Below are positions 1 through 37,890 of a stretch of 37,890 nucleotides of DNA, in pieces. Under the pieces are notes generated by a model. It saw only the letters and a list, made by a program, of their open reading frames with translations. It was not told the origin of the DNA and did not search any database. Both the position numbers and the translations under genes were made by a program. This DNA is from a virus. The stretch lies in IMG/VR virus record IMGVR_UViG_3300049846_001255, positions 1 to 37,890 of that record; one strand, written 5' to 3'. Each line of letters opens with the position of its first letter. The first letter of the stretch is position 1.

Positions 1-220
1 GAGTATAGCTTTTATGTGGCGCTGAATACAAGACGAAATCCATTGGTTGTCGAATGGCTTTCGGTGCAAGGATTGCCATATAAACGTCGCTCTGCTTCGA
101 TGCCCGTTCTGCACCATTCGCCCGTAAATACTGGACAACTGGCCCGAAGAGCTGCTCATCGAAAGTCATCTTTTTCAGCTCGCCGAAGGTGTATGTTTTG
201 CCCTTAATCGAGGTTAACCC
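1..220. repeat. Terminal direct repeat, left copy
   Basis: This segment recurs at 37671-37890 with a single difference (T at 93, A at 37763). It lies inside the endolysin reading frame, which stays open across the joined ends. The simplest reading is overlap from a circular or circularly permuted genome; a true terminal redundancy is also possible. The mismatch changes a Gln codon in this copy to Leu in the right copy, so it may reflect population variation or a read error. Confidence 0.95.
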
Positions 221-409
221 AACTGCCGTAAACTGTATCAGTCCGATTGCTCCTGATAGCGGATTTTCCGCTAACGGGCTAAAGGATTCGGCAGTTTCAA
301 AGGCGATTACAGAAGCAAGGTGATAGTCCCTAATGTAGAGCATCTCCGCTGCAAGCTGTATAGCTCGCCATTTATCGAGTGTTAGCTTACTTAAGGTCGC
401 TTGCGCCAT
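1..409 (-). CDS. Endolysin, SLT-type lytic transglycosylase (N-terminal part, cut by window edge)
   Basis: ATG at 409 overlaps the end of the upstream gene, and the frame is open to base 1, then continues in frame at 37670. Across the junction the protein is about 176 residues. The stretch VIAFETAESFSPLAENPLSG followed by AIGLIQFT matches the catalytic-Glu and GlxQ region of the soluble lytic transglycosylase / lysozyme-like fold (family form ES.F.P.A.NP.SGA.GL.QF), with the Glu near residue 38. Further on, MTFDEQLFGPVVQYLR matches the helix that follows in phage members. The family cleaves peptidoglycan glycan strands; this position in the late operon suggests host lysis, though a virion-associated role is possible. 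There is no signal peptide, so it would need a holin or other export route. Confidence 0.75.
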   Translation of the reverse strand, partial: MAQATLSKLTLDKWRAIQLAAEMLYIRDYHLASVIAFETAESFSPLAENPLSGAIGLIQFTAVGLTSIKGKTYTFGELKKMTFDEQLFGPVVQYLRANGAERASKQSDVYMAILAPKAIRQPMDFVLYSAPHKSYT

Positions 410-794
410 CCTCTTTCACCTCTTCTACGATCTCCCTGCCTTCGGTCTCGATGGCTGCCTCCTGTAGCTTCGCAATCTCAGCTTCCTTGGCCGCCTTCTC
501 CTGCGCTTCAATCACATCCTCGATAAAGGGCTCCACTGGTTTCAGCTTTTCCGCTGCAATCTTGTCAGCAATCTTCTTCTTTCCGCCCTTCTTTATTTCA
601 GCCTTCACCTCTTCTAGCAATGGCCGGGTAGTCCGGTAAGACTCAAATTCCCCGCCACCTTTCGAGACCTGCACAAAACTCTTGTCGCCGAGTTTATACG
701 TGATGGCTGCTCCGGCGGTAAAGTCCGTCGGTTCTTCTACTTCGATTCCGCCCTGAAGGAGCAAGGATAATTCTTCACGTGTTAAGGTTTGCAT
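387..794 (-). CDS. Hypothetical protein with charged coiled-coil C-terminus
   Basis: About 135 residues from ATG 794; an in-frame GTG at 803 is an alternative start. The upstream stop TAA (798-796) is one base before this ATG, so translation is probably coupled, and no clear Shine-Dalgarno is visible. The first 60 residues are mixed alpha/beta with a ...YKLGDKSFVQVSKGGG... stretch. The rest is a Lys/Glu/Ala-rich helix (e.g. AQEKAAKEAEIAKLQEAA) likely to be coiled coil. It sits between the receptor-binding candidates and the endolysin, overlapping the endolysin start by 23 bases. It could be a tail-fibre chaperone or small virion protein. The function is not recognised. Confidence 0.7.
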   Translation of the reverse strand: MQTLTREELSLLLQGGIEVEEPTDFTAGAAITYKLGDKSFVQVSKGGGEFESYRTTRPLLEEVKAEIKKGGKKKIADKIAAEKLKPVEPFIEDVIEAQEKAAKEAEIAKLQEAAIETEGREIVEEVKEDGASDLK

Positions 795-795
795 G

Positions 796-2907
796 TTAGT
801 CACTTGTTAGGGGTGGTCTAGTCTTATAAGGGTGATCGCTTGGTAGGTTCGCTTCGAGCCCTCTTTTGTGGGCGAGGTAGCCTTCGTACTTTTGGCGGGT
901 GGTGTCGGAGGTAGTGGTGGTGACAATAAAGTCGCCCATGTTAATGTTAGTCGCATTACTCGCTAAGAGATATAATTCCGCACCGACATCAGGATTCACT
1001 CCGGCTCCCGATGTCCCAGTAGTGGCTGTTCCGTTTTTCCATGTGGTTACTACGCCGCCTGGTGCCCCATTAAAACTGAGGCTCCTAATCGACAAGGCTG
1101 TTTCTGGTGACGGGCTAAACGGGTTCTCTAGATCCCACTCCCCCGTCGACCCGGTTACGTTGTTAACTCTAGCTCTATATCGCGACCCGCTGCTATTAAT
1201 GAAGGTCTGCGAAATATCAAAAGCAGCGGCATTTCTTACTCGATACGACCGACCAAATGAGCCGTTGGCGGCAAGGAGCTGATTTGTTTGCAGCACAAGA
1301 TAAGCTCCGTTTGTCCAGGGTATGGATGTTGAGATCCCTAGTCCACCAAACACCGAATTTCCACGACCAAACGCAACGCTTCCGTCCCACGTCGGCCTAT
1401 AAGCATCCGTCCCCTGCGTCAACGTATACCCGCCGCCCGCTGCTTTATTCGTGATCTGGCTAATCCCCGCGCCCGTAATCGTGATCGTGCTGGAGTCCGC
1501 GAAGTCGTACCAGATGAGGTTGCCGGGGTCGTCAGTCGGTACCCATGGATTCGCTAGAGTCGGCTTCTGCAAGCGCCAAGGGTGGGACGTCGGGAGGGAG
1601 CCTTGCAAGCCTCGTTTGTGGGCGAGGTAGCCTTCTAGGCGTTGGCGGGTAGCGGTTGAGGTAGATGAGGTTACGATGAAGTCGCCGATAGTGCAATTAA
1701 TAGAGGAGTCTTTCAATAGCCAAAAATCATCCCCGGTGACAACGTTGTTACTTGCGTTAGTGTACGCTGCGAAAGCGGTCCCGTTTTTGTATGGTGTGTG
1801 TGTCCCTCCAGCGAGCCCATCAAAGACTAATCCCCGGATGTTTAGACCGGATTCTGCCGTATAAGTTTCGACATTGTTAGATGTAACCGCTGCGGCTTGT
1901 GTGCGCGTTTGATATGTATTCGCTGTGGTAGAAACCCATTCCCCTTGAGATCTAGCCCCGGTTTTGTTCACAACCCACACTTGCATGCTGTTAGGATCGT
2001 AGTTTCCAAGTTTGGTTGTGTGTATCGAGGTATAGGCTGCCGCTGTAAACCCTATAGACGAGGTTAACCGAAGACCTGTAGTCACGGCAGGAATTACAGA
2101 TCTTCCCGTCGCTGTACTCCCGTCCCATGTTGGCCTATTCGCATCTGTGCTCTGCGTCAACGTATACCCACCCACCGCCGCTTTATTCGTCAAATTCGAG
2201 ATCCCCGCGCCGGTCACGGTAATTGTGGAACTATCAGCGAAATCGTACCAGATCACCCCGCCTGTATCATCACTCGGTAACCACTCTTGAGTCGGAGCCC
2301 CAAGCCTGTAGGGATGCCCTGCGGCTAAGGTAATTCCGTGCTTAGCGGCTAACATCCCCTCAACACGTTTTGCGGTCGAGGTGTTGTACGCTGTGAAGGA
2401 AATCATGTCGTAAATCTTGCCAAACGAAGCTGCTGAACGGTTGGCGATTAGTCGGGTAGAAGTGAAAGGAGTTGCAGTCCCGCCGCTTGTCCAAGCCCCG
2501 TTTACCGAGATCGAAAGGGAAGTCCCGCTAATCAGGATGCCAAGCAATACTTTTGCCCCGGCTGCGTTTCCGGTCGCGGAGGTAGCCACGTTGCCCGTAC
2601 TAGCTGTATCGTTACAGTAGGCATACCAACTATCCGTCGGCTGCCAGTACCGCAGTGCAAGCCCCGGGTTTGCACCACCTGTGTCGTAGTTGATGATATA
2701 GTGGCTGTTCGTCTTATCAGTCGGGTAGTACACAACGAAGACCATGCACGAGCCGTTCGAGATGGCTCCGTTCCCCACCGTCGCCGTGTAGGTTGATGAG
2801 TCCGCCGTCTGCACCCAATCCGATACGGAGTTCGCGCTCGTGGGAGCCCAGGTTATATCTTCTGGGGCTACTCCACTTCCACCACTACCACCGCGTATAA
2901 ATGCCAT
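796..2907 (-). CDS. Large modular tail/receptor-binding protein with repeated lectin-like modules
   Basis: 703 residues from ATG 2907, preceded by AAGGGGGAT. A longer frame reaches 2955 but overlaps the upstream gene and lacks a ribosome site. The N-terminus is a short Gly/Ser linker (MAFIRGGSGGSG). At least two full modules and a partial one follow, each of about 245-250 residues. Each carries IWYDFADSSTIT, then a TNKAA..GYTLTQ.TDA.RPTWDGS strand pair, and ends with EGYLAHKRGL...LPSDHPY. That ending is common next to concanavalin A/LamG-like folds in phage adhesins. DNA is also repeated with a 738-750 bp offset. The role is inferred as host-surface glycan binding in the tail. Confidence 0.8.
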   Translation of the reverse strand: MAFIRGGSGGSGVAPEDITWAPTSANSVSDWVQTADSSTYTATVGNGAISNGSCMVFVVYYPTDKTNSHYIINYDTGGANPGLALRYWQPTDSWYAYCNDTASTGNVATSATGNAAGAKVLLGILISGTSLSISVNGAWTSGGTATPFTSTRLIANRSAASFGKIYDMISFTAYNTSTAKRVEGMLAAKHGITLAAGHPYRLGAPTQEWLPSDDTGGVIWYDFADSSTITVTGAGISNLTNKAAVGGYTLTQSTDANRPTWDGSTATGRSVIPAVTTGLRLTSSIGFTAAAYTSIHTTKLGNYDPNSMQVWVVNKTGARSQGEWVSTTANTYQTRTQAAAVTSNNVETYTAESGLNIRGLVFDGLAGGTHTPYKNGTAFAAYTNASNNVVTGDDFWLLKDSSINCTIGDFIVTSSTSTATRQRLEGYLAHKRGLQGSLPTSHPWRLQKPTLANPWVPTDDPGNLIWYDFADSSTITITGAGISQITNKAAGGGYTLTQGTDAYRPTWDGSVAFGRGNSVFGGLGISTSIPWTNGAYLVLQTNQLLAANGSFGRSYRVRNAAAFDISQTFINSSGSRYRARVNNVTGSTGEWDLENPFSPSPETALSIRSLSFNGAPGGVVTTWKNGTATTGTSGAGVNPDVGAELYLLASNATNINMGDFIVTTTTSDTTRQKYEGYLAHKRGLEANLPSDHPYKTRPPLTSD

Positions 2908-2918
2908 ACAAATCCCCC

Positions 2919-5678
2919 TTACGGTACTGTTACTTCGAAATAAAACGCTAGGCAACGTTTGCCACTATCGTATGTGCCGTACGTCGCGCCGCTATTGGTG
3001 CTCATCTGCAAAATCCCATTCACCCCGCCGTACCAACCGCCCCGGACCCCGTTCGCTCCAACAGCTGCACCGTTGCCGTAAGTCGGTGCAGAGTGGTTCA
3101 TCACACTTGGATAGTAGGTGCCGCTACTAGCCCAGATTTCAAGGTAGTAGGTATTCCCGCCTGTTATCGCTAGCGGGCTTGATAGTACCGCCTTTCCCCA
3201 TGTGGGGTTTGTTTGGGCTAACTGCGGGTAATTGCTTTCTGGGATCGTCCCGCTTGCAAGCACAGTAGTAGCGTTTGAAGCAAGGATTCGCCACGAAACG
3301 CCCGTACTTGCGCTGGTTCTGGTTAGCGCAATATTCACAGAAGTTATGGTAAAATTATCACCTGCCGCTATTGGTAGCTTCTGCCGTAATCGAGTTGCGC
3401 CAGAAAACGGCACTGAAAGGGCTGAAGCATTGCCGCTTCTCGGGTCTGTCCACGGTCCGCCAAACCAAAAATCAGCGGTCCCGTTACTATCAGTGTCCAC
3501 GTGGAAGGTGATGTTCGGAGTGTTGCCTGTTGTAACGCCCGATGTGTAGCTGTTAATCGAACCGCCAAATCCTATCCCAAGCCTCATGGCAAAGTCAGTA
3601 AAGTTGTCCATTGTTGGCTTATTTAGAGATCTGTTCTGACCGTATGTGGAGGAGCCGTTAACTGACATGTAGTTCACGGTAGGGCTGCCGTTTGTGTTAA
3701 GTATGCACAGATGGTACTGAGTCCCGGCTGTAATAGCGCCCCCGCCCGTTACGGGCGTTAAAGTGTGCGTCCGGTAGTCCTGAGCTGTGTTTCCGTTAGT
3801 CGAGCTTCGGTCAAACCCCGTAATCCCCGTCACCTCCGCTACTACAGTTGAAGATGGGATTCCCGCGTTATCTGTCCGTACGCTTAAAGTATAGGTGCCG
3901 CCGGTGCCGCCTGCGTAGTTGCCGGTTGATTTTGATTTCCACCAAAAGTCAACGGCCTTTAGGATTCCCGACCTTGGTGACTTAAAACTAAGGTAGGTCG
4001 CGTCAGTCCCCGAAGCTGCCGACCCTTTAAGCGGTATCGCGTCGTTGTTTGTAGCTGCAATCTGCGGGCCTCGATATTCGTAGACCACGCTATTCCCGCC
4101 GTCCACGTAAATGTCAGACGAAAGGTAAGAGAAGAACCCGTCGCGACCTGCGCCGCCTTTCCTGAGCTGAATGATCTCATCTGAGGTCAACGCCCGGTTC
4201 CATAAGGCCAAACAGTCGAGATGCCCACGCCCGGGGTGTTGGAGCGTGTTGGCTGCCGTCATCATCGCGCCAAGAGCAAAGTAACCACCTACTGTACTAC
4301 GAGTTCCGGGAGTAAAGGCTATCGGAGTTTCCCCGTTGACGCTGAAGGTGTGTGTTCCTGAGCTGCCCTTGATTACAAAGTCGTACCACGTATTACTGGC
4401 CGCTGTGACAGTAGAAGTCGCCTTTGTGGAGTTATCCACAATTAACTGAAAGGTTTGAGTAGTACTCTGTTGCACCCGCACGTTCTGAGTGGTAGGAGCG
4501 CCAGTCGTGTTTAAGCATATGATGTTTCGGGTCGATGCATCAGTCGTTCCGGTTTTATGTCGAATATAAATTGTATAGTCACCATAGCTACCTGAATAAA
4601 TATCCCATGCGGCTGGTACTGTGCCAAGCAAGTAAACTGTGCTCGCTGTCATGGTGAGCGGTATTGCGTTGTGGAATTTTCCCGCTACCGTTGCCGCTTG
4701 TGTCCCAGTAGCCGTGAATACTGTTCCCGCAAATAAATCAACTACGTCAGCCTTTGGCGTTGCCAAGGCACCCGCCCCGGGCCCTTGAATAAGACTAACG
4801 ATACCCGAATCAAGCGTTGAAACGTCAGTCAACGCGAATGGGACTCCGAACATTCCGCAGGTTTGTTCGATGATAGTGTAGGTGTTTAATGCTACCGCTT
4901 TAGCTAAGATATGCCCGAAGTAATACCCGCTCGCTCGCTGCTGGCTGATAACCCCGTTGGCTGATTTGCAATTAATCGCTTGTATATCGAGCGTCGAAGA
5001 AACGTTAAACGCGCCCTCGTCAGTTATCTGGATCGCATGGTCAAGCGAAACCCCATCGTGCAGGAATACGCGCACCTTTGTTCTTTCGAGGAACAAAAAG
5101 ACCATAATCTTACGGTCAAAGGGAATGGCGGTAGATCCTGTTTTAGTTAACGTGTTTCCGCTATTGTCTTTGTAGGAGTATTGTATAAATCTGGAAGTTG
5201 TTATCTCTAGGCTACGAAAAACGTCTGACCCTGTAGCCCCAAAGGAAATCAAGGTTTCTGTCGCTGTTGGTGCTCGCGAAATCTGGAAGCAGTACCCTAG
5301 TATGATCGGGTTAGAAACAGCATTCCCGGTAATGCTCGCGCATACTGTTGAGTTGAATCCAGGGGAAACTTCGGCTAGTACGCCGTTCGTGGTTGTAAGG
5401 TTAACAAGCCTACTTGTTGAGTCGAAGTCTAGGTCGTGATTGTTGGCGGTCTTGTCTTCTACCTTGTCGGCAAGGTCTGGTGCTCCAAGTGTTACGCTAG
5501 TGCTATCCTGAGCGTTGATGTACTGGAGCGCCGTTAGCCCTGTATTGGTCTGCCACTGCGTCAAACTAAGCAATTCCGACCAGGGTGCGAACCCTGCAAA
5601 TTCTGGCGTAGTATCCACGGTTTCTACTCGAAAATCCGTCCCGCTCACTCTGATATTCAGGCTATTAATCTTTGCCAT
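2919..5678 (-). CDS. Large tail/structural protein with LamG-like domain
   Basis: 919 residues; ATG 5678 overlaps the upstream stop as TAATG. It is Ser/Thr/Gly-rich and beta-rich throughout. Around residues 330-505 there is a LamG/pentraxin-like region ending in LDCLALWNRALTSDEIIQL, the usual closing motif of that fold. The C-terminal 350 residues contain two similar beta-sandwich units (TYTLSVRTDNAGIPSSTVVA and VSWRILASNATTVLASGTI), each followed by a Q/NTYYL-type strand. This recalls repeated jelly-roll appendage domains. With the neighbouring 703-residue protein it forms a probable receptor-binding or appendage pair. No enzymatic motif (depolymerase or peptidase) was recognised. Confidence 0.75.
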   Translation of the reverse strand: MAKINSLNIRVSGTDFRVETVDTTPEFAGFAPWSELLSLTQWQTNTGLTALQYINAQDSTSVTLGAPDLADKVEDKTANNHDLDFDSTSRLVNLTTTNGVLAEVSPGFNSTVCASITGNAVSNPIILGYCFQISRAPTATETLISFGATGSDVFRSLEITTSRFIQYSYKDNSGNTLTKTGSTAIPFDRKIMVFLFLERTKVRVFLHDGVSLDHAIQITDEGAFNVSSTLDIQAINCKSANGVISQQRASGYYFGHILAKAVALNTYTIIEQTCGMFGVPFALTDVSTLDSGIVSLIQGPGAGALATPKADVVDLFAGTVFTATGTQAATVAGKFHNAIPLTMTASTVYLLGTVPAAWDIYSGSYGDYTIYIRHKTGTTDASTRNIICLNTTGAPTTQNVRVQQSTTQTFQLIVDNSTKATSTVTAASNTWYDFVIKGSSGTHTFSVNGETPIAFTPGTRSTVGGYFALGAMMTAANTLQHPGRGHLDCLALWNRALTSDEIIQLRKGGAGRDGFFSYLSSDIYVDGGNSVVYEYRGPQIAATNNDAIPLKGSAASGTDATYLSFKSPRSGILKAVDFWWKSKSTGNYAGGTGGTYTLSVRTDNAGIPSSTVVAEVTGITGFDRSSTNGNTAQDYRTHTLTPVTGGGAITAGTQYHLCILNTNGSPTVNYMSVNGSSTYGQNRSLNKPTMDNFTDFAMRLGIGFGGSINSYTSGVTTGNTPNITFHVDTDSNGTADFWFGGPWTDPRSGNASALSVPFSGATRLRQKLPIAAGDNFTITSVNIALTRTSASTGVSWRILASNATTVLASGTIPESNYPQLAQTNPTWGKAVLSSPLAITGGNTYYLEIWASSGTYYPSVMNHSAPTYGNGAAVGANGVRGGWYGGVNGILQMSTNSGATYGTYDSGKRCLAFYFEVTVP

Positions 5679-6067
5679 TATCGCGCCCTATCCAAAAACG
5701 CCGCCGCTAGTGCATGGCTTGTCGTGTGGAAGGTCGTGAGGTAGCCGGGCGTGGTTAGCGAAGATTTTAGAGCTTCACCCGGTCCAGTAAACACCAACCC
5801 CGCGTTGTCGTAGCCACTGACAAAACTTGTCGCTCCGCTGAAAGACAGTGATTTGATGATATCTGTCCCGCTCTTGAAAGTTAGGGTGTGAGCTGACGTT
5901 ACGGCGTAGTCGTAGGCAAGTAAGTATATCGAATCTGGACTAGTCGGCGTTGCTATCGTCACGTCTGAGCTATCGTCAAACAATAAGCAAGTCTGAACAA
6001 TCGTTCCAAGGTTCTGCCCTGCCACAAAAAACGCCCGTGATTTGGTGCTAAGTATTGCGCTTGCCAT
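5678..6067 (-). CDS. Small beta-rich virion protein, paralogue A
   Basis: 129 residues; ATG 6067 overlaps the upstream stop as TAATG. Alternating hydrophobic/polar strands predominate. The segment TLTFKSGTDIIKSLSFSG...GLVFTGPGEALKSSLTTPG lines up with TITIQSAANTIAVFELAA...MPLFTNTNEALNITTSSVG of the next protein upstream. Both follow the pattern (L/I)T(F/I)xSGxxxI...L...FTxxxEAL, which I associate with small beta-sandwich proteins of phage tails or heads. The exact structural role is unknown. Confidence 0.7.
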   Translation of the reverse strand: MASAILSTKSRAFFVAGQNLGTIVQTCLLFDDSSDVTIATPTSPDSIYLLAYDYAVTSAHTLTFKSGTDIIKSLSFSGATSFVSGYDNAGLVFTGPGEALKSSLTTPGYLTTFHTTSHALAAAFLDRAR

Positions 6068-6429
6068 TATATTACTCGCAGTCTATAGGCAATTCTCTGA
6101 TCAGTGGTCCATGTGATTTTGAGCACGCCCACTGAGGATGTCGTTATATTCAAAGCTTCGTTCGTGTTGGTAAATAGCGGCATCTCAAGGCTGCCAATCA
6201 TCCCGGCGTTAGCCGCAAGCTCAAACACTGCTATCGTGTTGGCCGCACTCTGAATCGTGATTGTGGTTGCTGACGCATCGCACCAATCAAGGGCTAGGAC
6301 GTAGATCCGAACTCCTACGCCCTGAGCCGCTACCCATGGGTTGCTGTTTGTGTCGGTCGTTGCTGTAACTTGTGTTACCGTGATTCCCGCCACGCTGTCG
6401 GCTATTGTAACTGTGTTGCTTAATGCCAT
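6067..6429 (-). CDS. Small beta-rich virion protein, paralogue B
   Basis: 120 residues; ATG 6429 with GGGGT upstream. It is predicted beta-rich, with the central pattern TITIQSAANTIAVFELAA and the EALNITTSS strand shared with its downstream neighbour, so the two probably arose by duplication. It sits between the ejection-type proteins and the large lectin-like proteins, consistent with a tail accessory or decoration subunit. The DCSGA-type residues of a capsid protease are absent. The function is not assigned. Confidence 0.7.
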   Translation of the reverse strand: MALSNTVTIADSVAGITVTQVTATTDTNSNPWVAAQGVGVRIYVLALDWCDASATTITIQSAANTIAVFELAANAGMIGSLEMPLFTNTNEALNITTSSVGVLKITWTTDQRIAYRLRVI

Positions 6430-6433
6430 AGTT

Positions 6434-8548
6434 TTACCCCGTGAATCCTTTGATTATTGCCATAATGTCGTTAGGTCCGATATTGCGCCCTGTGCTTAAT
6501 CCCACTTGTCTAACTGGCTCTGTGCTGTCTCTGTATAGCTGAGCTGCGTCCATGTATTTTGCCACATCGTTGAGGGTCGCAATCCCCTCATCGCCTGATT
6601 TCATGACTGTGTGGAGCATTTTGTTTCGTGTGTCTCTTGCTAACATCCCGCGCGATTCTGCTATAGCATTAGCGATCCATTGCAGAGGGTTAATGTTAGG
6701 CTTTAAGTTAGTTGGGGCATCCTGTAAGGAGCTTACGACCTCGCTTGCTGTCGTGCTATTGCCCGTCAGGAAGTTGTTGTTATCTGATATAGTATGGAGG
6801 TAGTTAAGCTTTCTTACGAGGTCTTCCACTTCAGGAGCACTCAATATCCTTTCGGCTTGCTGATTCCACCTATCCGATTCAAGGAGCGTTTTTGCAGCGT
6901 CCGAAAACTTGCGATCTGGTAGCATCTCGCTGCTGACTGCCCGGAATCCCGCACGGTTTACGTCGTTTCCTAGTCGCGCTTCAATTCGCCCAACATTCTT
7001 GGTACTTTTAGCCGTATTACCCCATACGTCTTGCGTTGCTCCAAGAGTGTTTCTAGCCGCCTTGGTCTTAGCTAACCTTGCAATGATGCCATCAGGGTCA
7101 AAGACTTCAGGTTGCGATTGTGTAATCGCTGCATATAGAGCTTTCGCCTCTTCCGTTTTTCCACCTGTTAGCTTACCCAACATACCGTCAACACTATCGA
7201 GCACTGCGCCCATGTCTGCTGCATCATTAGCCCTTGTCGTCGAGGTGCTGTTAAGCGTATTTTGTATCCTCTTTTGGAGCCGAGACCTCACCCCGATCCA
7301 TGTATCGGTGCTCCAATCTTCAGGATGTGCGCCTAGTTTAACATCCTCCGGGGCATATCTCGCCCTAATTTTATTCAGCTCATCTTTGACGTATTTGTTT
7401 TTAATGAGCTGGTCGGCTTCGGTTTTCACTGTCGGCGTGAAGTCAAAAAGGGTGCCGCTTGGCTGAGGTTTTACTGTAGGGAACTCTTCTTTTATGGCTT
7501 CATAAAGTGGCTCTGTAGCTTTCGCCCTTTCTGTTGTAGCGTCTTTTATTGCATCGCGTGATGCCTTAACAATAAGCTGTTTAGCATCCTCTGGATCTAA
7601 CCCCGGTGATATGGCATCCAGCACCTTTTCGGTTGACTGTAGAGGTGAGGGGAGTCGACTATAAATCAGAGTATGTGCATCTGCCATCGCACCATCACCG
7701 AGACTCCCTTTTGTAGCGCCCCGGACATAAGCCCCGATAGTGCTCTTCGAGGTTGGTGCACCCGGTACATACGCTGGCTGTAGGGCATCTATTACCGCAT
7801 AACCGGGGATCTCCGCCTTTGTCGCGTCTTCTAGGCGCGTTGCTGCTGCCTCGATCATCTGACGTGACGGTGCATCAAAGCCAGTTAGTTCTGCAATCTT
7901 TTTAATGATAGGGTCCACCCTTGGCCCTAAACGGTCGATAGCTGCGCCCCCTACGATGCTCCCACCACCGCCAAAAGCTGAGCCAACAATTCCTGAAGTT
8001 GCTGCTGAGCCTAGTCGCCGCCCCCAGTCGCCTTCGCCTTCTCCATACCCTTGTATGGCTGCTTGAGTGCCGACGTTGAGAGCTGTCCCAAGGTAAGCAG
8101 GAAGAGCCGCTGCAATCGGCGCCACGCCTGGGATTTTAGCTGCCATCGCGATTTTATTAATCGGCGACACTGCTCCACCTGCTATGTTGCCAAAGAATGA
8201 TGTCCACGGGTTATTAGCCGCAAAATCCTTAGAATCCTGCCGCCATTTATCACGCGCCGCCGTGTCTCCAATCCCTAGTATCTCGTCACCGAATCCTGCG
8301 GAATAACTATTCGCCGCTGCCCGTCCGAATCCCGCGATATCGTTGTACTGTGCGTTTAAAGCGCCCTCCATTGCATCCACGGCTTGAGGTTTCGAGCTGA
8401 CAAAAGGCGCAATGTTTTCGGCGATAGCACGGGTCCAGCTGCGGCCTGTTGTAGCCAAAGGAACATCAACTAGTGACGCCACCCCAACAGGCCCTAGCGT
8501 TGCATTTAGTCGCTCCAATTCGGCTTGTTCTTCAGGAGTTAATCCCAT
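6434..8548 (-). CDS. Internal virion / DNA-ejection protein (putative)
   Basis: 704 residues from ATG 8548, which overlaps the upstream stop as TAATG with AAGG just before; an ATG at 8569 lacks a ribosome site. The N-terminal third holds Gly/Ala-rich amphipathic or weakly hydrophobic stretches (NIAGGAVSPINKIAMAAKIP, GTALNVGTQAAIQGYGEGEG, GSAATSGIVGSAFGGGGSIV). A long helical region follows with many Lys/Glu. Such Gly/Ala-rich helical giants between tail nozzle and fibres are typical of podovirus ejection proteins, which leave the capsid ahead of DNA and form a channel across the envelope. No transglycosylase or protease motif is evident. The assignment rests on context and composition. Confidence 0.65.
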   Translation of the reverse strand: MGLTPEEQAELERLNATLGPVGVASLVDVPLATTGRSWTRAIAENIAPFVSSKPQAVDAMEGALNAQYNDIAGFGRAAANSYSAGFGDEILGIGDTAARDKWRQDSKDFAANNPWTSFFGNIAGGAVSPINKIAMAAKIPGVAPIAAALPAYLGTALNVGTQAAIQGYGEGEGDWGRRLGSAATSGIVGSAFGGGGSIVGGAAIDRLGPRVDPIIKKIAELTGFDAPSRQMIEAAATRLEDATKAEIPGYAVIDALQPAYVPGAPTSKSTIGAYVRGATKGSLGDGAMADAHTLIYSRLPSPLQSTEKVLDAISPGLDPEDAKQLIVKASRDAIKDATTERAKATEPLYEAIKEEFPTVKPQPSGTLFDFTPTVKTEADQLIKNKYVKDELNKIRARYAPEDVKLGAHPEDWSTDTWIGVRSRLQKRIQNTLNSTSTTRANDAADMGAVLDSVDGMLGKLTGGKTEEAKALYAAITQSQPEVFDPDGIIARLAKTKAARNTLGATQDVWGNTAKSTKNVGRIEARLGNDVNRAGFRAVSSEMLPDRKFSDAAKTLLESDRWNQQAERILSAPEVEDLVRKLNYLHTISDNNNFLTGNSTTASEVVSSLQDAPTNLKPNINPLQWIANAIAESRGMLARDTRNKMLHTVMKSGDEGIATLNDVAKYMDAAQLYRDSTEPVRQVGLSTGRNIGPNDIMAIIKGFTG

Positions 8549-9636
8549 TACCTTAACCCCGCCAACCATGTAGCCATAGATTCAGGAGAGCTGGCATCTT
8601 TCCCCGCTGCCTGCTTCGCAAGTAGTTCGGCTTGTCGTTTTCGAGCCTCTTCCAAAGTAGTAATATGCACCAATGGCAATTCGTCGCCCACTCTCGCAGG
8701 GTTAGCTCCATATTGAGCATACCTTGATCGCGTACCTTCGAGTCCCGACTTATATGCGTTATATTGGCCGCTGATGATATGATTCGCTGCTTGGATAGCA
8801 TTGACCACGGTTTGCGGGTTTTTAACACCTTCCCCGGCCCACCAATTCGCGAAATCCTCCGCCTTACCCTTGAATCCAGTAGCATCAGCCACCATACGGA
8901 AGTCATCGGCAGTAACGTTTTCAGGCGCGATGATTCTCCCTATTAACTTAGCTGACGCGATATCTAACAACCCGCTTCTGTGGTAGTCCTCTAGTATGTT
9001 TTTAACTGCGTTCGCATCAGGAAGGGTTTTCTCGTATCGCTGGTACGTAGCGTTTCCTTTCGCATCTTTCGTCCCGGTAATTTCCATGTCTATAGCATCT
9101 TTAATCGCTTGAGCCTTGAGCATGGCGTCTGTCTTGGCTCGATCAGCCATGATACCTTCGCGTTGTAATGATAGCCCCGCGACTGAAAGCCCTAACTGTT
9201 GCTGTCTATACCGCTCATCGGCTGCTCTTTCCGCGTCGCCGAGGTGATAGGTTGGAGCCGTCATGTAATCAAATTGATTCTTCAGCTCTGCGATCTTAGC
9301 CTCCTGTTCCGCCTTAGCTGCCTGCGCTGCAAACAGCACCTTTGCCGCAGTCCCTTTAAACCCGGCTGCCTCAAGGTTGGCCGCAATCGCTTGAGGGTCT
9401 TGGAGCTTGGCCGCTGCAAGTAGCGCATCCTGCTCGCCTCTGTTTTGCTGGCTGCCGAGGTAGGAGATTCCCGCGCCGAGTAACCCCGGAACCACCTGAG
9501 CCGCGAGGTTCTGCCAAAAACCCCCGCCCGCATAAACAGGAGCACCGCGCACCATCATTTGCTGCCCGGCCTGCTGTAGCTGGTTCGGCTGCTCTAGTCG
9601 CGCAAGTTCTTCGAGTAGGGGGTCGTAGTAGCTCAT
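8548..9636 (-). CDS. Internal virion / ejection-type protein (putative)
   Basis: 362 residues. ATG 9636 overlaps the upstream stop as ATGA; a GTG at 9648 is an alternative, and GGAGGG lies upstream of both. The N-terminus (MSYYDPLLEELARLEQPNQL) is followed by a Gly-rich hydrophobic patch (GFWQNLAAQVVPGLLGAGIS). Long Ala/Lys/Gln helices follow, with coiled-coil character around residues 85-190. Composition and placement next to the 704-residue helical protein suggest a second ejection protein, as in P22 and T7-like phages where two or three such proteins act together. No catalytic motif was seen. Confidence 0.6.
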   Translation of the reverse strand: MSYYDPLLEELARLEQPNQLQQAGQQMMVRGAPVYAGGGFWQNLAAQVVPGLLGAGISYLGSQQNRGEQDALLAAAKLQDPQAIAANLEAAGFKGTAAKVLFAAQAAKAEQEAKIAELKNQFDYMTAPTYHLGDAERAADERYRQQQLGLSVAGLSLQREGIMADRAKTDAMLKAQAIKDAIDMEITGTKDAKGNATYQRYEKTLPDANAVKNILEDYHRSGLLDIASAKLIGRIIAPENVTADDFRMVADATGFKGKAEDFANWWAGEGVKNPQTVVNAIQAANHIISGQYNAYKSGLEGTRSRYAQYGANPARVGDELPLVHITTLEEARKRQAELLAKQAAGKDASSPESMATWLAGLR

Positions 9637-10349
9637 CTCTTGTTCCACCCTCCGCCGCTAAACATTCCCATTAGTGAGCCGTTGCCGTTCATCTGCTGTT
9701 GGCCCTGAGCTTGGGCTTGTTGCATGGCTGCCATCAGCTGAGATTTGTTACCACCTGAGCGGCCCATTTCATCCCCCTGATTGCCCGTGTATTGCTGCGT
9801 AGCCCCTGATATTTGTTGACCCGGAGCATATTGGTTGCCGCTTTGGTCTCGCTGTCCATCTGACTGCATTGCGTTCATCATCGCTGACTTATCCATTCCG
9901 CCTGCGGCCATCCTGCTACCATGATCATCTCCGCCTTCCCGTTGCTGCCCATCTTGCTTTTGGTTGAATGCTTGCGAGAATCCTTGATTTCCCTCCCCAC
10001 TAAAAGCCTGCTGGCTTTGCTGCCCCCAGTTATCGCCTTGCGGTTGCCGCTGATTCACTGGCTGCTGATAGCCGAGCATACCACCGCCCATACCATAGCC
10101 CCCAAATTGCTGTTGAGGGTGATTCCCGTATGGGTTCCCCCACGGAGAGGGCTGCTGAAACCCGCCGCCCCACCCGCCAAATGATTGTTGCATCGGCTGG
10201 TTGTAGCCGTAGCCACCACCCCAATTCTGACCACCGCCAAACCACTGTTGTTGAGGTTGGTACCCTCCGAAGCCGCCACCGTAGTTACTCTGACCCCAGC
10301 TCGGGAAGCCTTGCATCCCGCCAAAGCGGTTATTTTGATTCCACCACAT
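9633..10349 (-). CDS. Low-complexity Gly/Gln/Asn/aromatic-rich virion-region protein
   Basis: 238 residues; ATG 10349 with GAGGGCG upstream. The first 110 residues are dominated by Gly, Gln, Asn, Trp and Tyr in irregular repeats such as WGGGYGYNQPMQQSFGGWGG. The second half is Gln/Gly/Ser/Asn-rich and includes two related segments, DKSAMMNAMQSDGQ and NKSQLMAAMQQAQAQG. This composition is like prion-like or phase-separating domains and is unusual for a phage structural gene. It is co-directional and coupled (ATGA) with the ejection-type gene downstream and 1 bp from the Gln-rich gene upstream, so it is probably made late and may be packaged. The function is unknown. Confidence 0.7.
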   Translation of the reverse strand: MWWNQNNRFGGMQGFPSWGQSNYGGGFGGYQPQQQWFGGGQNWGGGYGYNQPMQQSFGGWGGGFQQPSPWGNPYGNHPQQQFGGYGMGGGMLGYQQPVNQRQPQGDNWGQQSQQAFSGEGNQGFSQAFNQKQDGQQREGGDDHGSRMAAGGMDKSAMMNAMQSDGQRDQSGNQYAPGQQISGATQQYTGNQGDEMGRSGGNKSQLMAAMQQAQAQGQQQMNGNGSLMGMFSGGGWNKR

Positions 10350-10350
10350 A

Positions 10351-11724
10351 TCAGCGCCCTCTGTTGTTGATTATGCCGTTGGTTAGGCCATTCACGAACC
10401 CGCCTACTCCGTTGCCGATAACGTCGCTCATGCCCGGTTGCTGCGGTCCTTGCCCTGCCGATCCTCCTTGCTGCTCCCAATACCGATTTCGGGCTAGCTC
10501 GTCCTCGTAGCGCATTAGCGCCATTCTGTCATTCAAGGAATTCCCCCCACCGTTCTGACGGGCTGTGGCGTTGTTCATTCTGGCGATTTCCATCTGCTGC
10601 TCTTGAGATCGTCGGAACTGCTCTTCTTGCTGCTGGCGACTCGCTAGCCCGGTTTGATAGCCCAGCATATCCATTTGCGGGACGTTTATGCTCTGTGTTG
10701 GTCCCAGATTCGGATCTTTATACTGGCCTTGAGCGCCCATGTAGCCCATCGCAAGGTTATGCGGCATCATGTACTCGTTTTGGTTCATACGTTCAGCCCG
10801 GTCGTTGAGTGTGCTTTGCTGCCCGAATTGCTGAGCCTGAAGCGCGGCATCTTGGCCTCTTGCGTTAAACCCTTGATTAAATCGCTGATCGCCCGCTTGT
10901 AAGTTTTGGTTAAACTCTTGGCCTTGCCCTGCGAGTTGGTTTTGAAACGCTTGGCTGCCAACGTCCATACTGTCGCGGTAGGCTGCCCGGGTTGCTTGGC
11001 TGATCCCCTCGTTGGCAGTCTTTTCAAACTGAGCCATTGCCCGCTGATACTTGGCGGAATCACGCGGTACGCCCTCGTTAGCCATCTGCTGCTCAAGCTG
11101 ATCGCGGCGGAAGCTTTGGTCTTCGCGCACTGAGCTGGTGTAGTCCTGCAAGGCGTTCTGATACGTTTGCTGTTGCACGTCACGAAAGCTGCCCGGGGCT
11201 TGTATTTGTGTTTGGCGTGGGTCCACCCAAGAGGGGAGCTTGCCGACACTATTAGGGTCAAACGCTTCCTGTCCGATCTGCCCCTTCCGAGGATCGAACT
11301 TCCCTTGCTCAGCTGCGAATCCCATCTGTTTTTGAAACTCAGAGTTGATCATGCCCTGCCCGGCTTGGCCCTGCTCCATCAGCTCTTTATTCTTGCCGGT
11401 CAAGCCTTCAGTTACGGTAATTTTCCCCGTATTCGGGTCGCGCTCAACCTTCCTCTGCCCGAAGTCATTGACGACGTTAGGCGTTGACTGGTCAACAGCC
11501 CGGTCGTTCATCTGGCCTTGGTAGTTAATGACACTTTGAGGATTCTTGAAGTCCACTGAAGGAGGAGCACCCGCAGGAGCACCCGGAGTAGTCGGGTTTT
11601 GAGGGTCAAAGCGCCCGCCGGGCTTACCTGCCTGAACCCACGAGTCATACTGCTGCGCGACATCAGGTCCGAATTTCTTCTTGAGCTGGTGATACTTCCT
11701 CTGCTGCTCTGGTGTTAGTGCCAT
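10351..11724 (-). CDS. Gln-rich helical virion protein (putative ejection or tail protein)
   Basis: 457 residues; ATG 11724 with GAGGGTCTAGG upstream, and 1 bp from the flanking gene on each side. Residues 1-35 form a charged helix (LTPEQQRKYHQLKKKFGPDV). A Pro/Gly/Asn linker follows, then a long Gln/Asn/Arg-rich helical region with repeated Q-x-F/FNQ units (AFQNQLAGQGQEFNQ, LQAGDQRFNQGFNARGQ). The C-terminus is Gly/Asn-rich (GNGVGGFVNGLTNGIINN) and resembles a glycine zipper that could enter membrane. Its place after the tail nozzle gene and before helical ejection proteins supports an internal virion role. No specific family was recognised. Confidence 0.6.
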   Translation of the reverse strand: MALTPEQQRKYHQLKKKFGPDVAQQYDSWVQAGKPGGRFDPQNPTTPGAPAGAPPSVDFKNPQSVINYQGQMNDRAVDQSTPNVVNDFGQRKVERDPNTGKITVTEGLTGKNKELMEQGQAGQGMINSEFQKQMGFAAEQGKFDPRKGQIGQEAFDPNSVGKLPSWVDPRQTQIQAPGSFRDVQQQTYQNALQDYTSSVREDQSFRRDQLEQQMANEGVPRDSAKYQRAMAQFEKTANEGISQATRAAYRDSMDVGSQAFQNQLAGQGQEFNQNLQAGDQRFNQGFNARGQDAALQAQQFGQQSTLNDRAERMNQNEYMMPHNLAMGYMGAQGQYKDPNLGPTQSINVPQMDMLGYQTGLASRQQQEEQFRRSQEQQMEIARMNNATARQNGGGNSLNDRMALMRYEDELARNRYWEQQGGSAGQGPQQPGMSDVIGNGVGGFVNGLTNGIINNRGR

Positions 11725-11725
11725 C

Positions 11726-13255
11726 CTAGACCCTCCCTATTGTGTATCTTATATCAATCGCGCCTATTGTAGCACCACCTAAAGTTGAGCCGTTGAGGTT
11801 AATTCTGAACCGCGTCCCTGTCGCATGGCATGGCACCCACGGATCGGGTGTTGCCGAGCGCTGTGCTGATGTCCGGCTGAAAGTAAACTGGTTTCCTGCT
11901 GTCACGAAATCCGCGTCGATTGAACATGTGATGTCAAAGGTGTTGTTGTTCGGTGATATCGGATTGTAGATCGTAGAGTCGAGCCGCACCCGTATCGCCG
12001 TGATAGTCTTCTGTACGTACGGCTTCCCAAGGTCTGACCAATGCGAAGATAGCGCCCAAATAGATCCCTCTGTAGAATTGCTCTCTGCTATTTTGTAGAC
12101 TACTCCAAGAGAGATGAAATAGAGGTTAGTCTCGTAGGAGGTCCATGCTGATGCATCAACCGGGTACTTGGTCGTCGAGCCAGTCTTAAAACTCTTAACG
12201 TACGTGTTAATCGAATAGTCACTATCTGCTGAAAGGTTAGAGAATAGCCACCCCTTTTGATTATCAAAGTGTAGCGCATGGTTCCACGTATTCCCTAACT
12301 CCTGCAAGCTGGTTTGATATGTCCACGCGATCCCTATCTCTGATGCTACGGGAGAGGTTTTACCAACTGGATCGCCCGCTAAAAGCTGATTAATGCTGAT
12401 CGTTCCCTCTGAGGTCAAAACGTAAACGTCCTGATTGGCCGATATCACTGAGTTACAGTAGCGGTTCCGCTGGAGAGGTTTTGCTATCGACAAGCGCCGG
12501 GTTAACACCCAATTAGTAGCTGCCGGGTTGTCACCGTCGTAAATCAAGACCTCTCCTTCGCTCGATATCACGACAAACTGAGAGACATCGCCCGCATTGC
12601 TCATGCGCGAAAGGCTGCCAACTGCTAGGACGAAGCCGCCCTTTTGAAATAACCCGCTCACTGCGAAGTTCGTCAGGGCTCCGGTGATAGAGTTTACCCC
12701 GCTGTACCAGATTTCCCGCTCTCCCGCATACTCTATGACGAGGTACATCCGGCTTTTATGCGGTACGTAATGGCTCGCCGTATAGCTCCCTGAGCCGCTG
12801 CATGTATAAAGCGTCGTAGCATCAACGAGCGTCGTTCCGTCGTAGCGGTAGAAGTCGGCGATCCCGATAGAGTCTGAGCCGAAACTAGAAGTCACCTGAA
12901 ATCGTGTCGCCCAAAAATACCCGCGCCATTGCTGGAAATACCATGCTGCATCAGTAAGCCCCGACACTATGGACGTAACCGTACCTCCTAAGTTTATTTT
13001 GGATAGCGCGGTCTTAGTTCCTGCGATTAAATTAGTTGCTGTTGGGGTTGTGTAGACGCCGAGATTGTCATACTTTCCCGATGTTCCCGTAGCTGTTGCA
13101 AATGTGGTCTTTGCGCTCCTTTGCGCGATCCTTTCCGGAAAAGGAGAGATGTTCGAAAGGTTAGTCGCCCACCCATCGCCGAGCATGTCCGCAGGAGTAT
13201 CGAGGTTGATGCCGTTTAGCGCTGGTGTTAGAGTGTATACTCCTATGCTCGCCAT
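11726..13255 (-). CDS. Tail nozzle / DNA-stabilisation-like structural protein
   Basis: 509 residues; ATG 13255 overlaps the upstream stop as TAATG. The N-terminal stretch (GINLDTPADMLGDGWATNLS..SPFPERIAQR) resembles the opening of podoviral nozzle/stabilisation proteins (P22 gp10 and BPP-1-type relatives), which follow G.dt..p...l....A..L.N..P..g....R. The rest is repetitive beta strands with Trp/Tyr-containing blades (GYFWATRF, WTYQTSLQELGNTWNHALHF), compatible with a beta-propeller. In this family the protein plugs or extends the tail below the adaptor. Assignment is by pattern and position, two genes after the adaptor. Confidence 0.65.
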   Translation of the reverse strand: MASIGVYTLTPALNGINLDTPADMLGDGWATNLSNISPFPERIAQRSAKTTFATATGTSGKYDNLGVYTTPTATNLIAGTKTALSKINLGGTVTSIVSGLTDAAWYFQQWRGYFWATRFQVTSSFGSDSIGIADFYRYDGTTLVDATTLYTCSGSGSYTASHYVPHKSRMYLVIEYAGEREIWYSGVNSITGALTNFAVSGLFQKGGFVLAVGSLSRMSNAGDVSQFVVISSEGEVLIYDGDNPAATNWVLTRRLSIAKPLQRNRYCNSVISANQDVYVLTSEGTISINQLLAGDPVGKTSPVASEIGIAWTYQTSLQELGNTWNHALHFDNQKGWLFSNLSADSDYSINTYVKSFKTGSTTKYPVDASAWTSYETNLYFISLGVVYKIAESNSTEGSIWALSSHWSDLGKPYVQKTITAIRVRLDSTIYNPISPNNNTFDITCSIDADFVTAGNQFTFSRTSAQRSATPDPWVPCHATGTRFRINLNGSTLGGATIGAIDIRYTIGRV

Positions 13256-14271
13256 TAGCGCCCCTTATTATAAAAGGTTTTCTCTTCCTCTTTATCCTTC
13301 AGGAGTTGTGCCCAGTACTCTTTTAGCGCCGGGTCTTCTTTGATATCAATCGTCCCGTGGTGCTCGTCAACAAGCCCCAAGTCAAGCGCCTTTTGTGCAA
13401 TTGCTCTGCGGTTAGCTTCTGAGGTCGCCATGTAGTCTTTCCCGAACATTTCAGGCATAGCGGCATAACCCCAGATGTCTTCAGGCCGGAGGTCTGATTC
13501 TTGCCGCGATTTCGCAAAGGCGTTGTTAACCCACGTCCCTTCAGGAGTTGAGCCTATACCGACGGCTTCTCCTGCGGTTGGAGCGTACCCTACAAAACTA
13601 GGGTCAAGATCCGGCCTCGACCATGCGCCCTTTTCTTTGATGTCGGTGCCCGCTGCTACCCAATCAGGCACTGTATAGCCTTCTTCGCCGAGTTCCTTCC
13701 AGCGTTTTTCCTCTACTTGGGTTTGAGGTTCGCCGAATAACCCGAACGCCCTTGCAAGTTCTGAAAGTCCGCCTGTAGTTACTGCAAGCTGAGCCCTACC
13801 GCCCCATCCGCCTAAACCTTTTGTTTTCTCGCCCTGTACGAGGTCATATACCCCCTTGCCAAGTAGGGCTGCTCCCGCAACTGGGATTGCATAAGGGGCC
13901 GCCGCCGCAATGCTGCCATAGATGCCGGTTCCTGTGGCTCCACTACCAACAATATTAGCGCCTACGACTTCAGGAGCTGCGAGAGTCGCGCCGCCCGTTC
14001 CTGCGATTCCTGCCACTGCTGGAGCTGCCGTACTGGCTGCTGCCGTCCCTGCGCTAAACAACCCCGGTAACTGACTCGCCCCGTACATCCCTAAAACACT
14101 CCCTGCGATCCCTGCGTACGGTGCCACCTGTGATGCTGTGTTCGGCTTTTCAGGAATCCCTCGGTTGCGGTCAATCTGCCGCTCCCAATCGCCCTGACTC
14201 GGAGCGCGACCGAACTGGCGCTGAAATCCGGCTGCCCAACTTGGGTTCATCGGTGGGTAGGGTGCGCCCAT
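13255..14271 (-). CDS. Gly/Ala-rich putative ejection protein
   Basis: 338 residues; ATG 14271 overlaps the adaptor stop as TAATG. The N-terminus WAAGFQRQFGRAPSQGDW is followed by a 110-residue Ala/Gly-rich hydrophobic region (AGIAGSVLGMYGASQLPGLF, AAAAPYAIPVAGAALLGKGV) resembling glycine-zipper membrane-inserting helices. The C-terminal half is hydrophilic and charged. This architecture, lying between adaptor and nozzle genes, is typical of podophage proteins ejected into the cell envelope. The hydrophobic stretch is too Gly/Ala-rich to be an ordinary integral membrane protein. No enzymatic motif was recognised. Confidence 0.6.
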   Translation of the reverse strand: MGAPYPPMNPSWAAGFQRQFGRAPSQGDWERQIDRNRGIPEKPNTASQVAPYAGIAGSVLGMYGASQLPGLFSAGTAAASTAAPAVAGIAGTGGATLAAPEVVGANIVGSGATGTGIYGSIAAAAPYAIPVAGAALLGKGVYDLVQGEKTKGLGGWGGRAQLAVTTGGLSELARAFGLFGEPQTQVEEKRWKELGEEGYTVPDWVAAGTDIKEKGAWSRPDLDPSFVGYAPTAGEAVGIGSTPEGTWVNNAFAKSRQESDLRPEDIWGYAAMPEMFGKDYMATSEANRRAIAQKALDLGLVDEHHGTIDIKEDPALKEYWAQLLKDKEEEKTFYNKGR

Positions 14272-15146
14272 TATACGATCCTCACCGAATTGTTACTCAT
14301 GAACGCGCCCTCAGAAACGCCCATGTCAGTAAGCGCAATGGCTGAAGGCCCCTTGAGGTTTGTGCAAACTTGCGTTGCTAGTTGTGCCGCTCGCGCCCGT
14401 TGTGCTTGAGCTTGCTCTGACTGTCCGAGATCCTCATATAGTGCAGCTTGCAAGGATAGCTGTAGCACCACACCGTCAATGAGCGGGATATCCGTATCAT
14501 ACTCGAATCGCTCCTGAAGCTCAGTTGAGTTATAAGCCCAAGTAACGCCACCATCTGAAGCGTTGCCTACCGTGTGAGTTGGCGCTGTGCTACCCGAAGT
14601 AGTGCCTGATACCCACGTATAGCGGTTACCGTTGTACCAAACTCTATTCCCGGTTGCATAACCGGTAGACGCTAACCACGTGCGATAACGTATCCAAGTA
14701 GCAGATTGATACTCAAAAGTAATAGTATTGCCAGCATCAGTAGAATCAGGGGTTGAATAAAGGTAAATCTGATTGTTTAGCCATGTCCAAAACCGCATGA
14801 CTTTAGAAGAGGTATAGACAAAGTTAGCGTGCTGCACAAACTGCCAATCCTGTGAGCCTACCACGGTTGCAGGTAGGGACATTCCGTTGTCCCAGTGCGT
14901 TGATGGCACGTGACGTTCAAAATCTGCTGGTAGTGCGTATGCCTGCGTGCCATTAACTAGCGTGACTGTGTGAGTCCGCTTGAGCGCGTCCCAGGCATAG
15001 TTACGCCGGAGTTCTGCGCCCTCAACGTGTAGCATCGCCAACGCTTTTGTAGCGGTAGGATGAGTAGAGCCAACAACGCTTGAGGGCTTATCCAGCCCTA
15101 CAAGCGTTGCCGCATCCTGTACAATCTGTAAAAGCGTTAGTGGCAT
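14271..15146 (-). CDS. Head-to-tail adaptor (gp4-like) with inserted DGxxTW-type module
   Basis: 291 residues; ATG 15146 with GAAGGT upstream. The helical N-terminus (LLQIVQDAATLVGLDKPSSV..ATKALAMLHVEGAELRRNYAWDALKR) and the ALPADFERHVPSTHWD segment match podoviral gp4-like adaptor proteins, which sit beneath the portal. Around residues 143-190 an insertion reads YATGNRVWYNGNRYTWVSGT followed by APTHTVGNASDGGVTWAY. That is the small carbohydrate-binding-like beta motif (Y..G..V..ngr.Y....sGtT..t.P.h..g...DG.v.W) often grafted into phage structural proteins. The helical core resumes to the C-terminus. The adaptor assignment is good; the insertion's ligand is unknown. Confidence 0.7.
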   Translation of the reverse strand: MPLTLLQIVQDAATLVGLDKPSSVVGSTHPTATKALAMLHVEGAELRRNYAWDALKRTHTVTLVNGTQAYALPADFERHVPSTHWDNGMSLPATVVGSQDWQFVQHANFVYTSSKVMRFWTWLNNQIYLYSTPDSTDAGNTITFEYQSATWIRYRTWLASTGYATGNRVWYNGNRYTWVSGTTSGSTAPTHTVGNASDGGVTWAYNSTELQERFEYDTDIPLIDGVVLQLSLQAALYEDLGQSEQAQAQRARAAQLATQVCTNLKGPSAIALTDMGVSEGAFMSNNSVRIV

Positions 15147-15149
15147 TTA

Positions 15150-15956
15150 CTACCTTCTTTTTTCTTCTTTGACTCGGGCTTCTAGCTTTGCGGTTTGGGC
15201 TAGCTGCTCATTATGTAGCGCTATCTTCTCAGCATCGTTCGGCCCCGTAGCGCCTAGTTCAGCTTGTAGTTTAGCAACTAGCGCTTTGAGCTGTTCAGCC
15301 TCTGCTCGTGCTTCGTCTTTCGCCCGGACGATAGCTTCGAACTCGCCGTTTTCCTTGATGTGCCGTCGAGCTGCTTCACGAAGCGCAATAAACGAACCGC
15401 CATCGTCTCTGGTGTCGAGTATTGCAGGTTGAGCACCTGAAGGGAGGAAGAGCCTATCAGGAGCATCCGCAAGTGCCTCAATTGTGAAAATTTTAAACAC
15501 CCCCAATTGAGCAATGTCGTTAAGGGCTATACCTTTGAGCTGGCTTAGTGGTGTTCCTTCCGCCCGCTCATACTGTCGCTGGTACACTTCCCACGCTTTC
15601 GGGAATCTCGCCAAATACTCTTCCCGCTTAGGGTGAGGAACCTTAACTCCTGCTACTTCCTGAATGTGGCCGAAGGAGTCTCGAATATAACCCACTTCGG
15701 TTACATACTCTGAATACTCATCCAGTCGAATCGAGATAAAATCACTCTGTACGACCTTTGGCTTTTTGAGTTGCTCGCTTGCATGGCTCAAAAGAACCGC
15801 TGCGCTGAAAAACCGAACGATCAGCTTTGCATCGTCCTCCGGCTTCCATCGAACGTGCTGTTGTTTGAAGTCCTCGCCTAGTAGGTCCGCAAATTCCGGG
15901 TTAGACATCAACCCTTGAATTTGTACATTGCCATGTTGTATCTGTGAAAAGTCCAT
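15150..15956 (-). CDS. BPP-1-type conserved virion-region protein with coiled-coil tail
   Basis: 268 residues; ATG 15956, stop 3 bases before the adaptor start. The core has a DFISIRLDEYSEYV segment, then RFPKAWEVYQRQYERAEGTPLSQL followed by ALNDIAQLGVFKIFTIEALA. This recalls a conserved protein family of BPP-1-like podophages with FP..W..Y..g..Q..GTPL..l..l......l..l.I.T.EqLA, the latter part being helix-hairpin-helix-like. Residues 205-268 are a Glu/Ala/Lys coiled coil. A role in head completion or assembly is likely from position, but the biochemical function of the family is not established to my knowledge. Confidence 0.6.
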   Translation of the reverse strand: MDFSQIQHGNVQIQGLMSNPEFADLLGEDFKQQHVRWKPEDDAKLIVRFFSAAVLLSHASEQLKKPKVVQSDFISIRLDEYSEYVTEVGYIRDSFGHIQEVAGVKVPHPKREEYLARFPKAWEVYQRQYERAEGTPLSQLKGIALNDIAQLGVFKIFTIEALADAPDRLFLPSGAQPAILDTRDDGGSFIALREAARRHIKENGEFEAIVRAKDEARAEAEQLKALVAKLQAELGATGPNDAEKIALHNEQLAQTAKLEARVKEEKRR

Positions 15957-15976
15957 GATGTCTCTGGTTTAAGGTT

Positions 15977-16003
15977 TAAAAAAGGGGGATTTTTAGGCCC
16001 CCC
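15977..16003 (-). terminator. Rho-independent terminator after the capsid genes
   Basis: Read on the minus strand, GGGGGCC, a short A-rich loop and CCCCC are followed by six T. It lies just past the stop of the head decoration gene and before the next late gene. It probably limits read-through from the highly expressed capsid segment into the tail genes. Confidence 0.75.
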
Positions 16004-16012
16004 GTCAAGTCG

Positions 16013-16552
16013 TTAGCTGTTTCGAATTACTCTGAGGTCCGTTACGCAGAAAACATCAGCTACGGCGTTAGCTCCGCCAACTGCTGAGATTGCCCACGCT
16101 CCGATAACCTCACGGGCTGGAGTAGAGTCGTCGTCAACAAGCCCCGCTGTTGCCGTGGTGTACAGCTTCACCTGCGCCGCGCATGATAACCCCAAGAACA
16201 TCGGGAAATGGCCTTGTACGTACGCCCACCCGTATTCATTAATCGCCATCGTTACGGCTGGTACGCAACATGCAAAACTTCCGCCGTTTGCACCACCGAA
16301 CGTGCTTGCGTTAGTAGTAGTAACTGCTGTATCCACTTGGTACGCATCAGTCCCAGAAATCAAAGGCAACTCATACAAAAGCCCAACTGTGAGCGCCGCC
16401 GCCGCTTTCACGTAGACTAATTCTGCTGATTTGTCCTTTCCGCTCCCTGTAATCGCTCGCGTTCTTGTTCCAAGCGCAAACTTTTGATCTGATGTCGCAT
16501 CGAATATCGAAACACCCGCTAGACCGAAACTTGTTTGATTCACTATTGGCAT
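16013..16552 (-). CDS. Head decoration-like protein
   Basis: 179 residues; ATG 16552 with AGGGAGG upstream, immediately following the capsid gene in transcription order. Features are FALGTRTRAITGSGKDKSAE, YVKAAAALTVGLLY, MAINEYGWAYVQG and AQVKLYTTATAGLVDDDST. They match a small beta-rich family found just after the major capsid gene in many BPP-1-like phages (pattern LGT......G..yvyv.A..a......, YGW..v.G, a..LYTT.tAG.ldDd). The likely role is capsid stabilisation or decoration. A strong terminator follows, so it is the last gene of a capsid-expression segment. Assignment is by remembered pattern and position. Confidence 0.65.
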   Translation of the reverse strand: MPIVNQTSFGLAGVSIFDATSDQKFALGTRTRAITGSGKDKSAELVYVKAAAALTVGLLYELPLISGTDAYQVDTAVTTTNASTFGGANGGSFACCVPAVTMAINEYGWAYVQGHFPMFLGLSCAAQVKLYTTATAGLVDDDSTPAREVIGAWAISAVGGANAVADVFCVTDLRVIRNS

Positions 16553-16570
16553 TTTCTTAATCCTCCCTAA

Positions 16571-17551
16571 TTAGTCTTTGAGTACAGCATGTACAAACCG
16601 ATTCGGGAGCACTAGGTTTCCGGCCCATAGCGCTAACGAAACTTCAGCGTCTTGGTCAATGGCTTTTACTGCTTCACGCATCTTCAGTTTTCGACCTTTA
16701 GCCTCTTTCAGCTTGAGGTAGTCGGTGTTCAAAAAGTACACATGGTTAGCAGGACATGAGCCGTTCCGGCCACCGCCAAGAACAAATCTTCGGCCTTTGT
16801 ACGTCAATTCATCCGCGCCTGATCCTTGGGATTTCCCGGAACCGCTATCGACGATTTGCTGCAAACCTGATAGGAAAGCCTCGTAAAAGCCGTAATAGTT
16901 GTTATCCGCAATAAGGAAGTCTGGAAGGTCTTGCCCGCGTCGAACCTGGAGCATTACAGTATCGAGGTACTTTTTGATGTTGGTCGCTGATGCAGCCGCG
17001 CCGCCGTCGGTTGTCGCGTCGTAACTAACGTTTCTCCACCAGCTGTAGGTTGCAGCGTTAATCCCACCAACTGTCCCAGATGTTGGAGTGTCTGCTACTA
17101 GTGATTGCAAGCCGCCGATTTGCTTACCGCCGGTTGCCGTTCCGGCTGAAAAGAGGTCTGTCTCGAAGTTGTTTTCGAACGTACCCTTGAGCACCATGGA
17201 TTTGGTTTGGAACAGGTCAATCAGCTTGGCCTCTCCAGCGTTCATGACTTCTTCGAGACCGTTCATGGTCACGCTTAGGGCTACTTGCTTAATGTCAAAC
17301 TTAGCTGCTGAAAGGATAGAAACCTCGGAAATGTTCAGCCTTTCCGCGCCTCTGTAGTGGGTGTAGGTGCTGTTTTCGGCATACGCCAAAGTCTGTCGGA
17401 TATACTCGCCGCCGGTATAATCCTCGTTGATATTACCCTTCTTTTTTAGCTCGCCTAGTAGTGGGTTATTGTTCGTGAAATTGTCATAGACGACCTTCGT
17501 TACATCTTCAAATGTAGCGGAGGTCATCTGGGAGAGATTGGGATCTGCCAT
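16571..17551 (-). CDS. Major capsid protein
   Basis: 326 residues; ATG 17551 with GAGGT 7 bases upstream. The N-terminus (NNNPLLGELKKKGNINEDYTG) and the middle (GTATGGKQIGGLQSLVADTP, then YSWWRN) are typical of HK97-fold capsid proteins of BPP-1-like podophages. The C-terminus (YFLNTDYLKLKEAKGRKLKM) ends in a beta strand segment as in the P-domain/A-domain. It follows the scaffold gene and precedes the decoration gene. A 176-bp untranslated gap with two 21-bp direct repeats and a TTGACA promoter candidate lies upstream, consistent with strong late expression. Confidence 0.85.
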   Translation of the reverse strand: MADPNLSQMTSATFEDVTKVVYDNFTNNNPLLGELKKKGNINEDYTGGEYIRQTLAYAENSTYTHYRGAERLNISEVSILSAAKFDIKQVALSVTMNGLEEVMNAGEAKLIDLFQTKSMVLKGTFENNFETDLFSAGTATGGKQIGGLQSLVADTPTSGTVGGINAATYSWWRNVSYDATTDGGAAASATNIKKYLDTVMLQVRRGQDLPDFLIADNNYYGFYEAFLSGLQQIVDSGSGKSQGSGADELTYKGRRFVLGGGRNGSCPANHVYFLNTDYLKLKEAKGRKLKMREAVKAIDQDAEVSLALWAGNLVLPNRFVHAVLKD

Positions 17552-17601
17552 CTGGGTACCTCAGTATAAAGATTAAAATAATTGTTAGTTATTTCATCTC
17601 T

Positions 17602-17655
17602 ATCCCGTAGCAGAGCTGTTCAGGAGATGTCGCGATCCCGTAGCGGAGCTGTTCA
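17602..17655 (-). repeat. Paired 21-bp direct repeats in the capsid gene leader
   Basis: Bases 17602-17622 and 17635-17655 share 20 of 21 positions (ATCCCGTAGC..GAGCTGTTCA on the plus strand), offset by 33 bp. They fall in the untranslated leader of the major capsid gene. They could be binding sites for an activator or RNA elements. A GCGCA-TTG-TGCGC hairpin lies just upstream in transcription order (17668-17680). Confidence 0.75.
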
Positions 17656-17691
17656 CGCCTTATAATTGCGCACAATGCGCCTATGCTTTGA

Positions 17692-17720
17692 GTAAGACAT
17701 AAAACCCGGGTAACTGTCAA
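17692..17720 (-). promoter_or_regulatory. Candidate promoter for the capsid segment
   Basis: A perfect TTGACA (17720-17715, minus strand) is followed 17 bases later by TCTTAC, a weak -10 box. It sits immediately after the scaffold stop codon and upstream of the long capsid leader. The -35 box is convincing but the -10 is poor, so activation by a phage or host factor may be needed. Confidence 0.35.
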
Positions 17721-17727
17721 TACCTTT

Positions 17728-18885
17728 TTAGAAGTATTTGCGCATATTGTTTCGGGCTATCTGTGCCACCATGTCGTTAAAACTGCCTGTCGGTTTAGTC
17801 GTCGGTACTCCTGACGCATTTCCCCCCCTACTCGCAGGACTGACCGCCCGGCTGGAAGCGTAATCAGCTCGCTGACCTTGCGGAGGGTTGTAGCTGTCGT
17901 TGAGCCGTAGTGCCTTAGCGTGCGCCCTTCTTATTAATTCCGTATAGCTGTTAATTTGCTCGCCCTTCTGGGTAGCTTCCGCGACCACCACCCGCACGGC
18001 GTGTTCAAGGTATGGCGTTGCTGCTTCTCTTTCCCCTTCGCTTTTGTCGGCATAAAACTGTTCCATTGCGTCGGCAATAGTACCAACGGCCTGCTCATAT
18101 TGGGCTTTTTGTTGCTGCTCCTGCGTCTGTACCTGTTGTTGTTGGAGCTGTTGGAAGTATTGCTTCATCTCCGCATTTTCGCGCTGGATTCGAGCCATTT
18201 CAGATTGTTGTTGGTGTGTGTAATCGTCAAAAGCTAAGTCATCCCGGCCCGCTGCAAGTTGCCTAACGTCGATGTTATACCGCTGCATCAATGCCTTAAC
18301 AAACCCCATAGGATTCTGGTCGGTAATACGGGCTACGAAACCAACTGGGTCTTTCACTGACTGCTCTTGGGCCTCGACCATCCGCTCAATAAAGTGCCGC
18401 GTGTTCGGTGCGCCTACCTTCTCGGCCACCTGCTTAACGTAGTTGTGCGCCTCTATAGCCTCCTTGCTCTTTTCGAGCACCTTGGAGACTTTTGCTAGCT
18501 CCTTACCTTGGCTTTCAATGTAGCTATCCTTTTCAGCGGATACTCGCGCTAGTGCCTTTTTGGCGGTTTCAGGTAACTTTTCCCACTCTGCCTTTTCTTC
18601 TTTTGTCCACCCGTTAGGAGCCTTGACCACTTCGGACTTCTCGGCTTTAGCCTCTTTTGGCTCTACCTTTTCGGCCTTTTCTGGCTTCGCTTCTTCTTTC
18701 GGCTCACGCGGAATACTCTCAGCAACTACCGGCTTCACCTCTTTTTCGGTTGTCGGTTTTTCCTCAGAAAACTCCTTTACGCGGGCCTTTACCACGTCTG
18801 CTATTTTGTCGTTCAGGCTTTTTGATTCGCTGACCTGTGGCGCTTCTGTCGTAGTTTCCGGTGCTCCTGCTTCTATGCCGTCCAT
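17728..18885 (-). CDS. Capsid scaffolding protein
   Basis: 385 residues; ATG 18885 directly follows the upstream stop (TAAATG) with GAGGA 8 bases before. It is extremely acidic/basic and helical. Residues 20-95 are Glu/Lys/Pro-rich. The segment APNGWTKEEKAEWEKLPETA matches the W..e....W..LP motif of BPP-1-type scaffolds, and a Gln-rich coiled coil covers roughly residues 230-290. The C-terminus is Arg/Lys-rich (ARNNMRKYF), as expected for binding capsid protein. Placed directly before the capsid gene. Scaffolds guide procapsid assembly and then exit. Confidence 0.75.
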   Translation of the reverse strand: MDGIEAGAPETTTEAPQVSESKSLNDKIADVVKARVKEFSEEKPTTEKEVKPVVAESIPREPKEEAKPEKAEKVEPKEAKAEKSEVVKAPNGWTKEEKAEWEKLPETAKKALARVSAEKDSYIESQGKELAKVSKVLEKSKEAIEAHNYVKQVAEKVGAPNTRHFIERMVEAQEQSVKDPVGFVARITDQNPMGFVKALMQRYNIDVRQLAAGRDDLAFDDYTHQQQSEMARIQRENAEMKQYFQQLQQQQVQTQEQQQKAQYEQAVGTIADAMEQFYADKSEGEREAATPYLEHAVRVVVAEATQKGEQINSYTELIRRAHAKALRLNDSYNPPQGQRADYASSRAVSPASRGGNASGVPTTKPTGSFNDMVAQIARNNMRKYF

Positions 18886-19236
18886 TTATGGGTTCCTCAA
18901 ATTTAGCGCCTTCACGCGCTGGATTATAATTTCCTTAACGGCTGACTGCACCGCCTTTTCATTGTCTCGATAGTTTCGTTCTTTGTCCGGGTTTCGTCCG
19001 GTTCCGCGCTCTTCAAATCCGCGCGCTTTTGTCTCAGCCCGGAACTTTGATTTGCTACTAAAGTACGCTTTATGTTGCTCGTGCTCATCAAACGCTGGAT
19101 GCCACAAATAACCCTTGTGCTCCGGGTCTGCGTTGTCGTTGATTATATGCACCCGTGGATCGTGCACCGGGTCGCCTACTTCGTACATCTGCCCTGTTGC
19201 CGGATTATATTTATATCTTGCCACCATCCCCACCAT
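18886..19236 (-). CDS. Small basic hypothetical protein between portal and scaffold
   Basis: 116 residues from ATG 19236; ATG 19227 (Met4) has a closer G-rich ribosome site (GGTGGGG) and may be the real start. The sequence begins with VARYKYNPATGQMYEVGDPV, a short beta hairpin-like segment. It continues VHIINDNADPEHKGYLWHPA and ends in a basic helix. Comparable small proteins occupy this slot in BPP-1-like genomes; their job is unknown. The GYLWHP stretch and Lys/Arg-rich C-terminus suggest a nucleic acid or protein contact role, but this is inference. Confidence 0.6.
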   Translation of the reverse strand: MVGMVARYKYNPATGQMYEVGDPVHDPRVHIINDNADPEHKGYLWHPAFDEHEQHKAYFSSKSKFRAETKARGFEERGTGRNPDKERNYRDNEKAVQSAVKEIIIQRVKALNLRNP

Positions 19237-19291
19237 GTAAAAGCACCCACAACAACACTAAACTGATTAGTACCATCGTAAGGTGTGTCAT
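19211..19291 (-). CDS. Tiny single-pass membrane peptide (candidate)
   Basis: 26 residues from ATG 19291, with AAGG 8 bases upstream. It starts just after the portal stop and overlaps the start of the next gene. Sequence: MTHLTMVLISLVLLWVLLHG then GDGGKI. Fourteen uninterrupted hydrophobic residues could span or insert in the membrane. It is too short to rule out chance, but the ribosome site, spacing and clean hydrophobic character argue for translation. A holin-like or regulatory peptide is possible. Confidence 0.4.
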   Translation of the reverse strand: MTHLTMVLISLVLLWVLLHGGDGGKI

Positions 19292-19296
19292 GTTCG

Positions 19297-21441
19297 CTAC
19301 CTTACCTCACCTGTAGTGAGCAGTTCCCCGAGGTTCACTGCCCGCTGGTCGTCTAGCTCCTGCTTTTTAAGGTGCGTATCTGCTATCGCTTGGCCCTCCT
19401 TGATATCGAGTTCGCGCCCTGCTTTAGCGGCCTCCATTTCTACCCGTTGTTGGGCTGACACCATCTCGGCCTGAGCTTTAGCTACTTCTGCCTGAGTCTT
19501 TTGAGCCGTCATCTGGGCTTGGTGTTGAGCCAGTGCCATGTCGGTTTGAGCCTTTTGCCCTGCGGTTGCCTGCTCGATTTGTAGCTTGAGCTGCTCGATT
19601 TGGGCGTTGCTTTGCGCAATAAACTGCTTAATCTGCGCCTCAAACTCATTAACGCCCGTTTCCCTGCTCTGAATCTGCATCTGGAATTGCTGGAGCTGCT
19701 GTTGCATTTGGGCCATCTGTTGTTCTTGCTGCTGTTGAGCTTGTTGGGCTTGCATAGCCTGTTCCTGCCCTTGTTTCGCCTGTTCTAACCCTTGCAAAAA
19801 CGCCTGTTCCAACTCCTCTTCAATCTTGCGCCCTTCGCTCATACTCCTAACGGTATGCATGATTAGAGCGTGCATTGCTTGAGCGTAGGATGGAGCCTTT
19901 TCCGCCGTCTGGAGGGCAAGTGTCAACACCTGTCCAATCGTGCTAAGCATCTCAGTTGCTTTAACTACGTTCGTTTTATTTTTCGAATTGAGAGTCGTTC
20001 CCGTTTCAATGGCAATTCTAAACGCTCGCTGCCACTCCTGCTTTAGAAACAGCGCCGCCTTCTGCGCGACCTGATCGTCCATTAACGCCCCAGAGTCCCT
20101 AAGTATTGTATCTTCGCTAAAAACATCGCAAATAACATCTGCCATCTTCCCATAAAGATCGCTAAAGAAATCTGTTACGATATCAATTTCTCCTTGAGTC
20201 CTCGTATCCCCGTAATCGCTTAGTAGCTGATTTGTTGCTGCCGCGTTCTGCGGATCTGCGATACCGCGCATCAGGTCGGTAATCCCGCACAGCTCCCAAT
20301 ACCCAGTTAGCTCCTCTTGTATCTGCTGGCTCATAGTCTGAGCGGATTCTATATATGCCTGGACTGGCGAGTATGCTATATTTCCTTCAAACCCACTCTT
20401 GTTGACGAACTGGACCCAATTGTCCAACACCTGAGCGACTGGCTCGTTAGAACTCCACAGCTTCTTAAGTTCTTCTCCGAACTCTCCGTTGATCAAAGCT
20501 TTGGGAATCGCCTTTTTAATTAATGCCCTCTGAGTTTTACGGCTATCTTGGATCGTCTCTTCACTCGTGTTTGTGTACACATGATTCGGCACAGGCCAGA
20601 GAGATTCTGTCCCAGTTGTGGCCACCATGGGATCTGGACACGGATAGAAATCGACAAAACGGACCGGATTAAGCGGCTGTTTGGGTTTCAGCAATACATT
20701 AAACTCATCGCCGCTGAAGAAATATACGGCCCCCTCGCGCTTGCACCAAACCTCCCAGATTGCGGTAGTCTGGAGGTCATCTTTCCCCATCAGGTTCATC
20801 ACGCCGAGGGTTTCGCCGTCTCGGTTGCCGGTCTTAAAACTCATCGCGTCGAGCTGCTCGCCGCTAACCTTAAAGCGTTCTTTGACATCCTCGCCAGTCA
20901 AAAAGATTCGACGAGCCTTCCAAGGGAGATCTGTTCCCGGCCTAACGTCCGGGAATAAGTAATCATCGTAGTTCACCAAATCAAACTTGACGCGCTCTCG
21001 GGATACTTCCGTTTTCCCTGTCGGATCTGTTGAGATTGTGGGTTCATATCGTACCCAGATAACACCTAACCCTGCGATACAGTAGCTTTTAACGGCCTCC
21101 CTAAAAACAGACTTGACGTATTTATCTTCCGTTTGTAACTCCATTAAATCTTCTAGCATACTAGCCGCCGCAAGCGACACAACGTCAACACTACGCCCGA
21201 TTCTCCTGCTACGGGGCGTAGGGACTCGGGAAAAGATATGGCGTCTTTTGGTTTCGATAGTGCTCCAAAATAGGGCGTAGTCCTTTGAGTCACCCCTACG
21301 CCTCGCGCCTTCATTCGCGCCCGCATCGTACGCGCTCCAAGCCCGCTTTGCTTGCAGCAGAAACCGCTCACGGTTCGGGCTTTTGTATGCCGCTGTTAGC
21401 TCCGTAGCCCATTCCTTGTTCTCGTGCTCTGTACTACTCAT
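19297..21441 (-). CDS. Portal protein
   Basis: 714 residues; ATG 21441 overlaps the terminase stop by 8 bases. The N-terminus (ERFLLQAKRAWSAYDAGANE, then DYALFWSTIETKRRHIFSRV) and the SYCIAGLGVIWVRYEP strand are typical of podovirus portals of the P22/BPP-1 sort. About residues 555-695 form a very Gln-rich, long coiled coil (EQAMQAQQAQQQQEQQMAQM), like the portal barrel that projects into the capsid. The dodecameric ring is the entry for DNA packaging and the docking site of terminase. Family length is usually 650-780, so this appears complete. Confidence 0.85.
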   Translation of the reverse strand: MSSTEHENKEWATELTAAYKSPNRERFLLQAKRAWSAYDAGANEGARRRGDSKDYALFWSTIETKRRHIFSRVPTPRSRRIGRSVDVVSLAAASMLEDLMELQTEDKYVKSVFREAVKSYCIAGLGVIWVRYEPTISTDPTGKTEVSRERVKFDLVNYDDYLFPDVRPGTDLPWKARRIFLTGEDVKERFKVSGEQLDAMSFKTGNRDGETLGVMNLMGKDDLQTTAIWEVWCKREGAVYFFSGDEFNVLLKPKQPLNPVRFVDFYPCPDPMVATTGTESLWPVPNHVYTNTSEETIQDSRKTQRALIKKAIPKALINGEFGEELKKLWSSNEPVAQVLDNWVQFVNKSGFEGNIAYSPVQAYIESAQTMSQQIQEELTGYWELCGITDLMRGIADPQNAAATNQLLSDYGDTRTQGEIDIVTDFFSDLYGKMADVICDVFSEDTILRDSGALMDDQVAQKAALFLKQEWQRAFRIAIETGTTLNSKNKTNVVKATEMLSTIGQVLTLALQTAEKAPSYAQAMHALIMHTVRSMSEGRKIEEELEQAFLQGLEQAKQGQEQAMQAQQAQQQQEQQMAQMQQQLQQFQMQIQSRETGVNEFEAQIKQFIAQSNAQIEQLKLQIEQATAGQKAQTDMALAQHQAQMTAQKTQAEVAKAQAEMVSAQQRVEMEAAKAGRELDIKEGQAIADTHLKKQELDDQRAVNLGELLTTGEVR

Positions 21442-22744
21442 TATGCTGCGCCTCTATTGCCTTGTGTAAATCATTGTAGTTGTAGTCACTAAATCCTTTA
21501 ATCGGCCTGGCTTTGACCGGCTCGCGCTTAATAAACGGCCGACTCATACACCCGTACCGAAGCGCATCTGCTAGATGGTCTTGCCCGGTAGTATCCAAAT
21601 CCTCAGGGTGCAGCTTATCATGCTGTAGTAGTGGTAACTCCGCTATCAACTCCCTGCACGTCGCGAAGATTAAAAGCGTTCCCGCCTTGAGTCTCTGCCG
21701 TATCTGCATCCAGCCCGGTATCCGCTCATTATCACCCGGAAATAGAGCTATCCCTCTACCTCGGAAGACCTCAGCAAGTGACGGCCCTTTTACGATCTGC
21801 GACTGTTTGGCAAACATCGCCGGATCGCACACCGAATACTGGATATGCTCGCTTGTCAGATTGTCAACCGCCTCCGCAAACTCCTCGGCTGTCATCCCTG
21901 CCCGTTGCAACTCGCGATAAACCACTAGTGCGCCGTCAGGGACATTATCAATCGTACCGTCTGATACTGCAAGCCATAAACACGTTGAGGGGGCCTTAAA
22001 TCCCCAATCCATCGCTCGAAATCGCATCCAGTGAGCGGGAATAGTGAATGGCTGGATTACGTGCTGCGACCCGAACTCGCTGAAGTACGAGCCTAGTACT
22101 ACATTCCAATCACCATCGAGCCATGCCTTGACTAACTCAGCACTCCCAATAGACTCAAGGTTTTTGATATACCGTGGATCGGCTTGCATCAGGATCTCGT
22201 TATCTTGCACTCGACTCGGAATAAATAGCCGCTGAAAGTCGCCATCATTAATGACCTCATACCCGCCTGGAGCCGGGTCTATAAAGAGCTTCTTAACCCA
22301 CTGGTGCCCCGGGCCGCCGGGGTTACCTGATAGCCTAACCCTCTTAGTTGGTAGCTCACACTCAGCCCACCGGTTGATTGCTAATAATTGCCGGAATACC
22401 TGCTCATCCTTCTGGTTGGTGATCTCATCAAACCCCACCCACCCGTATTGATGACCTTGGTACTTACTAACATCGGCGACATTTTCAGCGTGCCGCATTT
22501 TGAGAATCGCGCCGTTAGGCCACTGGAATTGACGTTTACCTTCGAGCCATTCAGCGTCTTGAAATATCGATTTACCGCGCTGAATCAGCCCTTCCAGCTC
22601 AGGATATGTACGCCGAAACATAATGCCCTGCCAGTGCCGCTTGTAGGTGTAAACGTCCTGATAGTAATCGCCTAACAGGTAGTCAGACTTACCGCCGCCA
22701 CGAGCACCGCCGAATAGTAACACATGTACAGAGGTCGCAAACAA
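21434..22744 (-). CDS. Terminase large subunit (ATPase-nuclease)
   Basis: 436 residues counted from the first available conventional start, a TTG at 22744. The ATPase has Walker A GGARGGGKS (residues 12-20) and Walker B GWVGFDEI. The RNase H-like nuclease shows RAMDWGFK, SVCDPAMFA and QDHLADALRYG, supplying three catalytic acids. The same frame is open upstream to 22831 and encodes WYAWEPQEGPQSVALFATSV. This is the conserved stretch (W.P..GPQ..f..s) that normally precedes Walker A, so translation almost certainly begins earlier. No ATG, GTG or TTG exists there; an ATC at 22819 has GAGGG 4 bases upstream. The protein cuts and pumps DNA through the portal. Confidence 0.9.
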   Translation of the reverse strand: MFATSVHVLLFGGARGGGKSDYLLGDYYQDVYTYKRHWQGIMFRRTYPELEGLIQRGKSIFQDAEWLEGKRQFQWPNGAILKMRHAENVADVSKYQGHQYGWVGFDEITNQKDEQVFRQLLAINRWAECELPTKRVRLSGNPGGPGHQWVKKLFIDPAPGGYEVINDGDFQRLFIPSRVQDNEILMQADPRYIKNLESIGSAELVKAWLDGDWNVVLGSYFSEFGSQHVIQPFTIPAHWMRFRAMDWGFKAPSTCLWLAVSDGTIDNVPDGALVVYRELQRAGMTAEEFAEAVDNLTSEHIQYSVCDPAMFAKQSQIVKGPSLAEVFRGRGIALFPGDNERIPGWMQIRQRLKAGTLLIFATCRELIAELPLLQHDKLHPEDLDTTGQDHLADALRYGCMSRPFIKREPVKARPIKGFSDYNYNDLHKAIEAQHNE

Positions 22745-22794
22745 TGCGACCGACTGCGGGCCTTCTTGAGGCTCCCATGCGTACCATGCATGTT

Positions 22795-23214
22795 CTACTT
22801 GCTCGCTTTCTGTTTCGATTTGGCCCTCTGTTTATCTGCAAACTCTTTCCATTCCTCGTACCCCATTTCGCGAGGTCGATTAACTCCTGCGGCGATTCTG
22901 TCTATGGTGTCGTCTGATATTTCTGGGGCTTTTTCGCTCCATCGGTGCTGACACTTAAGGTAAAAGAAGATAGAAGGCTCCTTTCCTTTTTTTATATTGG
23001 TGAATAAATACTTTGTCGCCAACTCCAGAGCTTCGGCTTTTCCTGCGGCTAGCTCTTCAGAGTAATGCTTCCTTAGGGTTTGTATATGCATCTTCATAAC
23101 TAACGCGATTTGCTCTTGCGTCAAGCCAAAACCTGAGAGCTGTTTAACCCTCTCCCGCTCTTCATCCTCGGGGGTTTTTGTTGGTCGGCCCTTCTTACCC
23201 ATGCACCCCGTCAT
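22795..23214 (-). CDS. Terminase small subunit
   Basis: 139 residues from ATG 23214 (ATG 23202, starting MGKKGRPTKTP, is an equally plausible start). GRPTKTPEDEERERVKQLSG is followed by FGLTQEQIALVMKMHIQTLR, a helix-turn-helix of the small-terminase type, then HYSEELAAGKAEALELATKYL and IFFYLKCQHRWSEK. All match the phage small terminase pattern (GRP...., y.G.t.e.Ia..., TLrk.f..EL..G.a, iFwlK....W). It recognises packaging-initiation DNA and positions the large subunit. Its stop lies inside the upstream open frame of the large subunit. Confidence 0.8.
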   Translation of the reverse strand: MTGCMGKKGRPTKTPEDEERERVKQLSGFGLTQEQIALVMKMHIQTLRKHYSEELAAGKAEALELATKYLFTNIKKGKEPSIFFYLKCQHRWSEKAPEISDDTIDRIAAGVNRPREMGYEEWKEFADKQRAKSKQKASK

Positions 23215-23518
23215 CAATACTTTCCACGTCCTTACCTAACGCTACATCCAGCCCATAAGCGTGCTTTTGGATCAGCCCGTGCAGCTTTGTAATCTCCTTA
23301 CCGACCCATGCTTTGAGCCAATCTTCGGCCTCTTGTTTAGATCGGAAGGGGACACCTTCAGGGCTTCTTCCATAAGCGTCTTCAAAGCCGCCCAGACACG
23401 TTGAGTTGGGTTCCGGAAAGAACACTTCCAACTCCTTTATTCTGACTTTTGTAAGGTCGGTATGCTCAAAATCACGGGCTAGTCCGGTGATATATGCTAC
23501 TGTGATCGGGCTTCTCAT
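23195..23518 (-). CDS. Hypothetical protein upstream of terminase
   Basis: 107 residues; ATG 23518 with AAGGTGG upstream. It begins MRSPITVAYITGLARDFEHT and includes GFEDAYGRSPEGVPFRSKQE, then a helical C-terminal part. It is the first sizeable gene of the late operon, overlapping the small terminase start. The mixed alpha/beta N-terminus and absence of membrane or catalytic motifs leave its function open. Location suggests a DNA packaging accessory, but this is only inference. Confidence 0.65.
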   Translation of the reverse strand: MRSPITVAYITGLARDFEHTDLTKVRIKELEVFFPEPNSTCLGGFEDAYGRSPEGVPFRSKQEAEDWLKAWVGKEITKLHGLIQKHAYGLDVALGKDVESIDDGVHG

Positions 23519-23610
23519 TGCTCCACCTTTTCTTTGAGTTTCAGGCGGTCAACATCCCCGCATAAGTACTGTTCGATACATTGCCTTGCCGCGTCAGTCT
23601 GTCGTTTCAC
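23515..23610 (-). CDS. Possible 31-residue leading ORF of late operon
   Basis: GTG at 23610 opens a frame reading VKRQTDAARQCIEQYLCGDV and on to KEKVEQ. The TGA overlaps the next ATG (ATGA), a coupling arrangement used throughout this genome. The composition looks protein-like and helical. No ribosome site is evident, and the start falls inside the repeated GTGAAATAAC elements, so it may be the degenerate end of a lost gene. Confidence 0.35.
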   Translation of the reverse strand: MKRQTDAARQCIEQYLCGDVDRLKLKEKVEQ

Positions 23611-23641
23611 GTTATTTCACGTTATTTCACTTTTATTTCAC
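23605..23641. repeat. Four TTTCAC repeats at 10-11 bp phase
   Basis: TTTCAC occurs at 23605, 23615, 23625 and 23636, mostly as (A)TTTCACGTT units, so all copies face the same side of the helix. Short phased repeats at the divergent intergenic region suggest binding sites for a protein controlling the late promoter or the origin. TTTCACGT is also a half-site of the B. subtilis type parS sequence. Confidence 0.7.
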
Positions 23642-23647
23642 GACGTC

Positions 23648-23668
23648 TCATTTTACATTGTAAAATGA
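23648..23668. promoter_or_regulatory. Perfect palindrome, operator candidate
   Basis: TCATTTTACA and TGTAAAATGA form a perfect 10-bp inverted repeat around one T. It lies about 40 bp upstream of the first late ORF and next to the phased TTTCAC repeats. Probably a dimeric repressor or activator site. Confidence 0.65.
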
Positions 23669-23689
23669 CGACATATTGATCCCACTGGA

Positions 23690-23718
23690 ATAATATCTCA
23701 ATTGTTCCACGGGAACAA
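23690..23718 (-). promoter_or_regulatory. Candidate late promoter overlapped by a palindromic operator
   Basis: On the minus strand, TTGTTC (23718-23713) is followed after 17 bases by TATTAT (23695-23690), five of six matches to TATAAT. The -35 and spacer coincide with the ATTGTTCC/GGAACAAT palindrome, so a protein bound there would block or contact RNA polymerase. It would read into the packaging genes. Confidence 0.35.
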
Positions 23719-23719
23719 T
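23701..23719. promoter_or_regulatory. parS-like palindrome 1
   Basis: ATTGTTCC and GGAACAAT surround the three bases ACG. The site resembles the parS-type 16-mer TGTTCCACGTGGAACA but is one base shorter at the centre. It lies in the divergent control region, overlapping the candidate late promoter. Confidence 0.55.
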
Positions 23720-23746
23720 ACCATAATTAAACGCGATTCGATCTGT

Positions 23747-23768
23747 GATTGTTCCACATGGAACAATC
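23747..23768. promoter_or_regulatory. parS-like palindrome 2
   Basis: GATTGTTCCA and TGGAACAATC are perfect arms around CA. The inner 16 bases, TGTTCCACATGGAACA, differ from TGTTCCACGTGGAACA at one central position. It directly precedes the tandem 9-bp repeats. Confidence 0.6.
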
Positions 23769-23782
23769 TATCCTCCTACTAT

Positions 23783-23827
23783 CCTCCTATACCTCCTATA
23801 CCTCCTATACCTCCTATACCTCCTATA
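23783..23827. repeat. Five tandem CCTCCTATA repeats
   Basis: Five perfect, abutting copies of the 9-mer CCTCCTATA span 45 bp, preceded by a degenerate copy (CCTCCTACT, 23772-23780). Each junction creates CTATACC, the motif that recurs through the next 420 bp. Read on the minus strand the unit is TATAGGAGG, a run of Shine-Dalgarno-like sequence with no start codon at useful spacing. Iteron-like binding array is the preferred reading. Confidence 0.9.
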
Positions 23828-23856
23828 CCAACTACACCAAACACCTATTCCAGATC

Positions 23857-23880
23857 GCCTATACCATTTTTGGTATAGGC
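23857..23880. repeat. Perfect 10-bp hairpin built from the CTATACC motif
   Basis: GCCTATACCA and TGGTATAGGC are perfect arms with a TTTT loop. It places two motif copies head to head and could extrude as a cruciform or bind a dimer. Confidence 0.8.
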
Positions 23881-23969
23881 TAAAAACTCTCATCCCTAAT
23901 CATATCAACCACTTGCCTTTATACTATCGTTCTGCTATACCTGTCTATACTCGCCTATACCTACGTTAT

Positions 23970-24002
23970 TTGACATCCCACACGCTGATTTTGTAGTATA
24001 AT
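23970..24002 (+). promoter_or_regulatory. Candidate promoter inside the iteron field
   Basis: Perfect TTGACA (23970-23975) is followed by TAGTAT after 18 bases and by perfect TATAAT (23997-24002) after 21. A usual spacing pairs with the weaker -10. Transcription from here would run through the polypyrimidine region with no gene for 640 bases, so it might make a primer or leader RNA. Confidence 0.3.
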
Positions 24003-24160
24003 CACACGCTTACGAGCTTCCTATACCGCTATACCACTTTTTTTGTCTAAACTTCTATATTTCTTTTTCCACACTCCCTATCCCTTCCTCTTTTTGCTTT
24101 TTTTTATCCAGAAGATATAGAAAAACTAGTATAGCGGTATAGAAGCACGCTAAGCGTGTG
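24003..24160. repeat. 33-bp imperfect inverted repeat flanking a polypyrimidine tract
   Basis: Arm 24003-24035 starts CACACGCTTA and ends with CTATACCGCTATACC. Arm 24128-24160, read in reverse, starts with the same CACACGCTTA and ends with TATACCGCTATACT. The arms match at the outer 10 and most of the inner 15 positions. The 92 bases between are nearly all C and T up to about 24110. Such an arrangement could be an unwinding element or a large cruciform. Confidence 0.7.
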
Positions 24161-24167
24161 TTTTTAT
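24144..24167 (+). terminator. Possible short hairpin terminator
   Basis: GCACGC-TAA-GCGTGT is followed by GTTTTTATT. The stem is short and is also part of the inverted repeat arm, so this may be a protein site rather than a terminator. If active, it would stop transcription entering from the iteron-field promoter. Confidence 0.3.
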
Positions 24168-24391
24168 TCGCTTATCTCGTATGTTATTTTAAAAGCAAAC
24201 TGGTATAGGCAGGTATAATCAGCTGTTTTTTGGTATAGCTATACCTTTTTTAATCCACATCCCTCAGCGTGATTCTAACGTACTTCACTCCAACCAACCG
24301 TAACGTGTTGATTTTGCTCCCATTCGTCATTTTCATCGTCCCTTTTTTTGAACGCATTCGATTAGTCACCAATTCCCTACCCAATAAAATT

Positions 24392-24460
24392 AAGTACTTG
24401 CATCTTTTTTAGTGGCCTCAGGAAAAAGTACTTTACAGGATTATATGACTATGCGATAGT
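24392..24460 (+). promoter_or_regulatory. Early promoter with paired AAGTACTT operators
   Basis: TTTACA (24432-24437), a 17-base spacer and GATAGT (24455-24460) form a sigma70-like promoter. The palindrome AAGTACTT occurs at 24392-24399 and again at 24426-24433, overlapping the -35 box and spaced 34 bp (about three helical turns). This is the expected geometry for a dimeric repressor. Transcription would start near 24467 and run into the helicase operon. Confidence 0.5.
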
Positions 24461-24466
24461 TAAATC

Positions 24467-24643
24467 ATGGGGAGCAAGGTGAGTCCTGGTAACCCAAAAC
24501 TAAAAACTGAATATGGGTAAGACTCGGAGCCGGAACGGGTCGTGATAGTCATCCGGAGTTACTTAATAAGTAGCAGACAATCAACGCACGATAAAACGTT
24601 GATTGTATGGTACGTATTAAAAACAACAAAACAAAAGGACAAA
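24467..24643 (+). other. Structured 5' leader of the early operon
   Basis: About 175 untranslated bases precede the helicase ATG. Pairings seen by eye: GAGTC (24482-24486) with GACTC, nested with ACCC and GGGT; CCGGA with TCCGG (24530s-24556); ACTTA with TAAGT (24561-24571); and a perfect 10-bp hairpin at 24577-24606. A 17-codon ORF (24467-24520, MGSKVSPGNPKLKTEYG) lies at the start. No known riboswitch class was recognised. It may regulate translation or attenuate transcription. Confidence 0.45.
24577..24606 (+). promoter_or_regulatory. Perfect 10-bp hairpin upstream of helicase start
   Basis: ACAATCAACG and CGTTGATTGT pair perfectly across a 10-base loop, ending 27 bases before the ribosome site. 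There is no U tract, so it is more likely an RNA stability, processing or regulator site than a terminator. Confidence 0.7.
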
Positions 24644-26089
24644 ATGGAAACAATTGAAAAAGTATCCTACACGGCTAAATCAGGCCGAACACAAGAATAT
24701 CATGTGATCGGGAGGGAGGTACGCTTCAAATCGGTTCCCTACCTACACCTACAGGCACCCGACAAATCCTTTGATTTTTGGACACCAGAACGCTTGTGTG
24801 AACGGGTCGGAACGATAGACCCCGCCCCCGCCCCTACCCTTTCAAGCCCCCTCCAACTAAGAGATGGTGTGGCACTTTTTAATCATCAGATAGCAGGCGT
24901 TGCTCACCTACTCGCGCCAGGTACGCGATACCTTGCTGACGATATGGGCCTTGGAAAAACGTTACAGGCAATAGTGGCAGCCGATCAGATACTCGCAACA
25001 CAAATCGGCGTTGTGTTGGTCGTCTGCCCCGCGTCGGTGCGTTTAAACTGGGAACGAGAGATTGAGCGTTTTTCTATTCAACCTGAACGGTATTCAGTCG
25101 TATCCTACAGTTCGCTGAAGATTGAGACTTTTAATGTTCCGACTATTCTCATACTCGACGAAGCGCACTTTATAAAGAATCCGGAAAGTAGGCGGTCTGA
25201 TACCTGTCAGGTTCTAGCACAGAAAGCAATGAAAGTTTTTATGCTTTCTGGTACGCCTATGACGCGATCAGCTCAGGATTTGTATGTTCCTTGCCTGCTA
25301 GCAGGGACGACAAAACATTCCTATAGGTCTTGGTCTCACTTATATTGTAACGAACGCACAATCAATCTAAAGGACGGTCGAACGGTGACGAACTTCGAAG
25401 GGTGCGCACGCCCCTCCGAAGTGAAACAACACCTAAATCAATTCATGCTGATTAGGAAGAAATCTGAAGTCCTGAACCTGCCGTCAAAGATTCGTTCGAC
25501 GATCCCAATTAAAATTTCAAAGAAATTAGCCGACGAATCGAGGCGATTGATGGCAGAGATACAAATCTACGATGCCAACGGAACCCAAGTTAACGCTACA
25601 ACCCGTGAAGCATTCGCTACGGTGAGAAGAGCAGTAGGCACATCGAAAGTAAAAGGTGCTTTGGAGTTTATCAAAGAAAAATTCGACGATACCGAGGAGC
25701 AGTGTGTCATTTTCGCCTACCATATCGACGTTATAACAGAACTTGCTGAAGGTCTTGACAGTTTTGTCATGGTGCATGGTGGAACCCCGCAAGAAAAGAG
25801 GCAGGAAGCGGTTGATGCTTTTCAGAGCAAGAAAGTAAAATACTTTCTTGGGAACGTAATTGCTGCTGGAACTGGGATAACGCTTACCGCTGCGAGTAAT
25901 GCTGTATTTGTCGAAATGTCGGTCACTCCAACAGAAAATTGGCAAGCCGAAGACCGCATTCACAGGATCGGACAGAAAGAGACTTGTAACTATTATTACT
26001 TAAACGGTCAGGATAGTTTTGATGATCAGTTTTTTAAACTTGTGGATAGGAAGGGTGAAGATATCGCAAACGTAACAGGAAGAGAGTAA
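24644..26089 (+). CDS. SNF2-family DEAH helicase/ATPase
   Basis: 481 residues from ATG 24644 with AAAAGGA upstream; a longer frame to 24542 runs through the hairpin leader and is rejected. The motifs run in order: Q-like LFNHQIAGV (79-87), I DMGLGKT (100-106), Ia VVCPASVRLNW, II LDEAH (171-175), III LSGTP (201-205), V GTGITLTAAS and VI QAEDRIHRIGQ. This is the SNF2/SMARCAL1-like DNA translocase fold, here in minimal form. Phage relatives accompany DUF2800, DUF2815 and VirE genes and are thought to remodel or anneal DNA at replication forks or in recombination. It is the first early gene, 10 bases ahead of a stable hairpin. Confidence 0.9.
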   Translation: METIEKVSYTAKSGRTQEYHVIGREVRFKSVPYLHLQAPDKSFDFWTPERLCERVGTIDPAPAPTLSSPLQLRDGVALFNHQIAGVAHLLAPGTRYLADDMGLGKTLQAIVAADQILATQIGVVLVVCPASVRLNWEREIERFSIQPERYSVVSYSSLKIETFNVPTILILDEAHFIKNPESRRSDTCQVLAQKAMKVFMLSGTPMTRSAQDLYVPCLLAGTTKHSYRSWSHLYCNERTINLKDGRTVTNFEGCARPSEVKQHLNQFMLIRKKSEVLNLPSKIRSTIPIKISKKLADESRRLMAEIQIYDANGTQVNATTREAFATVRRAVGTSKVKGALEFIKEKFDDTEEQCVIFAYHIDVITELAEGLDSFVMVHGGTPQEKRQEAVDAFQSKKVKYFLGNVIAAGTGITLTAASNAVFVEMSVTPTENWQAEDRIHRIGQKETCNYYYLNGQDSFDDQFFKLVDRKGEDIANVTGRE

Positions 26090-26099
26090 AGGTTAGAAC

Positions 26100-26129
26100 G
26101 TAGGCGCATCGTTTTATCGATGCGCTTAC
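26100..26129 (+). promoter_or_regulatory. 12-bp intercistronic hairpin
   Basis: GTAGGCGCATCG and CGATGCGCTTAC pair over 12 bp (one G-U) with a TTTTAT loop. It lies between the helicase stop and the DUF2800 ribosome site. No U tract follows, so transcript processing or stability is a likelier role than termination. Confidence 0.7.
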
Positions 26130-26161
26130 CTTGTAAACTTTAATATATGAGGAAGAATAAT

Positions 26162-27454
26162 ATGGGCGCATTGACAGAAAAGGAAAGAGAAGAAAGAAAA
26201 CATGCTAGGGTCTCCCCTTCCCGACTCAAACAAATTGTCGGGTGCTTAGGAAGCCTTGCAAAACTAGAAAAACATCCCCATCTGGATATTGACCAAACAA
26301 ACGAGCATACAATCTCAGGGAATAAGACCGGAGCAATGCTAGAAGAGGCACTGAACTACCTAATCGATGAGCGCGGGAACGAAACCAAAATGCCGTTGCC
26401 GGCCGATGTGGTTTTTAAAGACTGCGAGGACGATCGGCGTAAAAGAATCCTAGATGCTATCGATTATATTTTCGAATTTAGAAAAGACGTTGAGGACGTT
26501 TATAATAACCCTGAATGGCTTTACTTCGAGCAAGAAATAAAAGTCGATTGTTGGGATTTGATTGATGGCGAAAAGGTCTCAGGTTCTCCGGATATTGCCT
26601 TCGCATGGAGGACAAGAGACCAGATTCATGTTGCTATTCTCGACTTGAAAGATGGTCGCGGTAAGGTTGAAGCGTCTAGCCCGCAACTTGTGGCGTACGC
26701 CGCAGGAGTATGCAAGCTGTTGGTCGATGCAAAACGTTCCACGTGGAACAATTTTGGGCAAATACATTTAGGCATTGTCCAGCCGAGAATCGAGAACTAT
26801 GATCATCGGGTAGTTACTTTTGAGGAATTGAAGGCTGAAATCAAACACCTTAAAAGTCAAAGCATCCTGGCGGTGGAGCTTTGCAAGGAACCTGAAAGCA
26901 CAATAGACGGGTACCTTAATCCGGATAGAGACTATTGTTTTTTCTGTAAGGTCCGAAGCGTCTGCCCTGCGATTCAGAAACCTGCGATAGAATTTTTCTC
27001 GCCTATCGTTGAAGAGGTTGAACCAAAACCAACGGCCCAATCTCTTTTACAAGGGATGGACGATGAGAAGAAAAAACGTTTGCTTGTGAATTTTAAGCTG
27101 TTAGAGGAGTTAAAGAAGACAGTACAATCTGAGTTCCTTTCCCGAGCAAAAGCTGGTGAGAAGATTCCAGGAATGAAGGTAGTCAATAGTAAATCCCCGT
27201 CGCGGGTCTGGAACGACTCTTTAAGTGTAGACGCGCGAAGGGAAGTTTTGAGAAAAGAAGGGGCGAATCCAACAGAGCTTGTGGATCTGTCTCCCGCTCA
27301 AATTGAAAAGCAGATAGGGAAAAAGAAGTTTGAAGCATTGAATTTGGTGGCGTATAAACCGTACGGGTATTCCGTGGTTGGCATTGAAGACAAAAGAAAG
27401 GAGGTCGATTTAGTAAACGTAGAGATTGAGTTCGAAGTTGTAGAAGAAGAATAA
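26162..27454 (+). CDS. DUF2800 protein, Cas4-like PD-(D/E)XK nuclease
   Basis: 430 residues from ATG 26162, preceded by GAGGAAG; an ATG at 26147 overlaps that ribosome site. The early RVSPSRLKQIVGCLGSLAKL and AMLEEALNYL segments match the Cas4/RecB-like start. GSPDIAFAW then VAILDLKDGRGKVEASSPQL gives the D...(D/E)xK nuclease core. The late cysteines in CKEPES..YCFFCKVRSVCPA resemble the Cas4/AddB-type Fe-S cluster ligands. The family, often next to DUF2815 in phages, is presumed a recombination or replication exonuclease. The gene carries an internal parS-like palindrome. Confidence 0.8.
   Translation: MGALTEKEREERKHARVSPSRLKQIVGCLGSLAKLEKHPHLDIDQTNEHTISGNKTGAMLEEALNYLIDERGNETKMPLPADVVFKDCEDDRRKRILDAIDYIFEFRKDVEDVYNNPEWLYFEQEIKVDCWDLIDGEKVSGSPDIAFAWRTRDQIHVAILDLKDGRGKVEASSPQLVAYAAGVCKLLVDAKRSTWNNFGQIHLGIVQPRIENYDHRVVTFEELKAEIKHLKSQSILAVELCKEPESTIDGYLNPDRDYCFFCKVRSVCPAIQKPAIEFFSPIVEEVEPKPTAQSLLQGMDDEKKKRLLVNFKLLEELKKTVQSEFLSRAKAGEKIPGMKVVNSKSPSRVWNDSLSVDARREVLRKEGANPTELVDLSPAQIEKQIGKKKFEALNLVAYKPYGYSVVGIEDKRKEVDLVNVEIEFEVVEEE
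26735..26750. promoter_or_regulatory. parS-like palindrome 3, inside the DUF2800 gene
   Basis: CGTTCCACGTGGAACA contains the perfect palindrome GTTCCACGTGGAAC and differs by one base from the TGTTCCACGTGGAACA parS form known from pseudomonads. It encodes RSTWN in the protein, so coding constraint alone does not require the palindrome. Confidence 0.65.
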
Positions 27455-27471
27455 ACAAAAGGAAAAATAAA

Positions 27472-28125
27472 ATGAACATGTTTGCAAAACAAAACAAAGA
27501 ATCCGAAGTGACATTAAGGGAAATTCCAAAGGGAACGAAAACCTGGGCTACGGTGCAACTGAATAAGGTGCAGATGTATTTCCCTCAGTTACACCATATG
27601 GAGACCAACACAAAATTTCCTGTCAACAAATATAGTGCGTTACTAGTTATAGGCAATGCTGGAGATGTTGCCTACGATTCCATCGCCCCGCTGGTAGTCG
27701 AGATGGCGCAAAAATGGTTCGTTAAAGACGGCAAGCCCTGCACTATTGCTGATATGGGGAAGAATACGTTTGTAAAATTCGAGGAAGGGAAAGAGGGAAA
27801 AAATATCCCTTACGTTGGGCAGCACTTTATTCAACCGAAACGCGACCCGAAACATGGCGTTGTTCCTGTGGTTGATTCTAAGGTTAAGGTGATGACGAGC
27901 GACGAAGTGGCGTTAATTGGGAGCGGTGCAATAGTAAACGCTCGTATCTCTTTCGGCCCCTTCCAAGTGAGTTCAGATGTGTTCGGAATTATGGGCAGCC
28001 TGGACGCAATCCAGATTGTTAAAAACGGAAATATGTCAGGCATCGCAAGAGAAGATAACGTCTCTCAATTCTTTGCGCCTGAAGACGGCGGTTTTGGTTT
28101 CATCCAAGACGAAGCACCGTTCTAA
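27472..28125 (+). CDS. DUF2815 family single-stranded DNA-binding protein
   Basis: 217 residues; ATG 27472 with AAGGAA upstream, 17 bases after the DUF2800 stop. Mixed beta strands (TVQLNKVQMYFPQL, ALLVIGNAG, GSGAIVNARISFGPF) are consistent with an OB fold like T7 gp2.5. The C-terminus ends EDGGFGFIQDEAPF, an acidic tip with terminal Phe typical of SSB proteins that recruit partners. DUF2815 members are usually adjacent to DUF2800. Role: coat and protect ssDNA in replication and recombination. A strong terminator follows. Confidence 0.8.
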   Translation: MNMFAKQNKESEVTLREIPKGTKTWATVQLNKVQMYFPQLHHMETNTKFPVNKYSALLVIGNAGDVAYDSIAPLVVEMAQKWFVKDGKPCTIADMGKNTFVKFEEGKEGKNIPYVGQHFIQPKRDPKHGVVPVVDSKVKVMTSDEVALIGSGAIVNARISFGPFQVSSDVFGIMGSLDAIQIVKNGNMSGIAREDNVSQFFAPEDGGFGFIQDEAPF

Positions 28126-28155
28126 TATAAGAAGAGTAGTATCGTTGTAAGTTGT

Positions 28156-28194
28156 AAGGGGTTCCCGAAAATGGTTTCGGAGACCCCTTTTTTT
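28156..28194 (+). terminator. Strong rho-independent terminator
   Basis: AAGGGGT and ACCCCTT form the outer stem and CCGAAA/TTTCGG an inner stem, followed by seven T. It closes the helicase-nuclease-SSB unit. Genes downstream need read-through, antitermination or their own promoter. Confidence 0.85.
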
Positions 28195-28215
28195 ATGGCT
28201 AAAGGGAAACGAACT

Positions 28216-28443
28216 ATGGCAATTATCAAATCTTTTTTTACTAGGAAGGAGGTCTCCGAAGCTGAGGTGTTGGGTACGGAACGTGAGGCGAAGGAGTACC
28301 TGGATGCGGTAATCGATTATCTGAAGTGCGAACCAGAAGAAGTCGAAGCCCTGTTCAGGAGAGTTCTAAGCGAACAACTTACCCCAAGACAAAAGATGGC
28401 AAGGAACGCGATCTTGAAAGAAAGGAGGCTACGAAATGAGTAA
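28216..28443 (+). CDS. Small helical hypothetical protein
   Basis: 75 residues from ATG 28216, preceded by AAAGGG. A longer frame to 28171 starts within the terminator stem and is rejected. It is helical and charged, with VSEAEVLGTEREAKEYLDAV and EEVEALFRRVLSEQLTPRQK. The compact acidic then basic helices suggest a small DNA- or protein-binding factor. It overlaps the next gene by 8 bases. The function is not recognised. Confidence 0.6.
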   Translation: MAIIKSFFTRKEVSEAEVLGTEREAKEYLDAVIDYLKCEPEEVEALFRRVLSEQLTPRQKMARNAILKERRLRNE

Positions 28444-28675
28444 CGAACTATCCGTAGAGGAAATAGAGCTGGACTTTAACCAGGCTGAACTGGACCTGCT
28501 AAAGGTAGCGTTTGAAGCTGGTTCAATTCAACCGCCGTTAAACTCTGAACAAGCTGAGGTGGCTAAGAGTCTAGCCCGCTTCGGGTACCTGTGCGCCAAC
28601 CATGGCGGCGACTCGACTCGATACTACCCGACCTTAAAAACCCGCAGAACTTTAAAGGCTACAAACAATGATTGA
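28436..28675 (+). CDS. Small winged-helix-like protein (putative regulator)
   Basis: 79 residues; ATG 28436 with a perfect AAGGAGG. Helices (IELDFNQAELDLLKVAFEAG, SEQAEVAKSLARFGYLC) are followed by GDSTRYYPTLKTRRTL. The last resembles the wing of small winged-helix DNA-binding proteins (..A..L...Gyl....g.tryypT..G...L). This makes it the clearest candidate transcription factor of the phage, but the match is by pattern only. It overlaps the resolvase gene by 8 bases. Confidence 0.6.
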   Translation: MSNELSVEEIELDFNQAELDLLKVAFEAGSIQPPLNSEQAEVAKSLARFGYLCANHGGDSTRYYPTLKTRRTLKATNND

Positions 28676-29150
28676 TATAGAAGAGATGCGATTGAAAAGC
28701 TGGTGGGTTGGCGTTGACCCAGGAACGGATAGTTCCAGGCCGTCTAGGATGGGGCAGGTTGCCCTTCTTGACGAGGATTTTACTGAAGTCCACTACTACC
28801 CTACCCATGAAATAAAGGAGTGCCAGGAGCTTTTAAAGGGTTTGAGGGAGTGTTTCCTGGGAGTCTGTATCGAGGAGGTCAGCCCGCGTTTTAGTAAACC
28901 GTACGGTGATTCTATGCGCTGGCATGATCGCTGTGTATGGTTGGACTTGAGGCACGCCATGGTTCCGCCGGTACGCTGGCAAAAGCTGTTAGGAGAACAC
29001 AAGAAAAAAGGAGACAAGAATAGCAGTGTGGAATATGTGAGGGCGCAATTCCCTGGACACCTTGCCGCTTCGGTCGGGAGGAATACCGGGAAAGCAGACG
29101 CGCTGGTGTTGGCGATATACGGAGAGCGGTTGTGGAGTAAGAGAAAATAA
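28668..29150 (+). CDS. RuvC-like Holliday junction resolvase
   Basis: 160 residues; ATG 28668 overlaps the upstream gene, with AAAGG upstream. WWVGVDPGTDS supplies the first RuvC Asp, VCIEEVSP the Glu, and GKADALVLAIYG the final Asp, all in RNase H-fold order. The intervening VPPVRWQKLLGEHKKKGDKN is a basic loop typical of phage RuvC-like enzymes, which often include a W.....G.... motif there. It resolves branched DNA from recombination or before packaging. Length is close to the family's usual 150-175. Confidence 0.8.
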   Translation: MIDIEEMRLKSWWVGVDPGTDSSRPSRMGQVALLDEDFTEVHYYPTHEIKECQELLKGLRECFLGVCIEEVSPRFSKPYGDSMRWHDRCVWLDLRHAMVPPVRWQKLLGEHKKKGDKNSSVEYVRAQFPGHLAASVGRNTGKADALVLAIYGERLWSKRK

Positions 29151-29158
29151 GAGAGGGC

Positions 29159-29188
29159 CGGTTCGTAGCCTGCGACTTATACGAACCG
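29159..29188 (+). promoter_or_regulatory. 9-bp intercistronic hairpin
   Basis: CGGTTCGTA and TACGAACCG pair perfectly over a 12-base loop, 42 bases before the next ATG. No U tract follows. Together with the hairpins at 24577 and 26100 it suggests mRNA processing between early cistrons. Confidence 0.65.
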
Positions 29189-29230
29189 ACCCAATGAAAC
29201 GAATCTCAAACACCTTGGAGGGAATAAGAG

Positions 29231-30049
29231 ATGAATCAAGATAATGTTACATTTAATGACATGGTTTGTCAATGGAAGAATAAGCGTCACATCTCAAACA
29301 CGGTTCACACTATATGGTTGGTGGTTGCCTGCTGTTTGGGGATTGCTTGCGCTTATACAAGTATTTCGTTCATGCGAGACCTCGGGGTAACCGAGGAAGC
29401 AAAGAATGTTTTAACGATGTTTGCTGTTGCTATCGATTGCGCGTTGTTTTTCTTAGCCGTCTTTTGTTTATCCCCTGGGGTTGGTCGAGTAGTACGGGTG
29501 TTGGCAATCGTTGCAACGTTCGTGGTGAGCGCGTTCTCAATTACGTCTTACTTCGTTTCTCAACAATGGGCGAACGATCACCAGGGTGCTTTGCAGGCCC
29601 AGAGTTACGGCAGATACCTTGCCTCTTCACCGCCCCCCTCCTCCGCCTCCTTGGCTTCTCATGCCGCTTATCGTGACCGGGTTGAGAAGGTGATAGCGTT
29701 ACAGAACCGGACCTCCGACACACCACAGACGGCAGTATATGCTTATGTGGCGAAGCTGATCGGGGCTACGAAGGAACATGTCGTTTTGTTGTTTCGGGGC
29801 TTCTGTGCCGTCACGTTATTACTTGCAGCATTTGCAATCAAAAGTTTCCGCAGTCAGTTTTTCACAACCCGTGAACTCATAGAGCATGCGAGAAACTTTC
29901 AAGCGTTGCGAGCACTTAAAGGCGACCAGGTGGGGCTAAATAGCCCTACCCGTATGGGAGATTCCTCGGCAGTTATCAACAACGACGCGCAAGTTATTCA
30001 CAAGGAGCCTTCAATAAAAAAGTTCCACGTGGAACATCCGGTAGTGTAG
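29231..30049 (+). CDS. Four-helix inner-membrane protein
   Basis: 272 residues; ATG 29231 with GGAGGG upstream. Hydrophobic segments lie at about 27-46 (IWLVVACCLGIACAYTSISF), 62-80 (VLTMFAVAIDCALFFLAVFC), 86-108 (VRVLAIVATFVVSAFSITSY) and 184-204 (GFCAVTLLLAAFAIK). A Ser/Pro/Ala-rich loop of about 75 residues separates helices three and four, and a 70-residue hydrophilic tail follows. No enzyme motif was seen. The combination suggests a membrane sensor or exclusion protein. The 3' end carries the fourth parS-like palindrome. No family was recognised. Confidence 0.75.
   Translation: MNQDNVTFNDMVCQWKNKRHISNTVHTIWLVVACCLGIACAYTSISFMRDLGVTEEAKNVLTMFAVAIDCALFFLAVFCLSPGVGRVVRVLAIVATFVVSAFSITSYFVSQQWANDHQGALQAQSYGRYLASSPPPSSASLASHAAYRDRVEKVIALQNRTSDTPQTAVYAYVAKLIGATKEHVVLLFRGFCAVTLLLAAFAIKSFRSQFFTTRELIEHARNFQALRALKGDQVGLNSPTRMGDSSAVINNDAQVIHKEPSIKKFHVEHPVV
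30021..30036. promoter_or_regulatory. parS-like palindrome 4
   Basis: AGTTCCACGTGGAACA contains the perfect palindrome GTTCCACGTGGAAC, one base from TGTTCCACGTGGAACA. It lies in the last codons of the membrane protein gene (KFHVEHP). A half-site, AGTTCCAC, recurs at 30064-30071 just before the next small gene. Confidence 0.65.
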
Positions 30050-30078
30050 TTCGAGGCTGGAATAGTTCCACAGAAATC

Positions 30079-30246
30079 ATGTATCAGAAGTTCAAGAAAG
30101 ACTTTAAAAGCAAACCGATTCCTGGGAAACAGTTGGTACAGAATCGGTATTCAGTTGGGAAACAAACGGCTTTAAATTTTATTAAACGGTTAAAGGAAGA
30201 AAGAGATGGAGGCGCAATTACAGAGGAAAGAGCTGGAGCTGGTTGA
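30079..30246 (+). CDS. Small basic protein, HTH-like (candidate)
   Basis: 55 residues from ATG 30079, ending inside the next gene (overlap 41 bases). The basic N-terminus (MYQKFKKDFKSKPIPGKQLV) precedes QNRYSVGKQTALNFIKRLKE, which looks like the recognition part of a helix-turn-helix. There is no strong ribosome site, though the half-site AGTTCCAC lies just upstream. The frame looks protein-like to its end, which supports it over chance. Confidence 0.5.
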   Translation: MYQKFKKDFKSKPIPGKQLVQNRYSVGKQTALNFIKRLKEERDGGAITEERAGAG

Positions 30247-30391
30247 AGAGATTAAAGCCTTGAGGTTGATGCTCGAAGATGAGGATGAGCGGTTGACTCT
30301 GGGACAGACGAAGCACTTATTGTTAAGACTCGAAAGAGCGGAAGAACATTTAAGGGAATTAAAAGAAATAACTAAGGGAAAACACAAATGA
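30206..30391 (+). CDS. Small coiled-coil protein
   Basis: 61 residues; ATG 30206 with AAAGGAAG upstream. Almost wholly charged helix: LQRKELELVEEIKALRLMLE and LLLRLERAEEHLRELKEITK with Leu at heptad spacing, so dimeric coiled coil is likely. The stop overlaps the next start. No function recognised. Confidence 0.6.
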   Translation: MEAQLQRKELELVEEIKALRLMLEDEDERLTLGQTKHLLLRLERAEEHLRELKEITKGKHK

Positions 30392-30630
30392 AAACATATC
30401 TTATGCTACTAACAATCTCTCTTCTTACCGCAACGCTATCGGCCCAAAGACAAGCGGCCTTCGAGTGTGTCGGTGACAATGGGAAGAGATGCGAATGTGT
30501 ATACGATAAACGTTGGAAAAGATTAGAGGTCTCTTGTGGTAATGGGTTTGCCGCTGATTTCAAACGGAACCAGAGGCAGGAACGGGTTATAGTGCGGGCT
30601 AATCCGCAAAGAAAAAAAACGAGGTGGTAG
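30388..30630 (+). CDS. Small secreted Cys-rich protein
   Basis: 80 residues; ATG overlaps the upstream stop (ATGA). MKTYLMLLTISLLTATLSAQ is a classic signal peptide with a likely cleavage after LSA. The mature part has four cysteines (FECVGDNGKRCECV, VSCGN), compatible with two disulfides in the periplasm, and a basic C-terminus. A phage product sent to the periplasm early suggests superinfection exclusion or envelope modification; this is inference. Confidence 0.65.
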   Translation: MKTYLMLLTISLLTATLSAQRQAAFECVGDNGKRCECVYDKRWKRLEVSCGNGFAADFKRNQRQERVIVRANPQRKKTRW

Positions 30631-30632
30631 AA

Positions 30633-30932
30633 ATGAAAACGACTGATAAAGCTATTAAGGGTGTTGGGTACGCTTACACACTGCTATTCTATAAGGAGCG
30701 GGCGTTACTTGGGTTTCCTGATATGGCGTTAGTAGATCGGATAAAGTCTTGCGCTGAGAATGAAAACCTCTCATTCTCAGACGCGGTGAAATTAATGTGC
30801 ATACGGTATCTTTTGGGGGAACGTGACAATGAGGCAACAGGAGATCGAGACAGTCCGAATACCGGACAGAATAATGATGAGTCCCTGGCTGGAGTATCGG
30901 CTGACGTTGGACCCCAAGACCAACAAGTATAA
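30633..30932 (+). CDS. Hypothetical protein, possibly DNA-binding
   Basis: 99 residues from ATG 30633 with GAGGTGG upstream; a start at 30624 is less well placed. The first 70 residues are helical (GVGYAYTLLFYKERALLGFP, SFSDAVKLMCIRYLLG) and the segment around IKSCAENENLSFSDAVKLMC resembles ribbon-helix-helix or small HTH folds. The C-terminal 30 residues are Asp/Asn/Gln-rich and overlap the primase gene by 104 bases. Function unknown. Confidence 0.55.
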   Translation: MKTTDKAIKGVGYAYTLLFYKERALLGFPDMALVDRIKSCAENENLSFSDAVKLMCIRYLLGERDNEATGDRDSPNTGQNNDESLAGVSADVGPQDQQV

Positions 30933-33075
30933 CAAGATACCAATAGGATCTAGCACCGACCCTAAAACCTGGAGACAGTACAATCAGGTTACTGGCAATA
31001 AAGGGTTGGTGCTTACTACGAAACACGAGTATCACACCACGTTACTAGTGTTGGATTTCGATGGTGTTGTGGGAACTCCTCAAGAGGAAGCAGTGTTTGC
31101 GTTAAAAGATTATGCCTGGATAGAGAAGAGCGTTTCGGGTAAAGGGTATCATGCCTTTTTCGAAGTTCCAACAATAGAGTTATCGGGTAAGGACTTTAGA
31201 AATCGTTACGAGACTGAAGACTTAGGGAAGTTTGAACTATATTACACCGGAAGGTTCATCGCATTTACAGGCGATCATCAATGGCAAAGTTCTATGCTTT
31301 GCTTAGACTTAGAGGCGGTAGAAAATGTAGTTGGTTTTAAGTTGGTTGAGAAGTCGTCGGTTCAACACAATGAAAAGATAGTCCCGTTATTTAATGGTAC
31401 TAAGGATTACGATGGCATCGATATTAGTTATCAACCGTCAAGTGATTTATCGTTGGACGTTTTTAAGTGGGTTGCAAAGGTTATCGGGCATGTGCGAGAT
31501 GAGGCGCACCTGTTCGAACTGTTCCACAAGACTGACCTGGTAGAGCGTGAAGGAAGGAAGTATGCCGATGATGGGGGAAGGAAGCTCAGAAGAACCTTAA
31601 GCGGCATACTTCAAAAGATTGATGTGGCCGAGGCTAGAATCAAGGCAGGAACGGCGACTCCATTTAAAGAAATAGAGGGCGAGACAGTGGAGGAAATGGT
31701 TTCGAGTCAGATAGAAGAGGAGAAGCAGTTTCGGTTCCGATATGCCCAACTCTTGGAAGAAACTTATGCTTGCGCTGGTCAGGTTAAACGGTCTCTATTT
31801 GATGGTGTTGCCTACTTTCCTCATAAGGGAAAACTCGAAAGCATCGAATCTGAGGACGTTATCAAGACCTTGAGAGATGAGATCAGGGTTCGAAATAAGT
31901 CCATGGGAAAGGAGAATAAATACCGACCAACGGAAGTCGCCGATGCCATGACAGCCTACCGCTGCTCATTGAAAGAGGAATTGCTGTTAGAGGTTGAAGA
32001 ATGGGACGGGGTGGATAGGTTAAAGCATTTAAGCACGCTGATTAACTTGGCTGACGAACGAGTAACCCATGAATGTTTTGAATATTTCTTAAAAGATTGG
32101 ATGGTTCGTTGCGTTCATAAGGTTATGACAGGTCGCGGAACGAACCGCATGATTGTTCTTCAAGGTGGTCAAGGAGTTGGAAAGGATTCTTTCCTCTCCA
32201 TGTTGTACGGTGGTTGGACGGAGGACAACTGGAGAGAGATTCGTACTCCGGGAAAGTTCGAGGGCGAAGATGTTTTGATGGAGCAAATATACAACGTGGC
32301 GGTAGCTTCTTTAAGAGAGTTGGATGCGTTCGACCCTGTAGTTTTGAAGAGGCTGATCGATAATAATAGGTTTTCATTTCGGCAAAAGTATGCAAAGAAT
32401 ACGGTGAACCATGTGAACCGAGTCAGCTTTGTAGCCTCTTGCAATCCTAAGAATCCTTTCAGGGACGACACCGGAAACCGTCGGTTCTTGTTCTTCAGGA
32501 TTCAAGGGAGAGCTGACACCGCACATTCAGCGCAAAACTTCCCGCATCTTCCGGTTGCTATCAAGCGAGACTTTGATGACCAGGACCAGCACTATAAAAG
32601 TCAGGTACTAGCCCAAGGTTTTCACTTGTGGAAGGAAAACGGGAAGAAACCGCTACCGGAAAACACGGAATATGAAGCAGTTATGCAAAACCTGTTAGAC
32701 GAGGCGACCCCAGAAGATAGTTCGTTCGATATGGTGGACCAATTCGACCTGTTCTTTAAAGAACTTTTGAGAGAGCGAGAGCAGTACTGTAATTTTACAA
32801 GGTTGATTCCGCGCAACGAAATGCTGGAAAGTCAGAAGTTCGAGGCATTTTGTAAGTCAGTTGAGATGAAGCGAAAGGACGTTGAGAAGGAGTTAGCGAA
32901 TTCAGGAAGGAGGTCGAAGGAAACAAACCCCAGACTATGTGCGGGCAAAACCTTCTTTCATTTACCTGAAGAATTCACTATCGAAAATAGAGGGAATTAT
33001 AAACAATGGGAGGAAGGGAGAGGATCTGGATTTAAGAATGAAGAAACTGACGTGCGTGTCATTTTAAATAGATAG
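30829..33075 (+). CDS. Primase-helicase: AEP primase plus VirE/SF3-type ATPase
   Basis: 748 residues from ATG 30829 with GGGGGA upstream; GTG 30823 is an alternative. The N-terminus has PKTNKYNKIPIG, then LLVLDFDG (about 73-80), SGKGYHAFF (about 103-111) and ELYYTGRFIAFTG, the archaeo-eukaryotic primase/Prim-Pol catalytic pattern. The C-terminal half has Walker A GGQGVGKDS (about 446-454), Walker B region VASLRELDAF, and ASCNPKNPFRDDTGNRRFLF, the hallmark of VirE/virulence-associated E helicases. It would prime and unwind at the origin. No DNA polymerase is encoded, so it probably recruits the host replisome. Confidence 0.85.
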   Translation: MRQQEIETVRIPDRIMMSPWLEYRLTLDPKTNKYNKIPIGSSTDPKTWRQYNQVTGNKGLVLTTKHEYHTTLLVLDFDGVVGTPQEEAVFALKDYAWIEKSVSGKGYHAFFEVPTIELSGKDFRNRYETEDLGKFELYYTGRFIAFTGDHQWQSSMLCLDLEAVENVVGFKLVEKSSVQHNEKIVPLFNGTKDYDGIDISYQPSSDLSLDVFKWVAKVIGHVRDEAHLFELFHKTDLVEREGRKYADDGGRKLRRTLSGILQKIDVAEARIKAGTATPFKEIEGETVEEMVSSQIEEEKQFRFRYAQLLEETYACAGQVKRSLFDGVAYFPHKGKLESIESEDVIKTLRDEIRVRNKSMGKENKYRPTEVADAMTAYRCSLKEELLLEVEEWDGVDRLKHLSTLINLADERVTHECFEYFLKDWMVRCVHKVMTGRGTNRMIVLQGGQGVGKDSFLSMLYGGWTEDNWREIRTPGKFEGEDVLMEQIYNVAVASLRELDAFDPVVLKRLIDNNRFSFRQKYAKNTVNHVNRVSFVASCNPKNPFRDDTGNRRFLFFRIQGRADTAHSAQNFPHLPVAIKRDFDDQDQHYKSQVLAQGFHLWKENGKKPLPENTEYEAVMQNLLDEATPEDSSFDMVDQFDLFFKELLREREQYCNFTRLIPRNEMLESQKFEAFCKSVEMKRKDVEKELANSGRRSKETNPRLCAGKTFFHLPEEFTIENRGNYKQWEEGRGSGFKNEETDVRVILNR

Positions 33076-33094
33076 AAAATCCTTGGAGGGAGAA

Positions 33095-33244
33095 ATGAAG
33101 AGAATAGTTTATAGAGGAAAAGACCTGGAGGTTCTTGTGTGGTCCGATTTTCTGGGCGTGCTGGAGGTTACTTATAAAGGTGGACGGCTGACTTTAACAG
33201 GGGGAGAGCGCGATAGAATGTTGAGGCAGCTAAAGAATGACTAG
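33095..33244 (+). CDS. Small beta-rich hypothetical protein
   Basis: 49 residues; ATG 33095 with a strong GGAGGGAG upstream. VLVWSDFLGVLEVTYKGGRL shows alternating strands, followed by a short helix (GERDRMLRQLKND). It overlaps the next gene by 8 bases. The good ribosome site and tight packing make it convincing despite its size. Function unknown. Confidence 0.65.
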   Translation: MKRIVYRGKDLEVLVWSDFLGVLEVTYKGGRLTLTGGERDRMLRQLKND

Positions 33245-33428
33245 AAAAAAAACCAAGAAAGAAAAAGAGTCGAGCGACTCTCCGTTTGAAACCAATCCGA
33301 CATACACAACGTATCACCGTTTTGTTGACCAATTAAAACACCTTGCGCCTGATGAGAGGCCAAAGTTTTACTATAACAAAAAGGGATGGTTGATTTGCCA
33401 ACTAATTACTTTTGGTGGTGAGGATTAA
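33237..33428 (+). CDS. Small hypothetical protein with Lys-rich N-terminus
   Basis: 63 residues; ATG overlaps the upstream gene, stop overlaps the next (TAATG). It starts MTRKKTKKEKESSDSPFETN, likely disordered and nucleic acid-friendly, then TYHRFVDQLKHLAPDERPKF and a hydrophobic end. No family recognised. Confidence 0.55.
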   Translation: MTRKKTKKEKESSDSPFETNPTYTTYHRFVDQLKHLAPDERPKFYYNKKGWLICQLITFGGED

Positions 33429-33733
33429 TGAGAGGACGGAGAGCTCCGGGATTAGAGTTAAACGATTTAACCTTCTTCGAATGTTCATCCTGGTTAACGC
33501 CTGAACAAGACTTGTTTGTAAACATTCTTATTCGGGCGATTCTGGATGCAACAAGTGACCCTAGTAAAACCCAAGACAAATTTGATCGTAGCAGGTTAAA
33601 GCGATTCAAAGAACAGGCTATTGCCTGGATGTTTTGGGATGATGAGGGAATCGTTGCCTTCGAGGATTTGTGCGAGAATTTAAGACTAGATAAGAAATTA
33701 ATAAGAAAGAAAATAAAAGGATTATTAGGATGA
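33428..33733 (+). CDS. Conserved phage protein with helix-turn-helix-like C-terminus
   Basis: 101 residues; ATG coupled to the upstream stop, with GAGG before it. FKEQAIAWMFWDDEGIVAFE followed by LCENLRLDKKLIRKKIKGLL resembles a family seen in many prophages (A..WifsDD....FSFe.vCe.LgLdp..iRr.i...l). The latter part looks like an HTH. A regulatory or late-activation role is possible, but the family's function is not known to me. Confidence 0.6.
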   Translation: MRGRRAPGLELNDLTFFECSSWLTPEQDLFVNILIRAILDATSDPSKTQDKFDRSRLKRFKEQAIAWMFWDDEGIVAFEDLCENLRLDKKLIRKKIKGLLG

Positions 33734-33951
33734 GCAAGGAAGAAAAATCAAAATTTGTGTTGGACATGCTAGCGGAATCAGTGAGGTTCACGTTTGAGAG
33801 CTTGAGAGATATCAATGGGCATGGAGATGTTGTCGCCTCTCTTGCCCTTATCGGGCTTTGCTCATCCGTGATAGCAACCGAAATCAGTGAACTATCTCGA
33901 ATAATTATGGTGGAAGGAATCACTCCATCAGATAACGACGGCATAAATTAG
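33730..33951 (+). CDS. Small hypothetical protein with central hydrophobic segment
   Basis: 73 residues; ATG overlaps the upstream stop, with AAGGATTATTAGG before it. The helix FVLDMLAESVRFTFESLRDI leads to DVVASLALIGLCSSVIATEI, hydrophobic enough for membrane association but with polar residues that also suit a buried helix. Function unknown. Confidence 0.55.
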   Translation: MSKEEKSKFVLDMLAESVRFTFESLRDINGHGDVVASLALIGLCSSVIATEISELSRIIMVEGITPSDNDGIN

Positions 33952-33966
33952 AGAAGGGGGAAGAAC

Positions 33967-34416
33967 ATGGATGAGGAACATCGCTATATGATCGTGTTTA
34001 TCAGATTTTTTCTCATCCTGTTCTTCTTAATAGCCTGGGTGATGTTCACTCAAGTAGCCTTCGGTCAGTCCTTTGAGTGTGTCGTCACGAGGGTAATTGA
34101 CGGCGACACGCTAGAGGTCTTCTGTCCGAGTCGCGATCCGCGAAACCCGGAACGAGTCAGGCTGATAGGGCTGCAAACCCCGGAGAAAGGGGAGCGACGA
34201 TATTACACTGCTGCTTGGGATTTGGAAGTCTTATCGGCTGGAGAAGTCAATGTAGAGCGGTTCGGGAAAGATCGGTACGGGCGAACACTTGGACTTGTTG
34301 AGAGCCGGAAAGGCTGCGTCAATGTGCTGATGAGGAAGCGGTATCCGGACACGAAGTATGATCGGCTACTGACGAAGAAACAACGGGATGCTTTGAAGGA
34401 GAGAGAATGGAAGTAG
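33967..34416 (+). CDS. Signal-anchored SNase/thermonuclease-like nuclease
   Basis: 149 residues; ATG 33967 with AGAAGGGGG upstream. A hydrophobic segment (about 8-30, MIVFIRFFLILFFLIAWVMF) ending near FGQS is a signal peptide or anchor. The mature part has VIDGDTLEVF, VRLIGLQTPEKG and KDRYGRTLGLV, the three motifs of the staphylococcal nuclease fold. The usual Asp of IDTPE is Gln here, while Arg, Glu and the YGR Arg remain. Export of a nuclease by a phage suggests cleaving incoming or free DNA in the periplasm, or breaking host DNA after lysis; the role is inferred. Confidence 0.75.
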   Translation: MDEEHRYMIVFIRFFLILFFLIAWVMFTQVAFGQSFECVVTRVIDGDTLEVFCPSRDPRNPERVRLIGLQTPEKGERRYYTAAWDLEVLSAGEVNVERFGKDRYGRTLGLVESRKGCVNVLMRKRYPDTKYDRLLTKKQRDALKEREWK

Positions 34417-34655
34417 GGAAACGGAAATTTTATATTAAATTAGAAATTATAAAAGCAGAAAAGAGCAATTTTGGTGATTATTACTGGCTTGGAGATGATT
34501 ATGACGATGATTTTATTGTTGCGTCTGAAGTATTTGAGAAATGCACGATAGAGATACCTTCACCAGAGGGCGGGATCGACGACTATACCGACGAGGAGCT
34601 TAGCAAAGCTGTCAAATTACTAAAGGGGCTACAAACGGAGGGGTCAAATGATTGA
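34407..34655 (+). CDS. Acidic hypothetical protein
   Basis: 82 residues; ATG 34407 overlaps the nuclease gene. Very acidic, with DYYWLGDDYDDDFIVASEVF and IPSPEGGIDDYTDEELSKAV, net charge strongly negative. Small acidic phage proteins sometimes mimic DNA or bind basic host proteins; nothing more specific can be said. Confidence 0.55.
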   Translation: MEVGKRKFYIKLEIIKAEKSNFGDYYWLGDDYDDDFIVASEVFEKCTIEIPSPEGGIDDYTDEELSKAVKLLKGLQTEGSND

Positions 34656-34776
34656 AGGATTTTGGATCGGAGTGGGCTTTCTGTTCGCAAAGCTTGCATT
34701 TGGGCTTGTAGCTATAGCGATATTTGCCGCAATCGCCTTGGCTTTACATTTAATCTTTGAGAGAGGCGACAAATGA
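34648..34776 (+). CDS. 42-residue single-pass membrane protein
   Basis: ATG 34648 with GGAGGGG upstream, overlapping both flanking genes by 4-8 bases. After MIEGFWIGVGFLFAKLAFGL comes VAIAIFAAIALALHLIF, one long transmembrane helix, ending FERGDK. The charge pattern suggests an N-out or short loop topology. It could be a pinholin-like lysis protein or an exclusion factor. The ribosome site and dense packing make it a real gene. Confidence 0.65.
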   Translation: MIEGFWIGVGFLFAKLAFGLVAIAIFAAIALALHLIFERGDK

Positions 34777-35045
34777 AGAATAGGATAACGACGCCCGATG
34801 GGATCCGTATTATAGTAGATCAGATAGTTGAGTACTGGGCTTCCGATCAAGAATCCCAATGGACTGGCTCGGGGTATAGAATAAAATTTGCCAACCTACT
34901 TTTTATTAAAAGCACCGCCGTTCATGGGTCTGGATGGGAAGAGGATTTTAGTATTTCCTCTACGCGTAGGTGTGAGTTCGACACCACCGCCGAGCGAGAC
35001 GCCTTTCTTGCAAGGCTGGACAACTATTTTCAGGAGATAGCGTAG
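34773..35045 (+). CDS. Hypothetical protein
   Basis: 90 residues; ATG overlaps the upstream stop, GAGAGG upstream. A beta-rich start (ITTPDGIRIIVDQIVEYWAS) is followed by RRCEFDTTAERDAFLARLDN, a helix near the end. No membrane segment or catalytic motif. Function unknown. Confidence 0.55.
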   Translation: MKNRITTPDGIRIIVDQIVEYWASDQESQWTGSGYRIKFANLLFIKSTAVHGSGWEEDFSISSTRRCEFDTTAERDAFLARLDNYFQEIA

Positions 35046-35046
35046 G

Positions 35047-35406
35047 ATGGAAATCCAAAAAGTATTCGAAGTAAAACGCGCAAGTAAACTAACAGAAGAA
35101 GACTGCAAGAACGAGGAGCTAAGAGCAATCTTTGAAGAATACGAGGAGATGGAGTCACGGTATTCGCGTAATAACGACATTGCAATAGCTCTTTACAAAA
35201 GGAAGGTAGTCGCACGGCTCGAAGAGTATATGGAACCGGAGGATGTCTGTTTTAGCCGCGATTTAGCACCTTTTCTGGAGGCCATAGAGATAGCGTTTAG
35301 TATCGGAGTTGCTCACGGGCAATGGTACGCTGGATACGGTTGTGATCCGATGCGTAACCCTGATTTATTAAAGGAGCTAGAAAATGAAACGACTACTACT
35401 GACTAA
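35047..35406 (+). CDS. Hypothetical helical protein
   Basis: 119 residues; ATG 35047 with AGGAG upstream, one base after the previous stop. Strongly charged helices (KLTEEDCKNEELRAIFEEYE) are followed by FLEAIEIAFSIGVAHGQWYA and a Thr-rich end. No family recognised. It belongs to the dense row of small early genes typical of host-takeover or anti-defence functions. Confidence 0.55.
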   Translation: MEIQKVFEVKRASKLTEEDCKNEELRAIFEEYEEMESRYSRNNDIAIALYKRKVVARLEEYMEPEDVCFSRDLAPFLEAIEIAFSIGVAHGQWYAGYGCDPMRNPDLLKELENETTTTD

Positions 35407-35423
35407 ACAGGAGATTGCGTAGG

Positions 35424-35699
35424 ATGAAGGATAAGAACGGAAAAGTCATACTCCCAGGTATGGTGCTAAAAATTAACCGTTACGATTTCGAGGAGTATTG
35501 TATTGCTATAGCAACTGAGGACGACGGGATCGAGCTTCGGGATTGGCATAACAACATCCCGTGTTATGGCCCTGAAGAGTACGAAGTCCATGGTTGGTTT
35601 TGGGATTCCCCCGAGATTGTAGACGATAACTCTCTTCAATATTATTACGGGCTTAACAGAGACACTGCGAATTTTATTAAGGAGGCGATAGGGAAATGA
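35424..35699 (+). CDS. Small SH3/YopX-like barrel protein (putative)
   Basis: 91 residues from ATG 35424; an in-frame TTG at 35415 is less likely. MKDKNGKVILPGMVLKINRY followed by YCIAIATEDDGIELRDW resembles the (D.nGk.iy.GD.v) opening of YopX/SH3-like small phage proteins. The C-terminus is helical. Family function unknown. It overlaps the lipoprotein gene by 4 bases. Confidence 0.55.
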   Translation: MKDKNGKVILPGMVLKINRYDFEEYCIAIATEDDGIELRDWHNNIPCYGPEEYEVHGWFWDSPEIVDDNSLQYYYGLNRDTANFIKEAIGK

Positions 35700-36145
35700 A
35701 AAGACTACTACTGACTAGCATACTACTAATAGGCTGCCCCTTGCCGGACGGCCCACAAAAGCCACTAACTCCAGTGCCTACTGCTACGCCTACGATTGGA
35801 ACACCGCCTGTTGTCGTTGACAGGTGCGCCCCTCATGCTCCCCTGAAGTCCTGTAAGAGTGCGACCTTTGGCGACGGCAAAGGAGGCACGCTGTTCAAGC
35901 GAAGCGATACGAACCCGAAGAACTTCGCTTTTATCTTGTCAGGAAATATTCGAACGTTCGAGAGTGTCGAGGTATGCACGCCTAAGAAGTGCGAGAAGTT
36001 GCCGTTTGTCGGGTGTGCGAATCCTTCTGGGGATATGTTGCGTGGCCACTATAAAGGCCCGCTGAGCCTTAACCAAAAGGCAAATTGGCGCGTGAAGTTT
36101 GGCGAGTGTGAACTAAAGATAGAGAACAAAGAGAGGAACGACTGA
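35696..36145 (+). CDS. Phage lipoprotein with Cys-rich domain
   Basis: 149 residues; ATG 35696 with AAGGAGG. MKRLLLTSILLIGC is a short lipoprotein signal ending in a lipobox (LLIG-C14), followed by a Pro/Thr-rich tether (PLTPVPTATPTIGTPPVV). The folded domain has about seven further cysteines (CAPHAPLKSC, VCTPKKCEKLPFVGC, GECEL). Exported to the envelope of a Gram-negative host. Phage lipoproteins act in superinfection exclusion, or as outer spanins when Pro-rich and paired with a coiled-coil partner; here it is in the early operon, favouring exclusion. Confidence 0.65.
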   Translation: MKRLLLTSILLIGCPLPDGPQKPLTPVPTATPTIGTPPVVVDRCAPHAPLKSCKSATFGDGKGGTLFKRSDTNPKNFAFILSGNIRTFESVEVCTPKKCEKLPFVGCANPSGDMLRGHYKGPLSLNQKANWRVKFGECELKIENKERND

Positions 36146-36330
36146 TGAAAGTTAAAGAGCTGATTGAGAAGCTAAGAGAGGTTGACGGAGATCTTGAGGT
36201 AGTCTTCTACCTCCGATATCTCGGTACTTACGAAAACAACGTGGTGATGATAAGTCGGGAAGAAAAAGACGCCGACATGTGGTTTGTCGAAGACAGTGAA
36301 ACACACTGCGCTATTGTCTACTTAGGTTAA
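36145..36330 (+). CDS. Small MKVKELIEKL-family protein, copy 1
   Basis: 61 residues; ATG coupled to the lipoprotein stop, GAGAGG upstream. MKVKELIEKLREVDGDLEVV is almost identical at the start to a protein 157 bases downstream and fits a widespread small phage family (M.v.eLi..L...d.d..V). Function unknown. Confidence 0.6.
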   Translation: MKVKELIEKLREVDGDLEVVFYLRYLGTYENNVVMISREEKDADMWFVEDSETHCAIVYLG

Positions 36331-36409
36331 CGCTCCCGACTTTCGAGCGTGGTCAACCTGCGCTCGTGGTCCCCTATCTTTAAGTGCAGAAAGGTCTCAG
36401 ACGGAAATT

Positions 36410-36490
36410 GTGGACGACTTACTAGTAAGGGCGGAACGGAGATTGGGAAGGATGCTGATTAAGTTAAGAACAATCAAAGGATTAAAATGA
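36410..36490 (+). pseudogene. Open frame without a good start between the paralogues
   Basis: A frame open from 36328 to the TGA at 36490 reads protein-like at its end (SAERSQTEIVDDLLVRAERR, then LGRMLIKLRTIKG) and overlaps the next ATG as ATGA. The only start-like codon placed well is GTG 36410, without a clear ribosome site. It may be a decayed gene or a short coupled ORF. Confidence 0.3.
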
Positions 36491-36699
36491 AAGTGAAAGA
36501 ATTAATTGAGAAATTGCAAGCGTTTGATGGGGATGATGTGGTCATTGAAGCGTTGGATAGCGACATGCTGGACTGGGACGATGAATTGCCCGGGATTCGA
36601 GTGTTTAAGCCTGAACAGTGCGTGATAGACACCCGATATCGAAGTAGCGAATACTGGCTACCTGCTGTCTCTGAACTTCAAAAGGGAAAGCCGGTTTAG
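36487..36699 (+). CDS. Small MKVKELIEKL-family protein, copy 2
   Basis: 70 residues; ATG 36487 with AAAGGA upstream. MKVKELIEKLQAFDGDDVVI mirrors the protein at 36145-36330, so the two are paralogues with diverged C-termini (here acidic and longer). It is the last early gene and its stop overlaps the stop of the convergent late operon. Function unknown. Confidence 0.6.
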   Translation: MKVKELIEKLQAFDGDDVVIEALDSDMLDWDDELPGIRVFKPEQCVIDTRYRSSEYWLPAVSELQKGKPV

Positions 36700-36917
36700 T
36701 CATCCTCACCATTCCACTGCCGGTCAAGTTCGCAGACTTGCCGGTAGACGCGATCTAATCCATCCCAAATTGTCGTATCGTCGCAGTGTTTTTGAATACT
36801 CCGCAAAGATTGCCGGAGTTCAGCGATCTCTGCTGCCCAATTAGCGGCTTTTCGCACAAGTCTAAAATGTACTTCCAGTTCTTCAGAGTCGGCAAATTGT
36901 AGTTTAACTTCGATCAT
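36696..36917 (-). CDS. Small helical protein at end of late operon
   Basis: 73 residues from ATG 36917 with GGAG upstream; a longer frame to 36947 is less likely. VKLQFADSEELEVHFRLVRK and AAEIAELRQSLRSIQKHCDD suggest a helical, possibly coiled protein. It overlaps the membrane-coiled-coil gene upstream. Its stop (36696-36698) overlaps the stop of the last early gene. Function unknown; position suggests lysis accessory. Confidence 0.55.
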   Translation of the reverse strand: MIEVKLQFADSEELEVHFRLVRKAANWAAEIAELRQSLRSIQKHCDDTTIWDGLDRVYRQVCELDRQWNGEDD

Positions 36918-37206
36918 TTTTCTCCAGCTCCGCCAACCGAGAGTCATGCGACGCTAACCGCCGGGAGTGGTCTTCTATCGTCAATCGGAGGTCTTTTCGG
37001 TCCGACGTGCTCGCTAGCATAAACGCCTCAATCCCGTCAATTCGCGCTACTTCTTTTTCGATTATCGAGACTTTGATAAGTATATCTTTGAGCAGCCCCG
37101 CGCACCGACCAATGACCTTCACGGCGTAGGATAGTATCAATCCGACTACGCTGACAACACCAGAGAGGATCGCGATCAGGAAGGGGAGGAGGGGCTGTAG
37201 GTCCAT
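36904..37206 (-). CDS. Membrane-anchored coiled-coil protein (holin or inner-spanin candidate)
   Basis: 100 residues from ATG 37206, which overlaps the upstream stop as TAATG. One N-terminal hydrophobic helix (LLPFLIAILSGVVSVVGLIL) is followed by a long coiled coil (LIKVSIIEKEVARIDGIEAF, DHSRRLASHDSRLAELEK). This architecture fits an inner spanin or a class of single-helix holins; no overlapping lipoprotein partner is present in the late operon. It lies three genes after the endolysin. Confidence 0.6.
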   Translation of the reverse strand: MDLQPLLPFLIAILSGVVSVVGLILSYAVKVIGRCAGLLKDILIKVSIIEKEVARIDGIEAFMLASTSDRKDLRLTIEDHSRRLASHDSRLAELEKNDRS

Positions 37207-37301
37207 TACCGCACCACCCAAATCTGAATCGGCAAGACTCCAGCTTTACCATAGTCCCAGAGTCCGAGATATACTAACTGCGGGGAATAGGAAGTTGTCA
37301 T
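37206..37301 (-). CDS. 31-residue hypothetical protein in lysis cluster
   Basis: ATG 37301 with AGGAG upstream, TAATG overlap with the next gene. Sequence MTTSYSPQLVYLGLWDYGKA then GVLPIQIWVVR. The ribosome site and coupled stop support translation. Short, aromatic and beta-like; function unknown. Confidence 0.5.
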   Translation of the reverse strand: MTTSYSPQLVYLGLWDYGKAGVLPIQIWVVR

Positions 37302-37358
37302 ATGTCAAGCTCCTGCTGCCATGGGTTTGTGCTTGGTAGCCTGTCAAGATCACACATA

Positions 37359-37535
37359 CTACCCTTCCTTCTCTTCTTCCTTATCATGCTCGCAATCGTC
37401 GATTCCGAATACTCCTTTCAGCGCATTGAGTACGTCTGTTAAATCGTCCTTCCTATCGCCGTCGAAAAAGGTTTCACCTATCTTCGAAATGGCTTCAATC
37501 AAACTTAGAACTGCAATAGTCTCCAACTTCCCCAT
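37359..37535 (-). CDS. Small acidic-tailed protein with near-perfect Shine-Dalgarno
   Basis: 58 residues from ATG 37535, 14 bases after the endolysin stop. The ribosome site AAGGAGGTGATC is complementary to the full anti-Shine-Dalgarno end of 16S rRNA. The N-terminal half is amphipathic (LETIAVLSLIEAISKIGETF), the C-terminus highly acidic (DDCEHDKEEEKEG). Could be a small lysis or antiholin-like protein; not recognised. Confidence 0.6.
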   Translation of the reverse strand: MGKLETIAVLSLIEAISKIGETFFDGDRKDDLTDVLNALKGVFGIDDCEHDKEEEKEG

Positions 37536-37548
37536 CACGATCACCTCC

Positions 37549-37890
37549 TTAGCGTTCTCTTTCGAGAGTTTTTAGACGTTCTAACACCTTATCCAGCTTC
37601 TTGTAAACTTGGTCTGTGGCATCGCCTTTAGTTATGTAGCCTTTGCCTTCCGGGTCGAGTCCTTTATTCTGAGTATAGCTTTTATGTGGCGCTGAATACA
37701 AGACGAAATCCATTGGTTGTCGAATGGCTTTCGGTGCAAGGATTGCCATATAAACGTCGCTCAGCTTCGATGCCCGTTCTGCACCATTCGCCCGTAAATA
37801 CTGGACAACTGGCCCGAAGAGCTGCTCATCGAAAGTCATCTTTTTCAGCTCGCCGAAGGTGTATGTTTTGCCCTTAATCGAGGTTAACCC
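37549..37890 (-). CDS. Endolysin, SLT-type lytic transglycosylase (C-terminal part, cut by window edge)
   Basis: This is the same gene as the one at 1-409, seen in the right copy of the terminal repeat with its true stop at 37549. An internal ATG at 37839 is only Met81 of the full protein. The tail beyond the repeat (DATDQVYKKLDKVLERLKTL) is a short heptad-like helix that could be a dimerisation or binding element. The next gene downstream begins 14 bases after the stop and has a near-perfect Shine-Dalgarno, so this end of the genome forms a small lysis-type cluster. The single mismatch between repeat copies falls in this coding region (Leu here, Gln in the left copy). Confidence 0.75.
   Translation of the reverse strand, partial: GLTSIKGKTYTFGELKKMTFDEQLFGPVVQYLRANGAERASKLSDVYMAILAPKAIRQPMDFVLYSAPHKSYTQNKGLDPEGKGYITKGDATDQVYKKLDKVLERLKTLERER
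37671..37890. repeat. Terminal direct repeat, right copy
   Basis: Matches 1-220 except at 37763. Joining the two copies gives a circle of about 37,670 bp and restores the endolysin gene. Confidence 0.95.

Follow-up and report, generated by a model that had tools for sequence, protein, structure and literature searches.

A field of opposed CTATACC/GGTATAG iterons as the probable replication origin of a phage with an NrS-1-like primase-polymerase

The window analyzed here is the whole 37,890-nucleotide stretch of the IMG/VR virus record IMGVR_UViG_3300049846_001255. Its first and last 220 bases (1-220 and 37671-37890) form a direct terminal repeat, identical at 219 of 220 positions; thus, we took the record to be a complete phage genome whose unit length is 37,670 bp. 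A megablast comparison of 22 kb of the window with phages returned no match, nor did scans of genome contigs for the primase-polymerase (PrimPol) and the terminase. A field of short iterons lies between the − strand virion genes and the + strand replication operon, in which the following genes were recognized:

24644-26089, + strand: SNF2-type helicase, first in the replication operon
26147-27454, + strand: DUF2800 / PD-(D/E)XK (Cas4-like) nuclease
27472-28125, + strand: Gp2.5-like ssDNA-binding/annealing protein
28668-29150, + strand: RuvC-like Holliday-junction resolvase
30823-33075, + strand (start approximate): PrimPol/SF3 (VapE-type) helicase of 750 aa, the proposed initiator

Among the window genes searched, neither a DNA polymerase nor a second initiator was recognized.

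A sequence-only reading of this DNA had reported at least 15 exact 7-mers in both orientations within about 460 bp, and our counts bear this out. Of 22 CTATACC/GGTATAG words across the whole window, 15 exact copies lie within 23787-24245, joined there by eight sites with one mismatch, whereas dinucleotide shuffles give 2.65 copies per whole window (∼0.03 per 459 bp); extrapolation from the density outside the field gives ∼0.09 for 459 bp. With its 15 copies in 500 bp, the field is denser than any other 7-mer cluster in the window; the best of 30 local Markov randomizations reached 10 for any 7-mer, and the window contained neither a comparable 7-mer cluster elsewhere nor an unrelated word near the density of the field. 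The same reading had described a five-copy 9-bp tandem array (copies begin at 23787, 23796, 23805, 23814, and 23823), head-to-head pairs [e.g., 23859(+)/23872(−) and 24232(−)/24239(+)], and an AT-rich, noncoding region upstream of the helicase, SSB, and primase-helicase genes. All of this held: the AT content of the field is 62%, compared with a mean near 50%, its only open frames (58 and 83 aa) are of low complexity, and the genes named lie downstream of it. We additionally found that the field is built as an imperfect inverted repeat of ∼115 bp around a 53-bp core, which had gone undescribed, as had the terminal repeat. Its elements are as follows:

23787-24245, no strand: iteron field with the 15 exact copies of CTATACC/GGTATAG and the one-mismatch sites (word counts and randomizations)
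23783-23829, + strand: 9-bp tandem array, five copies, unit CCTCCTATA
23857-23880, no strand: perfect inverted pair of 10 bp, GCCTATACCA-TTTT-TGGTATAGGC
24232-24245, no strand: perfect palindrome GGTATAGCTATACC
23941-24056, + strand: left arm of the imperfect repeat; aligning the two arms gives a score of 79, whereas the shuffled (null) maximum is 40
24110-24222, − strand: right arm, from the arm alignment
24057-24109, + strand: 53-bp core, 87% pyrimidine on this strand, a candidate unwinding/template stretch
23997-24166, no strand: inner stem-loop with 46-nt arms, 76% complementary, DNA fold z −7.7
24065-24073, + strand: DnaA-box-like TTTTCCACA inside the core, not above chance

Such a cluster might be a functionless repeat, coding or neutral, and in other viral contigs most CTATACC clusters are indeed tandem repeats within coding sequence, their periods being multiples of 3. 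The window field, however, has mixed orientations, dyad symmetry, and spacings not divisible by 3, and unrelated phages have fields beside their PrimPol genes, so that we regard this explanation as very improbable.

The arms of the inner stem-loop (23997-24042 and 24121-24166) carry two iterons apiece. Rfam matches to plant miRNA precursors were dismissed, as they correspond to the inverted repeat itself. The folding of the field strand raises the possibility of a stem-loop origin of the pRN1 kind, in which the hairpin and not the 7-mers would be the functional element; pRN1 needs a stem-loop of ∼100 nt, and one has also been proposed for phage BIP-1 (PMC4234260). Nonetheless, pairing of this sort arises from inverted iterons by themselves, and relatives keep iterons but not strong hairpins: in the NrS-1-like relatives described below the hairpin is weak (z −0.7 to −2.0), and the strong one is peculiar to the window among these. 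A hairpin-based origin is accordingly improbable in our judgment.

We then consider whether the 7-mers could be operators, bound by a phage transcription regulator of the two divergent units, with replication starting elsewhere. The position between divergent operons would suit this, as would a sigma-70-like promoter, TTGACA-18-TAGTAT, at 23970-23999 and further palindromes left of the field, at 23648-23768. Promoter matches are at chance level, though, and 15 sites of irregular orientation and spacing, together with a long inverted repeat that encloses a pyrimidine core, are more than operators usually comprise; moreover, the equivalents in phages phiadh and A2 are annotated origins downstream of genes, not divergent promoters. 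We therefore think it unlikely that the field serves as operators only. The cumulative GC-skew minimum, a check suggested together with the sequence-only reading, falls at 24857, close to the field; since gene direction flips at the same place, this agreement lends the origin weak support.

Comparison with PrimPol relatives supports an origin. In the Lactobacillus phages phiadh (AJ131519, 13084-13469) and A2 (AJ251789, 32208-32717), the annotated rep_origin lies directly 3′ of the homologous PrimPol gene, and opposed 8- to 11-bp units around an AT-rich stretch are found beside the PrimPols of phiadh, A2, AB1, phiEG37K, and P185; the phiadh unit, AACTATACAC, has the core CTATAC in common with the window iteron. 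A scan of viral contigs yielded 80 PrimPol loci with 24 nonredundant full-length genes. Counting a locus if its top two-orientation 8-mer cluster had at least four copies left 17 nonredundant loci, and in 13 of these the cluster flanks the PrimPol gene, compared with 5 of 40 control long frames (P = 5e-6), in repeat-field scans that were picked after inspection of the data. Several of the remaining PrimPol loci show, by eye, degenerate repeats at the 3′ end. The proposal of a probable replication origin, put forward in the sequence-only reading, thus gains support from the phiadh/A2 origins and from the similar fields beside the PrimPols of relatives.

Exact-motif matches in other viral contigs were mostly coding repeats and were set aside; L079 alone looked relevant. 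In this prophage, an SF3 (DUF5906) helicase gene adjoins noncoding CCTATACC/CCTGTACC repeats with a 9-bp period (L079:8237-8451), perhaps another iteron origin.

Shared with phiadh and A2 are short iterons of both orientations, which flank an AT-rich stretch (in the window, the core), and a module of helicase, SSB, and PrimPol-SF3. Their fields, however, have 5 to 8 copies against 15 in the window, accompany a D5-type SF3 protein, and lie directly 3′ of the PrimPol gene, whereas the window field sits at a divergent boundary 6.6 kb upstream of the gene, and its inner sites face the opposite way round the core; no iteron cluster was found near 33 kb, by the window PrimPol gene. Because its field does not lie 3′ of the gene, we did not assign the window to the phiadh/A2 type. 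Judged by gene order and by its AEP and VapE-type SF3 domains, it fits instead a divergent NrS-1-like layout recognized in this analysis in L163, L212, L218, and L219, all of which encode proteins with NrS-1 HBD and VapE domains (PrimPol plus VapE-type SF3) and, like the window, are ordered virion genes (−), iteron field, PrimPol operon (+). Each has its own unit (GGTATGG, GGTATGCTAC, GGTATAG, and GCCATAG, respectively), fewer exact 7-mer copies than the window, and no comparable hairpin. The most field-enriched 5-mer over the window and these four is GGTAT, with 17, 11, 7, 3, and 2 copies; GGTAT-type units as in the window occur in L163, L212, and L218, and L218 carries the window's own word, GGTATAG, twice, 10 bp apart. 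Counting against the origin reading are the distance from field to PrimPol gene, unlike the adjoining fields of phiadh and A2, the lack of the strong hairpin in the NrS-1-like relatives, and the identity of only 21 to 22% between the window PrimPol and theirs.

The window PrimPol has a VapE-type SF3 domain by Pfam (E 8.6e-24), matches primase families in PHROGs, and conserves the AEP residues D63, D65, S90, G91, H95, and R129 in an alignment with phage PrimPols. In an AlphaFold model, the AEP domain alone is confident; as the model is poor outside this domain (mean pLDDT 46.5), the C-terminal fold was left uninterpreted. The six best PDB matches of the model are all NrS-1 PrimPol (6jop, E 3e-9), so the AEP domain is predicted to have the NrS-1 fold. 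The C terminus gave no convincing alignment with the NrS-1-like relatives and no recognized DNA-binding domain, and a Pfam scan of the protein did not detect the NrS-1 helix-bundle domain (HBD, PF22763) that is present in those four relatives.

Which domain reads the iterons is suggested by pairs of PrimPols that are ∼97% identical and have different iterons. Fifteen of 19 substitutions between L184 and L187 fall in the last 104 residues (P = 9e-11), as do 17 of 26 between phiadh and AB1 (P = 6e-10; AACTATACAC versus AACTATGCAT) and 14 of 25 between L184 and L200. Conversely, L166 and L202 share iteron words, and their C termini are 93% identical, with the AEP domain at 83%. Pox_D5-like domains were found in the PrimPol C terminus of L157 and L229. 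This co-variation suggests that iterons are read by a C-terminal DNA-binding domain of PrimPol, in pairs that are all of the D5 type, the window C terminus being too diverged to place; linked recombination could contribute, because the C terminus adjoins the origin in those phages.

Alternatively, the field may be an origin whose iterons are bound by another phage protein (e.g., of 55, 90, or 102 aa) or by a host protein, with PrimPol loaded secondarily. Initiators of two or three proteins are common, as with RepC/RepA/RepB of RSF1010 (PMC4234260), the core contains the DnaA-like box, and the window PrimPol C terminus lacks a recognized DNA-binding domain. On the other hand, a box scan found DnaA boxes at chance level only, and in relatives the iteron type co-varies with the PrimPol C terminus. 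Regarding the binders named in the sequence-only reading, this co-variation favors the primase-helicase, while the 79-aa protein is an unlikely one, since a homologue is also encoded by G002, a sister phage without these iterons. We consider a separate binder a minor but credible possibility.

G002 (L014/L136/L137) and a second sister phage, G001 (L013/L135), have virion genes in common with the window: the terminase is 89 to 90% identical, the portal 72 to 75%, and the small gene adjoining the field 61 to 62%. Neither has the window-type PrimPol or its iteron field, and their replication module includes an initiator-like gene that contains iterons of its own. As they keep the virion genes and swap the replication module, the module boundary falls at the field, and by this comparison the origin repeats appear to differ together with the replication module. 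The in-gene iterons, at L014:2565-2703 and L013:130-241, are two different words.

The sequence itself shows symmetric iterons, the replication operon, an NrS-1-like PrimPol, and an association of field and gene that is conserved; from these we infer origin activity, the identity of the binder, the melting site, and the fork direction. At a probability of roughly 0.75, the field is the replication origin, and PrimPol/SF3 is the most likely protein to bind the 7-bp iterons, its C-terminal domain probably making the contact. SF3 rings would then assemble on both arms of the symmetric repeat, the pyrimidine-rich core would melt, and DNA synthesis would start at the core. The phage SSB and SNF2 helicase would assist initiation, and elongation would fall to PrimPol itself or to a host polymerase. 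A more speculative extension, which we hold to be rather doubtful, is that each GGTATAG is used twice, as a landing site in double-stranded DNA and then, once melted, as the single-stranded template word for a primer-free start by PrimPol, in the manner of NrS-1 PrimPol at TTTGGTTA. If so, one protein would start both strands and need neither DnaA nor host primase nor an RNA primer, and the replicon would be redirected to new iterons by a change in the C-terminal domain.

Known systems resemble this proposal in part. NrS-1 PrimPol initiates primer-free DNA synthesis at TTTGGTTA or GTG (PMC8718748), and the NrS-1 genome is reported to contain only two 8-nt TTTGGTTA sites, both central (PMC7102993). 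The enzyme fold and the central genome position are alike, and NrS-1 also encodes a helicase and an SSB; in the window, however, TTTGGTTA occurs at chance level and outside the field. ORF904 of pRN1, which serves as the model for AEP-SF3 proteins acting at stem-loop origins (PMC4234260), likewise joins an AEP primase to SF3 and has a long stem-loop, but without iterons and with the stem-loop 3′ of the gene. By analogy, the window would combine the pRN1 stem-loop model with the phiadh/A2 iteron model. Phage P4 alpha has primase and helicase in one protein and binds short iterons via a winged helix (PMC4234260); its primase domain is TOPRIM, whereas that of the window PrimPol is AEP. In the lambda O type, iterons lie within the initiator gene, as in G001 and G002, while the window field is noncoding. 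NrS-1-like PrimPols start DNA at defined sequences in vitro, the origin of NrS-1 itself being inferred from its two short sites in mid-genome, and the motifs at which pRN1 ORF904 binds are reported as not yet identified. The window field, the four like-ordered relatives, and the C-terminal co-variation thus offer concrete DNA targets and a domain to test, and opposed 7- to 10-bp repeats beside a PrimPol operon could serve as an origin-finding rule for uncultivated phages.

Further elements flank the field. To its right, 24420-24640 is a structured 5′ leader ahead of the helicase gene (RNA fold z −3.1), for which Rfam gave no match. To its left, four TTTCACG-like repeats ∼10 bp apart (23602-23653) are followed by the palindrome TCATTTTACA-T-TGTAAAATGA (23648-23668); these are possible operators. 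Sites resembling the bacterial centromere parS lie at 23750-23765 (TGTTCCACATGGAACA), 26735-26750 (CGTTCCACGTGGAACA), and 30021-30036 (AGTTCCACGTGGAACA), with a further, one-base-shorter GTTCCACGGGAAC at 23704-23716, against 0.03 expected in the window; two of them lie close to the left edge of the iteron field. A parB gene was not recognized in the window, and no parS-like site with one mismatch or fewer was found at the other loci (2.6 Mb compared). The − strand site at 26735-26750 is identical to the parS consensus of Myxococcus xanthus, TGTTCCACGTGGAACG (PMC3899335). The parS-like sites possibly recruit host ParB, and they could act as operators; the exact 16-mer occurs in at least 120 viral stretches of IMG/VR.
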